Assembly: GCF_035918235.1 (NCBI RefSeq)
Contig: NZ_CP109485.1
Location: 10,075,001-10,139,000 of the forward strand
Length of the DNA: 64,000 nucleotides
Source: Streptomyces sp. NBC_01445
Lineage (GTDB): Bacteria; Actinomycetota; Actinomycetes; Streptomycetales; Streptomycetaceae
Direction of reading: 5' to 3'
The notes under the pieces are model-generated. The model searched no databases and had not been told where the DNA came from. It was given only the letters and a program-made list of their open reading frames with translations. Positions 1 to 64,000 of this stretch are shown in pieces; position 1 is the stretch's first letter; each line of letters starts with the position of its first letter. Position numbers and translations under genes: made by a program.

Positions 1-367
1 GCTCGTAGAACAGGGCCAGGTCCACGACGATGTCGCGCTCGGCGTGCGCGGCCTTGGCGTCCTGCTGGTCGGCGGCGGCCTCGTAGCCGTACGAGGCCGT
101 GCTCATCTGGGTGTTGGAGAAGGTGAAGTAGCAGAGGTCACCCGGGATGGGGGTGATCGTGGGGTTCTCCAGCGGGGGCTCCTGCGGGGCGAAGGCGGGG
201 ACGAGGGTGTAGATCTCGTTGCGCGCGTACTTCGCGTGGTAGACGTCGCTGCCCAGCGGCAGGGCGTTCCAGATCGCCTCGCAGGTGATCGGGGCGCGGT
301 CGTCGAGCAGCTTCGCGGTGGCGGTGACGCCGCGCTTGGGCAGGGAAACCTCGATGAAGCGGTCCAT
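1..367 (-). CDS. DUF3830 family protein (C-terminus beyond window edge)
   Basis: The minus-strand reading begins MDRFIEVSLPKRG and contains VYHAKYARNEIYTLVP and GDLCYFTF, which I recognise as the DUF3830 family, a cyclophilin-like fold of unknown biochemical function. The ATG at 367 has a GGAG site about 10 bases upstream. The gene runs off the left edge, so only about 122 codons are visible. It lies 71 bp downstream of the aldehyde dehydrogenase on the same strand and is probably cotranscribed with it. DUF3830 genes often sit among amine and ureide catabolism genes, which fits this neighbourhood, but its role here is inference. Confidence 0.85.
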   Translation of the reverse strand, partial: MDRFIEVSLPKRGVTATAKLLDDRAPITCEAIWNALPLGSDVYHAKYARNEIYTLVPAFAPQEPPLENPTITPIPGDLCYFTFSNTQMSTASYGYEAAADQQDAKAAHAERDIVVDLALFYE

Positions 368-438
368 GAGTGGGGTGGCTCCGGTCTGTTCGTCGCTCAG
401 CAGGATTGCGGGTGGGGCAGGTGGTGCGTGGGGTGGCG

Positions 439-1941
439 TCAGCCGAGCGGCATCGCCAGGTAGCGGGTCTCCAGGAACTCGTCGAGACCGATGCGGCCGC
501 CCTCGCGGCCGAGGCCGGAGGCCTTGACGCCGCCGAACGGTGCGGCCGGGTTGGACACGACGCCCTTGTTGAGGCCGATCATGCCGGTGTCCAGCTTCTC
601 GGAGATCCGGAAGGCGCGCTCCAGGTTCTCGGTGAAGAGGTAGGAGACCAGGCCGTACTCGGTGTCGTTGGCCGCGGCGATCACCTCGTCCTCGTCGGCG
701 AAGGTGAGGATCGGGGCGACCGGGCCGAAGATCTCCTGGCTCATCAGGGCCGACTCGGGGGAGACGCCGGTGAGCACGGTGGGGGCGTAGAAGTAGCCCT
801 CGCCCTCGGCGTGCCCGCCGCCGGTGAGGACCTTCGCGCCGCGCTTGACGGCGTCCGCGACCAGCTCGTCGACCTTGCTGCGGCCGGCCTCGTCGATCAG
901 CGGGCCGACCTCGGTGCCGGTCTCGGTGCCGCGGCCCACGGTCAGCGCGCCCATGCGGGAGGCGAGGCGCTCGGCGAACTCGACGGCGACGGACTCGTGC
1001 ACGTACATGCGGTTGGCGGCGGTGCACGCCTCGCCGATGTTGCGCATCTTGGCGGCCATGGCGCCCTCGACGGCCTTGCCGAGGTCGGCGTCGGCGCAGA
1101 CGATGAACGGCGCGTTGCCGCCCAGCTCCAGGGAGACGCGCAGGACCTGCTCGGCGCTCTGCTCCAGAAGGAGGCGGCCGACCTGCGTGGATCCGGTGAA
1201 CGACAGCTTGCGGATGACGCCGCCGCGCAGCAGCGGCTCGACGACCTCGCCGGGGCGGGAGGTGGTCAGCACGTTGAGGACGCCCTCGGGCACGCCGGCC
1301 TCGACCATGATCTCGGCGAGCTTCAGCATGGTCAGCGGCGTCTGCTCGGCGGGCTTCACGATCATCGTGCAGCCGGCGGCGATGGCCGGGCCGATCTTGC
1401 GGGTGCCCATGGCGAGCGGGAAGTTCCACGGCGTGATGAGCAGCACCGGGCCGACCGGGCGCTTCATGACGACGAAGCGGTCCTTGCCGTCGGGGGAGGT
1501 CTGGTAGCCGCCCTCGACACGAACGGCCTCCTCGGCGAACCAGCGGAAGAACTCGGCGGCGTACGCCACTTCGCCGCGCGCCTCGGCCAGCGGCTTACCC
1601 ATCTCCAGGGTCATCAAGAGGGCGAGCTCCTCCTGGCGCTGCATCAGGAGCTCGTAGCCACGGCGCAGGATCTCGCTGCGCTCGCGGGGGGCGGTGGCCG
1701 CCCACTTCTCCTGCGCGGCGGCGGCCGCCTCGACGGCGGCTCGCGCGTCCTCGGCGCCGGCGTCGGCCACGGTGCGCAGCTCACGGGCACGCGAGGGGTC
1801 CTCGACGCCGAAGGTCGCACCGGAGGCCGCCGGGCGCCAGCTGCCGCCGATGAACAGACCGTCGGGCACGGACGCGACGACGGACTCTTCCTGCTGCAGG
1901 CGCTGCTCCTGCTGTGTCTGCTGCTCGGTACCTGCGCTCAC
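439..1941 (-). CDS. gabD: NAD(P)-dependent succinate-semialdehyde-type aldehyde dehydrogenase
   Basis: This is a 500-residue enzyme of the aldehyde dehydrogenase superfamily, expected to oxidise succinate semialdehyde, or a similar omega-semialdehyde, to the acid with NAD(P)+. Visible motifs are PWNFPLA (about 171), the FTGST cofactor loop (248), the general-base glutamate in LELGG (E272) and the nucleophile in EACTAAN (C306). I chose the GTG at 1941 because GGGAG lies just upstream and the length then matches GabD; an open frame continues to 2142 without family-like sequence. It is divergent from the aminotransferase at 2160, whose semialdehyde product it would consume. Exact substrate is inference. 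Confidence 0.9.
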   Translation of the reverse strand: MSAGTEQQTQQEQRLQQEESVVASVPDGLFIGGSWRPAASGATFGVEDPSRARELRTVADAGAEDARAAVEAAAAAQEKWAATAPRERSEILRRGYELLMQRQEELALLMTLEMGKPLAEARGEVAYAAEFFRWFAEEAVRVEGGYQTSPDGKDRFVVMKRPVGPVLLITPWNFPLAMGTRKIGPAIAAGCTMIVKPAEQTPLTMLKLAEIMVEAGVPEGVLNVLTTSRPGEVVEPLLRGGVIRKLSFTGSTQVGRLLLEQSAEQVLRVSLELGGNAPFIVCADADLGKAVEGAMAAKMRNIGEACTAANRMYVHESVAVEFAERLASRMGALTVGRGTETGTEVGPLIDEAGRSKVDELVADAVKRGAKVLTGGGHAEGEGYFYAPTVLTGVSPESALMSQEIFGPVAPILTFADEDEVIAAANDTEYGLVSYLFTENLERAFRISEKLDTGMIGLNKGVVSNPAAPFGGVKASGLGREGGRIGLDEFLETRYLAMPLG

Positions 1942-2019
1942 TACAACTCCCGGCTCGATTTGTTGTGCTCCCGGCCAGATCACTCGTGGACAGCCGTGGA
2001 ATTGCATGCTTGCATGAGT

Positions 2020-2040
2020 GTAGGTTGTTGACAATCCTAC
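2020..2040. promoter_or_regulatory. Candidate GntR operator in divergent promoter region
   Basis: An imperfect inverted repeat, GTAGG-TTGTTGACAA-TCCTAC, lies between the divergent dehydrogenase and aminotransferase genes. Its core TTGTnnACAA is typical of sites bound by FadR/VanR-type GntR regulators, and such a regulator is encoded at 7477-8163. It could control both divergent genes. Confidence 0.5.
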
Positions 2041-2159
2041 GAAGCGGCCTGATGTTGATCTCCATAGATCCGCAGGTCGGCGACGCGGTCCGCGACCCAC
2101 CATGCAGTCCGCCCTGACCACGATGCAGTCCGTGTCGGTCACCGAGCGAGGAGCAGTCC

Positions 2160-3431
2160 ATGAGTGCCTTGTCCCCTGTCCTCAAGCAGGCCACCCCCGT
2201 CCTGGCCGAACGCGGCGAGGGTGTCCATCTCTACGACACGTCGGGGCGACGCCACCTGGACTTCACCGCGGGCATCGGCGTGACGTCGACCGGTCACTGC
2301 CACCCCAAGGTCACCGCGGCCGCCCAGGAGCAGGTCGGCAAGCTGGTCCACGGCCAGTACACGACGGTGCTGCACCAGCCACTGCTCACCCTCACCGAGC
2401 GCCTCGGCGAGGTGCTGCCCGAGGGCCTTGACGCGCTCTTCTTCGCCAACTCCGGCAGCGAGGGAGTCGAGGCGGCGATGCGCCTGGCCAAGCAAGCCAC
2501 CGGCCGCCCCAACATCGTGGTCTTCCAGGGCTCGTTCCACGGCCGCACCCTCGGCGCCGCCTCCCTGACCACCTCCGCCGCCAAGGTCCGCTCCGGCTTC
2601 GGCCCACTGATGCCGGGCGTGGCCGTCGCGCCCTTCCCGAACGCCTACTACTACGGCTGGGACGAGGAGACGGCGACCAAGTTCGCGCTGCGCGAGCTGG
2701 ACCAGATTCTCGCCACCATCAGCGCGCCCGCGGACACTGCCGCGTTCATCATCGAGCCGGTGCTCGGCGACGGCGGCTTCGTGCCGGCCAACACCGCGTT
2801 CCTGCAAGGTCTGCGCGAGCGCGCCGACCGCCACGGCATCCACCTCATCCTGGACGAGGTGCAGGCCGGCTTCGGGCGCACCGGCAAGTTCTGGGGCCAC
2901 GACCACTTCGGCGTCCACCCCGACATCCTGGTCACCGCGAAGGGCCTGGCCAGCGGGTTCCCACTGTCGGCGATCGCGGCCTCCGAGGCGCTCATGGCGA
3001 AGGCCTGGCCGGGCTCGCAGGGCGGCACCTATGGCGGTAACGCGGTGTCCTGCGCCGCCGCCATCGCCACCCTTGACGTCATCAAGGAAGAAAAGCTCGT
3101 CGAGAACGCGGCGGAGCGTGGCGACCAGCTGATCGCCGGCCTGCGCGAGATCGCCGCCGCCCACCCGGCGAGCGAGGGCGTCGGCGGCATCGGCAACGTC
3201 CGTGGGCTCGGCCTGATGCTCGCCTCCGAGATCGTCGACAGCGAGGGCAACCCCGACGGCGCCACCGCCGGCAAGCTGCTCGCGGCCGCTGCCGAGCGCG
3301 GCCTGCTGCTGCTTCCCTGCGGCGCACACGGCAACGTGGTGCGGATGCTGCCGCCGCTCGTCGTCAACGAGAACCAGATCGACGAGGCCCTGCACCTGTG
3401 GGGCGAGACCGTCACGGCGGTCCTCGGCTGA
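2160..3431 (+). CDS. gabT: Class III PLP-dependent aminotransferase, GABA transaminase-like
   Basis: This 423-residue class III aminotransferase is expected to move the amino group of GABA, or another omega-amino acid, to 2-oxoglutarate, giving a semialdehyde. The PLP features are ANSGSEGVEAAMRLA (phosphate-binding turn), the aspartate in HLILDEVQAGFGRTGKFW, and the Schiff-base lysine in VTAKGLASGFPLSA. The ATG at 2160 follows a GGAG site. It is transcribed away from the dehydrogenase and is followed 197 bp later by the FAD/Fe-S oxidoreductase. Ornithine-type activity cannot be excluded, but the divergent semialdehyde dehydrogenase favours GABA. Confidence 0.88.
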   Translation: MSALSPVLKQATPVLAERGEGVHLYDTSGRRHLDFTAGIGVTSTGHCHPKVTAAAQEQVGKLVHGQYTTVLHQPLLTLTERLGEVLPEGLDALFFANSGSEGVEAAMRLAKQATGRPNIVVFQGSFHGRTLGAASLTTSAAKVRSGFGPLMPGVAVAPFPNAYYYGWDEETATKFALRELDQILATISAPADTAAFIIEPVLGDGGFVPANTAFLQGLRERADRHGIHLILDEVQAGFGRTGKFWGHDHFGVHPDILVTAKGLASGFPLSAIAASEALMAKAWPGSQGGTYGGNAVSCAAAIATLDVIKEEKLVENAAERGDQLIAGLREIAAAHPASEGVGGIGNVRGLGLMLASEIVDSEGNPDGATAGKLLAAAAERGLLLLPCGAHGNVVRMLPPLVVNENQIDEALHLWGETVTAVLG

Positions 3432-3628
3432 CCTCCCGGCAGGCCGCGGGACGGTGCCCGTGCGATGTCCGTGACACCTGCGATGCCGCCCCGCTCCCGC
3501 CCGCGCGCCCCGGCCGGCCCTGCCGAGCCGGGGCACTGCCACGTCCGGGACATACGCCCCGGCCCCGGTCCGGTTTCGCACCACCGACGTTCCGTAAAAC
3601 CTTGAAGACCCGCCGCTGAGGAGCCGCC

Positions 3629-6577
3629 ATGTCCGCCCCCGCGCCCGTATCCGCCGCGCCGCGCCCCGATGTGCCCGACGAGGCGACGCTGCAGAAACTG
3701 GAGCGTGCGCTGAGGGAAGTCGTGCCGAACGGGGAGGTCGCCTTCGGGCGGCTCCGCCGTGCCGAGTACGCGCAGGACGCCTCCGTCTACCGACAGGTGC
3801 CGGCCGCCGTCGTGCTGCCCGCCGACACCGACGAGCTGGCCGCCGCCCTGGCCGCCTGCCACGCGCTGAACGTCGCGGTCACGCTGCGCGGTGCCGGTAC
3901 CTCGATCGCCGGGCAGGCGGTCGGCGACGGCGTCGTCATCGACACCTCGAAGTACCTGAACCGCGTCCTGGAGGTCGACCCCGAGGCGCGCACCGCCAAG
4001 GTCGAGCCGGGACTGGTCCAGGCCGCGCTGCAGAAGGCGTGCAAGCCGCACGGCCTGCGCTTTGGCCCCGACCCTTCCACGCACGCCCGCTGCACCATCG
4101 GCGGCATGATCGGCAACAACGCCTGCGGCACCCACTCGGTGGCCTGGGGCCGTACCGCCGACAACATCGTCGAGCTGGAGGTCCTCACGTACGACGGCGT
4201 CCGCATGACGCTGCGCTCGCTGAGTGCCGAGGAGCTGCAGCAGGTCATCGACGAGGGCGGCCGCCGCGGCGAGATCCACGAGCAGCTGCGGAACCTGCGC
4301 GACAACCATCTGACCATGTTGCGCACCGAGTTCGGCCGCTTCCGCCGCCAGGTCTCCGGGTACAGCCTGGAACACCTGCTGCCGGAGAACGGCTTCGACC
4401 TGCCCGCCGCCATGGTCGGCACCGAGGGCACCTGCGCCGTTGTCGTCTCCGCGACCGTGAAGCTGGTGGAGATCCCCGCCCGCCGCACCCTCATCGCCCT
4501 CGGCTTCTCCGACCTGCCCGCGGCCGGCGACGCCGCCCAGCACGTCCTCAAGCACCAGCCCATCGCCTGCGAGGGCCTGGGCGGCGACCAGGTCGCCGCC
4601 CTGCGCCGCAACGTCCCCGACGCCCGCCCCGAGGAAATGCTCCCCGAGGGCGCCGGCTGGATGCTCTGCGAGTTCGGCCACGACGACGACACCCCGGACC
4701 CCGAGGCCGAGCAGGCCCGCGCCGAAGTGCTCAAGGCGGACACCGGCGCGATAGATGTCCGCCTCGTCCAGGACCCGGCCGAGCAGGCCGCGCTGTGGCG
4801 CATCCGTGAGGACAGCTCCGGCCTGGCCACTCGCGCGCCCGACGGCTCGGAGGCGTGGCCCGGCTGGGAGGACTCCGCCGTGCCCGTCGAGAAGCTCGGC
4901 GACTACCTGCGCGACCTGGAGAAGCTGCTCCAGAGGCACGGCCTGCAGGGCACCCCGTACGGCCACTTCGGCGAGGGCTGCGTCCACATCCGGATCGACT
5001 TCGACCACGAGACGCCCGAAGGCGTCCAGATCTTCCGGCAGTTCATGTCGGACGCCGCCGACCTGGTCGCGAGCCACGGCGGCACGCTGTCCGGCGAGCA
5101 CGGCGACGGCCAGGCCCGCGCCGAGTTCCTGCCGCAGGTCTTCAGCGAGGAGGCCATGGACGCCTTCTCCGACTTCAAGGCGATCTGGGACCCGGGCAAC
5201 CGCCTCAACCCCGGCATCCTCGTCCACCCGCGCCCGGCCGACGAGCGCCTGCGCATCAAGCCCGGCCATCGGCCCACCCTGCCGATGACCACCACCCTCG
5301 CACTCGCCGAGGACGACGGCGACCTGTCCAAGGCGCTGCGCCGCTGCGTCGGCATCGCCAAGTGCCGTACGTCGTCGGGCGGCGTGATGTGCCCCAGCTA
5401 CCGTGCCACCGGCGACGAGACGCACTCCACCCGCGGCCGCGCCCGCGTCCTGTACGAGATGGTGCAGGGCGAGGTCATCACCGACGGCTGGCAGTCCGAG
5501 GAAGTCGCCGACGCCCTCGACCTGTGCCTGTCCTGCAAAGGCTGCAAGAGCGACTGCCCGGTCGGCGTCGACATGGCCACGTACAAGGCCGAGTTCCTGC
5601 ACCACCACCACAAGGGCAAGATCCGTCCGATCACGCACTATTCGCTCGGCTGGCTGCCGCTCTGGTCCCGGCTCGCCTCGTACGCACCGGGCGTGGTCAA
5701 TGCGATCGGCGGCAACAGGGCCACTGCCGCGCTCCTGAAGAAGGCCGGCGGCATCGCGCCCGAGCGCCCCATCCCGCCCTTCGCGAAGCGCCGCTTCCGC
5801 CAGTGGTTCCACCGCAGCCACAAGCCCGCCCTTCCCGGCAGCCGCGGCAAGGTCCTGCTCTGGCCCGACACGTTCACCGAGTTCATGTCGCCGCAGGTCG
5901 GACAGGCCGCGGTGGAGGTCCTGGAGTACGCAGGCTTCGAGGTCGTGCTGCCGCCGGACCGCCTGTGCTGCGGTTTGACCTGGCACACCACGGGCCAGCT
6001 CGACACGGCGAAGAAGGTCCTGGGCCGCACGCTCGACGCCGTCGACCCGTACCTCAAGCAGGGCATGCCGCTGATCGGCCTGGAACCCAGCTGCACCTCG
6101 TTGTTCCGCACGGACGCCACCGAGATGTTCCCGGGCGACGAGCGCGCCGTGCGGCTCGCGAAGCAGACCATGACGCTGGCCGAACTCCTCGACCAGAAGG
6201 CCCCGGACGTCGAGTTCGGGCGGCTCGGCGACAAAACGGTGACCGCGATGACCCAGACCCACTGCCACCAGCACGCCACCCTCGGCAGCAAGGCGGACGA
6301 CCGGGTCCTGGCCCGTGCGGGTGTGGACTCCGGCCGCCTGGACTCCGGTTGCTGCGGACTGGCCGGCAACTTCGGCTTTGAGAAGGGTCATTACGACGTC
6401 TCGGTGGCAGTCGGCGAACAGGCGCTGCTTCCCGCACTGCGGGAGGCCCCCGAGGACACGGTGGTCCTTGCGGACGGCTACAGCTGCCGCACCCAGATCA
6501 CCCAGCTCTCGGACCGCTCCCCCCGCCACCTGGCAGAGGTGCTGCGCGACGCACTGAGGTCCCGCCGCTCCGACTGA
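3629..6577 (+). CDS. FAD-binding and Fe-S-binding oxidoreductase (YdiJ/GlcD-GlcF fusion type)
   Basis: A 982-residue fusion. Residues about 40-240 form a PCMH-type FAD domain (RGAGTSIAGQAVGDG), about 285-545 a vanillyl-alcohol/glycolate-oxidase C-domain ending in GEHGDGQAR and DPGNRLNPG, then a two-cluster ferredoxin segment (CVGIAKC, CPSY, CLSCKGCKSDCP), then a cysteine-rich domain with two CCG motifs (LCCGLTW, GCCGLAGNFG). This architecture is that of E. coli YdiJ, a D-2-hydroxyglutarate dehydrogenase, and of large D-lactate dehydrogenases. The ATG at 3629 follows GAGGAG. In a locus generating glutamate and 2-oxoglutarate, a D-2-hydroxy-acid dehydrogenase role is plausible; electrons would pass to the respiratory chain. 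Confidence 0.88.
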   Translation: MSAPAPVSAAPRPDVPDEATLQKLERALREVVPNGEVAFGRLRRAEYAQDASVYRQVPAAVVLPADTDELAAALAACHALNVAVTLRGAGTSIAGQAVGDGVVIDTSKYLNRVLEVDPEARTAKVEPGLVQAALQKACKPHGLRFGPDPSTHARCTIGGMIGNNACGTHSVAWGRTADNIVELEVLTYDGVRMTLRSLSAEELQQVIDEGGRRGEIHEQLRNLRDNHLTMLRTEFGRFRRQVSGYSLEHLLPENGFDLPAAMVGTEGTCAVVVSATVKLVEIPARRTLIALGFSDLPAAGDAAQHVLKHQPIACEGLGGDQVAALRRNVPDARPEEMLPEGAGWMLCEFGHDDDTPDPEAEQARAEVLKADTGAIDVRLVQDPAEQAALWRIREDSSGLATRAPDGSEAWPGWEDSAVPVEKLGDYLRDLEKLLQRHGLQGTPYGHFGEGCVHIRIDFDHETPEGVQIFRQFMSDAADLVASHGGTLSGEHGDGQARAEFLPQVFSEEAMDAFSDFKAIWDPGNRLNPGILVHPRPADERLRIKPGHRPTLPMTTTLALAEDDGDLSKALRRCVGIAKCRTSSGGVMCPSYRATGDETHSTRGRARVLYEMVQGEVITDGWQSEEVADALDLCLSCKGCKSDCPVGVDMATYKAEFLHHHHKGKIRPITHYSLGWLPLWSRLASYAPGVVNAIGGNRATAALLKKAGGIAPERPIPPFAKRRFRQWFHRSHKPALPGSRGKVLLWPDTFTEFMSPQVGQAAVEVLEYAGFEVVLPPDRLCCGLTWHTTGQLDTAKKVLGRTLDAVDPYLKQGMPLIGLEPSCTSLFRTDATEMFPGDERAVRLAKQTMTLAELLDQKAPDVEFGRLGDKTVTAMTQTHCHQHATLGSKADDRVLARAGVDSGRLDSGCCGLAGNFGFEKGHYDVSVAVGEQALLPALREAPEDTVVLADGYSCRTQITQLSDRSPRHLAEVLRDALRSRRSD

Positions 6578-6578
6578 C

Positions 6579-6634
6579 GCAGTGAGGAGTGGGCCCCTTC
6601 ACCGCTCGCAGTGAAGGGGCCCACTCCTCACTGC
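6579..6634 (+). terminator. Strong 24-bp stem-loop terminator
   Basis: A perfect inverted repeat with 24-bp arms (6579-6602 and 6611-6634) and an 8-base loop starts one base after the stop codon of the oxidoreductase. No T-run follows, which is common for actinobacterial terminators. Confidence 0.85.
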
Positions 6635-7476
6635 AGGTGGCCCGGACATCGGCGCCCCTCATGAGGTGTGGTGCTGTGTCGATATGCGGCTCCGTCGCCG
6701 GGCGCGCCCGGTGATGCCGCACCCGCACCCGTCATCGAACCCTCACTGTGCAACGGCGAGTTGACACATCTGCCCGACCGGACGCGGGACATCACACGCC
6801 AGGCGTGAGACCGGCACGGAAACATCCGTCTCGACCGCCACCCGGTCACCGCCGGCAGGCCCATCCGCCCGCCACGACCGCCCCGCGGTCTCCGGCATCC
6901 GCACCAACGGCACCAACGCGAGCGCAGCAGCCGCAGCCGTCGATGCCGCGATCGACGCGGCGAAGTACCCGGGCAGCGACGCCGTCCCGATCATGCAGGG
7001 CGAAGGACCGAAGGCGGCCACGGTCCGCATCTCGCCCCGCTGAACCCCGCAGTTCGCAGTCGCAGGTCATCGAGGACGTGGCCTGTTGAGGTGAGCGGAT
7101 CGTGGTGCGGGAACAGACTCCCATGCAGTGCTGCCCGACGCGCCCGTATCACCGGCCACATGGATCCGACAGAACTTGAACATGGGCCGTGGCCTCTGCG
7201 CGCCTTCGACCAGGGCTGCGCCACGCGATGGTCGATGCCGCTCGATACGGGTCGGATCCGGATCCCGACCGGGCCGGCTCCACCGCCGCTTCCGCCACTG
7301 TCCAGGCCACGGTGGTCCGGGCTACGGGGATCGTCGACCAGCATGGCCCCGGCCCCGTCGGCGACCGGGCAAGGTCCGCGCCGGCAAGGCGTACTTCCCC
7401 GCCGAACACTTCGTCCGGCTCCGCTCACGAGAACTCCTCGGCCGCCTTGAGCGCGACATGGCGTGCCGGCCTGGCG
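6635..7476. other. Gene-poor stretch with a probable IS5-type remnant
   Basis: I see no convincing gene. Around 7340-7440 on the plus strand one frame reads RRPGKVRAGKAYFPAEHF, resembling the catalytic-core segment of IS5-family transposases (compare KLRTDQAYFSAEDL at about 22.97 kb). The rest has open frames in several phases typical of random high-GC DNA. Confidence 0.4.
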
Positions 7477-8163
7477 TCAGTCGCCGTCGCGATCCGCCAA
7501 AATCCCCTGTACCCGGGCTGCATTGGTTGCGATGTGATGCCTGGCCTCGCGCTGTGCCCGCCCTGCATCCCCCGCCCGGATCGCGGCCATCAGCGGTTCG
7601 TGTTCGGCGACCACCTTGCTGGGGTTCTCGTCCTCGCGTTCGTGTGCGGACAGGGCCATGAGGTAGAAGCGCAGCTCACGGGTGAGCGTTGCGTAGAAGG
7701 AGTCGATGCGGCTGTTGTCGAGGGTCGCGACGATCGACGCGTGGAAGGCGAGGTCCGCGGCGACGGTGTCCGCGCGCTCTCGTGTGCCGGCGGCCGCGAC
7801 GAAGTCAGCGAACGCCTGCTCCACCGTGGCGAGCTGACCATCTGTCAAGGGTGTCGCCAGTGCCGCCGACTCGAGGTGTTCGCGCGCGGTGTAGAGCTCG
7901 TCGACCGTCGCGGGTGTGGGGGAGACGGTCACGGCGCCGCGGTTGCCGTCGAAGCGGACCAGGCCGCCGTGTTCGAGCAGGCGCACCGCCTCGCGGACCG
8001 TGTTGCGGGCGATGCCGAGCTCGGCGGCGATCGCGCTCTCTCGCAGCCGGTCGCCGGGGCGGAACGCGCCCGCGAGGATCCGCTCCGACAGGCCGTCCGC
8101 CACCTGCTGGGCGGCCGTTGTTCTGCGTACGGCAAGGCCGTCGAGTGCCGTCATGTGCGTCAT
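7477..8163 (-). CDS. GntR family regulator, FadR/VanR (FCD) subfamily
   Basis: A 228-residue DNA-binding repressor. Residues about 12-75 are the winged helix (ESAIAAELGIARNTVREAVRLLEHGGLV); the C-terminal FCD ligand domain shows the usual metal-site pattern (DLAFHASIV, VAEHEPLMAAI, EARHHI). It is divergent from the permease operon at 8326, with a perfect palindrome between them, so autoregulation and control of uptake are likely. FCD regulators usually sense small organic acids or amino acids. The start could be the ATG at 8163 or the one at 8154; neither has a clear ribosome site. Confidence 0.9.
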   Translation of the reverse strand: MTHMTALDGLAVRRTTAAQQVADGLSERILAGAFRPGDRLRESAIAAELGIARNTVREAVRLLEHGGLVRFDGNRGAVTVSPTPATVDELYTAREHLESAALATPLTDGQLATVEQAFADFVAAAGTRERADTVAADLAFHASIVATLDNSRIDSFYATLTRELRFYLMALSAHEREDENPSKVVAEHEPLMAAIRAGDAGRAQREARHHIATNAARVQGILADRDGD

Positions 8164-8194
8164 CGTACTGAGCCGCGCCCCCTGGTGTCGCGCA

Positions 8195-8209
8195 GTAGAA
8201 CTGTTCTAC
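8195..8209. promoter_or_regulatory. Perfect 15-bp palindrome, candidate GntR operator
   Basis: GTAGAAC-T-GTTCTAC is a perfect inverted repeat with one central base, 32 bp upstream of the regulator start and 117 bp upstream of the permease start. It shares the outer GTAG/CTAC arms of the palindrome at 2020-2040. Confidence 0.6.
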
Positions 8210-8325
8210 AGTTGCGCGCGTTCCGACTGACTGTGCACCAACTGGCATCCCGGCCAAGGGCTTTCACCCCGCGCCCCGCTCGCGGCGCGCACCGTCCACG
8301 CAGCCGCAGGAAGGGTCACGACCCC

Positions 8326-9720
8326 GTGCAACCACCTTTCGAGCTTGCCCCGGAACAGACATCCGCAAGGCCGACCGGAACCCTCAGACCGCGCCACGTC
8401 CGCATGATCGCCCTCGGCGGCATCGTCGGCGCCAGCCTGTTCGTCGGCAGCGGCGCCGTCATCCACACTGTCGGCCCCGCCGCGATTCTGTCGTACGCCC
8501 TCGGCGGCGTCCTCGTCGTCCTGGTCATGCGGATGCTGGGGGAGATGGCGACGGCCTCGCCCACTCTCGGCTCGTTCATGGAGTACGCGCGCACCGCCCT
8601 CGGCGGCTGGGCGGGATACACCATCGGCTGGCTGTACTGGTACTTCTGGGTCGGCGTGGTGGCGTTCGAGGGGGTGGCGGGCGCCAAACTCCTGATGCTG
8701 TGGATACCGGGTGTGCCTCAGTGGGTCTTCTCGCTGATCCTGATGACCCTGCTCACCGCCACGAACCTCGTCTCCACGCGTTCGTTCGGCGAGACCGAGT
8801 TCTGGCTGTCGTCCATCAAGGTCGTCACGATCGTCGTGTTCCTTGTCGCGGGCACGCTGTTCGCTCTCGGCATCTGGCCGGACTCCACGCTCTCGGTGGG
8901 CAACGTCGCCCTGGACGGTTTCGCTCCCCATGGCACGTCCGCGATCCTGCACGGCGTCGTCCTCGTGATCTTCTCCTATGTCGGCACGGAGATCGTCACC
9001 ATCGCCGCCGCCGAGTCCGCGGATCCCGTCAAGTCGGTGGTCAAGGCGACCTCCTCGACGGTGTGGAGGGTCATCATCTTCTACGTCGGTTCGGTCACGC
9101 TGCTCGTGATGATGACGCCGTGGGACCGGATACCGACCCAGACCAGCCCGTACGCGGCCGCCTTCGGCACGATGGGCATCCCGGCGGCGACGACCATCAT
9201 CAACATCGTCGTCCTCACCTCCGTCCTCTCGGTTCTCAACTCCGGCCTCTACACCGCCTCGCGCATGCTGTTCGCCCTGGAACGCAACAAGTGGGCGCCG
9301 CGCTGGGTCGCCGACCGGGGCCGCAACGGCACCCCGTGGAAGGCGATCCTCGCCTGCACCTCCGCCGGGTATGTCGCGGTCGCCATGAGCTATGTCGCCC
9401 CCGACACCGTCTTCGACTTCATCATCAACTCGGCGGGTGCCGTCGGCCTGTTCGTGTACGCGATCATCGCCGGCTCGCAGCTGCGCATGCGCCGTCGGTT
9501 CGAGCTCGAGGCGCCCGAGCGCCTCAAGCTGCGTATGTGGGGCTATCCGTACCTGAGTTGGATCACTCTTGTCGCGATCATCGGTGTGGTCAGCTCCATG
9601 CTCCTGGTGCCCGACGCCCGCTCGCAGCTCTACCTGAGCGTGCTCAGCCTCGCCGCCATCCTCGCTTCCTACCTCGTGGTGCGGCACAGCGCACGCAGTG
9701 CCGCAGCCGCCCGCGCGTAA
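8326..9720 (+). CDS. APC superfamily amino-acid permease, GABA permease-like
   Basis: A 464-residue integral membrane transporter with about 12 hydrophobic segments. The first helix contains the APC signature IALGGIVGASLFVGSG; helices around 210-240 contain FSYVGTEIVTIAAAES, typical of the AAT family that includes GabP and the aromatic and proline permeases. The GTG at 8326 is used, with AGGAAGGG upstream; the open frame extends further left without transporter-like sequence. It heads an operon with the aminotransferase at 9738, so it probably imports that enzyme's substrate, such as GABA or beta-alanine. It is probably repressed by the divergent GntR protein. Confidence 0.88.
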   Translation: MQPPFELAPEQTSARPTGTLRPRHVRMIALGGIVGASLFVGSGAVIHTVGPAAILSYALGGVLVVLVMRMLGEMATASPTLGSFMEYARTALGGWAGYTIGWLYWYFWVGVVAFEGVAGAKLLMLWIPGVPQWVFSLILMTLLTATNLVSTRSFGETEFWLSSIKVVTIVVFLVAGTLFALGIWPDSTLSVGNVALDGFAPHGTSAILHGVVLVIFSYVGTEIVTIAAAESADPVKSVVKATSSTVWRVIIFYVGSVTLLVMMTPWDRIPTQTSPYAAAFGTMGIPAATTIINIVVLTSVLSVLNSGLYTASRMLFALERNKWAPRWVADRGRNGTPWKAILACTSAGYVAVAMSYVAPDTVFDFIINSAGAVGLFVYAIIAGSQLRMRRRFELEAPERLKLRMWGYPYLSWITLVAIIGVVSSMLLVPDARSQLYLSVLSLAAILASYLVVRHSARSAAAARA

Positions 9721-9737
9721 GACACCCGGAGACCACC

Positions 9738-11021
9738 ATGTCGTACAAGAACGAGAACGAAGCGGCCCCGATCGCCGGCCCCGCCCTGTGGAGCGCGCAG
9801 GCCCACCTCCCGTCCGTTCTGGGACGTCAGCTGATCATCGAACGCGCGGAAGGCAGCTACGTGTTCACCACCGACGGCCGCCGTCTCTTCGACGGCACCG
9901 CGGGCCTGTGGCACGCCAACGTCGGCCACGCACGCCCCGAACTCGCCGACGCCGCCCAGGCGCAGATGCTGCGCCTGGAGACGTACCACGTCTTCGGCCG
10001 CTATCTGAACGACCGCGCCGTCGAGCTGGGCGAGCGCCTCGCCGCCATGTCGCCCGTCGCCGACCCCAAGGTCATCCTGAACAGCGGTGGCAGTGACGCC
10101 ATCGACGTCGCCTGCAAGCTCGCCCGCCGGCACTGGCAGCATGCGGGTCACGGAGACAAGACGGTGATCCTCAGCCGCGAGTTCGCCTACCACGGCCTGC
10201 ACGCCTACGGCACCAGCATCGCGGGCCTCGACTTCAACCGGGACGGCTACGGCACCGAGTCCCTGGTCCCGGAGACCGCGCGCGTATCGACGTACGACAT
10301 CGACGCGGTCGAACGCACCGTGCACGAGATCGGCGCGGACCGCATCGCCGCCATCGTGGCCGAGCCGATCCAGGGCACCGGCGGCGTGATCACGCCCGCC
10401 CCCGGATACCTGGAGGGCCTGCAGCGCATCTGCCGGGAGAACGACATCCTCCTGATCATCGACGAAGTGATCACCGGATTCGGACGCACCGGCCACATGT
10501 TCGCCACCGAACGCTACGGCCTCGAGCCCGACCTGATCACCTTCGCCAAGGGCGTCACCTCCGGCTACGCACCGCTCGGCGGCGTGCTGGTGGCGCCGCA
10601 CATCTGGCAGCCGTTCTACCGGGACTCGGCACAGACACCGATGTTCCGGCACGGTGCCACCTACTCGGGGCACGCCACGGCCTGTGCCGTCGCCCTGCGC
10701 AACCTCGACATCCTCGACGAGGAGAAGCTGGTGCCGCGAGTCGGCGAGCTTGAGCAGCTCCTCGTCCGCGAACTCGACGCACTGGCCGGCCACGAGGCGG
10801 TCGTGGAGACCCGCGTGGCTGGACTCCTCGGCGGCGTCGGCCTCGTCGACGACGTCAGCGCCGAAGCGGTCACCGACGAACTCGTCGAGCACGGCTTCGT
10901 CACGCGCCCGCTGCGTGGCAACACCGTGCAGATCAGCCCGCCGTTCATCACCACCGACGACGAACTGCGCCAACTCGTCGCCGCGATCGGCGCCGTCCTG
11001 GATGCCCGCGCCGCCCGGTGA
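9738..11021 (+). CDS. Class III omega-amino acid aminotransferase (beta-alanine/pyruvate type)
   Basis: A 427-residue PLP enzyme. The N-terminal TAGLWHANVGHARPEL, the substrate loop LETYHVFGRYLNDRA, the turn LNSGGSDAIDVA, LLIIDEVITGFGRTG and the Schiff-base lysine in LITFAKGVTSGYAPLGG all fit omega-amino acid:pyruvate or diaminobutyrate-type transaminases. It starts at an ATG with GGAG 17 bp after the permease stop, so the two are cotranscribed. Together with the aminotransferase at 2160 it gives the locus two transaminases, perhaps for different carbon-chain lengths or acceptors. Substrate is inferred from context. Confidence 0.85.
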   Translation: MSYKNENEAAPIAGPALWSAQAHLPSVLGRQLIIERAEGSYVFTTDGRRLFDGTAGLWHANVGHARPELADAAQAQMLRLETYHVFGRYLNDRAVELGERLAAMSPVADPKVILNSGGSDAIDVACKLARRHWQHAGHGDKTVILSREFAYHGLHAYGTSIAGLDFNRDGYGTESLVPETARVSTYDIDAVERTVHEIGADRIAAIVAEPIQGTGGVITPAPGYLEGLQRICRENDILLIIDEVITGFGRTGHMFATERYGLEPDLITFAKGVTSGYAPLGGVLVAPHIWQPFYRDSAQTPMFRHGATYSGHATACAVALRNLDILDEEKLVPRVGELEQLLVRELDALAGHEAVVETRVAGLLGGVGLVDDVSAEAVTDELVEHGFVTRPLRGNTVQISPPFITTDDELRQLVAAIGAVLDARAAR

Positions 11022-11105
11022 CCCGGTCTTCGGCCCGCTCGATCCGTAACCGTTGGTACATGCACGCGAATTGATCTCCGAATCCACTGCGAACAGGGTG
11101 TGCTC

Positions 11106-12563
11106 ATGGCGGATGAACATGCAGGCGGTCTCGTCGAGTCACGGTCCATCGACGTGGTGCCGGACGCCGAGCGGCACGGCACCGCGTTCAGCCAGTTCAC
11201 GCTGTGGGTGGGCGCGAACCTGCAGATCACCGCGGTGGTCACGGGCGCACTCGCGGTGGTCCTCGGTGCGAACGCCTTCTGGGCGGTCATCGGGCTGCTC
11301 GTGGGGAATCTGCTCGGCGGCGCGGTGATGGCACTGCACTCGGCGCAGGGGCCCCGGCTCGGACTGCCTCAAATGATCTCCTCGCGGGCGCAGTTCGGGG
11401 TGCGCGGAGCCGTGGTGCCGCTGGTCCTGGCTGTGTTCATGTTCATCGGCTGCACCGCGAGCGGCACCGTCCTCGCCGGTGAGGCCGTCGGCGAGCTGAC
11501 CCATCTGGGACCGACCGCCGGCATCCTGATCTTCACGGCGGTCACCGCGGTCGCGGCCGTCGTCGGCTACCGGCTGATCCACTTCCTGGGACGGCTCGCC
11601 GGCGTCGTGTGCGGGGTGGCGTTCGTCTATCTCGGCGTGCGCCTGCTGCAGCACGACGACATCGGCGCGGTCGTCGCCGACCACACCTTCGCGCTGCCGG
11701 TGTTCCTGCTCGCGGTGTCCCTCGCGGCGTCCTGGCAACTGTCGTTCGGGCCGTACGTCGCCGACTACTCGCGCTATCTGCCGCGTGCGACCTCCGCACG
11801 GGCCACTTTCGGCTGGACGCTGGCGGGGACGGCGCTCGGCGCCCAGTGGTCGATGACCTTCGGGGCGCTGGCCGCGGCGGCCGCGGGGGAGGCGTTCGTC
11901 GGACACGAGGTGACCTACGTGGTGTCGCTCGGCGGGGCGGGCGCAACGGCGGCGCTGCTCTACTTCGTTATCGCCCTGGGGAAGTTGACGGTCACGGTGC
12001 TCAACACATACGGCGCTTTCATGTCGACCGTGACGAGTGTGACCGGGATGCGGCGGCGTGGCGCGGTGCCCTACCGCCTTTCGCCGCGCGGGCGGGTCGG
12101 CTACATCGCCGCCATCATCGTGGCGGGTGCGGTGCTCGCCCTGGCCGGGCGGGGCAACTTCCTCGACACGTTCTCGACGTTCCTGCTGATCGTGCTGGCC
12201 TTCTTCACTCCGTGGAGCGCGGTCAACCTCGCCGACTACTACCTCGTCGCCAAGGAACGCTACGACATTCCGGCCCTCAACGACCCGGACGGGCGCTACG
12301 GGTCGTGGCGGATGCCGGCGCTGGTCTCCTATGGGTTCGGTCTCCTCGTCCAACTCCCGTTCATGGCCACGGACTTGTTCACCGGCCCTCTCGTCGCCCC
12401 GCTGGGCGGTGCCGACATCTCCTGGCTCGTCGGCCTGACGCTGCCGGGATTCCTGTACTGGATCCTGGCCCGGCGCGAGCGGGACCGTGTCCCGGACCGG
12501 ATGATCTATCCCGAGGCCCCGGGGGAGGAGGTCAGGGCGCGGGAGGAAGTCGCGGCGGGCTGA
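11106..12563 (+). CDS. NCS1 family permease (cytosine/purine/hydantoin type)
   Basis: A 485-residue membrane protein with about 12 transmembrane segments. FWAVIGLLVGNLLGGAVMALHS, LPQMISSRAQFGVRG and FGPYVADYSRYLP are hallmark NCS1 sequences found in cytosine permease CodB and purine permeases. AGGG seven bases upstream favours the ATG at 11106; a GTG at 11100 is in frame. It lies 84 bp after the aminotransferase. NCS1 import of a pyrimidine or related nitrogen compound next to a beta-alanine-type transaminase hints at pyrimidine-derived beta-alanine catabolism, but no ring-opening enzymes are in the window. Confidence 0.87.
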   Translation: MADEHAGGLVESRSIDVVPDAERHGTAFSQFTLWVGANLQITAVVTGALAVVLGANAFWAVIGLLVGNLLGGAVMALHSAQGPRLGLPQMISSRAQFGVRGAVVPLVLAVFMFIGCTASGTVLAGEAVGELTHLGPTAGILIFTAVTAVAAVVGYRLIHFLGRLAGVVCGVAFVYLGVRLLQHDDIGAVVADHTFALPVFLLAVSLAASWQLSFGPYVADYSRYLPRATSARATFGWTLAGTALGAQWSMTFGALAAAAAGEAFVGHEVTYVVSLGGAGATAALLYFVIALGKLTVTVLNTYGAFMSTVTSVTGMRRRGAVPYRLSPRGRVGYIAAIIVAGAVLALAGRGNFLDTFSTFLLIVLAFFTPWSAVNLADYYLVAKERYDIPALNDPDGRYGSWRMPALVSYGFGLLVQLPFMATDLFTGPLVAPLGGADISWLVGLTLPGFLYWILARRERDRVPDRMIYPEAPGEEVRAREEVAAG

Positions 12564-12572
12564 GCGGTCGCT

Positions 12573-12605
12573 TCTGACCCTGCGGTCTAATGCACGCGGG
12601 TCAGA
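12573..12605 (+). terminator. Stem-loop after the permease operon
   Basis: Arms TCTGACCC (12573) and GGGTCAGA (ending 12605) are perfectly complementary, with a further GCG/CGC pairing inside across one bulged base. It starts 10 bp after the permease stop. Confidence 0.6.
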
Positions 12606-13153
12606 GACAGAGCCGTTCCGTCAGATCGTCGTCCTGGCGTACACGATCGAAGGCATCCGGGAGCGGCCCTTCCAGCAGCGGGAGCAGGGCGCTTCCGGGA
12701 AGTGGGCGCCCGCCGGGTCGTGGGATGTCAGCGGCGCTGGGCCAGTTTCGCCCCGGCGGCGTCCTGGTTCGGTCCGGGCGGTACGAAGTCCAGCGCGTAC
12801 CCGAGTCGGTGCACTGTCTACGGTCCAAGGACGCATGTCTCGCCGCGATTCACACGGTGAGGCGCGCCTGAGGTTCCGTCGTCGTGCCGCGCGGCGCGTT
12901 GGTCGACGGCATGCCGCTCGCGGTCAGTGGCGTGCAGGCCGATATGAACGTCTGCAGGGGGCTGGGCGGTGCCGGCGATCGCGTTGCGGGAGAGGCGAGT
13001 TGACGTCCTCGGTGTGCCCGTACTGTGGGGGCGGCTGGGGGGGCAAGCCGGTGATCGGTTTCGGCGTGGGCCTCTGGGGCGTCTTCGAGTGGCGCCGCTG
13101 GCTTTGAGGGACTGCCGACGACTGTGTGGAACGCGCGGCGTGGTGCGGGCGGC
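12606..13153. other. No convincing gene; left copy of a diverged 90-bp repeat
   Basis: No frame here looks like a real protein. The segment at about 12,941-13,030 is about 75% identical by eye to 14,985-15,075 in the same orientation. On the minus strand both can be read with a shared pattern (LSRNAIAGTAQPPADVHIG and LSGNAMASTAWPPAHVHVD). They look like two decayed copies of the end of one gene that I cannot name. Confidence 0.4.
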
Positions 13154-13813
13154 TCAGGTGCGGGCGGTGCCCCGGTGGTCGGGTGTGAGGAGGTAGGCGA
13201 TCGCCATGTCGCTGAGTTCGTCCGCGTAGCGGCGTTGGGCCGCCTCACCGATCGCGGGGTCGGGGCGTACGGAGTTGTGGAAACAGGCGCCTAGGAGGGC
13301 GCGGGCCGCGGTGTCCAGCGCCGCCTGCGGGTCGGAGCGACGGATCTGGTCCGCGTAGGGAGCCGCCGCTTCGAGCAGGAGTCGATGGACCTCGGTGATG
13401 GTGCGGGCCCCGCGGTCCGAGGGCTTGGCGCCTCGCGCGCGCAGCAGCTGGGGGAAGAGGTTGGTGCTGTCGGCGAAGGACTGCAGCAGGGTGTGCGCGT
13501 AGGCGTACATGACGCCGGACAGTGATGGCTCGGCCTTGCGGAGTTGCTCGGCCACGTACTCCTCGCGCCGATCCAGCATCCGCTCCGTCAGGACGTTGAT
13601 CAGCTGCTCTTTGTCCTCGAAGCGGCGGTAGATCGTGCCGACCGAGACGCCGGCGCGTTCCGCGACGCCAGAGATCGTCATCTCCTCCAGACCGGCCGAA
13701 CCGGCGATCTCCTCGGCCGCCTGCAGTACGCGGGCCAGTGTCGCGGCGCTGCGCGCCTGCTGGGGCTCCCGGTACGGCGCTGGGCGGTCGTGCTCGTCGG
13801 TCATGTCCCGCAT
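13154..13813 (-). CDS. TetR/AcrR family regulator
   Basis: About 219 residues. The N-terminal helix-turn-helix is clear: AAEEIAGSAGLEEMTISGVA followed by GVSVGTIYRRFEDKEQLI. The C-terminal ligand-binding domain is not specific. It is divergent from the protein at 13922, with a large palindrome between them, the usual layout of a repressor and its target. The start may be the ATG at 13813 (MRDMTDEH) or at 13804; the open frame extends to 13876 but that part overlaps the operator. Confidence 0.9.
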   Translation of the reverse strand: MRDMTDEHDRPAPYREPQQARSAATLARVLQAAEEIAGSAGLEEMTISGVAERAGVSVGTIYRRFEDKEQLINVLTERMLDRREEYVAEQLRKAEPSLSGVMYAYAHTLLQSFADSTNLFPQLLRARGAKPSDRGARTITEVHRLLLEAAAPYADQIRRSDPQAALDTAARALLGACFHNSVRPDPAIGEAAQRRYADELSDMAIAYLLTPDHRGTART

Positions 13814-13877
13814 CGTATCGGCGGCGGTCCCACCAAGAATGTTTGACAAGTGGTCCACCTCCCTGAGTACCCTCATG

Positions 13878-13903
13878 ATGCGAATGTGAATTTACATTCG
13901 CAT
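13878..13903. promoter_or_regulatory. 26-bp palindromic TetR operator
   Basis: Ten-base arms ATGCGAATGT and ACATTCGCAT are perfectly complementary around GAATTT, whose central AATT is itself symmetric; only one pair is mismatched. It lies 18 bp upstream of the start at 13922 and 64 bp upstream of the tetR start, positioned to block both promoters. Confidence 0.8.
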
Positions 13904-13921
13904 TCTACTGGAGGTTTGACC

Positions 13922-14620
13922 ATGACCGACAACCAGACTTCCCCGGCTGTGACCGTGACGCTCGAGTCAGGGCCCACCGGCCCCGGGAGCATCGACGACT
14001 CCGAGCTGTTCTCCGCGCGCCGTGCCCTGGACCGCTTCAGGACGCGACTGGGCCGCCAGGGCCTGCTCGATCTGCTGGCCGCGGACATCGAGGAAGGCAA
14101 CGCCTTCCTGCGGGAGTGCGCGCGCACCTCCGACGGTGCCTTCAGTGCGGGCACGACGGTGCTCAAGGCACGTGGCCTGACCTCGGGCGAGTTCCTTGAC
14201 TGGATGGACGGGGCCTTCGCGGGCGACGACGAGCGCCCGCTTCTCGCGGCGCACCCCGAGCACTACGTGATGGGCACCGATGCCATCGGAGCGCGCGTGG
14301 TGGAGAACATCGGCCCCCACGTCTGCTCCTTCTACATGGGCGGCTGGGGAACGGACGCGATGGCCTGGGCCGAGGACGCGGACGAACTCCTCCCGGAGTC
14401 GGAGTTTCCGCGCAAGATGTCCTCGAACCTCTTCCTGGAGGACGGCACCGTCGTCGGGCGGGCGCTGATCCAGTTCGGCGACACCGCCGACGGGTTCACC
14501 GCAAATCTGACGGTCTACTTCCCCACGTCCTGCCCGAAGGACGTCCTGGACCACCACCTGCGGCACTACGCCGTCGAGTTCAGGAACTGGATCGTCGCCG
14601 CGGCGGAGGCCCGCGCCTGA
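13922..14620 (+). CDS. Conserved protein of unknown function under TetR control
   Basis: A 232-residue soluble protein with a good GGAGG site 8 bases before the ATG. I do not recognise the family with certainty. The middle reads PEHYVMGTDAIGARVVENIG and SFYMGGWGTDAM, and the C-terminus is acidic then basic (HHLRHYAVEFRNWIVAAAEARA). There is no signal peptide or membrane segment. Because a TetR repressor and a strong operator sit immediately upstream, it is probably induced by a small molecule and may be an enzyme or binding protein acting on it. Confidence 0.75.
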   Translation: MTDNQTSPAVTVTLESGPTGPGSIDDSELFSARRALDRFRTRLGRQGLLDLLAADIEEGNAFLRECARTSDGAFSAGTTVLKARGLTSGEFLDWMDGAFAGDDERPLLAAHPEHYVMGTDAIGARVVENIGPHVCSFYMGGWGTDAMAWAEDADELLPESEFPRKMSSNLFLEDGTVVGRALIQFGDTADGFTANLTVYFPTSCPKDVLDHHLRHYAVEFRNWIVAAAEARA

Positions 14621-15185
14621 CCGATGCGGGTGGCGCTCACCGCCGGTTGACGACCTCGGGCCGGATGTCGGGCGGCTCCGGCCTCAATGAAGTCGCAGCC
14701 GCCCGGCACGTACGGGGACGGTCCCGTCCCTTCGTTAACAGGTACGAGGTATCCCCGCACCGGGACTACCCGCACCGGCCACGTCCACTCTCACCGCGGC
14801 CTCGGGCATACGTGGATGTGTCCTTGCGCTGGGCGTCGACGCCCGCGCTGGCCAGGCCCGCGACGACCGCGGCCCCCCCCATGACCTTCGTCGACCGGTG
14901 TCGGCCTGTTTGGAGCGCCCCGTGCGAGAGCGCGGCTGCCACGAGTCGCGCGTAAGCGCGTAAGGGTGGCTGAGAACTCGCAGTCGACGTGAACGTGTGC
15001 CGGGGGCCAGGCGGTGCTGGCCATCGCATTGCCGGACAGGTGGTTGAGGTCTTCGGCGCGCGCGTACGGTCGGGAACGGCCGCGAGATCCTGTCAGTAGG
15101 TTCGAGAACTGCACGCTCCAGTACTGCAGCCGTAGATCGTTACGGTCGTGGCGTCAGGTGGCCAGGTCGCATAGCCAGCCCTGTC
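14621..15185. other. No convincing gene; right copy of the diverged repeat
   Basis: This holds the second copy (about 14,985-15,075) of the segment described at 12,941-13,030. Nothing else here has the features of a gene. The two copies flank the tetR and unknown-protein pair as direct repeats about 2 kb apart. Confidence 0.4.
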
Positions 15186-15863
15186 CTATCCGGGTGTGAT
15201 GGTCCTGCCCAGCCACGGCCTCAGGCTCCGCTGCGCGACCCGCAGTACCTCATCCGGGGGCAGTTCATCGGCTCGTTCGATCACAACGAGACCCCAGTCC
15301 TTCCGGCCGACTGCGCCGAGTGTCACCGCACGCTCGCGGAGCAGGTACTTCACCGCCGACGCGACGTCAGCCACTGGAGGGCTTACCTCGTAGGCGGCGA
15401 GTTTTCCGACGTACCATTCCAGCCACTGCGCTCCCTCTCTCCTCGTAGCTCGGGATAGTGCGGTCTCGGCATTCCCATCGAGAAAGACCATGACCGGGCC
15501 GATCGGCGCGAGCACCTCTGTGAGGTCAGCCATGAACGCGTCGATCGTGTCTTCGCCGTGCCCCATGGCCAGCAGCGAGGGCACGAACGGCACCAGTGCG
15601 TCCGCGATCACCACGTCATCACCACTCGCCAGAACCGAATCAACGAACTGCGCAGTGGCCGAGATCAACGTCCCCAGCTCGACCGTGCCTGCCGCCTTGA
15701 AATCCTCAGCCACCACAGCGAACTGCGGCCGGGTCAAGATCTCCTCCTCACGGAAGTGGTCCACCCGCAGCCCCGCATCGGCCAGCCACTGCGACAGTCC
15801 AGCACACAGCGTCGACTTGCCCACTCCGGGAGATGCGCCCCACACCGTGATCAGAACCGCCAT
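15186..15863 (-). CDS. P-loop NTPase, nucleoside/thymidylate kinase-like
   Basis: A 225-residue protein beginning MAVLITVWGASPGVGKST, a Walker A motif at residues 9-18. Later features resemble small kinases: VDHFREEEI, a Walker B-like VVIADALVPF, and VMVFLDGNAETALSRATRREG, which resembles the LID arginine region of deoxynucleoside or thymidylate kinases. It is probably a cytosolic kinase or ATPase; the substrate cannot be named. It stands alone, convergent with nothing close by. No clear ribosome site precedes the ATG at 15863. Confidence 0.75.
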   Translation of the reverse strand: MAVLITVWGASPGVGKSTLCAGLSQWLADAGLRVDHFREEEILTRPQFAVVAEDFKAAGTVELGTLISATAQFVDSVLASGDDVVIADALVPFVPSLLAMGHGEDTIDAFMADLTEVLAPIGPVMVFLDGNAETALSRATRREGAQWLEWYVGKLAAYEVSPPVADVASAVKYLLRERAVTLGAVGRKDWGLVVIERADELPPDEVLRVAQRSLRPWLGRTITPG

Positions 15864-16226
15864 GGCTGCCGAGCCTAGGAGCAGCTGCCATCACTGCCAA
15901 CCCCGCCGCATCCGCGCCCGTCCTTGCCGCAGAACGTGACCTTCATGCCGGAACGGCTCGGCGCCAGTAGTGGCCGGCCCGGGATCGGGCCTGGTGGCGG
16001 CGTCGCCAGTCCGACCAACCGAGCCGATGGGCGGCGCCGAGGGCTGACCGGCGGGGCATTGCGCGCTGGTTCCAGGTGGCGCTGGGGGGCCACCTGTTGA
16101 CTGGAGCGCCTCCCTGCAGGCACGCCAGCGCGCCCGCACGGACAAGCGGCCGCCGACGGGGCCGCCGACGGGGCCGATGTGGCGTACCTAGACTGAGTTG
16201 GGCTAACGCGACGGGGGAGCGGACGT
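15864..16226. other. Intergenic; short GC tandem repeat
   Basis: No gene seen. A 12-bp unit GCCGCCGACGGG is repeated about 2.3 times near 16,149-16,176, just upstream of a TAGACT that could serve as the -10 element of the ankyrin/HEAT gene. Confidence 0.4.
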
Positions 16227-17486
16227 ATGGACGTGGGTACGGGCCCGGAGGACGTAGCGGAGAATGAGTCTGCTCTGATGTCCGCGGTGAGGGATGGGGA
16301 CACTGCCCTAGTGAAGGTCCTTCTTCATGCGGACAGCGAGCCCGGCATGGTGGATGGCGCCTTTCGCCTGGCGATACGGGCGTACGCCGGGCATATGGCC
16401 CAGCTGCTGCTCCAGGACGGGGCGGATGCCAGTGCGAGCCGGCCGGAAGAGTTCCTGTCCTTGCACGAGGCAGTCGATTCGGGGTCGCCTGCGCTGGTCG
16501 AGGCGCTCTTGGACCACAGCATCCGCGCCCGCTACTCCAGGCCCGAGCTGTCGGAGATGCGTGACCTCGCGCGCGCCTGGCACGAGGCGGGAGTCGAAGC
16601 CGAGCTGCGGCGCCGCACGGGCTCCCACGACGTCCTTGTCCGCACCCGGGTCCTGGACGACGAGTACTACAGCGTCGGCGAGTTCACCCTCGGGGGGACA
16701 TCCGTCCGAGACGGGCACGGAGCGATCCTCACGGACCTGGAGGAGTTGCTCGGCGTCCGCGCCTCCTTCGAGGAGCTCATGGCACGCGCGTTGCACCATG
16801 GCCAGCACCACAGTGCATGGGGGCATGCCGTCATCCTGCTGGCCAGTCGCCGTGATCACGAGACCTGGGCAGCTGCCGCGGCACTGCGCACGCATGCAGG
16901 GCCGCTCCACCGTTTGTTCGGCGCCGGGGTGCTACGGCTGACTCATCTCTTCGACGGCAGCGACGAGGATGCGTTCGCCGGCCCGGCCCTGGACCTTTTC
17001 ACCGACTGGTCGGCCGGGGAAGAAGACCTCGCTGTGCTCACCGAGGTGCTGGTCGCGCTCGGTGAGCACGCCGATTCGCGTGCCGACGCCGCCCTCCTGC
17101 CCTACGTCGGGCACCCCGACGTCGGGATTCGGTGCGCGGTGGCGAGCGGGTTCGGCACGTGGCCCGAGCCACCTGCCTTCCTGGATGAGGTTCGTGAGGC
17201 GCTGCTGGTGCTGATGACGGATACGGATGCAGCGGTACGGCAGACCGCCTGCCGCACGGTTGCCGAGGGCAAGGACCACGATCCCGTCTTCGCCCATGCC
17301 ATGGCTGCCCTGCTGGACGACGCGGACCGCCGAGTCCAGGTCACCGCCGCATACGGGCTTGCGCTGCACGACGACGAGCGGTGCGTGGAAGCGGCACGCC
17401 GCCTCCCCCCAACACCACCCGGCTCGCCTCACGAGCACGAACTCGACGCAGTATGGCGATACGAGTGGCGCCGCGACGGCCACTGA
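16227..17486 (+). CDS. Ankyrin- and HEAT-repeat protein
   Basis: A 419-residue repeat protein. Residues about 15-100 contain two to three ankyrin-like units (LMSAVRDGDTALVKVLLHA, LHEAVDSGSPALVEALLD). Residues about 240-400 are HEAT-like helical repeats (LPYVGHPDVGIRCAVASG, DTDAAVRQTACRTVAEG, DDADRRVQVTAAYGLALHDD). The start follows GGGGGAG. There is no signal peptide, so it should be cytosolic. Such proteins mediate protein-protein contacts; no catalytic domain is apparent and the partner is unknown. Confidence 0.82.
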   Translation: MDVGTGPEDVAENESALMSAVRDGDTALVKVLLHADSEPGMVDGAFRLAIRAYAGHMAQLLLQDGADASASRPEEFLSLHEAVDSGSPALVEALLDHSIRARYSRPELSEMRDLARAWHEAGVEAELRRRTGSHDVLVRTRVLDDEYYSVGEFTLGGTSVRDGHGAILTDLEELLGVRASFEELMARALHHGQHHSAWGHAVILLASRRDHETWAAAAALRTHAGPLHRLFGAGVLRLTHLFDGSDEDAFAGPALDLFTDWSAGEEDLAVLTEVLVALGEHADSRADAALLPYVGHPDVGIRCAVASGFGTWPEPPAFLDEVREALLVLMTDTDAAVRQTACRTVAEGKDHDPVFAHAMAALLDDADRRVQVTAAYGLALHDDERCVEAARRLPPTPPGSPHEHELDAVWRYEWRRDGH

Positions 17487-17662
17487 CACCACCCCATGAG
17501 CCGGTCAGGCACGCTGGGGAAGCAGGTAATACCGCACGGTTCGAATGACGTACCCCGCCAGCCGGCGCCTCCGCCTGGAGTGCCGGCTGAACGGCAGGCG
17601 TATGCCAACGATCTCGGGGACGAGCGCTCCCTCATTGCTGTGTCGGCGAAGTCGAACCGCTC

Positions 17663-17737
17663 ATGGACCAGGACCCGTCCACCTGGATGCCGCCGTTTGA
17701 AAGGGACCGGTGCGAGTACATCGCTGACTGGATGACC
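17663..17737 (+). pseudogene. Short gene fragment cut by a TnpB element
   Basis: One frame reads MDQDPSTWMPPFERDRC then EYIADWMTT, ending where homology to the TnpB element begins. It looks like a piece of a real protein but I cannot name the family; no start site or continuation is visible. Confidence 0.3.
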
Positions 17738-17770
17738 ACTGGCTCTGATGAGTTCGGCTGCGTCCAGGAG

Positions 17771-18510
17771 TCACGCAATGGGGGTGAGTTCGGGGGCCGT
17801 TGACTGGGCCCCGCAGACCCACACGTACCACCCGCGGTGGGCGATGTTGTGGGACGCGTTGTGGTCTGCGTGCTCAACGAAGCCGCAGGACCTGCACGCG
17901 AAGCGGGCCTGGGAGGGCCGGTTTCCGCGTGCGGTGTGATGGCACTGGGAGCATTCCTGGCTGGTGTAGGCCGGGTCGACGTAGACGACCGGTACTCCGG
18001 CCCGCTTCGCTTTGTAGGCGATGAACGAGCCGAGCTGGGCGAAGGGCCAGGAGGGGAGCGTGGTGCGTTGGGGCTTTCTCCGCCGTGCCCGCTCGCGGAT
18101 GCCCGTGAGTTCTTCCAGGGCGATCCCGCGACCGGTGCTCCCCCAAGCTCTCGGCTGCGCTCGAGCAGGGAGGTGCCCCCCTGCCTCCGCCACGATCCGC
18201 TTCGAAATCTTGTGGTTGATGTCCTTGTTCCGCCGGACTTCCTTGCCCGCATGCTTCTTCGCCCGCCGCTTGGCGGACTTGGTGTTCTTCTTCTGCAGCT
18301 TGGAACGCAGCTTGCGATCCTGTTCCCCCTTGCGGTTGACGCGGCGACCGCAGTGGCGTGTCCCGTCGGAGGTGACCGCGATGTTCACGATCCCCAGGTC
18401 CACCCCGAGGAACCTGGCCGGATGAGTGTTCAGATCCCCCTCGGGGATCTCGCAAGTCGCGATCAAGAACCACTTCCCGCCCTGGCACACCAGATCGGAC
18501 TCACCCTTGC
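17771..18510 (-). pseudogene. tnpB: tnpB, N-terminal two-fifths deleted
   Basis: The remaining C-terminal part begins at GESDLVCQGGKW and keeps the RuvC aspartate in FLGVDLGIVN, the glutamate in GIALEEL, the CSQC...CRSC zinc ribbon and the final DHNASHN. About 158 N-terminal residues present in the copy at 33,774-34,946 are missing, and the deletion joins the leader to codon about 159 at a short GCGG microhomology. A 13-residue in-frame insertion (GGHLPARAQPRAW region) sits just before the catalytic glutamate. RNA-guided activity is unlikely. Confidence 0.85.
18139..18182. repeat. Palindromic repeat inserted in tnpB
   Basis: Compared with the copy at 33.8 kb, 44 bases replace 5, a net gain of 39 bases (13 codons). 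The inserted sequence contains CTCCCCCAAGCTCTCGG and GAGCAGGGAGGTGCCCCC. From memory this is the dispersed palindromic unit common between genes in Streptomyces genomes. Confidence 0.7.
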
Positions 18511-18716
18511 GGAACGCCTCCCTGCCGCTCCGCAGCCCTGACGGCCTGCGGCACATCACGGCGACGCTCCGCGTCGCACCCCGTGGATGCGATTCCTCCC
18601 GGGCATGAACACCCGGGTTTCCTCGCAAGAATCCGCTGAAGAGCCGCCACGATCGGATCGCCCTCCACGCGCGAGCCAGGCACCCCGATGTGAGACTGCA
18701 CAGGTACGTGTCAGCC

Positions 18717-19955
18717 ATGGACCGGACCAGGATCCGAGCGAGGGGTGATGAGGTGGCGGTCCCTGACGTCCCTGACGTTGCCCTTGGTGAGTTCCTCGCG
18801 GATCTCGGCAACTCGGCGCTCGACCTCAGCACCGCTGTGGCGCGCTGCACCAAGGCCCTGGGCCTTCAGCACTCCGTGGTGTACCTGGCCGACCTGCAGC
18901 AACGGCAGCTGACTCCGCTCAACGACGTGGTACCGAACCTTCCCATCGATGATTCGCTCGCCGGCTGGACCTACCGCACCCAGTCCCTGCGTGTCGAGGA
19001 GTCAGAGCTTGGAGGGATGACAGCTTGGTTGCCCTTGGTGGACGGGGCGGAACGTCTCGGCGTTCTTGCTGTACGGACGCCCGCTCTCGATCCGCTCTCG
19101 CTGCGCCGCGGCAGGACGCTCGCGTCCCTGCTCGCCATGATGATCACGTCGAAGCGGGCGTACAAGGACACCTACGTCTGCCGGACCCGTACGGAGCCGA
19201 TGCGGCTTCCGGCCGAGATGCTGCGCGCCTACCTCCCGCCCCGCACGATCGGCACCACACGGGTCGTGTCGACGGCCGTCCTGGAACCGGCATACGAGGT
19301 CGGCGGGGATGCGTTCGACCATGCGCTGACCGACTCGATCCTCCACGCGGCGATCCTGGATGCCATGGGACACGATCTCGCGTCGGGTCTGACTTCTGTA
19401 GTGGCGCTGGCTGCCTGCCGCAACGCCCGTCGCACCGGAGCAGACCTCCCAGAACTTGTGGCCTCCGTCGACGCGGCCCTGTCCAAGTGGCTGCCGAACC
19501 AGTTCTGCACCGCGGTCCTCACTCAATTGGACCTGGCCACCGGCAAGCTCCGCTGGATCAACTGCGGACACCCGGCACCGCTCCTCATCCGTGGCCAGCG
19601 CCTGGTCCCTGGTGCCATGGACCGCGACGCGGACCCGCCGCTGGGGATGTCGGCCGTCTTCAGCCCGACGCCGCGGGGTGTGCACGAGATTGCACTGGAG
19701 CCGGGTGACCGCGTGATGATGTTCACCGATGGCGTCACGGAAGCCCGTACGGCGGACGGCGGCGAGTTCGGTCTCGAACGGTTCGCGGACTACGTCGTCC
19801 GGGCCGCCGCGACGGGAGAGTTGGCGCCAGAGACACTACGGCGCCTCATCCACGCGATCCTGGATTCGCAGGAGAACCGTCTTCGGGACGACGCGACGAT
19901 CCTCATGCTCGAGTGGCGGCTCACGCCCCGGGAATCAGAGGCGCAGAGGCGCTGA
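18717..19955 (+). CDS. SpoIIE/PP2C-family protein serine phosphatase with GAF-like domain
   Basis: About 412 residues. Residues 20-160 resemble a GAF sensor (QHSVVYLADLQQRQLTPLND). The PP2C/SpoIIE domain follows, with the metal-binding motifs EVGGDAFDHAL, AILDAMGHDLASG, MFTDGVTEAR and DDATILML. It should dephosphorylate serine/threonine residues, classically on anti-anti-sigma factors. No kinase or antagonist gene is adjacent. The ATG at 18717 was chosen for its fit to the domain start; there is no strong ribosome site. It begins about 80 bp from the left end of the truncated TnpB element, so its promoter may have been altered. Confidence 0.87.
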   Translation: MDRTRIRARGDEVAVPDVPDVALGEFLADLGNSALDLSTAVARCTKALGLQHSVVYLADLQQRQLTPLNDVVPNLPIDDSLAGWTYRTQSLRVEESELGGMTAWLPLVDGAERLGVLAVRTPALDPLSLRRGRTLASLLAMMITSKRAYKDTYVCRTRTEPMRLPAEMLRAYLPPRTIGTTRVVSTAVLEPAYEVGGDAFDHALTDSILHAAILDAMGHDLASGLTSVVALAACRNARRTGADLPELVASVDAALSKWLPNQFCTAVLTQLDLATGKLRWINCGHPAPLLIRGQRLVPGAMDRDADPPLGMSAVFSPTPRGVHEIALEPGDRVMMFTDGVTEARTADGGEFGLERFADYVVRAAATGELAPETLRRLIHAILDSQENRLRDDATILMLEWRLTPRESEAQRR

Positions 19956-20013
19956 CGTCCGAACTCTTTCGGCGGGATACCGGCAGATGCCGCGCCGCGT
20001 GCGGTGACGGAGC

Positions 20014-20047
20014 ACCTTCGCCCCTCCCGTTGCAGCGGGGCGAAGGT
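20014..20047 (+). terminator. Stem-loop between phosphatase and MFS gene
   Basis: Perfect 11-bp arms ACCTTCGCCCC and GGGGCGAAGGT around a 12-base loop, 59 bp after the phosphatase stop. Confidence 0.6.
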
Positions 20048-20170
20048 TCGTGGCTCTCGTGTGGGCGAGCGGCACCATGTGTGCGACGGCGGCGTCTGGG
20101 CACCTGGCGGATATTGGATTCTCTGGGGCCCGCGGGGTGCGGCCGCCCGGACGAGGAGGTAGCCGTCGTG

Positions 20171-21808
20171 ATGACCCCCGCCGCACCGAAGGAACCTGAG
20201 GGCAGGGAGCAGGGCTCGGTTGGTGGAGGCGGTGGGACCGCGCCGGATGGCAGCCGGGGTCCGGGCAAGGTACGCGGCCAGCGACCTGATCCGCTCGACG
20301 AGGCCGCCGCGCCAGGGAGTTCCGGGCTCGGCGTCATCACCACGGCTGTACCGGCCCGGCTGGACCGACTGCCGTGGTCGCGCTGGCACTGGATGATCGT
20401 CATCGGTCTGGGCACCGTGTGGGTTTTGGACGGCCTCGAAGTGACGACGGTCGGCAACATCGCGAGCCGGCTGTCGGAGGAGGGGTCGGGGCTGGCTATC
20501 ACGTCCGCTCAGGTCACGGGCCTTGCCGCGGCCCTCTACGTGGCAGGTGCCTGCACGGGTGCACTGTTCTTCGGCTGGCTCACCGACCGGTTCGGCCGCA
20601 AGAAGCTGTTCATGGTGACGCTCGCGGTCTACCTCGCCGCGACCGCGATGACCGGGCTGTCCTTCAGCGCGTGGTGGTTCTTCCTCTTCCGCTTTCTGAC
20701 CGGTTTCGGCATCGGCGGGGAGTACGCGGCCATCAACTCGGCGATCGACGAGCTGATCCCCTCGAAGTACCGGGGCCGGGTCGACCTCGTCATCAACGGC
20801 AGCTACTGGCTGGGCGCGGTCGGCGGGGCGCTGCTGTCGATCGTCATGCTGAACACGGACTACTTCCCCAAGGACCTCGGCTGGCGTCTCACCTTCGCTC
20901 TCGGTGTCGTCCTGGGCCTGGTGATCCTCCTCGTGCGGCGGCACGTGCCGGAGAGCCCGCGGTGGCAGCTCATCCATGGGCACCGCGAGGACGCCGACAA
21001 GCTCGTCGACTCCGTGGAGCGGGAGATCGAGGATGAGAAGCACGAGGAACTGCCGCCCCCGGCGAGCGAGATCACGATCCACGAGCGCAAGAGCATCGGC
21101 TTCGGGCTCATCGCGAAGACCGTCTTCCGCAGCTATCCGAAGCGCGCGGTACTGGGGCTGTCTCTCTTCATCGGGCAGGCCTTTCTCTATAACGCGATCA
21201 CCTTCGGCTTCGGCGCGATTCTCACCACGTTCTTCGACGTCGAGAGTGGCCACACCGGCTACTACTTCGCGGTGATCGCGGCCGGCAACTTCGTCGGCCC
21301 GCTTGTGCTCGGCAAATTGTTCGACACGGTCGGGCGGCGCATCATGATCGCGGGTACGTACATCGTGCCCGGCATTCTGCTGTTCATCACGGCCTGGCTC
21401 TTCGACCGGGGCTCGCTCACGGCCAACACCCTCACCGCGTGCTGGTGCGTCGTGCTGTTCTTCGCCTCGGCCGGGGCGAGCAGTGCCTACCTGACGGTCT
21501 CCGAGGTCTTCCCGATGGAGACCAGGGCCATGGCCATCGCGTTCTTCTACGCGATCGGTACAGCGGTCGGCGGGATCAGCGGCCCGCTCATCTTCGCCGA
21601 CCTCACCGCATCGGGCGTCCCCGGCGATACGGCCCTCGCCTTCTCTATCGGGGCGGCCCTGATGTGCGCGGCAGGACTCGTCGCGGCGTTTCTCGCGGTC
21701 AACGCCGAGCAGCGGTCCTTGGAGGACATCGCGAGGCCCCTTTCCCAGACGGACAAGAGCGGAAGACAACGACCCGACAGCGGAGGTGGCCCAGCCCCCG
21801 TGGGCTGA
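20171..21808 (+). CDS. MFS transporter, sugar/metabolite porter type
   Basis: A 545-residue membrane protein with about 12 transmembrane helices after an 80-residue hydrophilic N-terminus. Signature motifs are GWLTDRFGRKKLF between helices 2 and 3, RFLTGFGIGGEYAAINSAI, PSKYRGR and PESPRW, typical of the sugar-porter and aromatic-acid MFS groups. AGGAGG lies 11 bases before the ATG at 20171; a GTG at 20168 directly before it could also be used. The substrate cannot be told from sequence, and no catabolic genes are adjacent. Confidence 0.85.
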   Translation: MTPAAPKEPEGREQGSVGGGGGTAPDGSRGPGKVRGQRPDPLDEAAAPGSSGLGVITTAVPARLDRLPWSRWHWMIVIGLGTVWVLDGLEVTTVGNIASRLSEEGSGLAITSAQVTGLAAALYVAGACTGALFFGWLTDRFGRKKLFMVTLAVYLAATAMTGLSFSAWWFFLFRFLTGFGIGGEYAAINSAIDELIPSKYRGRVDLVINGSYWLGAVGGALLSIVMLNTDYFPKDLGWRLTFALGVVLGLVILLVRRHVPESPRWQLIHGHREDADKLVDSVEREIEDEKHEELPPPASEITIHERKSIGFGLIAKTVFRSYPKRAVLGLSLFIGQAFLYNAITFGFGAILTTFFDVESGHTGYYFAVIAAGNFVGPLVLGKLFDTVGRRIMIAGTYIVPGILLFITAWLFDRGSLTANTLTACWCVVLFFASAGASSAYLTVSEVFPMETRAMAIAFFYAIGTAVGGISGPLIFADLTASGVPGDTALAFSIGAALMCAAGLVAAFLAVNAEQRSLEDIARPLSQTDKSGRQRPDSGGGPAPVG

Positions 21809-21811
21809 GCG

Positions 21812-21839
21812 ACCGGCGCCCCGTCTCTCACGCGCCGGT
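21812..21839 (+). terminator. Stem-loop after MFS gene
   Basis: Arms ACCGGCGC and GCGCCGGT are perfectly complementary around 12 bases, starting 3 bp after the stop codon. Confidence 0.55.
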
Positions 21840-21849
21840 GGGCCGAGGA

Positions 21850-21944
21850 AGGTAAGAGCCAACATCGCTACGTTGAGGGCGAACCTGAAGGCTGGGAATC
21901 TCGGCAAGCCGGGCTCTCACCGTTACCGGCGGGCCATCGAATGA
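21850..21944 (+). pseudogene. tnpB N-terminal fragment
   Basis: The frame reads ANIATLRANLKAGNLGKPGS and stops at RAIE. It matches the segment TTLRANIRAGNLGKSGSKRR of the TnpB at 42.3 kb, so it is a scrap of another tnpB. It immediately precedes the PIN gene. Confidence 0.6.
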
Positions 21945-21984
21945 CCCACGCCGAGAAGGCCCGCACCACCCGCGACACCGCCGC

Positions 21985-22383
21985 GTGATCATCCTCGACA
22001 CCGGCGCAGTCAAGGCCCTCGCAACCGGACACAAGGCGCTGAACCTGCTCGCCGGCAACATGGCCACCACCCCAGGCGACCAGCTCCGCATCCCCGCCCT
22101 GAGCCTGATGCAGGCCGAAGCCGACAAGGAACACCTGCCCCGCCGCGTACTGGCGTTCTCCTCCGTCGTCGTCCACCCGCTCGACACCATGGCCGCCGCC
22201 ACCGTCGGAACGATGATCCGCGACGGATACGGCGGCCCCGACACCTGCCACGCCCTGTACTGCGCACTGCCCCGCGCGGAGTTCACCGGCATGTCGATCC
22301 TGCTCACCGAGGACGAGAACCGATATCCGCCCGGCGTCGTCACCGTCGACGTCAACTCGCCCGGCATGCTCGGCTTCCACTGA
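21985..22383 (+). CDS. PIN-domain protein, likely VapC-type toxin without antitoxin
   Basis: A 132-residue protein starting MIILDTGAVKALATG, with the PIN-domain acidic residues visible in ILDTG, QAEAD and GGPDTCHA. PIN domains are Mg-dependent ribonucleases, mostly VapC toxins. The GTG start forms a GTGA overlap with a short upstream frame ending MTHAEKARTTRDTAA, which could be the tail of its antitoxin. The rest of that gene is replaced by a tnpB scrap. A TnpB right end begins 3 bp after the stop codon. Toxicity without antitoxin is uncertain. Confidence 0.65.
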   Translation: MIILDTGAVKALATGHKALNLLAGNMATTPGDQLRIPALSLMQAEADKEHLPRRVLAFSSVVVHPLDTMAAATVGTMIRDGYGGPDTCHALYCALPRAEFTGMSILLTEDENRYPPGVVTVDVNSPGMLGFH

Positions 22384-22385
22384 CC

Positions 22386-22746
22386 TTGAAATCCTCGCCC
22401 ACCTGGAGGAGGGCGATTCCCGACTGGCTGCCGGATGCCCGGCTCGCCTTCGGGTGGGTTCCTGCTTCTTTGCGCTGTGTCGGGACAAGTCCCCGTCTTA
22501 CCCGCGCTCGACAGGCTGACACCGCAAGTCCTGCGGCCTTGGTGACGTTGACCGCCGGGTTGATGTCTCGATCGAGGACGGCACCGCAGCCCCTGCACGT
22601 CCACTCCCGGACATGCAGGGGTTCGGGGCCGTCCTTGACGCCGCACTGCGAGCAGACCTGAGAGGTCGGCTCGAAGCGTCCGATCCTTACGAGGGTGCGC
22701 CCGAACCGGGCGGCCTTGTATTCGAGCATGGTCACGAACGCAAGTT
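22386..22746 (-). pseudogene. tnpB C-terminal fragment with right-end hairpin
   Basis: Reads LEYKAARFGRTLVRIGRFEP, then the zinc ribbon SQVCSQCG...WTCRGCG and DRDINPAVNV with the last RuvC aspartate. This is a different TnpB lineage from the three related copies in this window. At 22,386-22,420 the minus strand has GGAATCGCCC and GGGCGAGGATTTCAA, the typical hairpin and TTCAA terminus of such right ends. The N-terminal half has been replaced by an IS5-type element. The RNA guide would be copied from the end of the PIN gene. Confidence 0.7.
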
Positions 22747-23600
22747 TCGCGAGCTTCTTGTAGCAGGTCAGGGCGGCGGCCAGGCCGAGGAAGTTGAGGA
22801 AGTGCGAGCCCTTTCGTTCGTACCGGACGGTGAGGCGGCGGTAGCCGAAGAGCCAAGCGATCGACCGTTCGATCTTCCAGCGGTGCCGACCGAGGCGTTC
22901 GCCGGACTCGATGCCGGGCCGCGCGATGCGCGCGACGAGCCCGCGCTCGCGCAGCCAGGCCAGGTCTTCGGCGGAGAAGTACGCCTGGTCCGTGCGGAGT
23001 TTGACGGGTCGGCGCCGCCGTGGTCCCCGGCGGGACCGGACGGCGGGTATGCCGCGGATGAGCGGCTTGAGGGCAAGGCTGTCGTGCATGTTCGCGCCGG
23101 ACACGGCGACGGCGAGCAGGATGCCCTGGGCATCGGACAGCACGTGCAGCTTACTGCCCTTCTTGCCGCGATCGACCGGGTTCGGCCCGGTCAGCGATCC
23201 CCCCTTTTGGCGCGAACGGAGGCCGCGTCGACGATCGCCGAGGTCCAGTCCACCTCGCCCCGGGCCCCGAGTGCGTCCAGCACCGCCCGGTGCAGCCGAC
23301 GCCACAGGCCGGCCTCGGTCCATACCGTGAAGGCGGCGATGCGCGGTGGCGGGCGACGTGCCGAACGTCGGCGGCAGATGCCGCCAGGCACAGCCGCTGG
23401 TCAGCGCGTACACCACTGCCGTGAACACGGCCCGCTCGTCACACGGAGCGGTCCCACCACCTTGCGGACGAGCAGCGAACGACGGCAGCAACGGGGCGGC
23501 CAGCTCCAAGAGTTCGTCAGGAACCAGACGCGTCGATAAATCAGCACCCACGACCGGCATCATGCCGCACGAACATCAAGTCACGTGGGACAACCTCTAA
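22747..23600 (-). mobile_element. IS5-family element with frameshifted transposase
   Basis: The 5' inverted repeat reads TTAGAGGTTGTCCCACGTGA from 23600 leftward. The transposase begins at 23563 (ELAAPLLPSF), shifts frame near 23.37 kb into WTEAGLWRRLHRAVLDA and returns near 23.2 kb at KGGSLTGPNPVDRG. DDE residues are visible in AIVDAASVRAKRG, RTDQAYFSAEDL and RWKIERSIAWLF. The 3' end is lost: sequence runs from TCYKKLAKLA straight into tnpB. Two compensating shifts and a missing end indicate a dead copy. Confidence 0.75.
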
Positions 23601-24181
23601 GCCTTGATTGGTGCGGCCGACCTGGCGGCCTGCTCGATCTTCGCGCAGTAGGCCGCACGGGCTTCCTCGTCGATCTGGTTCTCGTATTCGGCGCGCACCC
23701 CGGTCCGGCCGTCGAGGCCCTCGCGCAGGATATCGGCGTGCCCGGCATGCCGGATGGACTCGCCGAGGACATGGACCATGATGGCGAACAGGTTCGTGTT
23801 GGGATAAGGTTCCGGCCACCACGGCACGTGGCCGGGGGCGTCGAGGGGAAGCTCGTTGATCGTCGCGTCCGAGTGTTCCCATGTGAGCCGGTAGAACCCG
23901 ATGATCTGATCGCGGGTCTCGTCCTCGGTCGCCCACAGATCGCTGCCGTTGGAGTCCTGCCACCGGGGCAGCGGTTCCAGGGAAGGGCGGTCGAAGACCT
24001 CGCCGAAGTACCTGGCCTCGACGGTGGCCACGTGTTTGACCAGGCCCAGGAGATTGGTCCCGGTCGCTGTCAAAGGTCGGCGGGCGTCGTATTCGGACAA
24101 GCCGTCGAGTTTCCAGAGCAGCGCCTTGCGGTCCCGCCGCAGTCTCCCGTGCAGGTTGTCTTTCGCGAATTCATCGATCAT
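23597..24181 (-). CDS. DinB family protein (DUF664)
   Basis: About 194 residues, four-helix DinB fold. The metal-site pattern is visible: LVKHVATVEARYFG, FYRLTWEHSDATI and VLGESIRHAGHADILRE. Such proteins are often thiol-dependent metalloenzymes, but the substrate is unknown. I prefer the ATG at 24181 (MIDEFAKDN) over that at 24199. The stop codon TAG lies inside the inverted repeat of the IS5 element ending at 23600, so the insertion reshaped the last codons. A remnant of a second IS5 copy lies just upstream. Confidence 0.85.
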   Translation of the reverse strand: MIDEFAKDNLHGRLRRDRKALLWKLDGLSEYDARRPLTATGTNLLGLVKHVATVEARYFGEVFDRPSLEPLPRWQDSNGSDLWATEDETRDQIIGFYRLTWEHSDATINELPLDAPGHVPWWPEPYPNTNLFAIMVHVLGESIRHAGHADILREGLDGRTGVRAEYENQIDEEARAAYCAKIEQAARSAAPIKA

Positions 24182-24207
24182 GCGGCATGAGCCTGCCATG
24201 GGCTGCT

Positions 24208-24327
24208 CGTGGTCTCAAGATCCCGTACGTGGTCCGCAACGACTGGCAGAGCCGAGGCCTGGCCATGGCCGCCGCCCTGACCTGCTAAAAGAAGCTCGCG
24301 AAACTTGCCACGTGAGACAACCTCTAA
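24208..24327 (+). mobile_element. 3' end remnant of a second IS5-family copy
   Basis: The frame reads YVVRNDWQSRGLAMAAALTC, stop, KKLAKLAT, matching the C-terminus of the IS5 transposase at 22.8 kb, and ends with the inverted repeat CCACGTGAGACAACCTCTAA (24308-24327). It is opposite in orientation to the larger copy, and dinB sits between them. Confidence 0.75.
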
Positions 24328-24932
24328 AGCTGAGGTGTCCGCGATACTCGCGGAGACCGGAGCAGCGGCACCCAATCCCGTAGCGTCCTTCCCGATCGCG
24401 TAGCGGGCTCTACATCCTTAGCAAGGTCATCCCGTAGAGCGTCGACCATCACGGATCCGCAATCACCGACTTTCGACAGGGAAGACGCGTATCTCGGTGA
24501 CCAGCCATCAGGGTTGGGCGATCCCTCGTACCAGAGCTCGACCACCATCATGGCGTCAGCGATGTAGTCGTTGACGTTGCGAACAGTGCGCGCCACATCG
24601 CTATCCTCGGGCACGGAGATGTCCAAGACCGCTTTGCTCTCTTCAAAGCTGTAGGCCGCATTGTCCATCTTGTCGAGCAGTCTCTTGAGGCTGCTCACTT
24701 CCTCTGTCTTTGCAGCCTCACCGAACTCCCACGCAACTCGCTTGAATCCTCGGTACGAAACGAGTGCCCTTGCGTAGGCGTCCCTCCGCAGTTCCCAGAA
24801 GGCTTGCTCTCTCTGCGTCACAGCGGACTTGCTGACCTGCTTGAGCGCAGCATAGATAGCCAAGCCGCCGGCGAGAACGGCGGCGCTTGCACCGATAAGC
24901 GCCGCAACAAGAGCCGCAGTTGCATCAGACAC
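24324..24932 (-). CDS. Hypothetical membrane-anchored protein
   Basis: A 202-residue protein with one N-terminal transmembrane helix (LVAALIGASAAVLAGGLAIY, residues 8-27), then a mostly helical charged region. This is the layout of many anchored proteins of unknown function. The stop codon TAG lies in the inverted repeat of the IS5 remnant ending at 24327, so the natural C-terminus may have been longer. I do not recognise the family. Confidence 0.6.
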   Translation of the reverse strand: MSDATAALVAALIGASAAVLAGGLAIYAALKQVSKSAVTQREQAFWELRRDAYARALVSYRGFKRVAWEFGEAAKTEEVSSLKRLLDKMDNAAYSFEESKAVLDISVPEDSDVARTVRNVNDYIADAMMVVELWYEGSPNPDGWSPRYASSLSKVGDCGSVMVDALRDDLAKDVEPATRSGRTLRDWVPLLRSPRVSRTPQL

Positions 24933-24995
24933 GGCGCCGATCTTGCCAGAGCCATCGGGGCATGACCGCAGCTTCTACAAGGCTCGGGAGGAACT

Positions 24996-25163
24996 GTGCC
25001 GATCCATCCGGGCATGGTCGAAGACCTCGCCGCTGGTACTCGTGATCTCGGGATCATCTCGTGGCAGTTGGTCGATGAGCTCGGTAGGGCCGAGGTCGCC
25101 GCGATCCTCGCCGAGACCGGCGCAGTCGCGCCCGACCCCGTAGGCGCCTTCCCTCTGCGGTAG
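24996..25163 (+). CDS. 55-residue ORF related to the phage minor-capsid N-terminus
   Basis: A GTG with GGGAGG six bases upstream opens a 55-residue frame: VPIHPGMVEDLAAGTRDL, then SWQLVDELGRAEVAAILAET, ending GAVAPDPVGAFPLR. Its first 18 residues match the start of the minor-capsid remnant at 25741 (MPIHPGTVEDRAAGTRDL), while the rest differs. The tail is echoed at about 24,333-24,404 on the plus strand (EVSAILAETGAAAPNPVASF), so this short module exists twice within 800 bp. Confidence 0.5.
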   Translation: MPIHPGMVEDLAAGTRDLGIISWQLVDELGRAEVAAILAETGAVAPDPVGAFPLR

Positions 25164-25166
25164 TTG

Positions 25167-25664
25167 TTAAGAGACCTCAGCCCAACTATTTGATTGCGCA
25201 TCCCATCGGTAGATGGCCACGCCGCTGGTGGAGCGTCCGGCAAGGAGCCATCGCCCCAGGTCCCATGTCAACCGTGCGGGCATGGCATCGTCAATGACGA
25301 TATCCGGGGCGTCTGCGTCGTGTAGGGCAAGAAGTTGTGCAATCGCCTCCGCGGGCAGGTCATCACGCACGGTCACAGACCAGCCGTGTTCGCTCGTCAA
25401 CACGACTGAAGGTACTGGTGCTCGGCCTCCCTCAGAGATCTGACGGAACAGAAACCGGCGTGGCGCTGACCGTGTGCCGTTGTCGATTGCTCCTGCCAGC
25501 CGACTGCCGAAGTGCGACGCCACCGACTGTAGGAACGGCGCTGCCGCCATCGTGGTAGCCATAGCAAAGACGGCACCAGTGACGTCTCCGTTGAAAACGG
25601 GTCCGTTGTAAACGGGCTCACGACGGTCCGCGTCGTCTTCGGCCCGGTCTCGCTCGATGGACAT
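25167..25664 (-). CDS. Hypothetical protein
   Basis: A 165-residue protein starting at an ATG with AAGGGGG five bases upstream. The N-terminus is charged (MSIERDRAEDDADRREPVYN), followed by NGPVFNGDVTGAVFAMATTM, then a polar domain ending IYRWDAQSNSWAEVS. The central hydrophobic stretch is too short and polar to be a clear membrane segment. I do not recognise the family. It is convergent with the 55-residue ORF, their stops 4 bp apart. Confidence 0.6.
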   Translation of the reverse strand: MSIERDRAEDDADRREPVYNGPVFNGDVTGAVFAMATTMAAAPFLQSVASHFGSRLAGAIDNGTRSAPRRFLFRQISEGGRAPVPSVVLTSEHGWSVTVRDDLPAEAIAQLLALHDADAPDIVIDDAMPARLTWDLGRWLLAGRSTSGVAIYRWDAQSNSWAEVS

Positions 25665-25740
25665 TGATCCCCCTTCTCTCCGATGAAGCATGGCAGTTGG
25701 CAAGCCCCGCTCACCAGAAATGCCCGCGAGGAGGTGACCA

Positions 25741-26300
25741 ATGCCCATCCATCCGGGCACGGTCGAAGACCGCGCCGCCGGTACGCGTGACCTGTACGAG
25801 CAGGCCGAGCAACGCCTATTGGGCATCGTCGCCCGGCAGCTCGCCGACGGCCTCGACGCACCCGGCTGGGTCGAGCGAACCTGTCCGCCGTACAATCCGC
25901 ACGGCGCACCTCACAGGCCGTTCTCGACGAGCTCGGCAAGGCCGTGACCCTCGACGTGTTCGACGTCGCAGCCCAGGCGTACAACACCGGGCACCGCGCG
26001 GCAGTCGCCGAGCTCGGAGCACTGTCCGATACCGGCCGCCGCCTGGTCGACGGCGTCACCCCCAACGCGCAGGCCGTCAACCGGATCACCTCGACGCACC
26101 GCAGCATCCTGCGCACCATCGACGACCGGTACCGCGGCATCGTCGCCGAGGTGACCACCACGCCCCTGACCGGCCCCGGCACCCGCCCGCCAGGCCACGC
26201 AGGACGCCATGCGCCGCTTCGCAGACGAGAGGATCCGCAGCTTCACGGACCGCGCCGGCCGACGTTGGCAGCTCACCTCTTACGACTTGGTCCGCGATTG
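25741..26300 (+). pseudogene. Phage minor capsid protein remnant, twice frameshifted
   Basis: A strong GAGGAGG site precedes MPIHPGTVEDRAAGTRDLYE, which continues as EQRLLGIVARQLADGLDAPG. One base is missing near 25,876; the next frame continues NLSAVQSARRTSQAVLDELG and AYNTGHRAAVAELGA. A second shift near 26,185 gives ARQATQDAMRRFADERIR. I recognise this from memory as the actinophage/Streptomyces 'phage minor capsid protein' pattern. The 3' end stops at about 26,300, where transposase debris begins. Confidence 0.6.
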
Positions 26301-26341
26301 AGGCTTCGGCGTGCTGGCCTGGCGGGTCGGCTGGTGGTTGA

Positions 26342-26858
26342 TCAGCAGGCGGCCTGCCGGGCGAGCACGAACTCGGTGCTCGGCTTGCGGCGGGTCGGTC
26401 GGCGAGCCGAACGGTCCGAAACCAAAGAAGCGATCGCCTGGTAGGTCGCGGCGTAGTCCTCGCGTGGGCCGGTGTAGCGCTGGAGCGGGCACCACTGCCG
26501 CAATTCGGCGTTGGCGTGCTCGACGCAGATCTGCTGTGAGGACTGCCGTCGGCGCATCTCCCGCCAGGCGTACCGCTCGCCGAGCGGCGCGTCGCCCTTC
26601 GGCTTCTTCGGAGGGGCGCTGATTTGGTCAGGGAATTCGTTGGCCAGCCCCCGGTAGCCCTCGTCGACCTCGGCCGTCACCTTCGGGTGGAGCCGGAACT
26701 GCTCGGCGATCCCCTCGGTGCGCATCGCGGTCAGATCGGTCAACTCTTCGATCACATCGCCGAGATGTGCACGCGAGACGCCGCAGAAGGCAGAGTGGGT
26801 CAATGCCGCACGGGCCCACTTCTTGGTCAGACTCGAAGAACCGTGCGGCCACTGTCAC
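26342..26858 (-). pseudogene. Transposase C-terminal part (IS5-like, DDE_Tnp_4 type)
   Basis: Reads SRAHLGDVIEELTDLTAMRT, KVTAEVDEGYRGLANEFPDQ and CVEHANAELRQWCPLQRYTG, the last aspartate and glutamate regions of a DDE transposase found in Streptomyces. The N-terminal half is absent, so it is a remnant. No inverted repeats could be paired. Confidence 0.6.
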
Positions 26859-26970
26859 GTCACGGCTGCCCGCCGATGATCAATGGGTGTGGCTCTTCCG
26901 CGGGAACTGTCCGAACTGGAGACTTCCCTACAGAAGAGCAAACGCAGCCGGCGAAGCATCGGCCCGAGCA

Positions 26971-27501
26971 TCAGGGCCTCAGCAGTCCGCCCACCCACCA
27001 GTCGTGCGGCTTGCCATCGTTGGCGATGCTGCGATTGCGCAGTGTCCCTTCGACGGTGAAGCCGAGTTTCTCGGCGACGGCACGCGAACCGGTGTTCCCG
27101 GCCATGGCCCACCACTCGATGCGGTGCGCGTCGAGTGTGGCCCAGCCCCAGTCGCACAAAGCCTGAGCGGCCTCAACCGAGTACCCGCGTCCGCGCTGCT
27201 CCTTGACCGCCCAGTAACCGAGCTCCCAGACGCCGCGGCTGATGAGGGTCAGGCAGTACGAGCCGATCAGGGCACCGGTGTCCTTGCGGAACGCGCCGAG
27301 GGTGTAGTCCTTGTCCTCGGCCCACTGGGCGGGCAGCTCCTCGCCGACGAGCTTCTCCGCGTCCGCACGCCGGTACGGCACCGGCACCGGGGTGTAGAAC
27401 TGGATGTCTTCGTCCTGGCAGGCTTCGTACACCGCATCCACGTCGGCAGGTGTGAAGGCCCGCAGCAGCAGACGGTCGGTCTCGAGAGTCACTGGATCCA
27501 T
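26971..27501 (-). CDS. GNAT N-acetyltransferase, RimJ/RimL type
   Basis: A 176-residue enzyme with the RimJ/L pattern: TLETDRLLLRAFTPADVDAV at the start, LGYWAVKEQRGRGYSVEAAQ as the acetyl-CoA-binding motif A, and the typical end AGNTGSRAVAEKLGFTVEGT. It should transfer acetyl from acetyl-CoA to an amino group of a protein or small molecule. The ATG at 27501 fits the family start; an open frame extends upstream. It stands alone among remnants. Confidence 0.85.
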   Translation of the reverse strand: MDPVTLETDRLLLRAFTPADVDAVYEACQDEDIQFYTPVPVPYRRADAEKLVGEELPAQWAEDKDYTLGAFRKDTGALIGSYCLTLISRGVWELGYWAVKEQRGRGYSVEAAQALCDWGWATLDAHRIEWWAMAGNTGSRAVAEKLGFTVEGTLRNRSIANDGKPHDWWVGGLLRP

Positions 27502-27820
27502 CGCGGCAGTATGACCACCATCAACAAGCAGCGACCAGCGAATATCCCGACCGAGCACCGCCCATCACAAGACCCCGGGCTGGTCAACGCTCGTCGCAAC
27601 ACCCAGATCAGCTGCCCCCCGAGACGGAGCTACACCCAGCATCAATCGCGGACCTTGCCGTTACGCAGAGATGGCCGTCCGTACGTCGGTCGGCCGGGCC
27701 GGGCCGAAGAAGTACGACGGTGGTGACCGTCAGAACGGTGAAGGCGGCGCGTCGTCCAAGAGGACGAGGTCCGCGGAGGGGCCGAGCGGTTTCGTCGGCA
27801 CGCTCGTGACTGCTGCCAGC
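27502..27820. other. Intergenic, nothing recognised
   Basis: Divergence is absent (both neighbours read leftward). I see no gene, repeat or clear promoter element in this stretch. Confidence 0.3.
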
Positions 27821-28459
27821 TCACTGCGACCAGGGCGCATCGGTGATGCGCTCAATCACGGACGTGCGGTGGAAGCCGGGAACGGAGCGTTCCAGGTAGT
27901 CCGCATTGAGGGTCCCGTACGTGGTGTCCGGACGGTCCTTGAGCCCCTCGATGAACGTTTGTACGAATTCCTTCTTGAAGTTTCCGCGCGGATGAGCGGC
28001 GACGATGTCGTCCACCTGGTCGCCCTCGAGTCCGTCCAGGCCCCAGCCGACCGCGTCGGTCAGAACGCCGTAGTTGGTGGCAGCGATCTCCGGGCCCATC
28101 CGGCCGGGAATCCCCGGCGTCGTGTGCAGCGCGATCGCCGTCCAGACCACCTCGGCGGCGCCCTTGGGGAACCCGCGGTCGAGCAGGAACTTGCGCGCGT
28201 GGTCGGCGCCGTCGAGCTCGAAACGCTGTTCCTCCTCGGAGTACGGGGTCAGGAGGCCGGCGTCGTGGAACATCGCGGAGATGTAAAGCAGCTCGGGATC
28301 GGGCTGCAGGCCCAACTCGCGCGCGTGCAGGGAAGCGAAGAGAAAAACACGCCGGGAGTGATGGAAGAGCAGGGGCGTGATCGTTTCCCGGAGGTGGCTC
28401 GTGGCCTCCGCCACGGCTGAGGTCTCGGGAATTTCCACCCCCGCGATGATGTTGCTCAT
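27821..28459 (-). CDS. HD-domain protein, cyanamide hydratase-like
   Basis: A 212-residue metal-dependent HD protein: LLFHHSRRVFLFASLHAREL supplies the first histidine, SAMFHDAGLLTPY the HD pair, and WTAIALHTTPGIPGRMG a further histidine. Spacing and the 'T.YG.L...YL' tail resemble cyanamide hydratase or the HDIG-type small hydrolases in actinobacteria and fungi. It should act as a soluble hydrolase or hydratase; the substrate is unknown. The start ATG at 28459 is the family-like one (MSNIIAGVEIPETSAV). Confidence 0.82.
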   Translation of the reverse strand: MSNIIAGVEIPETSAVAEATSHLRETITPLLFHHSRRVFLFASLHARELGLQPDPELLYISAMFHDAGLLTPYSEEEQRFELDGADHARKFLLDRGFPKGAAEVVWTAIALHTTPGIPGRMGPEIAATNYGVLTDAVGWGLDGLEGDQVDDIVAAHPRGNFKKEFVQTFIEGLKDRPDTTYGTLNADYLERSVPGFHRTSVIERITDAPWSQ

Positions 28460-29063
28460 GCGTCCGCTCTTTCCGCTGAGATCTGTTACGAGTGGACTGT
28501 GCGTCCGTTGTTCTCATAGTCATTGGGACATCGACCCGATGGTTCCAACCTCCCCTGAAGTCCACGGTGATGCGTGAGTCCCGGATCGTAAGGGGCGTGT
28601 TGGTTGCGAGCATGCTGCACGGGATCTCCGCGCCGATGGGTGGCAACACAGGCACGTTTGTTCCCGTGCCGCGCGTGCGGGCGTGACCAGAGCAGACCTA
28701 CCCTTGGATGCCGTCCGTGCCGAGGCGAAACCACCACACCGTGCGGACGCCTGAACTCACACGCTCAGCGCAGTCCGAACGCACACGGCCCGGTACTCGG
28801 CCTAGAGCGTGTCTCTTTTATGAGTTGATCAACTGATCGGCGACCCCCTGAAGACGTGCTCTCGGAGCGTGAGACGATCGCCTCCCGCCTGTCGGTGACC
28901 CATCCGAGCGTTGTTTGGCGGCTGCGCGTTCGCCCTCGATGGTCGGAGTGCCGTGGCGGCTAGCGTGGACGCATCGTCCAGGTGCGGGCGTACCTCACTC
29001 GCCCCAGAACGGCCGTTCAGGCGGTAGCGGTTCTCCGACCTGCGAGCAATGGAAGGGCCCGAC
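28460..29063. other. Intergenic with an IS-end copy
   Basis: No gene is convincing in these 600 bp. The segment 28,802-28,840 (CTAGAGCGTGTCTCTT and following) matches the outer end of the IS5-type element at 31,370-31,408 in inverted orientation, about 80% identical over 39 bases by eye. Confidence 0.5.
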
Positions 29064-30083
29064 ATGTCCAACCACTTCACCGGCCTCAGCCTTGGACCAC
29101 CACTGGGCGACCAGCGTCTCGATCTGTGCGACCTGTACGCCTTCGGGGCACCCGGCGATCCGAGCAGGACCGTTCTCATCCTCAATGCCAATCCCAATGC
29201 CGATGCCCTGCACCCCGACGCCGTATACCGACTGAACATCGACAACGACGGCGACTACCTGACCGACATCGCCTTCAGCTGGGTCTTCAGCCCGCCGGCA
29301 TCCGACGGCTCCCAGACCTACAGCGTCTTCATGGCAACCGGTGCGGAGTCCTCTATGCCCGAGGCAGTCGGCACCAAGATCGTGTCGAACGCCGCCGTCT
29401 CTTTCGACCCTCAGGCCAAGGTGGTCAGCAGCGGCGACTACAAGGTGGCCGCCGGTAGCCGCAGTGATGCCTTTTTCTTCGACTTCGACGGCATCAAGAA
29501 TCTGTTCGATACCAGCGGCAACCGGAATTTCACCGCGCCCCATCTTGGTGGAAAGTCCCCGTGGACCGGCGTCGACTCCAACAGCACGGCCAACGTCTTC
29601 TCCATGGCCATCGAACTGCCGACCGCGGAGCTGGCCCCCAAGCCCGAGCTGCACATCTGGGGCCGGTGCAGCGTCCTGCGCGACGGCGAACTCGTCCACG
29701 CGGACCGGGCCGGGCACCCCTCAATGAGCAGCTTCTTCAACACCGACGACACGAAGGAGGAGTACAACGCCAGCGAGCCGGTTAACGACCGGGCCAGGTG
29801 GACGGATCAGTTCGTCCACCTGATGGGCCACACCGGCGGCTACTCGCGTGAGCAGGCGATCACCGCGCTCGACGAGCACGGCCTCCTGCCGGACGTGCTG
29901 CACTTCGACCCGTCCAAGCCTGCCGCGTACCCGAATGGCCGGACATTCACGGAAGACGTCATCGACATCCGCGTCGCGTTCCTCACCAAGAACGAGGCGC
30001 CGCCCACCGGTCTGACGCCGCACACCGACACCCTGGACCGGTTCCCGTACCTCGGCAACCCGCACCCGGCAACCACCTCCTGA
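29064..30083 (+). CDS. DUF4331 family protein
   Basis: A 339-residue protein. It opens HFTGLSLGPPLGDQRLDLCDLYAF and continues NANPNADALHPDAVYRLNID, with GGKSPWTGVDSNSTANVFSMAIELP and LTKNEAPPTGLTPHTD, all characteristic of DUF4331, a beta-rich family of unknown function in many bacteria. The ATG at 29064 was chosen for its GGAAGGG site; an ATG at 29049 lies upstream. No signal peptide is seen, though many relatives are exported. It is flanked by matching 16-base direct repeats at 28,802 and 30,155. Confidence 0.85.
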   Translation: MSNHFTGLSLGPPLGDQRLDLCDLYAFGAPGDPSRTVLILNANPNADALHPDAVYRLNIDNDGDYLTDIAFSWVFSPPASDGSQTYSVFMATGAESSMPEAVGTKIVSNAAVSFDPQAKVVSSGDYKVAAGSRSDAFFFDFDGIKNLFDTSGNRNFTAPHLGGKSPWTGVDSNSTANVFSMAIELPTAELAPKPELHIWGRCSVLRDGELVHADRAGHPSMSSFFNTDDTKEEYNASEPVNDRARWTDQFVHLMGHTGGYSREQAITALDEHGLLPDVLHFDPSKPAAYPNGRTFTEDVIDIRVAFLTKNEAPPTGLTPHTDTLDRFPYLGNPHPATTS

Positions 30084-30179
30084 CGGATCCTTGCGGGACG
30101 CACCCGGGGTTCCGACGGCCGAGCCGGGACAGGCCGATCGATCAGTAAATCGGACTAGAGCCTGTCTCTTCGGAGATTT

Positions 30180-30437
30180 CTAGGAGCGCCATTCCTGCTG
30201 GTAGGCGGGATGCTCGGCATACGACTGGGCAAGGACACGAATCGCGTGGTTGCGTCCCGGGTGACGCGAGTCTGCAGGGTCCATGGCCGTGCAGTCCCGT
30301 GCCAGCATGTCGACCAGATCGAGCATGGGCAGGTGGCTGTCGAGCGGGGCGTCTCCGCCGAACGTCTGGGCAACGTAGGCGTAGGCGTGGTTGTCCTCCT
30401 CGATGCGAGCGCGGAGGAACTTCAGCAGGTCGTCCAT
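30180..30437 (-). CDS. DUF6221 family protein
   Basis: An 85-residue protein starting MDDLLKFLRARIEEDNHAYA and ending NHAIRVLAQSYAEHPAYQQE, which I recognise as DUF6221, a family common in Streptomyces and its mobile elements, of unknown function. Family members are often longer (about 110-140) with a tryptophan-rich middle that is shortened here. It lies between a transposase and an IS-like end, so it may be a passenger. Confidence 0.75.
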   Translation of the reverse strand: MDDLLKFLRARIEEDNHAYAYVAQTFGGDAPLDSHLPMLDLVDMLARDCTAMDPADSRHPGRNHAIRVLAQSYAEHPAYQQEWRS

Positions 30438-30498
30438 GCGCTCATCTTCGCGCGCGGCCCTTCGCCTCTGTGAGGCGTGCCCGTAATCGTCTTCGTGG

Positions 30499-31349
30499 TC
30501 AGCTGCTGGTCCAAATGAGGATGGCGGCGAGGTGGAGTGCGGCCTGGTAGGCAAGGGCGAGTTTGTCGGTTCGCATGGCCAGGCCCCGCCACTGTTTGAG
30601 TCGGGCGATGCAGCGTTCGACGGTGTTGCGTTCTTTGTATGCCTCGCCGTCGAAGCCCGGCGGGCGGCCTCCGGCACGGCCTCGCCGGAGGCGGTGACCG
30701 ATCTGGTCGGCGGGCTGCGGGATGACAGCTCGGATGCCGCGCCGGCGGAGATGCGCGCGGATCGCGCGGGAGGAGTACGCCCGGTCGGCGAGGACGAGTG
30801 CCGGTCGAGTCCTTGGTCCCCAAGTCCCGTTCGTGGAACCCAAATTCTGGCCATGACTGCCTCGAAGGCCGGGGCGTCACCGGCCTGGCCAGCGGTGACG
30901 TGCAGAGCTAATGGTCGCGCTCGACTGTCACTGGCCAGGTGGACTTTCGCGCTCAGGCCGCCGCGGGAGCGTCCGAGTGCATGATCGTGCGGTTCTGAAC
31001 GGTCGGGTGCCCCCCTTTTCCTGGCTCCGGCAGCGTGTTGGTGGGCCCGGCAGATGATTGAGTCCACCGACACCGTCCAGCCCACGTCGTCACCGGCGTC
31101 CGCTGCGGCGAGGATCGCCGAGAGAATCCGTTCCCAGGTGCCGTCAACGGCCCATCTGAGCAGCCGTTTATGTGCGGTCTGGAACGACCCGAGCTCACAG
31201 GGCAGGTCCCGCCAGGGGGAGCAGGTGCGGTACTTCCACGCGATGGCCTCAAGGGTCCGACGGTGGTCGTGGTCGGCCCACCGTCGGCCACGGACCGGAT
31301 CGGCCGCCATGAGCGGCTCGATCCGGGCCCACATCGCGTCAGTGATCAC
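30499..31349 (-). pseudogene. IS5-family transposase, frameshifted
   Basis: The N-terminal frame reads MITDAMWARIEPLMAADPVR to about codon 190, including SVDSIICRAHQHAAGARKRG and GGLSAKVHLASD. The frame then shifts near 30.84 kb to PALVLADRAYSSRAIRAHLR and ERNTVERCIARLKQWRGLAM. All three catalytic regions are present but in two frames. A programmed shift is possible in this family, but no slippery run is evident, so I call it broken. Confidence 0.75.
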
Positions 31350-31482
31350 TAACCGGACAGGCGCATCCGATCAACTGACCAACCCATCAAAGAAACACGC
31401 ACTAGCCTCGACACCACGAGCGACGATGAGTTCGAGGCTGTCGGACTTCTGGGCTGCTGATTGTGCCGAGCATGTACGCGCC

Positions 31483-32808
31483 TCATTCTTTGGGCTCGCT
31501 CGGCACCAACGGGCCAACAGCGGTGTCCCCCTCCGCCGCCAGCTCAGCGTAGGACGGCAGTTCGCGCATCCGGCGCAGCGGCGACAGGAAAACGGGCAGG
31601 AAGGTGAGTGATTGGCCGACCGCCCCGGCCAGCAGCGTGCCGCGGACGCCGATCGTCGAGCCGAGCAGGCCGCCGAGCAGCGCCCCGAAGGGCATCGTGC
31701 CCCAGACCAGGAACCGCATCGTCGCGTTCATCCGGCCGAGCAGCCCAGGCGGGCACAGCGCCTGCCGGAAGCTGACCTGGTTGATGTTGTAGACCACGAT
31801 GCCCATCCACATCGCTATCTGCGCTGCCGCGAGCAGCCCCACCGTCCAGTCGCGCTGCACGAACGGGGTGACCAGCGCGCACGGTCCGGCGACCGCGCTC
31901 GCGACCCAGATGGCCGGTCCCTGGCCGACCTTTGCCGCGAACCGTCCGGCCACCAGAGCACCGATCAGGCCACCCACCGCCGCGGTCGAGGTAAGCAGAC
32001 CGATGACGCCCGGCGAGAGCCGCAGTTGGCGGGCGAGCAGCACGTAGAAGACGGCGGAGATCACCGAACCGAAGAGGTTGGCCGAGCTGGTGCACATGGC
32101 GATGGCGCGGAGTACCCGGTGGGCGAGCACGAACCGCAGACCGTCGCGGATCTCCCGGAGCAGGTTGGGGTCGGGGCTGCGCTTGGGGCGCGGCGGCCGG
32201 ACCTCGATCCGCGTCACCCACGCGGCCGACCACAGGAAGCTCACCGCGTCGACGAGCAGCGCGTAGGGCGCGGTGAGCGCCTGGATCAGCGCGCCGCCGA
32301 GGCTCGGTCCCGCGATCTGGCTGACCGACTCGCTGGCCTGGAGCTTCGCGTTGCCCTCGACCAGCCGCTCCCGGTCGATCAGCTGGGGCAGGTAGGACTG
32401 GTAGGCCACGTCGAAGAAGACCGTGCTCACCCCGGTGGCGAGCGCGACCACGTACAACTGCTCGATCGTCAGCACGCCGAGGAGCTGAGCCACCGGAACC
32501 CAGGCCAGCAGGGCGGCCCGAACCAGGTTGTTGACGATCAGCACCCAGCGGAAGCGCATCCGCTCCACCCACGCGCCGGCCGGCAAGCCCACGGCCACGA
32601 ACGCTGCGGTCTCGCACGCCGCCAGCACCCCGACCTGCCAGGTGCTGGCGTGCAGCACCAGGATGGCGACGAGAGGAAGCGCCAACTGGCTGACCATTGT
32701 CCCGAACTGACTGACCGTCTCACCGACCCACAGTCGACGGAAGTCGGCGTGCCGCCACAGTCCGCCGCGGTCAGCCGGTCGGTCGGGCGAGGGCTCGGGA
32801 GCAGTCAT
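31483..32808 (-). CDS. MFS exporter (MFS_3 / enterobactin-exporter type)
   Basis: A 441-residue transporter with 12 predicted helices. The N-terminus GGLWRHADFRRLWVGETVSQ, then FVAVGLPAGAWVERMRFRW and QSYLPQLIDRERLVEGNAKL are typical of the MFS_3 group that includes EntS and macrolide-like exporters. It is divergent from a winged-helix regulator at 32883 with a palindrome between them, suggesting inducible efflux. The substrate is unknown. Confidence 0.87.
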   Translation of the reverse strand: MTAPEPSPDRPADRGGLWRHADFRRLWVGETVSQFGTMVSQLALPLVAILVLHASTWQVGVLAACETAAFVAVGLPAGAWVERMRFRWVLIVNNLVRAALLAWVPVAQLLGVLTIEQLYVVALATGVSTVFFDVAYQSYLPQLIDRERLVEGNAKLQASESVSQIAGPSLGGALIQALTAPYALLVDAVSFLWSAAWVTRIEVRPPRPKRSPDPNLLREIRDGLRFVLAHRVLRAIAMCTSSANLFGSVISAVFYVLLARQLRLSPGVIGLLTSTAAVGGLIGALVAGRFAAKVGQGPAIWVASAVAGPCALVTPFVQRDWTVGLLAAAQIAMWMGIVVYNINQVSFRQALCPPGLLGRMNATMRFLVWGTMPFGALLGGLLGSTIGVRGTLLAGAVGQSLTFLPVFLSPLRRMRELPSYAELAAEGDTAVGPLVPSEPKE

Positions 32809-32826
32809 GGGAAACTACCGTGGAAG

Positions 32827-32850
32827 AGTGATTGGGTTTTGTCAATCACT
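32827..32850. promoter_or_regulatory. Inverted repeat in MFS/regulator intergenic region
   Basis: Perfect arms AGTGATTG and CAATCACT separated by 8 bases lie in the 74-bp gap between the divergent exporter and regulator genes, where an operator is expected. Confidence 0.65.
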
Positions 32851-32882
32851 TATCCTCCCAGCCCTTCAGGAGGCTGCTGACC

Positions 32883-33380
32883 ATGACCGAACGCCGGCTG
32901 GCGACCGACGCGGAGGCGAAGGCGCTCGCCTCCGCGCTCCGCCTGCGCATCCTGCGCATTTGCCTCGGTGAGGCGCGCACCAACAAGGAGATCGCGGCGA
33001 TCCTTGGCGGCGATCCCGCCAGCGTGCTGCACCACACTAGGACGCTGGTGCGCACCGGTTTTCTGGAGGCCCAGGAGGAACGACGCGGCGCGCGCGGCGC
33101 ACGCGAGATTCCCTATCTGGCGACGCGGAAGTCCTGGCAGCTCGATGCGGTCGCACAGGACCGGTCGATGCTCGACGCGTTCCTGGAGGAGCTGGCCCTG
33201 GCCCCCGCGGCCGAGGTCGACAGCACCCGGCTCGGGCTACGCCTGCCGCCGGCGGAGATGGAGGAGTTCCAGACCCGGCTCCGCGCCCTGCTCGAGGAGT
33301 TCGCCGCCCGCCCGGACGACCCGACCGCGCCCGCCTGGTCGCTCTTCATCGTGGTGCACCCCGACCCGAACCGGCCTTGA
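32883..33380 (+). CDS. Winged-helix (ArsR-like) transcriptional regulator
   Basis: A 165-residue regulator with a CAGGAGG site. The helix-turn-helix reads ASALRLRILRICLGEARTNK, EIAAILGGDPASVLHHTRTL and TGFLEAQEERR, the standard ArsR-type winged helix at residues 12-75. The C-terminal part is acidic and helical and may dimerise. No metal-binding cysteines are present, so a metal sensor is unlikely. It probably represses the divergent MFS exporter. Confidence 0.87.
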   Translation: MTERRLATDAEAKALASALRLRILRICLGEARTNKEIAAILGGDPASVLHHTRTLVRTGFLEAQEERRGARGAREIPYLATRKSWQLDAVAQDRSMLDAFLEELALAPAAEVDSTRLGLRLPPAEMEEFQTRLRALLEEFAARPDDPTAPAWSLFIVVHPDPNRP

Positions 33381-33693
33381 CGATCCGACCCGGCCCTGAC
33401 CGGACACGATCGCCTCCGAGTGTCGACGTACACGTGAACGTCCTCGCCGGCTGGTCGAGATCCGGGCCACGAAATCCCAGGTCATGCTGCATGCCACCTT
33501 GGCCGATGCCCACGGCAGCACACTGCTGGCGGCCCATCCCCGGGCCATTGGCAGGGGTGCCCGTGTCGTCGATGGCTCGCATTGGGACGGCCTGCCCACC
33601 GGCAAGGGACGCCCGACCACCATCAGCGGTGTCCCGGTCCAGCCTCGTCGAGAACGGCCGCGGGGCGAGGAAGTCGGGCCCTTGCAGGCCTTG

Positions 33694-35191
33694 GTCAACT
33701 ACCCGGTCGTGAAACGACCGGGCTTGCTGCTCGAGTCATTACTGGCTGTGATGGGGTCGGCTGCGTCCAGTTCTCACGCGATGAGGGTGAGTTCAGGGGC
33801 CGTTGACTGAGCCCCGCAGACCCACGCCATCCAGCCGCGTTGGCGGATGTTGTGGGACGCGTTGTGGTCCGCGTGCTCAACGAAGCCGCAGACCCGGCAC
33901 GAGAAGACGGCCTGGGAGGGCCGGTTGTCGCGTGCGGTGTGATGGCATTGCGAGCATTCCTGGCTGGTGTAGGCCGGATCGACGTACACGACGGGCACCC
34001 CGGCCCGCTTCGCCTTGTAGGCGATGAAGGAGCCGAGCTGGGCGAATGGCCAGGAGTGGAGCGTGGTGCGTTGGGGCTTTCTCAGCCGTGCCCGCTCGCG
34101 GATGCCCGTGAGTGTCTCCAGGGCGATCCCGCGACCGGTGCGTTCAGCCTCCGCCACGATCCGCTTCGAAATCTTGTGGTTGATGTCCTTGTTCCGCCGG
34201 GCTTCCTTGCCCGCGTGCTTCTTCGCCCGCCGCTTGGCGGACTTGGTGTGCTTCTTCTGCAGCTTGGAACGCAGCTTGCGATCCCGTTCCCGCTTGCGGT
34301 TGATCCGACGCCCGCAGTGGCGCTCGCCATCGGAGGTAGCGGCGACGTTCACGATCCCCAGATCCACCCCGAGGAACCCGGCCGGATGAGTGTTCAGATC
34401 CCCCTCGGCGATCTCGCACGTCGCGATCAGGAACCACTTCCCGCCCTGGCACACCAGGTCGGACTCACCCTGGCGGTGCGCAGCCAGGACCTCCAGCTGC
34501 CCGGCCTGCCCGGTGAACGCCACGCCCTTGAGCCGGCCCGCGGTGGTCCAGATGGACACCGTGCGTGCCTGGTGCTCCCAGGACAGCATCCGGTCGTCGT
34601 AAGGCTGCGCCGCCTGGGGCCGGAAGACCACCGGCTTGCCCGAGGCCCGGACATGCCGCCTGGAACCGGGCCGCCCGTACCGGCCGTTACGCAGGTTCGC
34701 CCTCAAGGTGGTGTAGGCATCGCAGGTCTTCTTGATCGCATGCTGGGCGGCCTGCGCGCCAAGCCCCCACCGGAAGCGGATCTCGGCATAGGCGTGCTTG
34801 CGGAGCTCCAGCGGACGTCGCGCGTTTTCCTCGAATGCAACCCCGGCCGCCCAGGTCGCCGCTTGATTGCAGGCGTGCAGGGTCGCCTCAAGTGCCGCCG
34901 CCTGTAAGGGCGTCGGCAGCAGCTTCACCCGCACCACCAGCTTCACGAGCAGCGAACCTATACACCTGAACGAAGACCCACCACACGTTCGCCCCCGCCC
35001 CACCCGAACGAGCGACACCCGCCCCCGGCCCTCCCGGCGCACACCGCCGTAGCCCGGCTCCGCCGGAACGCCCCGGGCCGCTCCGCGGCCGTCATGGCCT
35101 GCGGCACATCGCGGCGACGCTCCGCGTCGCACCCCGTGGATGCGATTCCTCCCGGGCGTAAACGCCCAGGGTTCCTCGCAAGAATCCGCTG
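33694..35191 (-). mobile_element. TnpB-only IS200/IS605-type element, copy 2
   Basis: Read on the minus strand, the 1498-bp element starts CAGCGGATTCTTGCGAGG at 35191, has a left-end hairpin (CTGGGCG/CGCCCGG), tnpB, and a right-end hairpin CCCGGTCGT/ACGACCGGG at 33,702-33,722, and ends GTTGAC. No tnpA is present, as in IS1341-type elements. There is no target duplication. It sits inside istA. Confidence 0.85.
33774..34946 (-). CDS. tnpB: TnpB RNA-guided endonuclease, copy 2
   Basis: A complete 390-residue TnpB (OrfB of IS200/IS605). Residues 5-180 form the wedge and REC region. The RuvC triad is intact: D195 in FLGVDLGIVN, E277 in GIALETL, D360 in EHADHNASHN. The zinc ribbon CSQC...CRVC is present. 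TnpB enzymes cut DNA guided by an RNA copied from the element's right end and the adjacent flank; here the flank is CAAGGCCTGCAAGGGCCC of istA. The GTG at 34946 was chosen by comparison with the copy at 48778. It is nearly identical to that copy. Confidence 0.9.
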   Translation of the reverse strand: MKLVVRVKLLPTPLQAAALEATLHACNQAATWAAGVAFEENARRPLELRKHAYAEIRFRWGLGAQAAQHAIKKTCDAYTTLRANLRNGRYGRPGSRRHVRASGKPVVFRPQAAQPYDDRMLSWEHQARTVSIWTTAGRLKGVAFTGQAGQLEVLAAHRQGESDLVCQGGKWFLIATCEIAEGDLNTHPAGFLGVDLGIVNVAATSDGERHCGRRINRKRERDRKLRSKLQKKHTKSAKRRAKKHAGKEARRNKDINHKISKRIVAEAERTGRGIALETLTGIRERARLRKPQRTTLHSWPFAQLGSFIAYKAKRAGVPVVYVDPAYTSQECSQCHHTARDNRPSQAVFSCRVCGFVEHADHNASHNIRQRGWMAWVCGAQSTAPELTLIA

Positions 35192-35301
35192 AACAGGGCC
35201 GCGGCCACCCGGATCGAGGTCGGGCGTCGACCGTTGTCGGTCTATGACGAGCTGACCGGCACGCGTCCCTTCACCACCCATCGAGCGACGAAGGAATCGT
35301 C

Positions 35302-35381
35302 TTGAGCGAGCCCGCCGGCTACCGCATCCGCACCGCGGCCGGCAAGCTCGGCCTGCCCCACCTCGCGGAAACCATCACCTA
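35302..35381 (+). pseudogene. IS21 istB, first 26 codons only
   Basis: TTG at 35302 overlaps the istA stop (TTGA) and gives LSEPAGYRIRTAAGKLGLPH then LAETIT, the start of an IstB helper ATPase. It ends at a stop 1-2 bases into a repeat that looks like another IS end. Confidence 0.55.
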
Positions 35382-35432
35382 GGGCTCGTCCGGCGGATCA
35401 TGGGCCGAGCCAGGGCAGGACCGAGGCGAGGG
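35379..35432. repeat. Left copy of direct repeat flanking the methyltransferase gene
   Basis: GGGCTCGTCCGGCGGATCAT at 35,382 resembles GGGCCTGTCCGGCTGATCAT at 36,279; similarity extends over about 50 bases in the same orientation. Both look like ends of Streptomyces IS elements. Confidence 0.55.
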
Positions 35433-35489
35433 CCGGCCAGTGCCCTAATCGTGTTGACCGCCCCCGGCAGGCAGTGCTGGAGTCGGCAC

Positions 35490-36230
35490 GTGGACAGCAT
35501 CCCCGCCAACCGGCGGCTCTGGAACCAGATCAGCAGCGCCTACCAGCACGAGCACGACCCGCAAATCGGCGCCACACCCCGGCTGTGGGGCATGTACTCC
35601 ATCCCCGACGCGCACCTGCACGCCCTGGGCGACGTCACCGGCAAGCGCGTCCTCGAACTCGGCTGCGGCGCCGGCCAGTGGTCCAGGGCGCTTGCCGCCG
35701 AGGGCGCCACCGTGGTCGGGCTCGACCTGTCCGAAGCCCAACTCGCCGCAGCGGCCCACGCGATGGGAGCGGCCCGCTACCCGCTAGTGCAAGGCGCCGC
35801 CGAACAACTCCCCTTCGCCGCCGACAGCTTCGACCTGGTGTTCTGCGACTTCGGTGGGCTCAGCTGGGCGCCCCCGCACCTGGCCGTCCCGCAGGCCGCA
35901 CGCGTCTTGGGCCGAGGCGGGCGCCTGGTGTTCAACGTCGCCAGCCCATGGTTCGAAGCTTGCTACGACGAAGCCGCCAGCCGCGTGACCACGACGCTGC
36001 AGCAGGACTACTTCGGGCTGAACACCATCGCCGAAGACGACGGCGCGACCAGCTATCAGCTCACCTACGGCAACTGGGTCAAGGTCCTGCGCGGCGCGGG
36101 TCTCATCATCGACGACCTCATCGAGCCGCGGCCCGAACTCGGAACACCCAACGGCTACAACGAAACCGACCCACCCGACTGGGCACACCGCTGGCCGGCG
36201 GAACTGCTCTGGGTAACCCACAAACCGTAA
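35490..36230 (+). CDS. SAM-dependent methyltransferase (class I)
   Basis: A 246-residue methyltransferase. Motif I is GKRVLELGCGAGQWSRALA, followed by TVVGLDLSEAQLAAA (acidic residue binding the SAM ribose) and FDLVFCDFGGLSW. This matches the Methyltransf_11 group acting on small molecules. I chose the GTG at 35490 because GGAG lies seven bases upstream; an open frame extends to 35400 but overlaps an IS-end repeat. It stands alone between direct repeats; the substrate is unknown. Confidence 0.85.
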   Translation: MDSIPANRRLWNQISSAYQHEHDPQIGATPRLWGMYSIPDAHLHALGDVTGKRVLELGCGAGQWSRALAAEGATVVGLDLSEAQLAAAAHAMGAARYPLVQGAAEQLPFAADSFDLVFCDFGGLSWAPPHLAVPQAARVLGRGGRLVFNVASPWFEACYDEAASRVTTTLQQDYFGLNTIAEDDGATSYQLTYGNWVKVLRGAGLIIDDLIEPRPELGTPNGYNETDPPDWAHRWPAELLWVTHKP

Positions 36231-36275
36231 GTTCCGCCGCGCCGAGACATGAAGGCATCCCCTCGCCGGGCAGGC

Positions 36276-36330
36276 CAAGGGCCTGTCCGGCTGATCATGG
36301 GCGGAGCCAGAGCCGGCTAGAGGCGAGGGT
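36276..36330. repeat. Right copy of direct repeat flanking the methyltransferase gene
   Basis: See the left copy at 35,379. This copy begins GGGCCTGTCCGGCTGATCAT and continues GAGCCAGAGCCGGCTAGAGG. Confidence 0.55.
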
Positions 36331-36365
36331 GACGGTCCCGTGGATTCCTAATGGCTTTGTCAAGC

Positions 36366-36690
36366 TGTGAGCGTGACGGGCGGTGTTGGCTGATAGCACC
36401 GTCGGTCGCGAAGGAGTGCCCAGAGGACGTTGACGCGGCGTCGAGCCAGGGCCATGACTGCTTGGGTGTGGCGCTTTCCCTCAGCGCGCTTGCGATCGTA
36501 AAAGCGGCGAGACTCGCCGGAGTAGCGGATGCTCATCAACGCAGATGGTCGCTGAGATCGAAAAGCTCATCGCGGCCCGATTCCGGCAGCACTCCAATGC
36601 TGAAGTGATCGTCAGTATGCCCGGTTTGGGCCCCATCCTCGGCGCCGAGTTCGTCGCAGCCACGGGCGGCGCCAACCCACAGCGCTGAAC
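36366..36690. pseudogene. IS110-family transposase remnant with internal inversion
   Basis: On the minus strand (about 36,366-36,510) one reads RFYDRKRAEGKRHTQAVMAL and RRRVNVLWALLRD, the IS110 C-terminus. On the plus strand (about 36,536-36,690) one reads VAEIEKLIAARFRQHSNAEV and SMPGLGPILGAEFVAATGGA, the preceding Transposase_20 domain. The two parts are in opposite orientation, so the copy has been scrambled. Confidence 0.7.
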
Positions 36691-36859
36691 TCCTTCTTCG
36701 ATCTGCCCCTGCGGGGAAGTGGGAAACCACATCGCCGACACGGCACCGACCACCGGCTCGCTGCCCCTCCAGCCAGACGACGGGTTTCTCCTGTGCGACC
36801 CCACATGGCTCGCCGAGCGGACTGGCGAACACCGGCTGGATGAGCCAGGGGGAAGGTGA

Positions 36860-37156
36860 CACCGCCGATACGTAGAGGGCGAACGGCTGTCGACCATCCG
36901 GCAGCTGGCGTCCGATCTGGGGCTGGCTGCCGGCACGGTCGCCCGGGCCTACCGAGAGCTGGAGGGCGCGGGCCTGATCCGCGCCCGGCGTGGTGCGGGG
37001 ACCCGGGTGGCGCCCCTGCCCCCTTCGGCCAAGCACCCTTCTCCTGAGGAACTCGCGCCCCTGGCCCGGCGATTCCGGGATGAAGCCCGGACGCTGGGCG
37101 CGGATGACGCGGCGATCACGCAAGCACTGCGTTCCGTACTGGCGGACGCAGACTGA
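36860..37156 (+). pseudogene. GntR (YtrA-type) regulator lacking its start
   Basis: The frame reads EGERLSTIRQLASDLGLAAG, TVARAYRELEGAGLIRARRG and ends ALRSVLADAD at 37156. This is a YtrA-type winged helix, but a stop codon precedes it at 36857 and the usual first 20-25 residues are absent. It is a 5'-truncated gene or a very diverged one. Confidence 0.7.
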
Positions 37157-37575
37157 GCCGACTGGTCCGGAACCTCCGGGGCATGTCCCAGCCCGCCTCC
37201 GCCAGGACCGCCGCCCAGGATCGGCGGCAGTTCGAAACGACGGAGCCTGACCAGATCACCCGAGACAGCTTCCGGAATCCAGTCACCCAGGACCAGATCA
37301 ACCGAGATCCTCGGCAAGCTCACGTCTCAACTCATCTGGTCGCCCCAGGACACAGGTCCGGGCCGGGACCAGATCGTTCGAGATGGGACAGCGCCCAATC
37401 TCCTCCGATTCGCTTGTGGTCTCGTTGGATCGGGATCGCTGACTTGTCTGCAGCGAGTCGTTGTTTGAGAGCCGCGCAGGCATACGGGCCGCGGATTCGG
37501 CTCCCGTCGCCTCAGCTCGGCAGGAGCCGACGGCTACGGGCTTGGCCCGGTCGCACCGCCTCCTACACTCACGGG
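37157..37575. other. Gene-free stretch with three GACCAGATC repeats
   Basis: GACCAGATC followed by four bases and GAGA occurs near 37,250, 37,291 and 37,368. I see no gene. TACACT at 37,564-37,569 is a plausible -10 element for the zinc-ribbon gene. Confidence 0.35.
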
Positions 37576-37800
37576 ATGAACAGCTACACATGCACCCAGT
37601 GCAGCACTGTCGGTCTGGTGGAGGGTTTCGTCGAGGACGCCGGCCAGAACTCACGCGGGTACGCACGCTGGATCGAGGGCGCGTTGGAGCGGGGGATTCT
37701 CGGGGGCGCCAAGCGGATGGGCCGACGCCGGCGGCAGATAGAGGCGTTCCGCTGCCCCAAGTGCGGGCACCTTGAGCTGTTCGCCACGGGCGAGGTGTAG
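37576..37800 (+). CDS. Small zinc-ribbon protein
   Basis: A 74-residue protein. MNSYTCTQCSTVGLVEGF and AFRCPKCGHLELF supply two CxxC knuckles, which probably bind one zinc. The middle (GGAKRMGRRRRQIE) is strongly basic. I know similar proteins from Streptomyces as conserved hypotheticals; function is unknown, possibly nucleic-acid binding. The likely -10 hexamer lies only 6 bases before the ATG and no ribosome site is visible, so the mRNA may be leaderless. Confidence 0.75.
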   Translation: MNSYTCTQCSTVGLVEGFVEDAGQNSRGYARWIEGALERGILGGAKRMGRRRRQIEAFRCPKCGHLELFATGEV

Positions 37801-37881
37801 TTGGCCCTCGCTCTCCCAGACTCCACTATAGGCAGCCGCGCGTCGCGCGCCGCCGGCATCTAGCCTTCTCCACGAAGTTTC

Positions 37882-37910
37882 GGTTCTGGCTCACTTTCGG
37901 AGCCAGAACC
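37882..37910. terminator. Bidirectional stem-loop
   Basis: Perfect 11-bp arms GGTTCTGGCTC and GAGCCAGAACC around a 7-base loop, between the convergent zinc-ribbon gene (ends 37800) and DinB fragment (ends 37943). Confidence 0.75.
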
Positions 37911-37942
37911 CCGTCTCGTGGACAATGCCAGCCTGCCCTGTC

Positions 37943-38310
37943 TCAGCTCTCGGTCGGCTGATCGACGTGAGCCAAGAACCGCTCGATGTCCCAGGCGTGG
38001 TGGGCGACATCGTGCGCGTTGATGCGCGCCACATCCCCGGCCCGCTGCAACCCACGATCGGCATGCTCACGAACCAGGTTCTCCTCCAGCGCGGCGGACA
38101 CCGAGCTCACCCAGGCGTCGGCCGCCCGCTGGAGCGACCCCAAAGCACCAGCCAGGGAAACGTCGTTGTAGTAGCGGGCCTGCGCCAGAAGGTCTTGGTC
38201 GTAGCCGGGGACTTGGAGTGTGCCCGCCGCGACATTCCAGGCCAGCTCCGGATGCCGTTCATCGCCCCGGCGCCCCTTCGCCAGACCCGCGTACCGCGCA
38301 GGCAGGTCCT
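37943..38310 (-). pseudogene. DinB-like protein, N-terminus missing
   Basis: Reads LAWNVAAGTLQVPGYDQDLL, ARYYNDVSLAGALGSLQRAA and INAHDVAHHAWDIERFLAHV, with a DinB-type H..H pattern at the end. The open frame upstream of about 38,310 does not continue the family and overlaps the opposite-strand acetyltransferase fragment. Two truncated genes appear to have been joined here. Confidence 0.6.
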
Positions 38311-38331
38311 CGACCTGCCCAATGGCTTCGC

Positions 38332-38664
38332 ATGGAGTTCGATCATCCGGTCGGGCAGGCGGACTGGCGTGCAAGGCTTCAACGTCACAGCCTCGGTTGG
38401 GTCTGCGCCTGGGAAGATCATCGTTTGGTCGGCTTCGTTAACGTCGCCTGGGACGGCGGCGTCCATGCGTTCGTCTTGGACACGGTCGTAGCTCAGCGCA
38501 ACCGTTCGAACGGGGTGGGAGCCGCGCTGGTCAAGGCAGCTGCTGAGGGATGCCGTGCTGCAGGGTGTGAGTGGCTGCATGTCGACTTCGAAGAGCACTT
38601 GCGATCGTTCTACTTCGATGCCTGCGGCTTCAGAGAGACGGCGGCAGGACTGATCGCCCTGTGA
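38332..38664 (+). CDS. GNAT acetyltransferase, N-terminally shortened
   Basis: A 110-residue frame with the GNAT core: HSLGWVCAWEDHRLVGFVNV, VVAQRNRSNGVGAALVKAAA (acetyl-CoA loop, R/Q-x-x-G-x-G/A variant) and CEWLHVDFEEHLRSFYFDAC. Relatives I recall have about 25-40 more residues before MEFDHPV, including the first strand and helix. The missing part coincides with the junction to the DinB fragment on the other strand. It may be inactive. Confidence 0.65.
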   Translation: MEFDHPVGQADWRARLQRHSLGWVCAWEDHRLVGFVNVAWDGGVHAFVLDTVVAQRNRSNGVGAALVKAAAEGCRAAGCEWLHVDFEEHLRSFYFDACGFRETAAGLIAL

Positions 38665-38998
38665 CCTTGGACCTCCCGGCCCTGGAGATGTGTCCAGGGG
38701 CCGGGAGGGAAGATCTTCAGTTGGCGACGTGCTCTTAGGCTCGGGCCCGGGTGCTGGCGAGGCGGTAGGAGTCGGTGCCGGTTTCGATGACGATCCCACC
38801 GCAAGCCTCCGGGCGTTGTCAGACCTCAGAGACATCGCCCTCCGGCGAAACCGGGCGTCCACCCGCTCTGTGACTTGTGTCCGCAGAGGCCGTGTGCGGG
38901 TGACCCCGTGTGCGATTGAGCAGGTGCGTCGTTTGGGACACCTTCGCGCTGCATATCGCCGGGCGTGTTGCATTCCGAGAGAGTCGATGTGATGCGGC
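38665..38998. other. Intergenic; possible transposase-gene tail
   Basis: On the minus strand near 38,740-38,820 one frame reads GGIVIETGTDSYRLASTRAR, which looks like the tail of a transposition or helper protein, but I cannot place it. No complete gene is seen. Confidence 0.3.
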
Positions 38999-39553
38999 TC
39001 ACGCTGTGGGTGCCTGAGGCGGGGCATGCGCGATCATTGAGTTCACCGTGGCGACGCGGTGAGCCAGGTCGCTGGCAGGGATGTCGATGAGCTCGTAGCC
39101 GAACGCGCGGTAGCTCTCTTCGTGAATCTTTTCGAAAGCCAGTGATTCCTGGAAACTGATCCGCCGGGCCGCGGTCGGCTCGCAGAACCCCAGATTGCGG
39201 ACGAAGAGCACTTGCCGCTCGTAGACCCCTTCCGAGGTGATCCGTTCGAGCTCCGTGGCCAGCGCCGGGGACACCGACCACCCCAAGTAGGTGGTGAGGG
39301 CGTGGGTGCAGACCGGTGACCGGTCGAACACCTGAACAGATCCGGTGGCCTCCAACTGTCGCTGTCGCTGCAGAGCGACGATCTCGTCGATGAAGGACAT
39401 CCGTGTCCATGGCTGGTCCTCGCCCAACGCCTGCGCTTGCGCGATGACCGCCGTTGCTGCCTCCTCGACAACCCCGTAGCCAAGCTCGTCCAGGCACCGC
39501 AGGATTGATGTCTTGCCCGCGCCCGGCGTGCCAGTGAGAACGTACCGCCGCAT
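38999..39553 (-). CDS. AAA-family ATPase (P-loop)
   Basis: A 184-residue protein starting MRRYVLTGTPGAGKTSILRC, a Walker A motif at residues 8-15. It contains VQVFDRSPVCTHALTTYLGW (a Walker B/kinase-like DRS motif) and VLFVRNLGFCEPTAARRISF. This is the AAA_28 type of small P-loop protein, often annotated as ATP-binding protein or predicted kinase. The ATG at 39553 starts directly at the first strand. Cytosolic; the substrate is unknown. Confidence 0.82.
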   Translation of the reverse strand: MRRYVLTGTPGAGKTSILRCLDELGYGVVEEAATAVIAQAQALGEDQPWTRMSFIDEIVALQRQRQLEATGSVQVFDRSPVCTHALTTYLGWSVSPALATELERITSEGVYERQVLFVRNLGFCEPTAARRISFQESLAFEKIHEESYRAFGYELIDIPASDLAHRVATVNSMIAHAPPQAPTA

Positions 39554-39884
39554 GATCCGAGAACCCTTTCTTGCAGGTCGAGACAGGTCCATTGGTCACC
39601 GTTTGGGCCTCCGGCGGAGGCAACGAGCCAGTGGAGCCGTGGGAGATGGGGATGGGGGACACAGGCGGATCCTCGAACGGCTGATATGCCGGAGACGCCC
39701 CTGATGCCCAAGGCGTTGAGCAAGGCAACCACGGCCAGATTGCTCAACGTCCTTCTTCGTTCCAGTACATCCTGTCGACCAGAGTCTCGGCAACGTCGCA
39801 GAAGGGTGGCGAGCCGATGCCGGGGATGCACTGCCCGAGGTCAGCCGTCAGCCTGCGGCCGTTTCGTAGCCTGCAGTGCCATGA
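39554..39884. other. Intergenic, nothing recognised
   Basis: No convincing gene between the AAA gene and the first recognisable ligase residues. The ligase's N-terminus and promoter would be expected here but I cannot see them. Confidence 0.3.
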
Positions 39885-39937
39885 GATGCGTGCGGTCCAA
39901 AGGGCCCAGGCTGGTGGTACGAGATCAAGTTCGACGG

Positions 39938-41612
39938 TTCTCCAGACACCTCGCGATGTCTCATTCGGGTAGGTCCCGGGGCCGCCCGTAGCTGAGGAAG
40001 GGCGGGAATTGAGGCTTCCAGGAGGAGGCGCGGCGCGAGAGCTACTCAGCGGCAGCCCGGCACCGTCCAGGAGAGAACTCTGGTCACGGCTGCTGCTTCA
40101 TGCGGCCGGCTGAGGCCTGTTGGGCGTCCGCGCCGGAGCTGACGTGTCGTTGGGTCTCCTGCGGGCCGTGCCAGTCCAGGCACATCACAGTGGCGTCGTC
40201 TTCGAGCCGCCCGCCGGCAGCGTCCCGGACTGCGGACGTCAGCATCAATGCGGTCTCCCGCGGGTGCAGGCCCCGGGTGCGCTCCAGCAGGGCAGGCAGG
40301 TCGACCTCCTCCCCGTGCCGTTCGACCATGCCGTCGGTGAACATGAGCAGACGGTCACCATGGCGCAGATCGAGGTCCTGAACACGGTAGGGGATGCTCG
40401 CGAACTCCGACAGCCCGAAGGGATGGTCCACCTCGCAGGTGATCACCTCCACAGCGCCCTCGCGCATGCGCAGTGGCCAGGGGTGTCCCGCGTTGACGAG
40501 CTGGGCCCGCCCAGTGTGGAGATTGATGCGCAGCAGCTGCCCGGTGGCGTGCCCCTGGCCGTGGTCGACGAGTGCCCGGTCGGCCCGGTGGGCCTGTTCG
40601 GCCAGGCCGGCTCCTGCGCGGCGGGCGCCACGCAGGGCGCTCACGAGGACCGTGGCAGCCAGGGCCGCATCGAGGTCGTGCCCCATGGGATCGGTCACCG
40701 ACACGTGCAGTGCGTCCCGGTCCAGGGCGTAGTCGAAGGTGTCGCCGCTGAGGTCTTCCGAAGGCTCCAGGCTCCCGCACAGCGTGAACTGCGCGGCCTC
40801 GCACGACAGAGACGAGGGAAGCAGCTGGTACTGGATTTCCGCTGCCAGGGTGGGCGGTCTGGAGCGTTTGCCCCAGGTGTAGAAGTCGGTGAAACGCCCG
40901 TTGGCGATCACGATGTAGGCCAGGATATGAGCGGCTTCCCCGACCTCATCAAGGACGTCCTCGCCGGGATCGGCCGGCAGCAGCAGTTCCAACAGCCCGA
41001 TCGCATCCCCCCGGTTGGTGACCGGCACGATCACCCGCTGCCCCTGACCGGTCGCCTCTTGATAAAGCCGCTGGGTACGGATCACCTCCTCGTAGGCACT
41101 GCCGAACAAAGGGATCCGTTCCACCTCCCGCCCATCCTCCGCGGGGGCGGTCGACAGCCGCGCCACCGCCTTCCCCGTCAGGTCCACGATGAGGAAAGAG
41201 ACCTTCGTGGCCTCGAAACGCCGCCGCAGGTCCTCCGCGATCACATCGACGGCATCCACCGGCGCCGCCGTCTCCGCTGCCGTCAGCAACCGGGAAAGTC
41301 CACTCTGCCCACCACTCACGACCGCAGTCCCTTCCACCAGCTCCGCCTACCAGCCTGAGAATCACCACAGCGAGCGTTAACACACAAAAGCCACAATAAG
41401 TGCAGATCGCTGCGTTATGTGTTTACGGAAATGAGTTTGTTTCCCGACGTCCGGACGCCGCGGACTCAGCCGCCACGACTACTCCAGCCACGACCCGACA
41501 ACGGGCCGGCCGTCTCCGCCCCGCTGCTGAGCAGCAAAGCCGAGACGCACACAGGCGCCGCAGTCCGTATCGAGGGGCCCATGTCTGATGAGACACGGCA
41601 AAGTCTGGAGAG
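39938..41612. mobile_element. Cargo unit A: SpoIIE-type phosphatase between inverted ends, 6-bp target duplication
   Basis: The left end is TTCTCCAGAC...TGTCTCAT (39,938-39,964); the right end, read inward, is CTCTCCAGAC...TGTCTCAT (41,612-41,588). CGACGG flanks both sides (39,932-39,937 and 41,613-41,618). Removing the unit and one CGACGG restores KFDGHRTVMWR of the ligase in frame. It holds one gene, a PP2C phosphatase, and no transposase. Confidence 0.75.
40084..41319 (-). CDS. SpoIIE/PP2C-family phosphatase carried by cargo unit A
   Basis: About 411 residues. Residues 20-150 resemble a GAF sensor ([19 protein letters not shown]). The phosphatase domain has [53 protein letters not shown] and [10 protein letters not shown]; the metal-binding aspartates are present, with a proline in the usual D-x-MGHD position. 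I prefer the GTG at 41319, with GGAAGGGA upstream; a GTG at 41337 is in frame. It belongs to the same family as the protein at 18717 but is clearly diverged. It probably reverses serine phosphorylation in a sigma-factor partner-switch pathway; no partners are nearby. Confidence 0.87.
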
Positions 41613-41890
41613 CGACGGGCACCGCACCGTCATGTGGCGTGACGCCGAAGCCGTCCTGCTGCAGGCCCGGTTCGGCCGGACGGTCACCTCAGCGTGGATG
41701 GTACTCGCCGTGGCCGGCATGGACTCGCTGCGCCCCGGCACGGTCCTCGACGGCGAGGCAGTGACCTACAACGAGAACCGCGCGGGACTTCAGCAGGATC
41801 TAGCGCGGAACCCCGGGCGTTCACCTCGGGAGGAAGCGCTTCTCTGGACTGCTCTGACCCGCAGGTTCCCACGGGTCCGCACGGTTGGCC

Positions 41891-42323
41891 TCAGCCGGGA
41901 CGTTTCCGGTTCTCGATGTACTCCTTGATGATCGACAGCGGGGCGTGGCGTCCCCGCACGAGGCGGCAAAGTACGAGGGCGACCAGAAGTTGTCACCCCA
42001 GAGGTACGTGCGGATGTGCCCGGGAACTCCTGACGGAGCCTGCGGCCGGAGACGCCCTTGAGGGAGCCGACCAGCCGGGACAGGGAGACCTTCGGCGGGT
42101 AGTGCACCAGCAGGTGCACGTGATCGGTCTCGCCGTTGAACTCGACCAACTCTGTTTCGAAGTCCGCGCAGACGGCGCGCATGGCTTCCTCGCAGCGTCG
42201 AAGGATCTCGTCGGTGAACGGTCCGCGCCGGTACTTGGGTGTGAAGACCAAGTGGGCGTGGAGGTGGTAGACGACCGTGCGACCCCTACGAATATTGGGG
42301 TTTGGCTCCCAGCATGGTGACAT
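41891..42323 (-). pseudogene. tnpA: tnpA (HUH Y1 transposase), frameshifted
   Basis: The start reads RRGRTVVYHLHAHLVFTPKY, and the HUH motif is intact in GETDHVHLLVHYPP. After RRLRQEFPG one base is missing; the continuing frame reads HIRTYLWGDNFWSPSYFAAS, which carries the nucleophile tyrosine, and another indel precedes LSIIKEYIENRKRPG. Intact relatives are about 135-145 residues. Two lost bases mean the encoded protein would be truncated, so this element probably cannot move itself. Confidence 0.8.
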
Positions 42324-42343
42324 AGGTCGATACGATCGCCCGC

Positions 42344-43501
42344 GTGAAGATCGTCGTGCAAGTGAAGTTGATGCCGGAGGCCGTGCAGGCATCCGCGCTG
42401 TCGGTGACGCTGCGCACGGTCAACGAGGCCGCGAACTGGGTGTCGGAGGTGGCGTTCGAGCACGGTGTCCCGCGTGAGTACGAGCTGCGCAAGCACACCT
42501 ACGGTGAACTGCGGTCGCGGGGACTGGGGGCGCAGGCAGCCCAGCACATCATCAAGAAGACCCGCGATGCCTACACGACGCTCAGGGCCAACATTCGCGC
42601 CGGGAACCTCGGCAAGTCTGGATCGAAGCGCCGTACCAAGGCCGAGTCCAAGCCCATCGCTTTTAGGCCCGAGGCCGCGCAACCGTATGACGACCGGTGT
42701 TTGAGCTGGCAGTACGACGCGCAGACCGTGTCCATCTGGACGGTGGACGGCCGGGCCAAGAACGTCCGGTTCGCCTGCTCGTCTGACGCACTCAAGACGC
42801 TGCGGGACCACCGGCAGGGCGAGTCGGACCTGATTGAACGCGACGGCGTGTTCTACCTGCTCGCGACGTGTGACGTTCCCGAGGCTGAGCAGTACGAGCC
42901 CGACCACTTCATCGGCGTGGACCTGGGAATCGCCAACATCGCCACCACATCCACCGGCCACAAGACCGCCGGGCGTGGCCTGAACCGCCACCGCAAGCGG
43001 CAACTCGACCTGCGCAGGAAACTCCAGGCCAAGGGCACCAAGTCCGCCAAGCGGCTGTTGAAGAAGCGCAGCCGGCGCGAACAGCGCCACGCGAAGGACC
43101 AGAACCACATCATCGCCAAGACGATCGTGACCGAGGCTGAACGCACCTCGGCCGGGATCTCCCTGGAAGAACTCAAGGGAATCCGGCAGAGGGTACGGCT
43201 CCGTAAGCCCCAACGGGTCGCGCTCCACTCCTGGGCCTTTGCCCAGCTGGCAGACTTCATCGTCTACAAGGCCCGCAGGGCCGGCGTCCCCGTGGTCTTC
43301 GTCGATCCCGCCTACACCTCGCAGCAGTGCTGCGAGTGCGGCCACATCGACAAGAAGAACCGGGCAAGCCAAGCCCTGTTCACCTGCCTCAACTGCGGGG
43401 TCGTTGCCCACGCAGACCAAAACGCTTCCCACAACATCGCCCGCAAGGGCGAGGCTGTGTGGACTGCGGGGCGTGAGTCACGCGTCCCTGCCACCCCATA
43501 A
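42344..43501 (+). CDS. tnpB: TnpB RNA-guided endonuclease of the IS605 element
   Basis: A complete 385-residue TnpB, roughly half identical to the copies at 33.8 and 48.8 kb. RuvC residues are D193 (FIGVDLGIAN), E275 (GISLEEL) and D358 (AHADQNASHN). The zinc ribbon is CCEC...CLNC (C329, C332, C348, C351). The GTG at 42344 lies 20 bp from the divergent tnpA start. The guide RNA would run out of the right end into CGCTGCGCAGTCCCGCGCG of the ligase. Confidence 0.9.
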   Translation: MKIVVQVKLMPEAVQASALSVTLRTVNEAANWVSEVAFEHGVPREYELRKHTYGELRSRGLGAQAAQHIIKKTRDAYTTLRANIRAGNLGKSGSKRRTKAESKPIAFRPEAAQPYDDRCLSWQYDAQTVSIWTVDGRAKNVRFACSSDALKTLRDHRQGESDLIERDGVFYLLATCDVPEAEQYEPDHFIGVDLGIANIATTSTGHKTAGRGLNRHRKRQLDLRRKLQAKGTKSAKRLLKKRSRREQRHAKDQNHIIAKTIVTEAERTSAGISLEELKGIRQRVRLRKPQRVALHSWAFAQLADFIVYKARRAGVPVVFVDPAYTSQQCCECGHIDKKNRASQALFTCLNCGVVAHADQNASHNIARKGEAVWTAGRESRVPATP

Positions 43502-43963
43502 GGGTGACTGGACGGAGGAGCCCACCCAGCAGCCAGTTGGACGCTACCTCCAAGCCCGGTCCTTTAGGGCCGGGTCAAGTTGACCGCTGCGCAGTCCCGC
43601 GCGAACTCAGGGCTAGCCCGTGCGAGGGAGCTCGCTGCGTTCCTCCCTGCCTCCTACGCCGTGTTCGATGTCCTCGCCCGCGACGGCCAGGACGTCCGCG
43701 GGCATCCCTACACCGAGCGCCCGGGCCCGGCTTCTTGATCTGCTTCACGATGTGCCGCCTCCGATGCAAGCCGTCCCGGCTGCCGACGATCCTGATGTCG
43801 CGCAGCTTTGGTATGTCACGCTCCGGGACCAGGGTTCTCCAGACGCTTCGAATGTGTCTCGGAAAGTCTGCAAGGCAGGTCGAGGCGTACGTCTGCTTCG
43901 GCGACCCATGTTCGAGCGGTGGTCGCCGTCCGGCCCGGCCGCTTGGCCCGATCGGCGTCTTGG

Positions 43964-44563
43964 TCACTTCGAGCCGTAGTACAGCCGGAGGAAGTCTTCC
44001 ATCGCCGCGTTGACGCCATCGCGGTCACCGGTGGCGAGCAGGTCGAGGAGCAGGCCGCGGACGGTGGCGAGTCCCAGTCTGGCGCGGTTCCGGGCCGCGG
44101 CGGGGTCCGTCCCTGTGGCGACCTCGGCGGCCACGAGCGGCTCCAGCCAGTCGTTTACGAGCCCTTCGAGGACCGGGGCGGCCTCGGGACGGCCTCGCAG
44201 CGCCTGCGCGTAGATTTCGAAGAAGAGCCGCTCTTGGCTGGCCAGTCGGGGGTCCGTCAGCTGCTGCCAGAGGAGACGCGCAGTATCGACGGGCGAGAGG
44301 CCGGGTTGCAGGCGCAGCTGGGACAGCAGATCGCGTTGGCGCTGCTCCGATGTCCGGACGATCTCGACGAGCAGGTGTTCCTTGGAGCCGAAGTAGTGGA
44401 TCAGCATGCGGTGACTGACGCCGATCGCGGCGCCCAGGCCGCGCAGGCTCAGGTCTGCGATGCCGTGTGCCGCGACGTGGTCGACGGCCGCGTTCACCAA
44501 TTGAGCGCGCCGGTCCCCGTCCTTGCCGGGTACTGCCTCGCCCTCAGGATCTGAGCCGACCAT
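43964..44563 (-). CDS. TetR family regulator in cargo unit B
   Basis: A 199-residue regulator. The helix-turn-helix reads AVDHVAAHGIADLSLRGLGA and IGVSHRMLIHYFGSKEHLLV, with a C-terminal TetR ligand domain. The start at 44563 (MVGSDPEGEAV) fits the family; an open frame extends upstream through the operators. It is divergent from the SRPBCC gene, with two matching palindromes between them, so it almost certainly represses that gene and itself. Confidence 0.9.
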   Translation of the reverse strand: MVGSDPEGEAVPGKDGDRRAQLVNAAVDHVAAHGIADLSLRGLGAAIGVSHRMLIHYFGSKEHLLVEIVRTSEQRQRDLLSQLRLQPGLSPVDTARLLWQQLTDPRLASQERLFFEIYAQALRGRPEAAPVLEGLVNDWLEPLVAAEVATGTDPAAARNRARLGLATVRGLLLDLLATGDRDGVNAAMEDFLRLYYGSK

Positions 44564-44580
44564 ATGCACCACCGCACGAG

Positions 44581-44619
44581 TGTACCAATTGGTACATGCC
44601 CTGTGTACCGTGTGGTACA
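44581..44619. promoter_or_regulatory. Tandem TGTACC-N4-GGTACA operators
   Basis: Site 1 (44,581-44,596) TGTACCAATTGGTACA is a perfect 16-bp palindrome. Site 2 (44,604-44,619) TGTACCGTGTGGTACA has the same arms. Centres are 23 bp apart. The last base of site 2 is the A of the SRPBCC start codon. Confidence 0.85.
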
Positions 44620-45083
44620 TGAAGTCTGTCACCGTGTCGATCGACGTACCGCAGACGCCCGAGCAGGTCTACGACTTCCTCGATGTCATGGCTCACCACG
44701 AGCGATTCACCGACCACTACCTGACCGACTGGCGCTACAGCGGCCCCGGCCGCGGCATCGGATCGTGTGCCACGGTCACAGCCGCGCTGGGCGGCACGAA
44801 GACCGACGTCGCCATCGAGGTCGTCGAGGCAGACCCGCCGCGGCGCATCGTCGAACGGAACGTCAGCGCGGCCGGCCGACGCCTGGCCCACGGCACCTAC
44901 ACCATCGAGCCGCTGCGAACCGGCGGGAGTCACGTGTCGTTCACGTACGCCTGGGCCCACACCCCACTCGCCGACCGCCTGCTGACACTCGTCGTCCGGG
45001 CCACGATAAGACGCGCCAACCGGACGGTCATGCGACGCCTGGCCACCGAGTTGGCTCGCCACGCGTCCGCTGCCGGATCCTGA
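44619..45083 (+). CDS. SRPBCC (START-like) family protein
   Basis: A 154-residue protein with the polyketide-cyclase/dehydrase fold pattern: MKSVTVSIDVPQTPEQVYDF at the start, IEVVEADPPRRIVERNVSA in the middle and a long C-terminal helix. Such proteins bind hydrophobic ligands in a cavity. The start codon touches the second operator and there is no ribosome site, so the mRNA is probably leaderless and fully blocked when the TetR protein is bound. Ligand unknown; it may be the same molecule that the regulator senses. Confidence 0.83.
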   Translation: MKSVTVSIDVPQTPEQVYDFLDVMAHHERFTDHYLTDWRYSGPGRGIGSCATVTAALGGTKTDVAIEVVEADPPRRIVERNVSAAGRRLAHGTYTIEPLRTGGSHVSFTYAWAHTPLADRLLTLVVRATIRRANRTVMRRLATELARHASAAGS

Positions 45084-45705
45084 CGTCAGTACATGTCGGG
45101 CCTTCTGCCCGACGAAGCTGCGCACAGATGTCTCATGAGACATGGCTCAGTCTGGAGAACGACGGTGACCGCGCCGCGGTGTGGCGGTCGGCGTCGGGGG
45201 AGCGGGTGCAGCCCTCCAGCAGCCCTGCAGAGCGACACGAACGCCCGCCTCAGCGGGACGTTGGATCCCGCGCTGATCCAACTCAATGAGACGCGACCAG
45301 TGCGGGACACACCACTGCGCAATCAGCCAGGGCGTCGAGGGCGTCGTGCGCAAGCGGGCTTCTTCCCCGTACCGGACAGGGCACATCTGGCAGAAGGTGC
45401 GCCACTCGGACACGGTCGACACGGACGTGGTCGGGTCCAGGACCGGCTGGCGCGGCTGGGTGCGGACGGGGTCGTGATGGATGATCTGGATGCGCCATCG
45501 GTCGGTGAGGCGGTGGCCGAGGCCGGCCTGATGTGATCGTGCACCAGATGACCGCGACCGCATCATGCTGCAAGGCGGGGTGACCGGGCAGTTTCGGGAG
45601 GTCGGCCAGCCCCAACTGCTCAGTGGAGCCTGGTCCGTCACACTGCCCCTTCCACGGATAGCATCACGTGTCCCTGTCCTCTGCTCATGTCGCTGGAGTC
45701 CCCCC

Positions 45706-46683
45706 ATGAAGCGCACCTCTGGCCTCTCGATCTCCCGCCGCGGCCTGATACGCACCGGCGCCGGCGCCTCGCTCGCCGCGCTCGGTCTCGGCGTCGGCGC
45801 GCAGACCGCTTCCGCTGCGGTGGCCACCACCAAGCGATTCGACCTCACGCAGCCGTCGTACGACCTGTTCCGGTCCAAGGACTTGCACGGTCCGCGGGTC
45901 CAGCAGAGCTTCGCCTTCGACTGGGTGAACAAGTTCCTGTTCGTGGCAACGAAGCGGGATGGAAGTGCCGAGTCCGCCGGTGACCTGTGCATCAATAAGA
46001 TGGACTTCGACGGGAACTACATCTCGTACATGCACCTCAACGGCTTCGGCCACGGCGTCGCCTTCGCCGCGCTGCCGAGCGGTTCCGGCACCGATCTGTG
46101 GATCGAGTGCGCCACGAACACCAGCGGGTACGGCACCGCGCTCACCCCCATCCGTTACACCGCCAACACCACCCTGGCCTCGCCGGCTGCTTCGGCCGCC
46201 TACCGGCCGATCTCCGGGGCCACTGAGTACACCTGCTCCGCCGACCCCGTCTACCAGCGCATGATCGTGCGCTACAACACCAGCGCCGGCAAGCGCGTCG
46301 CCGTGTTTCCCCTCTCCGCCTTCCAGACGGGCAGCTTCGGGTCGCCGCTCGTCGACTTCCAGCAGCCGACGATCTCCGGCACTGCGCAGGGCTACACCCT
46401 CTACGGCTCGTACATGTACTTCCTGACGGGTGACCCGTACCCCGGCGATGGCACCCCCGTCGGCGACGGCAACACCTACGTCACCAGCATCGACATCAAC
46501 ACCGGCACCGTGACGCAGGGCCCCGTCCTCACCAAGGCCGGCTCCACTCTCAAGTGGCGCGAGCCCGAGGGCCTGGCGATCTACCGCACCGACGCCGGTG
46601 AGGCCCGCCTCTTCATCGGCTTCGCCACCGGCGATGAGGGCGACCGGCGCTCCAGCATCTTCTACAAGAAGGATCTGGTCTGA
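45706..46683 (+). CDS. Tat-exported beta-propeller-like protein (teichoic acid biosynthesis protein C type)
   Basis: A 325-residue protein. The N-terminus has a twin-arginine signal (SISRRGLIRTGAGASLAALG, residues 8-27, then AQTASA as cleavage site). The mature part repeats blades such as QSFAFDWVNKFLFVATKRDG and ends LAIYRTDAGEARLFIGFATG. I recognise it as the secreted family that Streptomyces genomes label teichoic acid biosynthesis protein C or phage-baseplate-like. It is folded before export and acts outside the cell; the biochemical role is unproven. GGAG lies eight bases before the ATG at 45706. Confidence 0.78.
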   Translation: MKRTSGLSISRRGLIRTGAGASLAALGLGVGAQTASAAVATTKRFDLTQPSYDLFRSKDLHGPRVQQSFAFDWVNKFLFVATKRDGSAESAGDLCINKMDFDGNYISYMHLNGFGHGVAFAALPSGSGTDLWIECATNTSGYGTALTPIRYTANTTLASPAASAAYRPISGATEYTCSADPVYQRMIVRYNTSAGKRVAVFPLSAFQTGSFGSPLVDFQQPTISGTAQGYTLYGSYMYFLTGDPYPGDGTPVGDGNTYVTSIDINTGTVTQGPVLTKAGSTLKWREPEGLAIYRTDAGEARLFIGFATGDEGDRRSSIFYKKDLV

Positions 46684-46705
46684 GCCATGCGACCAAGTCC
46701 GAGAC

Positions 46706-46979
46706 AGCCGCCCCGGCTTCGGACTGGTCGCAGCCGGGGAGCATGGGACCGTCACCGGGATCATTGACGTCACTGTCGAAGTCGAACTGGCGACCATCGA
46801 CACCGTCGCCGTTCACCCCGACCACCAGAACCAGGGCCTCGGTCGCCGCTTCTTGCCGGGGCACGCGCCTGTGTCAGCGCGCTGGGTGTGCTGTGGACGC
46901 TTGGACCAGGGACGATCCGGACGCATTGCGCTGCTATCGGGCTATGGGCTTCATCGAGAGCCAGCACTACATCCATTGA
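46706..46979 (+). pseudogene. GNAT acetyltransferase remnant
   Basis: One frame reads VELATIDTVAVHPDHQNQGL and GRRFL; a second frame resumes VDAWTRDDPDALRCYRAMGF then IESQHYIH. Together they are the acetyl-CoA loop and C-terminus of a GNAT enzyme, with a frameshift and no N-terminus. Confidence 0.7.
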
Positions 46980-47413
46980 TGCCAGCGCCGTACCCGCCCG
47001 GCTCGCCGATATAGCAGAGCACCATCCAACTGACGATCCCTTGCTTGACGGCGTCGTCGAAGATCGCCGTCAAGCCGCCGAACTCTTCGAACAGCCGCAG
47101 TACCGGGCCGTGTTCCTCGTGATTGGTCCACCGGTGGCCGATGCCTGTGAGCTTGTCGAGTTGCTCGGCAAAGAGGTCCTTCAGCTCTTGCACAACCAGG
47201 TAGGCGTTCTCGCGGACGACGTCGACCTCGGAGCCGCTGAGTGCCGTGCCGACCAGGATCTGGACGCTCTCCCACTGGACACCGGCCTCCTGACCGACCT
47301 TCAAAGACCTCCAGGCGCAGCGTGAGCTGCTCGTGCTGGAGGGGCTGTTGCAGTTGCTCACGGAGGCTGGCGATCTCCGCGAACGCGGTCGATGGGGGGA
47401 GCACCACGGACAC
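46951..47413 (-). pseudogene. Hypothetical protein, frameshifted
   Basis: Frame 1 gives MSVVLPPSTAFAEIASLREQ and LQHEQLTLRLEVFEG; frame 2 continues LKVGQEAGVQWESVQILVGT, NAYLVVQELKDLFAEQLDKL and EEHGPVLRLFEEFGGLTAIF. The join near 47.31 kb requires one indel. It looks like a genuine helical protein, perhaps phage- or plasmid-related, that I cannot name. TCTCTGAACTAC, found at two other broken-gene edges, lies just upstream (47,424). Confidence 0.55.
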
Positions 47414-47515
47414 GGCGAATTCTTCTCTGAACTACGAGATGAGGCCGCTGGCTCGGGGAGCCGAAGAAGGAATAAGCCCGCGCGGCCGTCGGCACAACGC
47501 CGATAACCTGCGCGA

Positions 47516-48457
47516 ATGAACCGGATTCAGCGGGCCGCTGGCGCGGTCGTCGGCTCAGCGGCGGGTGACGCTCTGGGCGGCCCCTTCGAGTTCGGTCCTC
47601 CGGGAGCGTTCTCCGCACGGTTTCCCGCACCAGGTGCCGGTAGCGAGATGAGCGGAGGCGGTGGCTGGGACCCCGGCGAGGCCACTGACGACACGCAGAT
47701 GGCCGTCCTGGTCGCGGAATCCCTGCTGGAGCGGGGCGGACTCGATCTGCCGGACATCTTCGCCCGCTTCCAGCGGTGGGCAGCATCAGAACCGAAGGAC
47801 ATCGGCCTGCAGACCGAAGACGTTCTGACCAACGGCATGCCCTGGGACCTCGCCGCCGCGATCCATTCCCAGGTCAACCGGCGAGCAGCGGGAAACGGCT
47901 CCTTGATGCGGGCATCGACCTCCGCGGTCCACTTCGCGGCCGCCGGCCAAGAAGCCACCATGGACACGGCCCGCCGTATCGCTGCCCTCACCCACGGAGA
48001 CCGCGCGGCTTGGGAAGGCACCGCGATCTTCCACGAACTCATCCGCGTCACGCTCGAGGACACCGACCCCCTCACCGCGCTCCCGGACGTCCTGGCTCTT
48101 GTCCACCCCGACCACCGCGACCGCTACGCCACAGTCCTTGCGCCCGACTGGCACCCCGATCAAGCGACCGAGTTCAACGGTGCCGTCTGGCCCTGTCTGG
48201 GCTCCGCCGTCTGGGCCCTGCGCACCACCACCAGCTTCGAAGACGCGATACGCGCGGCGATCGACCTCGGCGGTGACACGGACACCGTCGCCGCGGTGGC
48301 CGGAGGCCTCGCAGGGGCGTATTACGGGCTGGATGCAATCCCCGCCCACTGGACCCAGCCGCTGCATGTCCCCCTCCCAGGATTCGACGGACGAGTGCTG
48401 CACCTGACAGACCTGCTCCACCTTGCACACCGCCTCGGAGAGGGGCTGTCGATATGA
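47516..48457 (+). CDS. ADP-ribosylglycohydrolase family protein
   Basis: A 313-residue enzyme of the DraG/ARH family, which removes ADP-ribose from proteins or small molecules using a two-Mg centre. Metal-binding signatures are GSAAGDALGGPFEF near the start, EATDDTQMAVLVAESLL in the first third, and IDLGGDTDTVAAVAGGLAGA near residue 250. The length is standard. The ATG at 47516 begins directly at the family start. No ADP-ribosyltransferase is adjacent, so the target is unknown. Confidence 0.9.
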   Translation: MNRIQRAAGAVVGSAAGDALGGPFEFGPPGAFSARFPAPGAGSEMSGGGGWDPGEATDDTQMAVLVAESLLERGGLDLPDIFARFQRWAASEPKDIGLQTEDVLTNGMPWDLAAAIHSQVNRRAAGNGSLMRASTSAVHFAAAGQEATMDTARRIAALTHGDRAAWEGTAIFHELIRVTLEDTDPLTALPDVLALVHPDHRDRYATVLAPDWHPDQATEFNGAVWPCLGSAVWALRTTTSFEDAIRAAIDLGGDTDTVAAVAGGLAGAYYGLDAIPAHWTQPLHVPLPGFDGRVLHLTDLLHLAHRLGEGLSI

Positions 48458-48534
48458 CAGGTGTGCTGCCTGCATAAATGGCGAGGCCGTCGTCTCGCAT
48501 CAGTCGACGGCTGCTCGTCGTACCCTTCGAAGTT

Positions 48535-50030
48535 CAGCGGATTCTTGCGAGGAACCCTGGGCGTTTACGCCCGGGAGGAATCGCATCCACGGGGTGTGAC
48601 GCGGAGCGTCGCCGTGATGTGCCGCAGGCCATGACGGCTGCGGAGCGGCCCGGGGCGTTCCGGCGGAGCCGGGCTTCGGCGGTGTGTGCGGTCAGGGTCG
48701 GAGCGGGTTTCGCTCGTTCGGGTGAGGTGGGGCGAACGTGTGGTGGGTCTTCGTCCGGGTGTGTAGGTTCGCTGCTCGTGAAGCTGGTGGTGCGGGTGAA
48801 GCTGCTGCCGACGCCCGTACAGGCGGCGGCACTTGAGGCGACCCTGCACGCCTGCAACGAGGCCGCCACGTGGGCCGCGTCCGTTGCATTCGAGGAAGAG
48901 GCGCGACGTCCGCTTGAGCTCCGCAAGCACACCTATGCCGAGATCCGCTTCCGGTGGGGGCTGGGCGCGCAGGCCGCCCAGCACGCGATCAAGAAGACCT
49001 GCGATGCCTACACCACCTTGAAGGCGAACCTGCGTAACGGCCGGTACGGGCGGCCCGGTTCCAGGCGGCACACTCGCGCCTTGGGCAAGCCGGTGGTCTT
49101 CCGGCCTCAGGCGGCGCAGCCTTACGACGACCGGATGCTGTCCTGGCAGCACCAGGCACGCACGGTGTCCATCTGGACCACCGCGGGCCGGCTCAAGGGC
49201 GTGGCGTTCACCGGGCAGGCCGGGCAGCTGGAGGTCCTGGCTGCGCACCGCAAGGGTGAGTCCGACCTGGTGTGCCAGGGCGGGAAGTGGTTCTTGATCG
49301 CGACGTGCGAGATCGACGAAGCCGCCCCGAACTCTCATCCGGACGGGTTCCTCGGCGTCGACCTGGGGATCGTGAACATCGCCGCCACCTCCGACGGCGA
49401 GCGCCACTGCGGGCGTCGGATCAACCGCAAGCGGGAACAGGACCGCAAGCTGCGGTCCAAGCTGCAGCAGAAGAACACCAAGTCCGCCAAGCGGCGGGCG
49501 AAGAAGTACGCGGGCAAGGAAGCCCGGCGGAACAAGGACATCAACCACAAGATCAGCAAGCGGATCGTGGCGGAGGCTGAACGCACCGGTCGCGGGATCG
49601 CCCTGGAGACACTCACGGGCATCCGCGAGCGGGCACGGCTGAGAAAGCCCCAAGGCACCACGCTCCACTCCTGGCCCTTCGCGCAACTCGGCTCGTTCAT
49701 CGCCTACAAGGCGAAGCGGGCCGGGGTGCCGGTCGTCTATGTCGATCCGGCCTACACCAGCCAGGAATGCTCCCAGTGCCATCACACCGAACGCGCAAAC
49801 AGGCCCTCCCAGGCCGTCTTCGCGTGCCAGGTCTGCGGCTTCGTTGAGCACGCGGACCACAACGCGTCCCACAACATCCGCCAACGCGGCTGGATGGTGT
49901 GGGTCTGCGGGGCTCAGTCAACGGCCCCTGAACTCACCCTCATCGCGTGAGAACTGGACGCAGCCGAACCCATCACAGCCAGTGATGACTCGAGCAGCAA
50001 GCCCGGTCGTTTCACGACCGGGCAGTTGAC
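48535..50030 (+). mobile_element. TnpB-only IS200/IS605-type element, copy 3
   Basis: A 1496-bp element starting CAGCGGATTCTTGCGAGG and ending GTTGAC, with left hairpin (CTGGGCG/CGCCCGG) and right hairpin CCCGGTCGT-TTC-ACGACCGGG (50,002-50,022). It is nearly identical to the element at 33,694-35,191. It is preceded by AAGTT and followed by AGTTCCTTCACG. It sits at the end of an integrase remnant. Confidence 0.87.
48778..49950 (+). CDS. tnpB: TnpB RNA-guided endonuclease, copy 3
   Basis: A complete 390-residue TnpB with RuvC residues D195 (FLGVDLGIVN), E277 (GIALETL) and D360 (EHADHNASHN) and zinc-ribbon cysteines C331, C334, C350 and C353. The GTG at 48778 starts VKLVVRVKLLPTPVQ, the conserved N-terminus. 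The upstream 240 bp are the left end. The guide RNA is expected to end at GTTGAC (50030) plus about 16-20 bases of flank beginning AGTTCCTTCACGTCGC. High similarity to copy 2 suggests recent copying within this genome. Confidence 0.92.
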   Translation: MKLVVRVKLLPTPVQAAALEATLHACNEAATWAASVAFEEEARRPLELRKHTYAEIRFRWGLGAQAAQHAIKKTCDAYTTLKANLRNGRYGRPGSRRHTRALGKPVVFRPQAAQPYDDRMLSWQHQARTVSIWTTAGRLKGVAFTGQAGQLEVLAAHRKGESDLVCQGGKWFLIATCEIDEAAPNSHPDGFLGVDLGIVNIAATSDGERHCGRRINRKREQDRKLRSKLQQKNTKSAKRRAKKYAGKEARRNKDINHKISKRIVAEAERTGRGIALETLTGIRERARLRKPQGTTLHSWPFAQLGSFIAYKAKRAGVPVVYVDPAYTSQECSQCHHTERANRPSQAVFACQVCGFVEHADHNASHNIRQRGWMVWVCGAQSTAPELTLIA

Positions 50031-50039
50031 AGTTCCTTC

Positions 50040-50312
50040 ACGTCGCTTGTGCGGGCGATGATCTGGTCGAACGTGGGGATGCCCAGGAAGACGGCGGAGT
50101 TCTTACGTTCCTGTCTCGCATCCGGCTGGGCGATCTTCTCGGCGGCTGCAGCAAGGCTGGTGGAGCGTCCTTCGACTTCACCAGCCAGCCCTCGCGTTCA
50201 GCCTCCGCGATTCGGGCGGGGCCAGGTTGTCACGGATCTCGACGAGCCTGGGCCTTTCGGACGGGGAGACGATGAGGAGCGGGCAGCGGACGCAGGCTTC
50301 TCTGAACTACGA
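50040..50312 (-). pseudogene. Site-specific integrase tail, remnant 1
   Basis: Pieces in shifting frames: CVRCPLLIVSPSERPRLVEI, RIAEAEREGWL and VFLGIPTFDQIIARTS. They match the C-terminal extension of Streptomyces site-specific integrases, also seen at 52.4-52.85 kb. The 5' edge is TCTCTGAACTAC, and the TnpB element lies at the 3' side. Confidence 0.6.
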
Positions 50313-50340
50313 AGTGATCAGCGTCGTGTGTCGAGGTCGG

Positions 50341-50976
50341 TCAGATTGCGTTGATCGCTGCAGGTGCTCGCTCCGCACGGGTCAACGCTCTTAGCAGCGC
50401 GGCTTGGCCGTGCCGTCCGGCGGCGAGTCGAGCCAGTAGCACGAGGACGGGATCGAAGGCGGCGTTCGGAAGATCTTGCGTGGTGACTCCCACGCTGACA
50501 GCGAGATCGTCCATGTGCACGGCGAGCTCCAGCATCCGCGTGACCAGATAGTCGTCGAGACGTAGCGCCCATCCCGTCTGCGGCATGAACACGGCCTGGT
50601 CGCCTGCACGCCCAGCAAGATTGGTCTGTTGCTCAGCGAGCGCGGTGCGGGCGCGCTTGGTCAACGACAGCACTCCTTCGGATGCGATGCCCTCGCCCTT
50701 CGCCCGAATTCCAGCGTTGACATCCCCGTCCAGTGGTGCGTCGATCCAGGCAGCGCGCGCGTAATGTTCCAGCAACGGGATCGGCGCCTGTTGAGACTCG
50801 CGTTCTTCCAGGGCCGAGCTGACACTGAAGATCTGGTAGGCGAGGTGGCCGGCCAGACCGCCGACCGTCATCTTGGCCAGCGCGCTGGGTCGCTCCCACG
50901 CCGCGTCAACTTCCGGATTCCCCAGCAGTGATACTGCTTGGCTCGCGGCGGCCAGGTAGGCGTTGATGACGCTCAT
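50341..50976 (-). CDS. Mycothiol-dependent maleylpyruvate isomerase-like (MDMPI/DinB) protein
   Basis: A 211-residue protein of the MDMPI N-terminal/DinB superfamily. GGLAGHLAYQIFSVSSALEE supplies the first metal-site histidine, and MLELAVHMDDLAVSVGV the later histidine. Such actinobacterial proteins are often mycothiol-dependent transferases or isomerases. GGAGG lies seven bases before the ATG at 50976, so it is well expressed. It sits between two integrase remnants as an isolated, intact gene. Confidence 0.83.
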   Translation of the reverse strand: MSVINAYLAAASQAVSLLGNPEVDAAWERPSALAKMTVGGLAGHLAYQIFSVSSALEERESQQAPIPLLEHYARAAWIDAPLDGDVNAGIRAKGEGIASEGVLSLTKRARTALAEQQTNLAGRAGDQAVFMPQTGWALRLDDYLVTRMLELAVHMDDLAVSVGVTTQDLPNAAFDPVLVLLARLAAGRHGQAALLRALTRAERAPAAINAI

Positions 50977-51008
50977 GAAGTCCTCCATGATCCGAGATCT
51001 CCGACATT

Positions 51009-51316
51009 GTGGGGCCTTGGGTCGTGCGTGGGAGCCTGCGGACCGGCGGTGACGTGACGTCCGACGTTGCCGGGGAAGGTAGGCATACCCACGTTCACGG
51101 TCGTGTTGCGGCGAGCAATGAGGTTGTCGAGCTGGGCGAGTTTCTCCTCGGCTCCGGCGAGGCTGACCTGGAGTCCTTCGACTTCGCGAGCCAGCCTTCG
51201 CGCTCGGCTTCGGCGATGCGGGCGAGGAGGTTGACGCGGATCTCGACGAGCCGTGCCCGTTGGGCGCGGTCTGGTCTCGGGAGCGAGCATCTGACACAAG
51301 CCTCTCTGAACTACCG
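51009..51316 (-). pseudogene. Site-specific integrase tail, remnant 2
   Basis: REVEGLQVSLAGAEEKLAQL, DNLIARRNTTVNVGMPTF and, in another frame, RLVEIRVNLLARIAEAEREG. It has the same pattern as remnants 1 and 3. Its 5' edge is again TCTCTGAACTAC (51,301-51,314). Confidence 0.6.
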
Positions 51317-51386
51317 GTTGGTTCCTGCAGAATGAGCTGTCGGGCTCAGCCATGCCGGTAGGCAGTTGGCGCGCACCGTACGACCC

Positions 51387-51881
51387 TCAGCACATCTTCC
51401 CGATCTTCAATGCTCGCGCCCGCTCTCCGGTGTTCTCTGGGCGGATTTGCTCGGCCAAGCAGTGCCGGTGAGAGATGATGGTGTGGCTTCCTGGACCGTC
51501 GTTGCTCCGCGAGTCCAGGACGAGGACGTCTCCACCTGGGCTCAACGTGATTGGTTCACCACAGAAGTCGCATCGCCAGGCCAGTGACTCCAGGTCGGCA
51601 GGTCGGATGCTGAGCCGCACTGATACCGGCGGATGCGAGCGGTGTATTTGCTCAATTACTGCATCGATCTGCGAACCGATGGGTGGAAAGAGCGCGAGTA
51701 GTTCGTCGTGGCTGCTCGTGGTCCGGGAAAACTGTTCGATCATGTCGATGGAGGGCGACAGGCCGGCTTCCTCGTAACCGGCAATCTCAACGATCACACC
51801 CCATGGGTGATGGCTCAGGATTCTGGCCCGAACGTTCTGGCCAGGTATAAGCGCCAGGCTCTCTGTCTCGAACCTTTCCAT
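51387..51881 (-). CDS. S1-like RNA-binding protein with zinc knuckle
   Basis: A 164-residue protein. The first 95 residues (LALIPGQNVRARILSHHPWG, VIVEIAGYEEAGLSPSIDM) resemble an S1/OB-fold RNA-binding domain. The C-terminal part WRCDFCGEPITLSPGG and ISHRHCLAEQ supplies CxxC and HxxC pairs that could bind zinc. I cannot assign a named family. The ATG at 51881 is the only good start. It is followed on the same strand only by the integrase remnant. Confidence 0.6.
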   Translation of the reverse strand: MERFETESLALIPGQNVRARILSHHPWGVIVEIAGYEEAGLSPSIDMIEQFSRTTSSHDELLALFPPIGSQIDAVIEQIHRSHPPVSVRLSIRPADLESLAWRCDFCGEPITLSPGGDVLVLDSRSNDGPGSHTIISHRHCLAEQIRPENTGERARALKIGKMC

Positions 51882-51928
51882 GAACTGCTTCCCCGTCCTT
51901 CAGCCCAGCAGGCCGCGCCCGGTAGCAC

Positions 51929-52390
51929 TCATGCGCGTGTGTTGCCGACGTCGGAGTCGATCAACGCGCTCAGGGCCCGCAAGGCGTCATCGTATTGGTG
52001 ACGGTCGAACTGGAACGGACCGAATGCCACATAGTCGCGGGTCTCGCGGTGCGGTTGCTCGAAGGCGTCCCAGGTCACGAGGTCGGCTGTTGCGGTGATG
52101 CGGGCCATGAGGGGCCAACATCCCCACTCTCCGCATTCACAACCGAGAACAGGTGTCTTCGGCCCCATCGCGTTGGTGGACCGTCCGAGGAAGTGGTCCT
52201 GCATCGGGCCGAACCGGAAGAACTCCGGGATCAGACCGCCGTAGGCATCGCCTGCGGGCTGCATCCCGGCCGCGATCTCGAACCCGTCGATCAGCTCAGT
52301 GAGTGGTGCTCCGTCGATGCGGGGGACGATCACGAGCGGGCCGCCGTCGCCTCGGTGCCGGCAGTCGAACCGGATCTCCTTGCTGATCAT
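51929..52390 (-). CDS. Conserved hypothetical protein
   Basis: A 153-residue protein. It begins MISKEIRFDCRHRGDGGPLV, has a cysteine cluster in LGCECGEWGCWPLMARITAT and ends FDRHQYDDALRALSALIDSD. I recall similar stand-alone proteins across Streptomyces and other actinobacteria without known function. The cysteines could bind a metal. It is 47 bp upstream of the S1-like gene on the same strand and may be cotranscribed. Confidence 0.72.
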   Translation of the reverse strand: MISKEIRFDCRHRGDGGPLVIVPRIDGAPLTELIDGFEIAAGMQPAGDAYGGLIPEFFRFGPMQDHFLGRSTNAMGPKTPVLGCECGEWGCWPLMARITATADLVTWDAFEQPHRETRDYVAFGPFQFDRHQYDDALRALSALIDSDVGNTRA

Positions 52391-52402
52391 CCAAGGATTG
52401 TC

Positions 52403-52850
52403 TCAGCAGAGCCGTTCCCTCCTCCCGGACGGGTTGGCTCGGGCTATCCGTGGCATGCCAAGATTGATCGCTGTTCCGCCGGGAGTTCGTCGGTCCATTT
52501 GAGCAAACTTGTCTTCGGCGCCAGCCAGGCTAACCCGGAGTCCTTCGACCTCGCCGAGCCGGCCCTCGCGCTCGGCCTCGGTGATGCGGGCGACGAGCTT
52601 GTCGCGGATCTCCTCCAACCGGCCGCGCTGGGGCGGGTCCGGCCGGAGCAGCGAGCAACGAACGCAGGCGTGTTCATGAACACACGGACTTGAAAAGGCA
52701 CGAGCGCAGGTACCGATGGAGACCTTGCGCTTCTCGAAGTGTGCACGGAATGCGTCCCATTCCTCCTCGGTGGGAGTCCGATACTCATCGCTGGGTCGGG
52801 TGGCCCTGCGGCGGGCGATGAAGGCCCGATGGGCCTCGACGGTCTCCGCG
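52403..52850 (-). pseudogene. Site-specific integrase tail, remnant 3
   Basis: The longest of the three: AHRAFIARRRATRPSDEYRT, PTEEEWDAFRAHFEKRKVSI, HEHACVRCSLLRPDPPQRGR and EGLRVSLAGAEDKFAQMDRR. It is the C-terminal tail of a Streptomyces site-specific integrase; the catalytic part is missing and the frame upstream belongs to the opposite-strand NUDIX remnant. Confidence 0.7.
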
Positions 52851-52861
52851 ACTCGACACGC

Positions 52862-53215
52862 GGACAGCTGCTGCTGGCGGCGCACCGGAAGGTGGGGCTG
52901 TGGCTGCCGCCAGGAGGCCATGTGGAGCCGGGCGAGGATCCGTGGGAGACGGTGAGGCGTGAGTGCCGTGAGGAGCCGCATGCCGATGCCGTCGCCGCGC
53001 CCCCGACCGGTGAGCGGCCGTTCTTCGTGACCGTGACGCCGACGCGCGGTCCGCACCGGCACGGATGTCCCCCTCTGGTACCTGCTAGGGCGACCGGGAG
53101 CGCATCACGTCGTACGACGAAGGTGAGTTCAAAGGGATCCGGTGGCTCTCGGGGGAGCAGGTCATGGCGGAGCCGCTGGAAGGCATGGACCCGCACATGC
53201 ACCGCTTCCCCGCAA
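52862..53215 (+). pseudogene. NUDIX hydrolase remnant
   Basis: QLLLAAHRKVGLWLPPGGHV and GEDPWETVRRECREE form the NUDIX box (G-x5-E-x7-RE-x2-EE). The next segment is PTGERPFFVTVTPTRG, then frames shift to ITSYDEGEFKGIRWLSGEQV. The N-terminus is lost at the integrase junction. It is not functional as read. Confidence 0.75.
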
Positions 53216-53833
53216 GCTCCAGCCCGCAGCGGAGACGTCGGAGTGGCTGGCTGAGGTATGAAGAGGGTGCCGTACGCCGCCGTGGTTGGGCCCGGCGTAC
53301 GGCACACCCGGGACAGCCGGCGCCGGGGGCCAACGCCTTGAAGGTCTCCCGCATGAGCTGGTCCGTGGCGCCGGGCTGTTCAGCTACGAGGTCGTAGAGG
53401 TCGGCTAGGTGCCAGAGCACGAAGGTGTGCGCCAGGGCTTCCTGCGGGGGGATCGTGCCGTACTGGTCGCGCCAGGCCACGGCGGCTCTGCCCATGGCGG
53501 CCGCCAGGAGGGTTGCGGCGATCATCGGAACGGGTGCGGGATCGGCCAGCTCGAAGCCCGACAGCTTGCCGACGACCGCCAGGATCAGATCCCTCAGCGG
53601 ATCGAGACGGTTCTTCTCTTTGACCGTGTCCTGTCGGCCGACGATGTCGCGGTCAGTGCACCCACCAGGAAGACCGCGCACCGCGACACCTCCTCTTGGC
53701 CGTAGGTGTCCATCGCAGCCTGGACCCACTGCTGCGCCTGCCGCCGTTCCTCCGACGTGCTGTTCTCCAAGATCCGGTACGAGTCCCATGCCGCGCGGAC
53801 TGCCTCATCCACCACTACACCGTCACTGGTCAT
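53085..53833 (-). pseudogene. Hypothetical protein, one frameshift
   Basis: Frame 1 from ATG 53833: MTSDGVVVDEAVRAAWDSYR and QQWVQAAMDTYGQEEVSRCA. One base is missing near 53,665; frame 2 continues TDRDIVGRQDTVKEKNRLDP, AAMGRAAVAWRDQYGTIPPQ and FVLWHLADLYDLVAEQPGAT. It reads like a real helical protein of unknown family. Beyond about 53,290 the frame runs antisense to the NUDIX remnant. Confidence 0.55.
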
Positions 53834-54074
53834 GGGCCGACCGTAGTGAGCCGACGGGCTGCTGCGGCACCCGTCTGTCCTCGCGCAGCGAAGGTTGAGC
53901 GTTTTCACTGAAGGTTGAGCGCTGCCCCGTGCGGGATGATCCGAAGCGCGATGGTTGTCACACGGGCAGGCTTGTTGTCACTTCGCGTCGGCGCGTGGCT
54001 CTCCAGGGCCGCGGCTCTTGTCTCGCAACTGGCAGGATGGCGGGTTGAGTTGTGCGGCTGAGAAAGGAATCCCG

Positions 54075-54518
54075 ATGTCCGTTCGCTACCAGCTGGTGAT
54101 CGACTGCGCCGACCCCGACCGCCAGGCCCACTTCTGGGCCGCCGCACTGGGCTATGAACTCGCGCCGCCCCCATCCGGTTTCGCCACATGGGACGACTAC
54201 TACCGTGACCTGGGGCTGCCTGAAGAAGCGTTGACCGGCGGCGCGGACCGGATCAGTGACCCGCAGGGCGGTGGACCGGCCATCTGGTTCCAGGTGGTCC
54301 CGGACGCGAAGGCGGTGAAGAACCGGCTGCACATCGACATCCACGCCAGCGGCGACCGGACAGACCCGATCGAGACGCGGAAGAGGCGAGTGGACGCCGA
54401 AGCCGACCGCCTGATGGGCTTGGGCGCCCTCATCACGGTTGTCATGCACGAGGAGGGAATCGACCACTACGCGGTCGGAATGAAGGACCCCGAAGGGAAC
54501 GAGTTCGACATCAACTGA
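54075..54518 (+). CDS. VOC (glyoxalase/bleomycin-resistance) family protein
   Basis: A 147-residue protein with an AAAGGA site. It starts VRYQLVIDCADPDRQAHFWA (first metal-site region), has IWFQVVPDAKAVKNRLHIDI (histidine) and ends HYAVGMKDPEGNEFDIN (final glutamate). These are standard vicinal-oxygen-chelate features. Members act as isomerases, dioxygenases or drug-binding proteins; nothing nearby points to a substrate. Confidence 0.87.
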   Translation: MSVRYQLVIDCADPDRQAHFWAAALGYELAPPPSGFATWDDYYRDLGLPEEALTGGADRISDPQGGGPAIWFQVVPDAKAVKNRLHIDIHASGDRTDPIETRKRRVDAEADRLMGLGALITVVMHEEGIDHYAVGMKDPEGNEFDIN

Positions 54519-54797
54519 CCAGAGCCCGGTGACAACCAACGTGCATTGCCATCCCACAACGGCCAGGTCACCAAGGCCCGCAGGTGTCAACCACCGTTCT
54601 CTAGCTCACGGGAGCACGGCCGCCTCGGAAGTCGGCGACGTGCTCGCTCCGCGCACGCTGACTACCGCACCCAGCCGGGCCCCAGCCCTGAACGGCGCGC
54701 TCAACCTTCGGTGACGAAGGAGGAAGGTTGAGCGTTCTCACCGAAACTTGGTCGACGGGATCACCTGAAGTTCCCCGTGATGTCGGATACTCGATAC

Positions 54798-54990
54798 TTA
54801 CGCCGCAAGGGCGTGTCCTTGTTCGTGTCGTTGCCGGATCTCCAGCGGGGTGAGGTAGCCCCAGACCGGGTGCTTGCGCAGCCGTTTGCGGTTGTAGAAG
54901 GTTCTCGATGAAGGCGAAGATTTCGGACCGGGCAGTGGCGCGGTCGGGCCAGTGGCGGGTGCCGATCTCCTCTTTGAGGAGAGCTCTACA
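54798..54990 (-). pseudogene. IS3-family transposase C-terminal remnant
   Basis: ALLKEEIGTRHWPDRATARS and EIFAFIE, then after a one-base shift TFYNRKRLRKHPVWGYLTPL and EIRQRHEQGHALAA. This is the C-terminus of an IS3-type rve transposase. The repeated AAGGTTGAGCGTT near 53,894, 53,911 and 54,722 may derive from the same element's end. Confidence 0.65.
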
Positions 54991-55431
54991 CGCTCGGGGG
55001 TAAGCGATAAATGGCTGGGTCGTCGGACCTGTGGGCACGTTGGGGCGACTGGAGGAAATATGACGCCCATGGGTTGAAGGGCGGCGAGGCCCTGATCCTG
55101 GAACTGAACCGCATTGTCTACGAGTCCGGATTTTCCTCGCCCATCACCTCAACTCGCGGCCAGGACGCCCGCATCCACTATCTCGACAGCAAGGCAGGCC
55201 GCGCCGAGCTCCGCGTCCAGGGCGTCAGTAGGTCGGCAGTGTCGGCAAACGGCGGCGTCAACAGTCCTACTCGCGGGTTACTTGCCCCCTGTCCGAGGTG
55301 GGAGTCCGGGGCGAAAACCGCCGTTGTCGCCCGCTCTCTTGCCGTAACCACAGCGAGGTGGGCGGGCCGGGCGATGATTTGCAGGGTCGACCGGGCGCGC
55401 GTCACCCTGGGAGTCGAGGGCAGGTGCTGAC
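54991..55431. other. Fragmentary region with repeat copy 1
   Basis: On the plus strand about 55,080-55,220 reads GGEALILELNRIVYESGFSS and PITSTRGQDARIHYLDSKAG, probably a piece of a plasmid or mobile-element gene I cannot name. TGTCCGAGGTGGGAGTCCGG lies at 55,290. Confidence 0.4.
55290..55312. repeat. Direct repeat copy 1 flanking the 2H phosphodiesterase gene
   Basis: TGTCCGAGGTGGGAGTCCGG plus GGC matches 56,514-56,536 at 22 of 23 positions in the same orientation. Confidence 0.7.
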
Positions 55432-56286
55432 GTGCATACCAGCGACGAGATCTACCACCGGGTGCTCTGGGACCCGCGCTTCGAACCCGAGCGGTTCGTG
55501 ATGGGAGTCGCCGAGCGCGGTGCCCCGCCGAAGCGGATCCTGCTCGGCGACTTCGTGCCGGGCGGGGAGATCCCGTGGCACCGGGTGGTGTTCTTCGAGG
55601 CGGACGGCCAGGTCGTCTGGGACCGCGCCTCCGGCGTCGACCGGCTCGACGAGACCCTCGTCGAGCCGGTCGGTCCCGTGCCGGCCCCGGCACCCGGCGA
55701 CGTCCTCGCCGTCCCGTCGACGAACCGCACCGCCGTCGCCTGGCTGCCGCCGGCAAAGTTGTGGCCGGCGATCCAGCACATTCGCCGCGAACACGACCGG
55801 CAGATCCGCCGCTGGCCGCCGCACGTCAACGTGCTCTTCGGTTTCGTCCCCGAGGCCGAGTTCGCCCGGGCCCTGCCGCTGGTCGCCGCGGCGCTCGCCG
55901 AGACGCCGCCGTTCTTGGCCCGTCTGGCAGGCGTCCACTGGTTCGAACACCGCGAGGACGCCACCGTCTGGCTCGACCCGGCCGCCGCCGACCACGAGCC
56001 CTGGGTGCGGCTGCGGGAGTCCCTGGAGCTCCGCTTCCCGCTCTGCGGATCGCACTCGCACGGCTTCACCCCGCACCTGTCCCTCGGCCGTACCCCGGAC
56101 CCGCACCTCCTGGCACGCAAGGTGGAGGCCCTCCTCGGCGCCATGACGGCCCGGGTCGACGAGCTGGTTGTGCTCTCCCGGCGCGGTGACGAGCCGATGC
56201 GGGTCCGGGCCCGCGTCCTGCTCGGCAGCGGCGACGTACGGCACCCGGAGAATCCGGCTTCTGGGCAACCCTCCGCGCCCGTCTAG
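55432..56286 (+). CDS. DUF504 (MJ1316-like) plus 2H phosphoesterase (2'-5' RNA ligase-type) fusion
   Basis: A 284-residue protein. Residues about 1-75 ([34 protein letters not shown]) are the MJ1316/DUF504 domain thought to recognise RNA ends. Residues about 95-270 are a 2H phosphoesterase with motifs H131-V-N ([10 protein letters not shown]) and H215-L-S (TPHLSLGR). It should act on 2',3'-cyclic phosphate RNA ends or cyclic nucleotides; the first motif having N rather than T/S is notable. The GTG at 55432 has only a weak GGCAGG upstream. It is flanked by direct repeats and remnants, so it may be an acquired single gene. Confidence 0.82.
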
Positions 56287-56513
56287 TCAGACGCGCACGG
56301 GCTTCGGCCGGCCCGGCCGGCATGCAACAAAAAGTTATGAGTACGCACACGCCTTCTGCAGCGACGTGGCCGAGAAGGCGCTCGCCGATCTTGACTGGGA
56401 CGAGCGGGCCGCCGTCGAGGCGGTGCGCCGGCTCATCGAAGCTGGTGACAGTGCTCTTCCCTCACCGTCGGCGGAACCGCTGACCAGCGAAGACGCACCT
56501 ACTTTGCGCCTGG

Positions 56514-56536
56514 TGTCCGAGGTAGGAGTCCGGGGC
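56514..56536. repeat. Direct repeat copy 2
   Basis: Second copy of the 23-base sequence at 55,290. Weaker similarity continues downstream of both copies (GCCGTT and ACAGCG at similar distances). Confidence 0.7.
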
Positions 56537-56593
56537 CATCTGAAGCGGGGACCTGCCGCCGTTCTGAGACCGATCAGCTTGGCCACAGCGTGA

Positions 56594-57086
56594 GACGGCC
56601 TCAAGGCCAGCAGAGCACGGGCTCTGACCCCGGGGATGGTCTTCCTCTGCTGCGCAACTTCTGCGGTCCGGTCGAGTGGGCCGCTGCCCGCACTGGAGGG
56701 AACCCTCCTGCGCGGCACGAGTGATCCTTCGATGTGACGTCGAGAGTCTGAAGCACTGTGTTTCACAGGCTTGCGCGGCGTGGGGCTCATCCGGAGCCTG
56801 GAAACTGCCACAGGACTTCCCCTTCCTGGTGCCAGGAGGCTGGCAGCTGTGACCTGCCAGTTGATATGGCAGGTCGGTCAGTTGCTGGGGAGTCTGTCCG
56901 CGCAGGTGCGTGAGGAGGTCCAGGTCGGCGCTGGCGGTGCCGTCGGGGCGGGGGTGTGCGGCCACGGTGAGCGCGGCGAGCTGAACCGCCGGGCAGCATC
57001 GCAGGGGCGAACCGGGGGAGCGGGTGCAAGGCCCAGTGCGCGGCCCGTGGGGGTGCCGGGGGCCGTCGAGGTAGGCCAAGTTGAGG
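56594..57086. other. No convincing gene
   Basis: Several frames are open on both strands but none resembles a known family. The stretch separates convergent remnants from the histidine phosphatase gene. Confidence 0.3.
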
Positions 57087-57728
57087 TCAATCGGCTTGGG
57101 CGGAGTCGAGGTGGAGGGTGTCACCGAGGCTGACGACTTGGCGGTTGTGGAAGAAGTCATCCTCGTTCAGCGTGGTGATGCTGCCCGAGGGCGCCCGGAA
57201 TCTGGCGAAGCCGGCCGACTTGATCGGCATCATGATCCAGGACGCCACGACGAACGTCAGGGAGCCGCCGTGCGTCACGATGATCTGGTGTGCGCACGAG
57301 CTCTGCAGGATGTCGTCCATGGCTGCGTAGATGCGCTGCGCCCACGCGGCCTTGGTCTCGCAACCCTCCACGCCCTCGTCGTGGTCCATTCGCTTCCCGA
57401 CAGCCGGCGGTGGGACGAAGCGCCGGTCCAGCCATTCCTGCGGCTTTCCCTCTGCCTCACCGTAGGACTTCTCCCGCAGTCTGCTATCCAGGATCGGGTT
57501 CACGCCGAACAGTTCGGCTACTTCCTCGGCGGTCCGCGAGGTGCGCTGCAGATCGGAGGAGAACACTTCCACCTCGGCGCCGTCCGGGATCCGGGCCCGC
57601 AGCGCCTGGGCGATGGAGACCGCCGCGCGGATGCCGGCGGGCGTCAGCTGCGAGTCGTGCCATCCGCCGACGACGCCCTCGAGGTGGTGCGTCGCCTCGG
57701 GATGGGTGACGACGTAAAGAGTGCGCAT
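57087..57728 (-). CDS. Histidine phosphatase superfamily protein with altered RHG motif
   Basis: A 213-residue protein: [20 protein letters not shown] then [30 protein letters not shown] and [17 protein letters not shown]. The layout is that of phosphoglycerate-mutase-like phosphatases, including the second histidine (THGG). The usual catalytic RHG(E/Q) is THPE here, so one arginine of the phosphate pocket is replaced while the nucleophile histidine remains. It lies 19 bp downstream of the SDR gene on the same strand and is probably in one operon with it. Confidence 0.83.
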
Positions 57729-57747
57729 GAGCACGTGCCTTCCGTTG

Positions 57748-58509
57748 TCAGGTACGCAGGTGGGACGCGCCGTTGAGGTCCACGATGGTCCCCGATGCCC
57801 ACATCGCCGCGGGCGAGGCCAGGAAGTGCACGGTGGCGGCGACCTCGTCCGGTGTGCCGACCCTGCCGAACGGGCTCTCCGCGCGCAGGCGTTCGCCCTC
57901 CGGCCCCGCCAGTTTGGCCGCCTGGCGCTCGGTGGCCACGAACCCGGGCGCGACGGAGGTGACCGCGATGCCGTGTGGTGCCAGTGCAACAGCCAGTGAC
58001 TGGCCGAGTGCGTGCAGGGCGGCCTTGGTCGTCCCGTAGGCCGGGAAGTCCGGCTCCCCCCGAAACGCGCCGCGGGAGCCGACGTTGACGATGGCGCCCC
58101 CTGCTCCACGGCCGATCAGGTGCCGGGCAACGGACCAGCACAGGTCGGCCGGGGCGAGCAGGTTCACGTCGACCATGCGCCGCCACACGCGCTGCCAGTC
58201 GGCGATCGGGGTGTCGGCGACCGGGTGGCGGTTGGCTTCCGTCGGCGCCACACCGGCATTGTTGACCAGGACGTCAACCGATCCCAGGGCGGCAACCGCC
58301 TGGGAGACGAGCTGTTCGGCGGCGTCCGGCTCGCCGAGGTCGGCCTGCAGCAGCACGTGTCCCTCGCCGGGCAGTTGCCGCAGTGTCTCCTCGGCGTCCG
58401 CGCGGTTGCCCGCGTACTGCACCGCAACCCGGTCACCGCCATGAGCGAACGCCAGCGCGACGGCCCGGCCGATGCCCCGCGAGCCGCCGGTCACCAGGAC
58501 GGCCCTCAT
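57748..58509 (-). CDS. Short-chain dehydrogenase/reductase (SDR)
   Basis: A 253-residue classical SDR. The NAD(P) site is [18 protein letters not shown], followed by [11 protein letters not shown], the catalytic serine in [11 protein letters not shown], the YxxxK in [16 protein letters not shown], and a FabG-like end ([14 protein letters not shown]). FabG-type 3-oxoacyl-ACP reductases and sugar dehydrogenases look like this. The ATG at 58509 starts directly at the first strand. It probably forms an operon with the phosphatase downstream. Confidence 0.88.
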
Positions 58510-58761
58510 CGGGCAACCGCCGTGCACGCGCCGCGCAGGGGCACCGCGGGCCCGTCGGCTCCGAAGCCGGACAGCGCACTCGCGGTTCGCGGTCGGCGCG
58601 CGAGACCGTGGCAGCGCTGCTCGTGAGGCGGCATACGGCGGCAGATCAGCGCGGCCGGCGGGGCAACGGGACGGTGCGGCATAGGGAATCTCCTGGTCGG
58701 CGAACCTGAATCCATGGTGTGGACGTTGTACACGAGAGGCTGCGGCGTCTGTTGTTGGAAC

Positions 58762-59580
58762 CTAGTCGGCGGTGGCGGTGGCGGTGTCGGCGTGCCGGGC
58801 CTCCATCGCGGCGATCACCCGCTGCCGGGCCAGCCGCCGGGCCTGCTTGAGCTTCGAGTCGGCCAGCAGGAGAGGCGCGAACCAGATCCAGCCCCACACG
58901 CTGTAGGAAACGGTCCCGCTCAGAACCAGTGCCTTGTTGGTGGCGAGGACCAGCACGAAGGTGGCGACGTACGTGGCCACCCGGTGGCGGACCATGAGCC
59001 GGAGCGGGGCCCGCCACGGGCCGGCCAGCAGTTCCAGCGCGGCCGCCACCTCGGCTGCCCGCAGGTCCTCGGGATGCGCGGGCGCCTGGCCACCCTGTTC
59101 CAGCGCTTCGGCGACATCGGCGCTGTGGGACGCCAGAGTCGCACGCTCGGCCCGCGCGGTGGCCGTCCTCTCCCGCAGGTCCTGCCAGTAGCCCCGGCCG
59201 GCCCAGCCGAGCGCGTCCTCCACCCGTACCGCCTCGGGCGACCCGGCCGGAGCCAGCACGGCGATCCGCTCCTTGAGCAGGCGCGCTCGACCGCTGCGCC
59301 CGGGGTATGTCCACTCGTCGGCCCGCAGGCACAACTCCAGGTAGGAGACGAGCAGTCCGAGGTCGTCCGGCCACTGTGCGAGCCCGGTCTCGTAGGCCTT
59401 CTCCGCCTCGGCATCGTGGTCGTCCTCGTCCTCCGCCGCGTGTGCGAGGCCGAGCCACCGGTAGAGCACCGGATCGGGTCCGAGTTCCTCCAGGCCGGAT
59501 TCGGCCAGCTTCCGAACCTTAGAGAATCCGCCCACCGCGAAGAGCTCCTCGCAGTGGTCGGCGTATTCGTCGTGTGTCAT
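58762..59580 (-). CDS. Tetratricopeptide-like protein with C-terminal membrane segments
   Basis: A 272-residue protein. Residues about 5-115 contain TPR-like helices (ELFAVGGFSKVRKLAESGLE, VLYRWLGLAHAAEDEDDHDA, YETGLAQWPDDLGLLVSYLE). Two hydrophobic segments follow at about 205-245 (YVATFVLVLATNKALVLSG, YSVWGWIWFAPLLLAD). It is probably a membrane-anchored scaffold facing the cytoplasm. Similar TPR-plus-TM proteins are widespread in Streptomyces without known function. Confidence 0.8.
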   Translation of the reverse strand: MTHDEYADHCEELFAVGGFSKVRKLAESGLEELGPDPVLYRWLGLAHAAEDEDDHDAEAEKAYETGLAQWPDDLGLLVSYLELCLRADEWTYPGRSGRARLLKERIAVLAPAGSPEAVRVEDALGWAGRGYWQDLRERTATARAERATLASHSADVAEALEQGGQAPAHPEDLRAAEVAAALELLAGPWRAPLRLMVRHRVATYVATFVLVLATNKALVLSGTVSYSVWGWIWFAPLLLADSKLKQARRLARQRVIAAMEARHADTATATAD

Positions 59581-59842
59581 GCTTCCCGCCCCAGTCGATC
59601 AGTAGGGCCACTCTCAGCCACACGAACCCGCTGGTCAATGCATGTCGGAGGGAGCCCGGGACTCAGACCTCACCCCGGCCGTCGCCCGCTCCTGCGCATG
59701 GGCCGGCGCTTGGGCAGTTCGGTGCCGAGTAACAGGGCACCAAGGACGTTTCGGCGTGGAAGTCAATGTGATCGCTCCCGCCATCGAAGTTCTGGCCTTC
59801 ATCGGCTTCGTGAACCTCACCGACAGCTTCTGTTCCGTTGAG

Positions 59843-60322
59843 TCAGCGTTTGACACGGTTGCGGGCGGCCAGGAGCGCCAGGCCTAGGGAGACGGGCTCG
59901 GTGACTCGGGAGGCCATCTCGATGTAGGTGCCGGAAGTGGTCAAATCCTGGCCGAAGGAGCGGAATACCGCCGAGTTGAGCGTGACGCTCAGGGCCTTGT
60001 CGAAACGCTCGCCGGTGAACCTGTCTCCGGTGGGGTACTGCGGATCGTCCTTCTCGATATCGAAGGTGACGGTGCCGCCGCCCGCCGGCACCGTGCCGAT
60101 TGCTTCCTGTGGCGGATCATTCTTCGGCAGTCCGAGCCCCATCAGCAGCACGATCGTGCCCGTCATCGCCACCGTGAGCCAGCCCAGGGCCCACACCGCG
60201 CGCAGGCCGTAGCCGGACAGCAACCAGTAGTCGTGGAGCAGGCCGCGTTCGGCCCGCGTCGTGCCGGTACGGTCGCGGCGGCGCATCTCCATCTCGCCGT
60301 AGTAGAAATCCGCCGCTTGTGA
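59843..60322 (-). pseudogene. C-terminal part of a pentapeptide-repeat-type membrane protein
   Basis: Reads ADFYYGEMEMRRRD, then GYGLRAVWALGWLTVAMTG (membrane), FDKALSVTLNSAVFRSFGQD and LTTSGTYIEMASRVTEPVSL (second membrane part), ending ARNRVKR. From memory this is the end of a much longer Streptomyces pentapeptide-repeat/ion-channel-like protein. A stop lies upstream and the repeats are missing, so it is a 5'-truncated gene. Confidence 0.65.
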
Positions 60323-60671
60323 TCACCCACGGCTGCGGGCTTCCTGTGTCCGGGACCCGACTCGCCCTCCTCGCGCTATCTGTGACGGTGTGACAGGTCG
60401 ACTACAGCCAGACCCGCTCAAGCTCCAAGACTCGCCATCGGGGCCCTTCGCACAGCCGGAGTGAAGACATCACGGCCGGCCTGCGCCGCAACCCCTGCAA
60501 CCCCCGCCTCCCCCTCGCACTCCTCGGCTTCGAATGAGCGCGAACCGGACATCATGCGACTACGTCGAAGCCTTGGCTCCCGGAACAGCGATGACAGGGA
60601 CCACGGCTGCGGTGTCAGTCTGCTGAAGTATCCTTCCCGCCACCGCACACCGACTGGGAGGACCAAGAGAA
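60323..60671. other. Upstream region of the DUF4246 gene
   Basis: No gene seen. It holds the GGGAGG ribosome site (60,655-60,660) of the next gene; no clear promoter motif was found. Confidence 0.35.
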
Positions 60672-62180
60672 TTGACTGGCCTGTCTGCTTTCCCGCTGCC
60701 CTTTCATGCTTCCCGTTCCATATCGTTCGCGACACCCCGAACGCTGCGGGAACTTCAGATGATGCAGTGCAGCTCACTCATTCGGGCGAAGCCGGGGTGG
60801 TTCGACAAGATGAACGATGCCGACATTGTCGCCAGGTGGACGCAAGAAGCGGTCACCCAGGGCCTCACCGAAGCGCAGGTTCGTTACGTGCTTGCCGAAC
60901 TCCTGCATTACGCCGCGCTGCGGGACGGACGAACCGGCATCGAGGTGGCCGCCGTCGATGGGGTGTGGCAGTCGGACACACTGGTCGACGACAAGCTCAG
61001 ATCCCGGCTGCGCGAAGCGGTTCGGATTCTGGAACAGGTCCCCGAAGCAGAACAGGATTGGCATCCCGGATCCGACGGCCAGGTACTGGATCTGGTTCAT
61101 CCCTCACTGTTCTGCCTGGTGAGAGAGGTGAGCGATGCGCCCGAGAGGGCTTGGCAGAACCCGACGGACCGCTACTCGAGGTACGAATTCTCGGAGAAAT
61201 TCCAGTGGCTACCCACGGACGTCGACGTCAGTGACGACGGCGATGTCGCTTTCCGTTCGTACGTCAACAATGTCCACCCCGAGACTCATCGCGAACTAGC
61301 CTCCGTCCTGCCAGACTTGTTCACGCGCTTGCGCCCGCTGCTGGAGAACGTGCTCACCGATTTGTGCCATCCGCGGCCCCTGCGGATCGAGGCCGATCCT
61401 TACGGGTGGTACGAATCGGAGCCGGAGTATCCGCCCAAATCCTCCTACAGTGATGATGGGGCCTACGCAGAAGCCCTCCGTGCATGGGAAGAGGCCCAGG
61501 ACGACTGGTGGGAAAATCGCCGCCCGGTCATCCCGGACGCCCCGGCCTTCACACCGCCCGAGTTGCCCGATGAATCCGCCCGAGTCGACCTGCGCGGCCG
61601 CCGTCTCCAGGTCATCGTCAAGCTCGCCACCATTCATCTCACCCCGGACAAGCCCGAATACCCCGGCGGTTCCTGGCATGTCGAGGGGATGATGAACGAG
61701 CGGATCGTCTCGACCGGCATCTACTACTGGGACAGCGAAAACATCACCGAAAGCCAGCTGAGTTTCCGGGCGGCACTCGACGACCCAAACTACGAACAGA
61801 ACGACGACAACGGCCTGCGTGAGGTCTACGGCCTGGAGAACGAAGACGCACTGAACCAGATGCTGGGATCGACGTCGACCCCAGCGGGCCGCTGCCTGGC
61901 GTTCCCGAACATCCTGCAACACCGCGTCGGCTCATTCCGCCTCATGGACCCCACCCACCCCGGATATCGCAAAATTCTCGCGTTCTTCCTGGTCGACCCG
62001 TCGGAAAAGATCGTCTCGACATCCGACGTGCCACCGCAACAACCATGGTCCGACAGCTCGACCATGACGCTTGAACAGGCCAAGAACTACCGCGAACAAC
62101 TCATGCAGGAACGCAAGTTCTTCGTCGACGAACACAACGACCAGCTCTACGAACGAGAATTCTCCCTCTGTGAGCACTGA
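60672..62180 (+). CDS. DUF4246 family protein
   Basis: A 502-residue protein. The start TTG at 60672 is supported by GGGAGG ten bases upstream and by family sequence right after it (FATPRTLRELQMM, then IRAKPGWFDKMNDADIVARW). Other family segments are LQVIVKLATIHLTPDKPEYP, GGSWHVEGMMNERIVSTGIY and GRCLAFPNILQHRVGSFRLM. DUF4246 is found mainly in fungi and some Streptomyces. The HxE...H arrangement (HVEGM, LQHRV) resembles a 2-oxoglutarate/Fe(II) dioxygenase facial triad, so oxygenase activity is a reasonable inference. Confidence 0.87.
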   Translation: MTGLSAFPLPFHASRSISFATPRTLRELQMMQCSSLIRAKPGWFDKMNDADIVARWTQEAVTQGLTEAQVRYVLAELLHYAALRDGRTGIEVAAVDGVWQSDTLVDDKLRSRLREAVRILEQVPEAEQDWHPGSDGQVLDLVHPSLFCLVREVSDAPERAWQNPTDRYSRYEFSEKFQWLPTDVDVSDDGDVAFRSYVNNVHPETHRELASVLPDLFTRLRPLLENVLTDLCHPRPLRIEADPYGWYESEPEYPPKSSYSDDGAYAEALRAWEEAQDDWWENRRPVIPDAPAFTPPELPDESARVDLRGRRLQVIVKLATIHLTPDKPEYPGGSWHVEGMMNERIVSTGIYYWDSENITESQLSFRAALDDPNYEQNDDNGLREVYGLENEDALNQMLGSTSTPAGRCLAFPNILQHRVGSFRLMDPTHPGYRKILAFFLVDPSEKIVSTSDVPPQQPWSDSSTMTLEQAKNYREQLMQERKFFVDEHNDQLYEREFSLCEH

Positions 62181-62187
62181 ACTTCTT

Positions 62188-62500
62188 CTATCCTGAATAC
62201 ATGCAGGTCAGGAGGGTGTGGACGGCCTGGGCGATGGTGCCGATGCGGCGGGTGGAGCATCTGGCCCGTCGGAGCAGTCGCCAGGTTTTCAGCTGCGCGA
62301 AGGCACGTTCTCCAGGAGCCCGCAGCCGTGCGTGATCACGGTTGAAGTCCTGGTAGTGCTTGGGCTGTTCGCGGTGGTGGTAGGGGGTGCGAACGGTGGC
62401 GCCAGCTCCCTGATAGGCCCGGTCCGCAAGCACGAGGATCTGACGGGTCAGGCACGCCTGAACGATGCCGTGGGCTCGTGCTGCGGTCAGGTCGTGGGTG
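62188..62500 (-). pseudogene. IS5-type transposase C-terminal remnant
   Basis: TAARAHGIVQACLTRQILVL, ADRAYQGAGATVRTPYHHRE, YQDFNRDHARLRAPGERAFA and LKTWRLLRRARCSTRRIGTI are the catalytic C-terminal half of a DDE_Tnp_4 transposase. The rest is missing, and the upstream edge abuts the phosphotransferase fragment. Confidence 0.75.
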
Positions 62501-62504
62501 CGCC

Positions 62505-62966
62505 CCGACGGTGGAGTTTCACTTGCGTGAGGACGGGCCTGGCTACTGCCTGCACGAGCCTTTGCGCCAGCACAACCGCCGCGGTGCCGCGCTCGAACAC
62601 TGGATCGCCGCTTTCGGCGCGGACCACCCCGCTCGAATGGTCGGGCACGACGCCGTGCACATGGACTTCCACCCCGGCAACATCCTGGCGACCGACGGCT
62701 CGATCACCGGCATCATCGACTGGGACGGTGCCGCCCGCGGTGATCGACGATTCGACTTGGTCACCCTGCGCTTCGGCATCCACTCCAAGGATGCCGACTC
62801 GCGGGTGACACAACATCTCGACGCTGTCCTCGATTCGCTGCCCGAGGACATCCTGCGGCCCGCATGGGCTCATATGAGCCTTCGCATGGTCGACTGGGCC
62901 ATCAGACACTTCACCCCGGCGGACGTGGAGCACTGGCTGGATCTCGCCGAACAACGCGTGAGCTGA
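62505..62966 (+). pseudogene. Aminoglycoside/choline-type phosphotransferase, 3' half
   Basis: VEFHLREDGPGYCLHEPLRQ, then the catalytic loop GHDAVHMDFHPGNILATDGS (HxDxxxxN) and the metal motif IIDWDGAARGDRRFDL. This is the C-terminal half of an APH-family kinase. Its N-lobe is missing where the IS5 remnant begins, so it is inactive. Confidence 0.75.
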
Positions 62967-62981
62967 CGGCACCTGAGGAAA

Positions 62982-63000
62982 TGACACGACCGTGAGACAG
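62982..63000. repeat. Direct repeat copy 1 flanking the DHFR-like gene
   Basis: TGACACGACCGTGAGACAG matches TGACAAGGCCGTGAGACAG at 63,949-63,967 (17 of 19), same orientation. Confidence 0.55.
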
Positions 63001-63065
63001 AACCCTCCGGTCAAGTCGTGAGACAACCGGAGAAACCGCAGCTCACGGCATTGCTCTATGCCACG

Positions 63066-63103
63066 AGCGGCGAGCCCCTACATCCATGTAGGGGCTCGCC
63101 GCT
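63066..63103. terminator. Perfect 18-bp inverted repeat
   Basis: Arms AGCGGCGAGCCCCTACAT and ATGTAGGGGCTCGCCGCT with a 2-base centre. It lies 84 bp downstream of the DHFR-like stop and 100 bp after the phosphotransferase fragment; a bidirectional terminator is the simplest reading. Confidence 0.6.
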
Positions 63104-63137
63104 GATGTCGTTCGCAATCTCACGGGCCGTGTCGTAC

Positions 63138-63157
63138 CGATGTCGTATACGACATCG
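63138..63157. promoter_or_regulatory. Perfect 20-bp palindrome, possible orphan operator
   Basis: CGATGTCGTATACGACATCG is fully self-complementary. It lies 30 bp downstream of the DHFR-like gene's stop, not at a promoter. It looks like a TetR- or MarR-type operator left behind when its gene was lost. Confidence 0.5.
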
Positions 63158-63186
63158 CCGTGGGACTAGCGCGTGGGTGCTGCTGC

Positions 63187-63753
63187 TCAGCGCCTCGTCT
63201 CGTACCTGGTCAGGACCACGCCGCCGGGAAACGTCCGCGTCTCCACCAGGTCCAGGTTCACCCAGCTGTCCAGCGCGGTGAAGAACGGCGTGCCGCTGCC
63301 CACCAGGACCGGATGCGCGGCGATCGCGTACTCGTCGATCAGCCCGGCGCGCATGGCCGCCCCGGCGAGCGTTGCGCCGCCGATGTTCATTTGGCCGCCG
63401 TCCTCGGCCTTGAGCCGGGTGATCTCGGCGATCGCGTCGCCGGTGACCAGGCGGGTGTTCCAGTCGACCTTGTCGATCGTCGAGGAGAACACCACCTTCG
63501 GCGTGTCCCGCCAGTTCCGCGCGAACTCGATCTCCGCCGAGGTGACGCCCGGCTGCTGATCGCCGGTCGGCCAGTAGGAGCTCATCGCCTGCCACAGCTT
63601 GCGCCCATACAGCGACAGGCCACTCGCCTGCTCGTGGTCGAGCCACCACTGGAACAGCTCGTCGCTCGGCGGTCCGCTCCAGCCGATGTCGTCGCCGGCC
63701 GCGGCGATGTAGCCGTCCAGGGTCAGGTTCATGCCGTAGATCAGTTTCCGCAT
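63187..63753 (-). CDS. Dihydrofolate reductase family protein (RibD C-terminal type)
   Basis: A 188-residue protein: MRKLIYGMNLTLDGYIAAAG, LYGRKLWQAMSSYW, GQMNIGGATLAGAAMRAGLI and HPVLVGSGTPFF. This is the RibD C-terminal/DHFR-like fold of stand-alone NADPH-dependent reductases common in actinobacteria. The GGATL loop binds the cofactor. The ATG at 63753 begins directly at the first strand. The physiological substrate is not known. Confidence 0.88.
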   Translation of the reverse strand: MRKLIYGMNLTLDGYIAAAGDDIGWSGPPSDELFQWWLDHEQASGLSLYGRKLWQAMSSYWPTGDQQPGVTSAEIEFARNWRDTPKVVFSSTIDKVDWNTRLVTGDAIAEITRLKAEDGGQMNIGGATLAGAAMRAGLIDEYAIAAHPVLVGSGTPFFTALDSWVNLDLVETRTFPGGVVLTRYETRR

Positions 63754-63783
63754 GGCGCAGCCTTCCGTCCGTGGGTGTCCGGC

Positions 63784-64000
63784 CTATAGACCAGCGCGGC
63801 GCGGGAAACTCGTCGGTGCGCGATCTGGGCTCGCCGGTAGTCCTCGTGCTCGGGGCTCAGCGTGGTGTACTCGGCCGACTCGGACAAGCCGCCTGATCTC
63901 GACTTCGCCCTCGCGAGGGAATGCCACGGATTTGAGACTGATCATGGGTGACAAGGCCGTGAGACAGCCAAGAACGTCCAGGTCACGAAAGATCGACATG
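63784..64000. other. Right edge of window with direct repeat copy 2
   Basis: TGACAAGGCCGTGAGACAG is at 63,949-63,967. An open frame on the minus strand (MSIFRDLDVLGCLTALSP) has no recognisable family; the segment may be the start of an IS element continuing beyond the window. Confidence 0.35.

Follow-up and report, generated by a model that had tools for sequence, protein, structure and literature searches.

Integron gene cassettes are single-gene units mobilised by a recombinase whose gene lies elsewhere. SEs and GInts are classes of mobile elements that were described only recently and have been little studied. SEs are described as carrying four core genes, intA, tfp, intB and srap, with a median length of 15.7 kb, and are reported in Gammaproteobacteria only (PMC10214605). 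XerH (5JJV) was the structure on which their Tfp protein was modelled, and no empty site is left when attL and attR recombine. Six base pairs at attR, directly beside one end, originate in the donor's left flank and serve as its fingerprint. Neither "autonomous" nor "non-autonomous" occurs in the text of that paper (PMC10214605). GInts have three integrase-like genes and a small TnpC-like protein at one end with 2.5-70 kb of cargo behind, imperfect flanking repeats, 6-nt staggered cuts and high target specificity; the Results and Discussion of their description contain none from Streptomyces (PMC5385486). Tn554-like elements are site-specific tyrosine-recombinase transposons with TnpA, TnpB and TnpC, present in Actinobacteria including a Streptomyces coelicolor plasmid (PMC3414803). 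Among the open-licence titles and abstracts that our searches listed, none describes recombinase-less SE, GInt or Tn554 cassettes, or a ligase target.

The stretch of DNA analysed here, hereafter the window, comprises 64,000 nt of Streptomyces sp. NBC_01445 (positions 10,075,001-10,139,000 of the forward strand of NZ_CP109485.1, assembly GCF_035918235.1). It lies near one end of a 10.4-Mb contig in a genome of 11.5 Mb, the other contig measuring 1.0 Mb. One small unit in the window, unit 1, is probably a non-autonomous gene cassette belonging to a Streptomyces family of tyrosine-recombinase elements and moving with enzymes supplied in trans.

Unit 1 and the ligase gene that it interrupts

Unit 1 occupies positions 39938-41612 of the window (about 1.7 kb) and consists of inverted ends around one gene. 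The left end, TTCTCCAGAC-n9-TGTCTCAT, lies at 39938-39964 on the plus strand and was delimited from the sequence and from a consensus over 26 ends. The right end, at 41582-41612 on the same strand, reads ATGAGACA-n7-GTCTGGAGAG (also written TGTCTgATGAGACA-n7-GTCTGGAGAg), its consensus being TGTCTCATGAGACA-n7-GTCTGGAGAA. The terminal inverted repeats are imperfect (TTCTCCAGAC...TGTCTCAT / ATGAGACA...GTCTGGAGAA). The cargo, at 40084-41337 on the minus strand, is an intact SpoIIE-type PP2C phosphatase gene of 417 codons (Pfam SpoIIE, E 1e-36). The initial annotation had called it a PP2C/GAF phosphatase; the phosphatase assignment stands, and no GAF domain is reported by Pfam at E<=0.001. It had also found no transposase inside the unit, in agreement with the absence of any recombinase trace there (tblastn, E<=1e-3). 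With up to three mismatches allowed, the end patterns match within the window twice (0.47 expected by chance) and once (0.11 expected), so the window alone is weak evidence; the genome-wide evidence is not.

In translation, the flanks of unit 1 are the two parts of one ATP-dependent DNA ligase, with the break falling in the catalytic KxDG codons; this targeted insertion is a point that the initial annotation had missed. The reading is ...GPGWWYEIKFDG before the unit and DGHRTVMWRDAEAVLLQ... after it. The N-terminal remnant (...GPKGPGWWYEIKFDG; 39894-39937, plus strand, start approximate; translation, and tblastn with a paralogue fragment at E 7e-7) ends at the KxDG codons. Its last six bases are the left of two CGACGG copies that stand directly outside both ends (39932-39937 and 41613-41618). 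The continuation (41613-41799, plus strand, end approximate; translation, tblastn E 4e-33) starts with the second CGACGG and goes on as DGHRTVMWRDAEAVLLQARFGRTVT...GTVLDGEAVTYNENR. An uninterrupted empty site, GAGATCAAGTTCGACGGGCACCGCACCGT, with one CGACGG, is present in three paralogous ligases of the same genome, one of which matches the two flanks of unit 1, when joined, at 170 of 181 bases. The right end at 41580-41620, like many others, can also be read in frame as ATG TCT CAT GAG ACA nnn nnn AGT CTG GAG AAn; the C-terminal ligase half could gain a start codon in this way (MSHETxxSLExDG...).

The same ligase contains an IS200/IS605-type element at 41800-43581 (limits approximate), with a Y1 transposase on the minus strand (Pfam Y1_Tnp, E 3e-27) and a TnpB-like gene on the plus strand (Cas12f1-like_TNB, E 7e-22). 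The ligase then resumes on the plus strand at 43582-43834 (...ELAAFLPASYAVFDVLARDGQDVRGHPYTER...WYVTLRDQG, with one frame shift; translation by eye), up to the left CCAGGG of unit 2. Unit 2 (43835-45159, plus strand), recognised by its end match and Pfam cargo, is a second cassette with the same ends as unit 1; it encodes a TetR regulator (43964-44632, minus strand) and a Polyketide_cyc2 protein (plus strand, starting at 44523 or 44620 and ending at 45083), and its 6-bp flanks are CCAGGG on the left and CGACGG on the right. It stands 2.2 kb from unit 1, with left and right flanks from different parts of ligase genes. Behind it lies a piece of another ligase, DGDRAAVWRSASGERVQ... (45160-45320, plus strand; translation by eye, tblastn E 0.008 only), and the first ligase resumes near 45320 (QGVEGVVRKRASSPYR..., translation by eye).

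Some of the ligase genes that are broken in this genome are accounted for by the cassette family. Two accessory ligases, L301 (C1:126203) and L302 (C1:353165), are also interrupted. The break, between ...LPASYA and TG..., has the same position in both, lies downstream of an empty KxDG site and looks like the work of another element. One 1.1-kb cassette occurs three times (G000:C1:106420, C1:10326926 and C2:106418), apparently because terminal regions are common to the chromosome and the second contig.

Distribution of the family

Searches with the right-end pattern, without target constraint and with at most one mismatch, gave 51 sites in 39 of 392 Streptomyces genomes, and the reversed pattern, used as control on the same genomes, gave none; the inverted ends first described for unit 1 are thereby confirmed. 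Class-wide, 4 of 296 genomes matched, three of them Streptomyces and one elsewhere with a single one-mismatch site that is taken for chance. A pattern that included the ligase flank matched mostly an LEIDGNR coding sequence, which we take to be that of a dehydrogenase, and five of 90 stretches were judged real by the end motif; a genus search with two mismatches, which matched 373 of 392 genomes, was uninformative on the same account. All 45 right-end sites outside the window's genome were examined. Both ends are present at 19 of them, a figure that counts same-genome copies, two repeat loci and one element whose left end is 21.6 kb away. The other 26 showed no left end in the stretch searched, and a looser scan of 25 of these (not L220) produced weak matches, judged by eye; we read the one-ended loci as relics or as loci with diverged left ends, and some right-end matches, such as L206, may be due to chance. 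The end scan skipped copies with the same right end and flank, for example L200 (as L095), L207 (as L084), L225 (as L224), L229 (as L227) and L220 (as L210).

With duplicates taken out, five plasmid units added and the inner unit of L214 left out, 25 complete units were tabulated; the end consensus is built on 26 rows, the inner L214 unit included. Nineteen of the 25, from 545 bp to 4.6 kb long, are without a recombinase operon, and 17 of these lack any trace of it (tblastn, E<=1e-3). The operon is present in the remaining six, a proportion that is not a natural frequency, since operon-bearing units were partly found via intA searches; those among the complete units found by the end pattern alone are two (L214 and G355). 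The element in L333 yielded no left end, and the SpoIIE copies in L335 and L336 yielded no right ends.

Insertion targets and 6-bp repeats

By translation, 19 of the 25 complete units interrupt the KxDG codons of a ligase: KxDG, intact or decayed, precedes them on the left, and DG follows on the right. A search with one ligase fragment supports the right flank in 16 of the 25 (tblastn, E<=1e-3), and the assignment of L193, L203 and G355 rests mainly on the motif. Insertion at this motif characterises 17 of 19 recombinase-less units versus 2 of 6 operon-bearing ones, the other four of which stand outside ligases. Overall, insertion is at a few selected sites, among them the ligase KxDG codons and a site common to L214 and the plasmid elements L330 and L331, by eye a membrane-protein gene.

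A ligase as the target of every related element was rejected, the flank of L271 being, by eye, elongation factor G. Other operon clades (among L264-L283), which have other terminal sequences, were located by eye in a comEC-like motif (L270, L273, L277-L280) or in elongation factor G (L271), and different clades seem, from these flanks, to dock in conserved motif codons of different genes. The right flanks of L191, L197, L219 and L333 have, by eye, another target sequence in common, which adjoins a gene annotated dnaE in L333.

Unit 1 was initially credited with a 6-bp target duplication, CGACGG. Copies are present on both sides, as claimed; against their reading as a strict duplication, they belong to the ligase reading frame, and the 6-bp flanks are identical in 12 of the 25 units only, agreeing at five of six positions in 10 and at four of six in 3. 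Donor-derived 6 bp, as in SEs, would give flank mismatches such as those seen, and decay can also give them. In a pair of 99.92% identical elements, introduced below, the 6-bp flanks match at each of the two sites; had one copy given rise to the other, this would not be expected from the donor-fingerprint rule. The mismatches lean by eye to third codon positions, in a sample too small to claim this.

Cargo

The SpoIIE phosphatase is the cargo of six of the 19 recombinase-less units. The proposed cassette for a signalling phosphatase has thus to be widened, this gene being one cargo among many. Other recombinase-less units carry TetR with Polyketide_cyc2, a 4HBT thioesterase with TetR, a LysE translocator, a FAD_binding_3 monooxygenase, a methyltransferase, an ALF-repeat protein or an MMPL transporter with a histidine kinase and a response regulator. 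The proteins of L038, L095 and L212 matched no Pfam family (E<=0.01), in a survey that left out L084, L193 and one of the two L224 genes. The cargo of operon-bearing elements is a RelA_SpoT protein or, as annotated, an MFS transporter, a GntR regulator and a DUF6191 protein.

In the cassettes, purifying selection acts on the SpoIIE gene, with dN/dS of 0.08-0.24 over 15 non-independent pairs of six copies. Related SpoIIE genes in other genomes match over the gene alone (for example, positions 141-1424), which makes it probable that the cassette acquired an ordinary gene.

Elements with a recombinase operon

Tyrosine recombinases are encoded in all six complete elements that have the same ends and movement genes. 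In L214 and L329-L332 there are four genes whose order matches intA-tfp-intB-srap by length. Their products are two recombinases with R..HxxR..H..Y (L214 and relatives), one protein of recombinase fold with an incomplete set of these residues and one small protein; the recombinase fold was seen for the L214 operon proteins. Among 12 of the second, Tfp-like proteins, the His of HxxR is changed to Asp in eight and kept in four, the first catalytic Arg is replaced in ten, and none has both the Arg and the HxxR His. The best match of the Tfp-like protein is XerH 5JJV. In profile searches against solved structures, the first protein matched XerD (E 7e-4), ranked below a chain labelled otherwise, the second matched no recombinase (one match, E 0.87), and the third had no matches.

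On plasmid NZ_CP108672.1 of Streptomyces sp. NBC_01023, an intact 8.8-kb element in a ligase KxDG site has all four genes, with MFS, GntR and DUF6191 cargo. S. avidinii NBC_01157 (NZ_CP108618.1) and NBC_00998 (NZ_CP108721.1) contain, on plasmids, the same 7305-bp element, 99.92% identical, at different sites and with the same exact ends, which is solid evidence that these ends delimit a unit that moves. The elements of NBC_00455 and NBC_01023 have the cargo and right end in common (2853 bp, 91.5%), and their operons are 71% identical, which indicates that cargo modules change recombinase lineage.

Two elements are composite. The 21.6-kb element of G355:C1 (L264/L265) has its third recombinase gene split by about 13 kb of other DNA. 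In L214 (6606-13853), the left end belonging to the operon is preceded, 1.25 kb upstream, by a second left end; a gene lies in between, both left ends have one right end in common, and the outer flanks nearly match (AATGGG/AGTGGG); this arrangement may show how cargo is captured.

From elements to cassettes

Several cassettes retain pieces of an operon-bearing element. The first 500 bp of L199 are 87% identical to the G355 element, and remains of codons 1-126 of intA (in two frames) are joined there to codons 102-138 of srap, followed by a methyltransferase gene and the right end; L199 is recognisable from this as a deletion derivative of an operon-bearing element. L209 retains intA codons 1-46, and L084 and L198 have their first 80-130 bp in common with G355. 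It follows from these remnants that some cassettes, at least, arose from full elements by internal deletion.

The SpoIIE cassette is found in five genomes at 82-96% identity over the aligned parts, without operon trace (tblastn, E<=1e-3). The copies in the window, L203 and L227 align over their full length, and those in L232 and L234 over about 1.45 of 1.6 kb and the right terminus. A sixth copy, on plasmid pRLB1-9.2, is 90% identical over its whole length and adjoins a gene annotated as DNA ligase, whose product matches a ligase domain. Of the ten pairs formed by the five copies, window-L227 is the only one with flanks alignable at E<=1e-3; the others read, in translation, as different ligases. 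The SpoIIE unit itself therefore seems to have reached several genes in recombinase-less form, and the enzymes should accordingly act in trans. Homologous exchange between ligase genes appears less likely, because the flanks do not align. With 4 of 18 first-look candidates scored, intA has no match at E<=1e-50 in the window's genome, from which we infer that the copies there came from, or moved with, an element that is no longer present; unit 1 may be stranded.

Discussion

The ends, cargo, target, operon, deletion derivative and recurrence in different ligases described above are the basis of the following model, whose circle intermediate, trans action and strand chemistry are proposed links. 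Full members would consist of an intA-tfp-intB-srap type operon followed by cargo, between TTCTCCAGAC-n7..10-TGTCTCA and TGTCTCATGAGACA-n7-GTCTGGAGAA. Their enzymes would join both ends into a circle around a 6-bp core, GTCTGGAGAA-N6-TTCTCCAGAC, built like the Xer/dif core site, and the circle would insert at a matching 6-bp core, most often xGACGG in ligase KxDG codons. Deletion of the recombinase operon would leave ends and cargo, a cassette, which could then move with enzymes from a full element in the same cell. Counted against this model are the four of six operon-bearing elements outside ligases, the 26 of 45 right ends without a left end in the stretch searched, the missing intA match in the window's genome and the matching 6-bp flanks of the 99.92% pair. 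Moreover, SE strains complemented with intA or intB did not regain recombination (PMC10214605), which argues against easy action in trans.

These points bear on the simplest alternative, that each recombinase-less unit is a dead relic which lost its operon in place and that nothing moves in trans. The operon remnants in L199 and L209, the many solo right ends and broken ligases, and the genome of the window without an intA match all speak for it. We nevertheless consider it unlikely: independent losses would leave different interiors, whereas the same SpoIIE interior recurs in six copies without operon trace; the flanks of the five compared copies, apart from window-L227, do not align and read as different ligases; and 17 of the 19 units have no operon trace (tblastn, E<=1e-3). 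The initial annotation is supported in regarding unit 1 as a non-autonomous cassette; 19 of the 25 complete units lack the operon, and relatives carry different cargo. Its further proposal, a transposase acting in trans, holds as far as an enzyme in trans is the best inference; an IS transposase is unsupported, as the six elements carry tyrosine recombinases. If the unit were a DDE-type transposon or a MITE that duplicates 6 bp of its target and is mobilised by such a transposase, the terminal inverted repeats would be accounted for, and so would the 6-bp repeats, which agree fully in 12 of 25 units and in each copy of the 99.92% pair. This reading is very improbable in view of the tyrosine-recombinase operon in every complete element with movement genes, the repeats that differ in 13 of 25 units and the 19 of 25 insertions in one gene motif. 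We also noticed no DDE gene between the ends of the 25 units. In place of the full-length IS with the same ends for which the initial annotation proposed to look, elements with a tyrosine-recombinase operon were found. Nor do the data show a known IS stripped of its transposase at this single locus and without further cargo copies, the finding by which the initial annotation would have been refuted.

Small size, one or two unrelated genes, a common recombination site and a preferred dock would also suit an integron-like system, in which an IntI-like integrase inserts attC-type cassettes at a fixed dock. Such a system is scarcely credible here: the ends stand on both sides and are inverted, the partner enzymes come from a four-gene operon within sister elements and not from an integrase gene beside the dock, and head-to-tail arrays are absent from 345 sequences. 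The search for tandem cassettes in these sequences gave eight fuzzy matches, none of which has two real ends by eye.

The reading of unit 1 as a cassette mobilised in trans by sister elements has a wider form, which we hold tentatively and rate at somewhat less than an even chance. Streptomyces would then maintain a dispersed, integron-like cassette economy, in which a minority of elements, on plasmids and chromosomes alike, bear one SE/GInt-type operon whose products act in trans on a larger pool of units with mostly one or two genes (phosphatase, transporter, regulators, thioesterase, methyltransferase and others), the catalytic codons of dispensable ligases are the common dock, and cargo is swapped between recombinase lineages. 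On the narrower reading too, single genes seem to circulate among bacteria on the borrowed enzymes of larger elements, and the cassettes could offer single genes a route of spread in Streptomyces outside integrons and IS elements. That recombinase-less units sharing these ends occur in nature suggests that the enzymes can work in trans, and the cassettes, the smallest being 545 bp, are short, ready-made substrates for testing it.

Among described systems, those most like the operon-bearing elements are SEs, GInts and actinobacterial Tn554-like elements. Compared by gene order, lengths, residues and fold, they have in common with SEs (PMC10214605) the succession of a recombinase, a recombinase-fold protein without catalytic residues, a long recombinase and a small protein, together with imperfect inverted ends, a 6-bp core and few selected targets; unit 1, in contrast, has no recombinase genes, lacks the four SE core genes and measures 1.7 kb against a median of 15.7 kb. 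GInts, as described (PMC5385486), have a similar operon, matched here in six of 25 units (the third gene being split in G355), as well as imperfect ends and target specificity. They are, however, defined by the ginABCD operon, which is absent from unit 1, and their protein without the first catalytic arginine is GinC, the product of the third gene, whereas the incomplete protein here is the second. By description, Tn554-like elements have two recombinases and TnpC with no recombinase-fold protein, an extra gene that the sister operons possess; unit 1 has no recombinase trace, and section 10 of that account contains no recombinase-less cassettes (PMC3414803). The present units differ from integron cassettes in being outside arrays, in having inverted ends on both sides and in having their recombinases in sister elements. 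What is new, as far as the open-licence literature shows, is a population of cassettes, mostly of one or two genes, that lack recombinases but share their ends with the operon-bearing elements, and the use of ligase catalytic codons as their dock.
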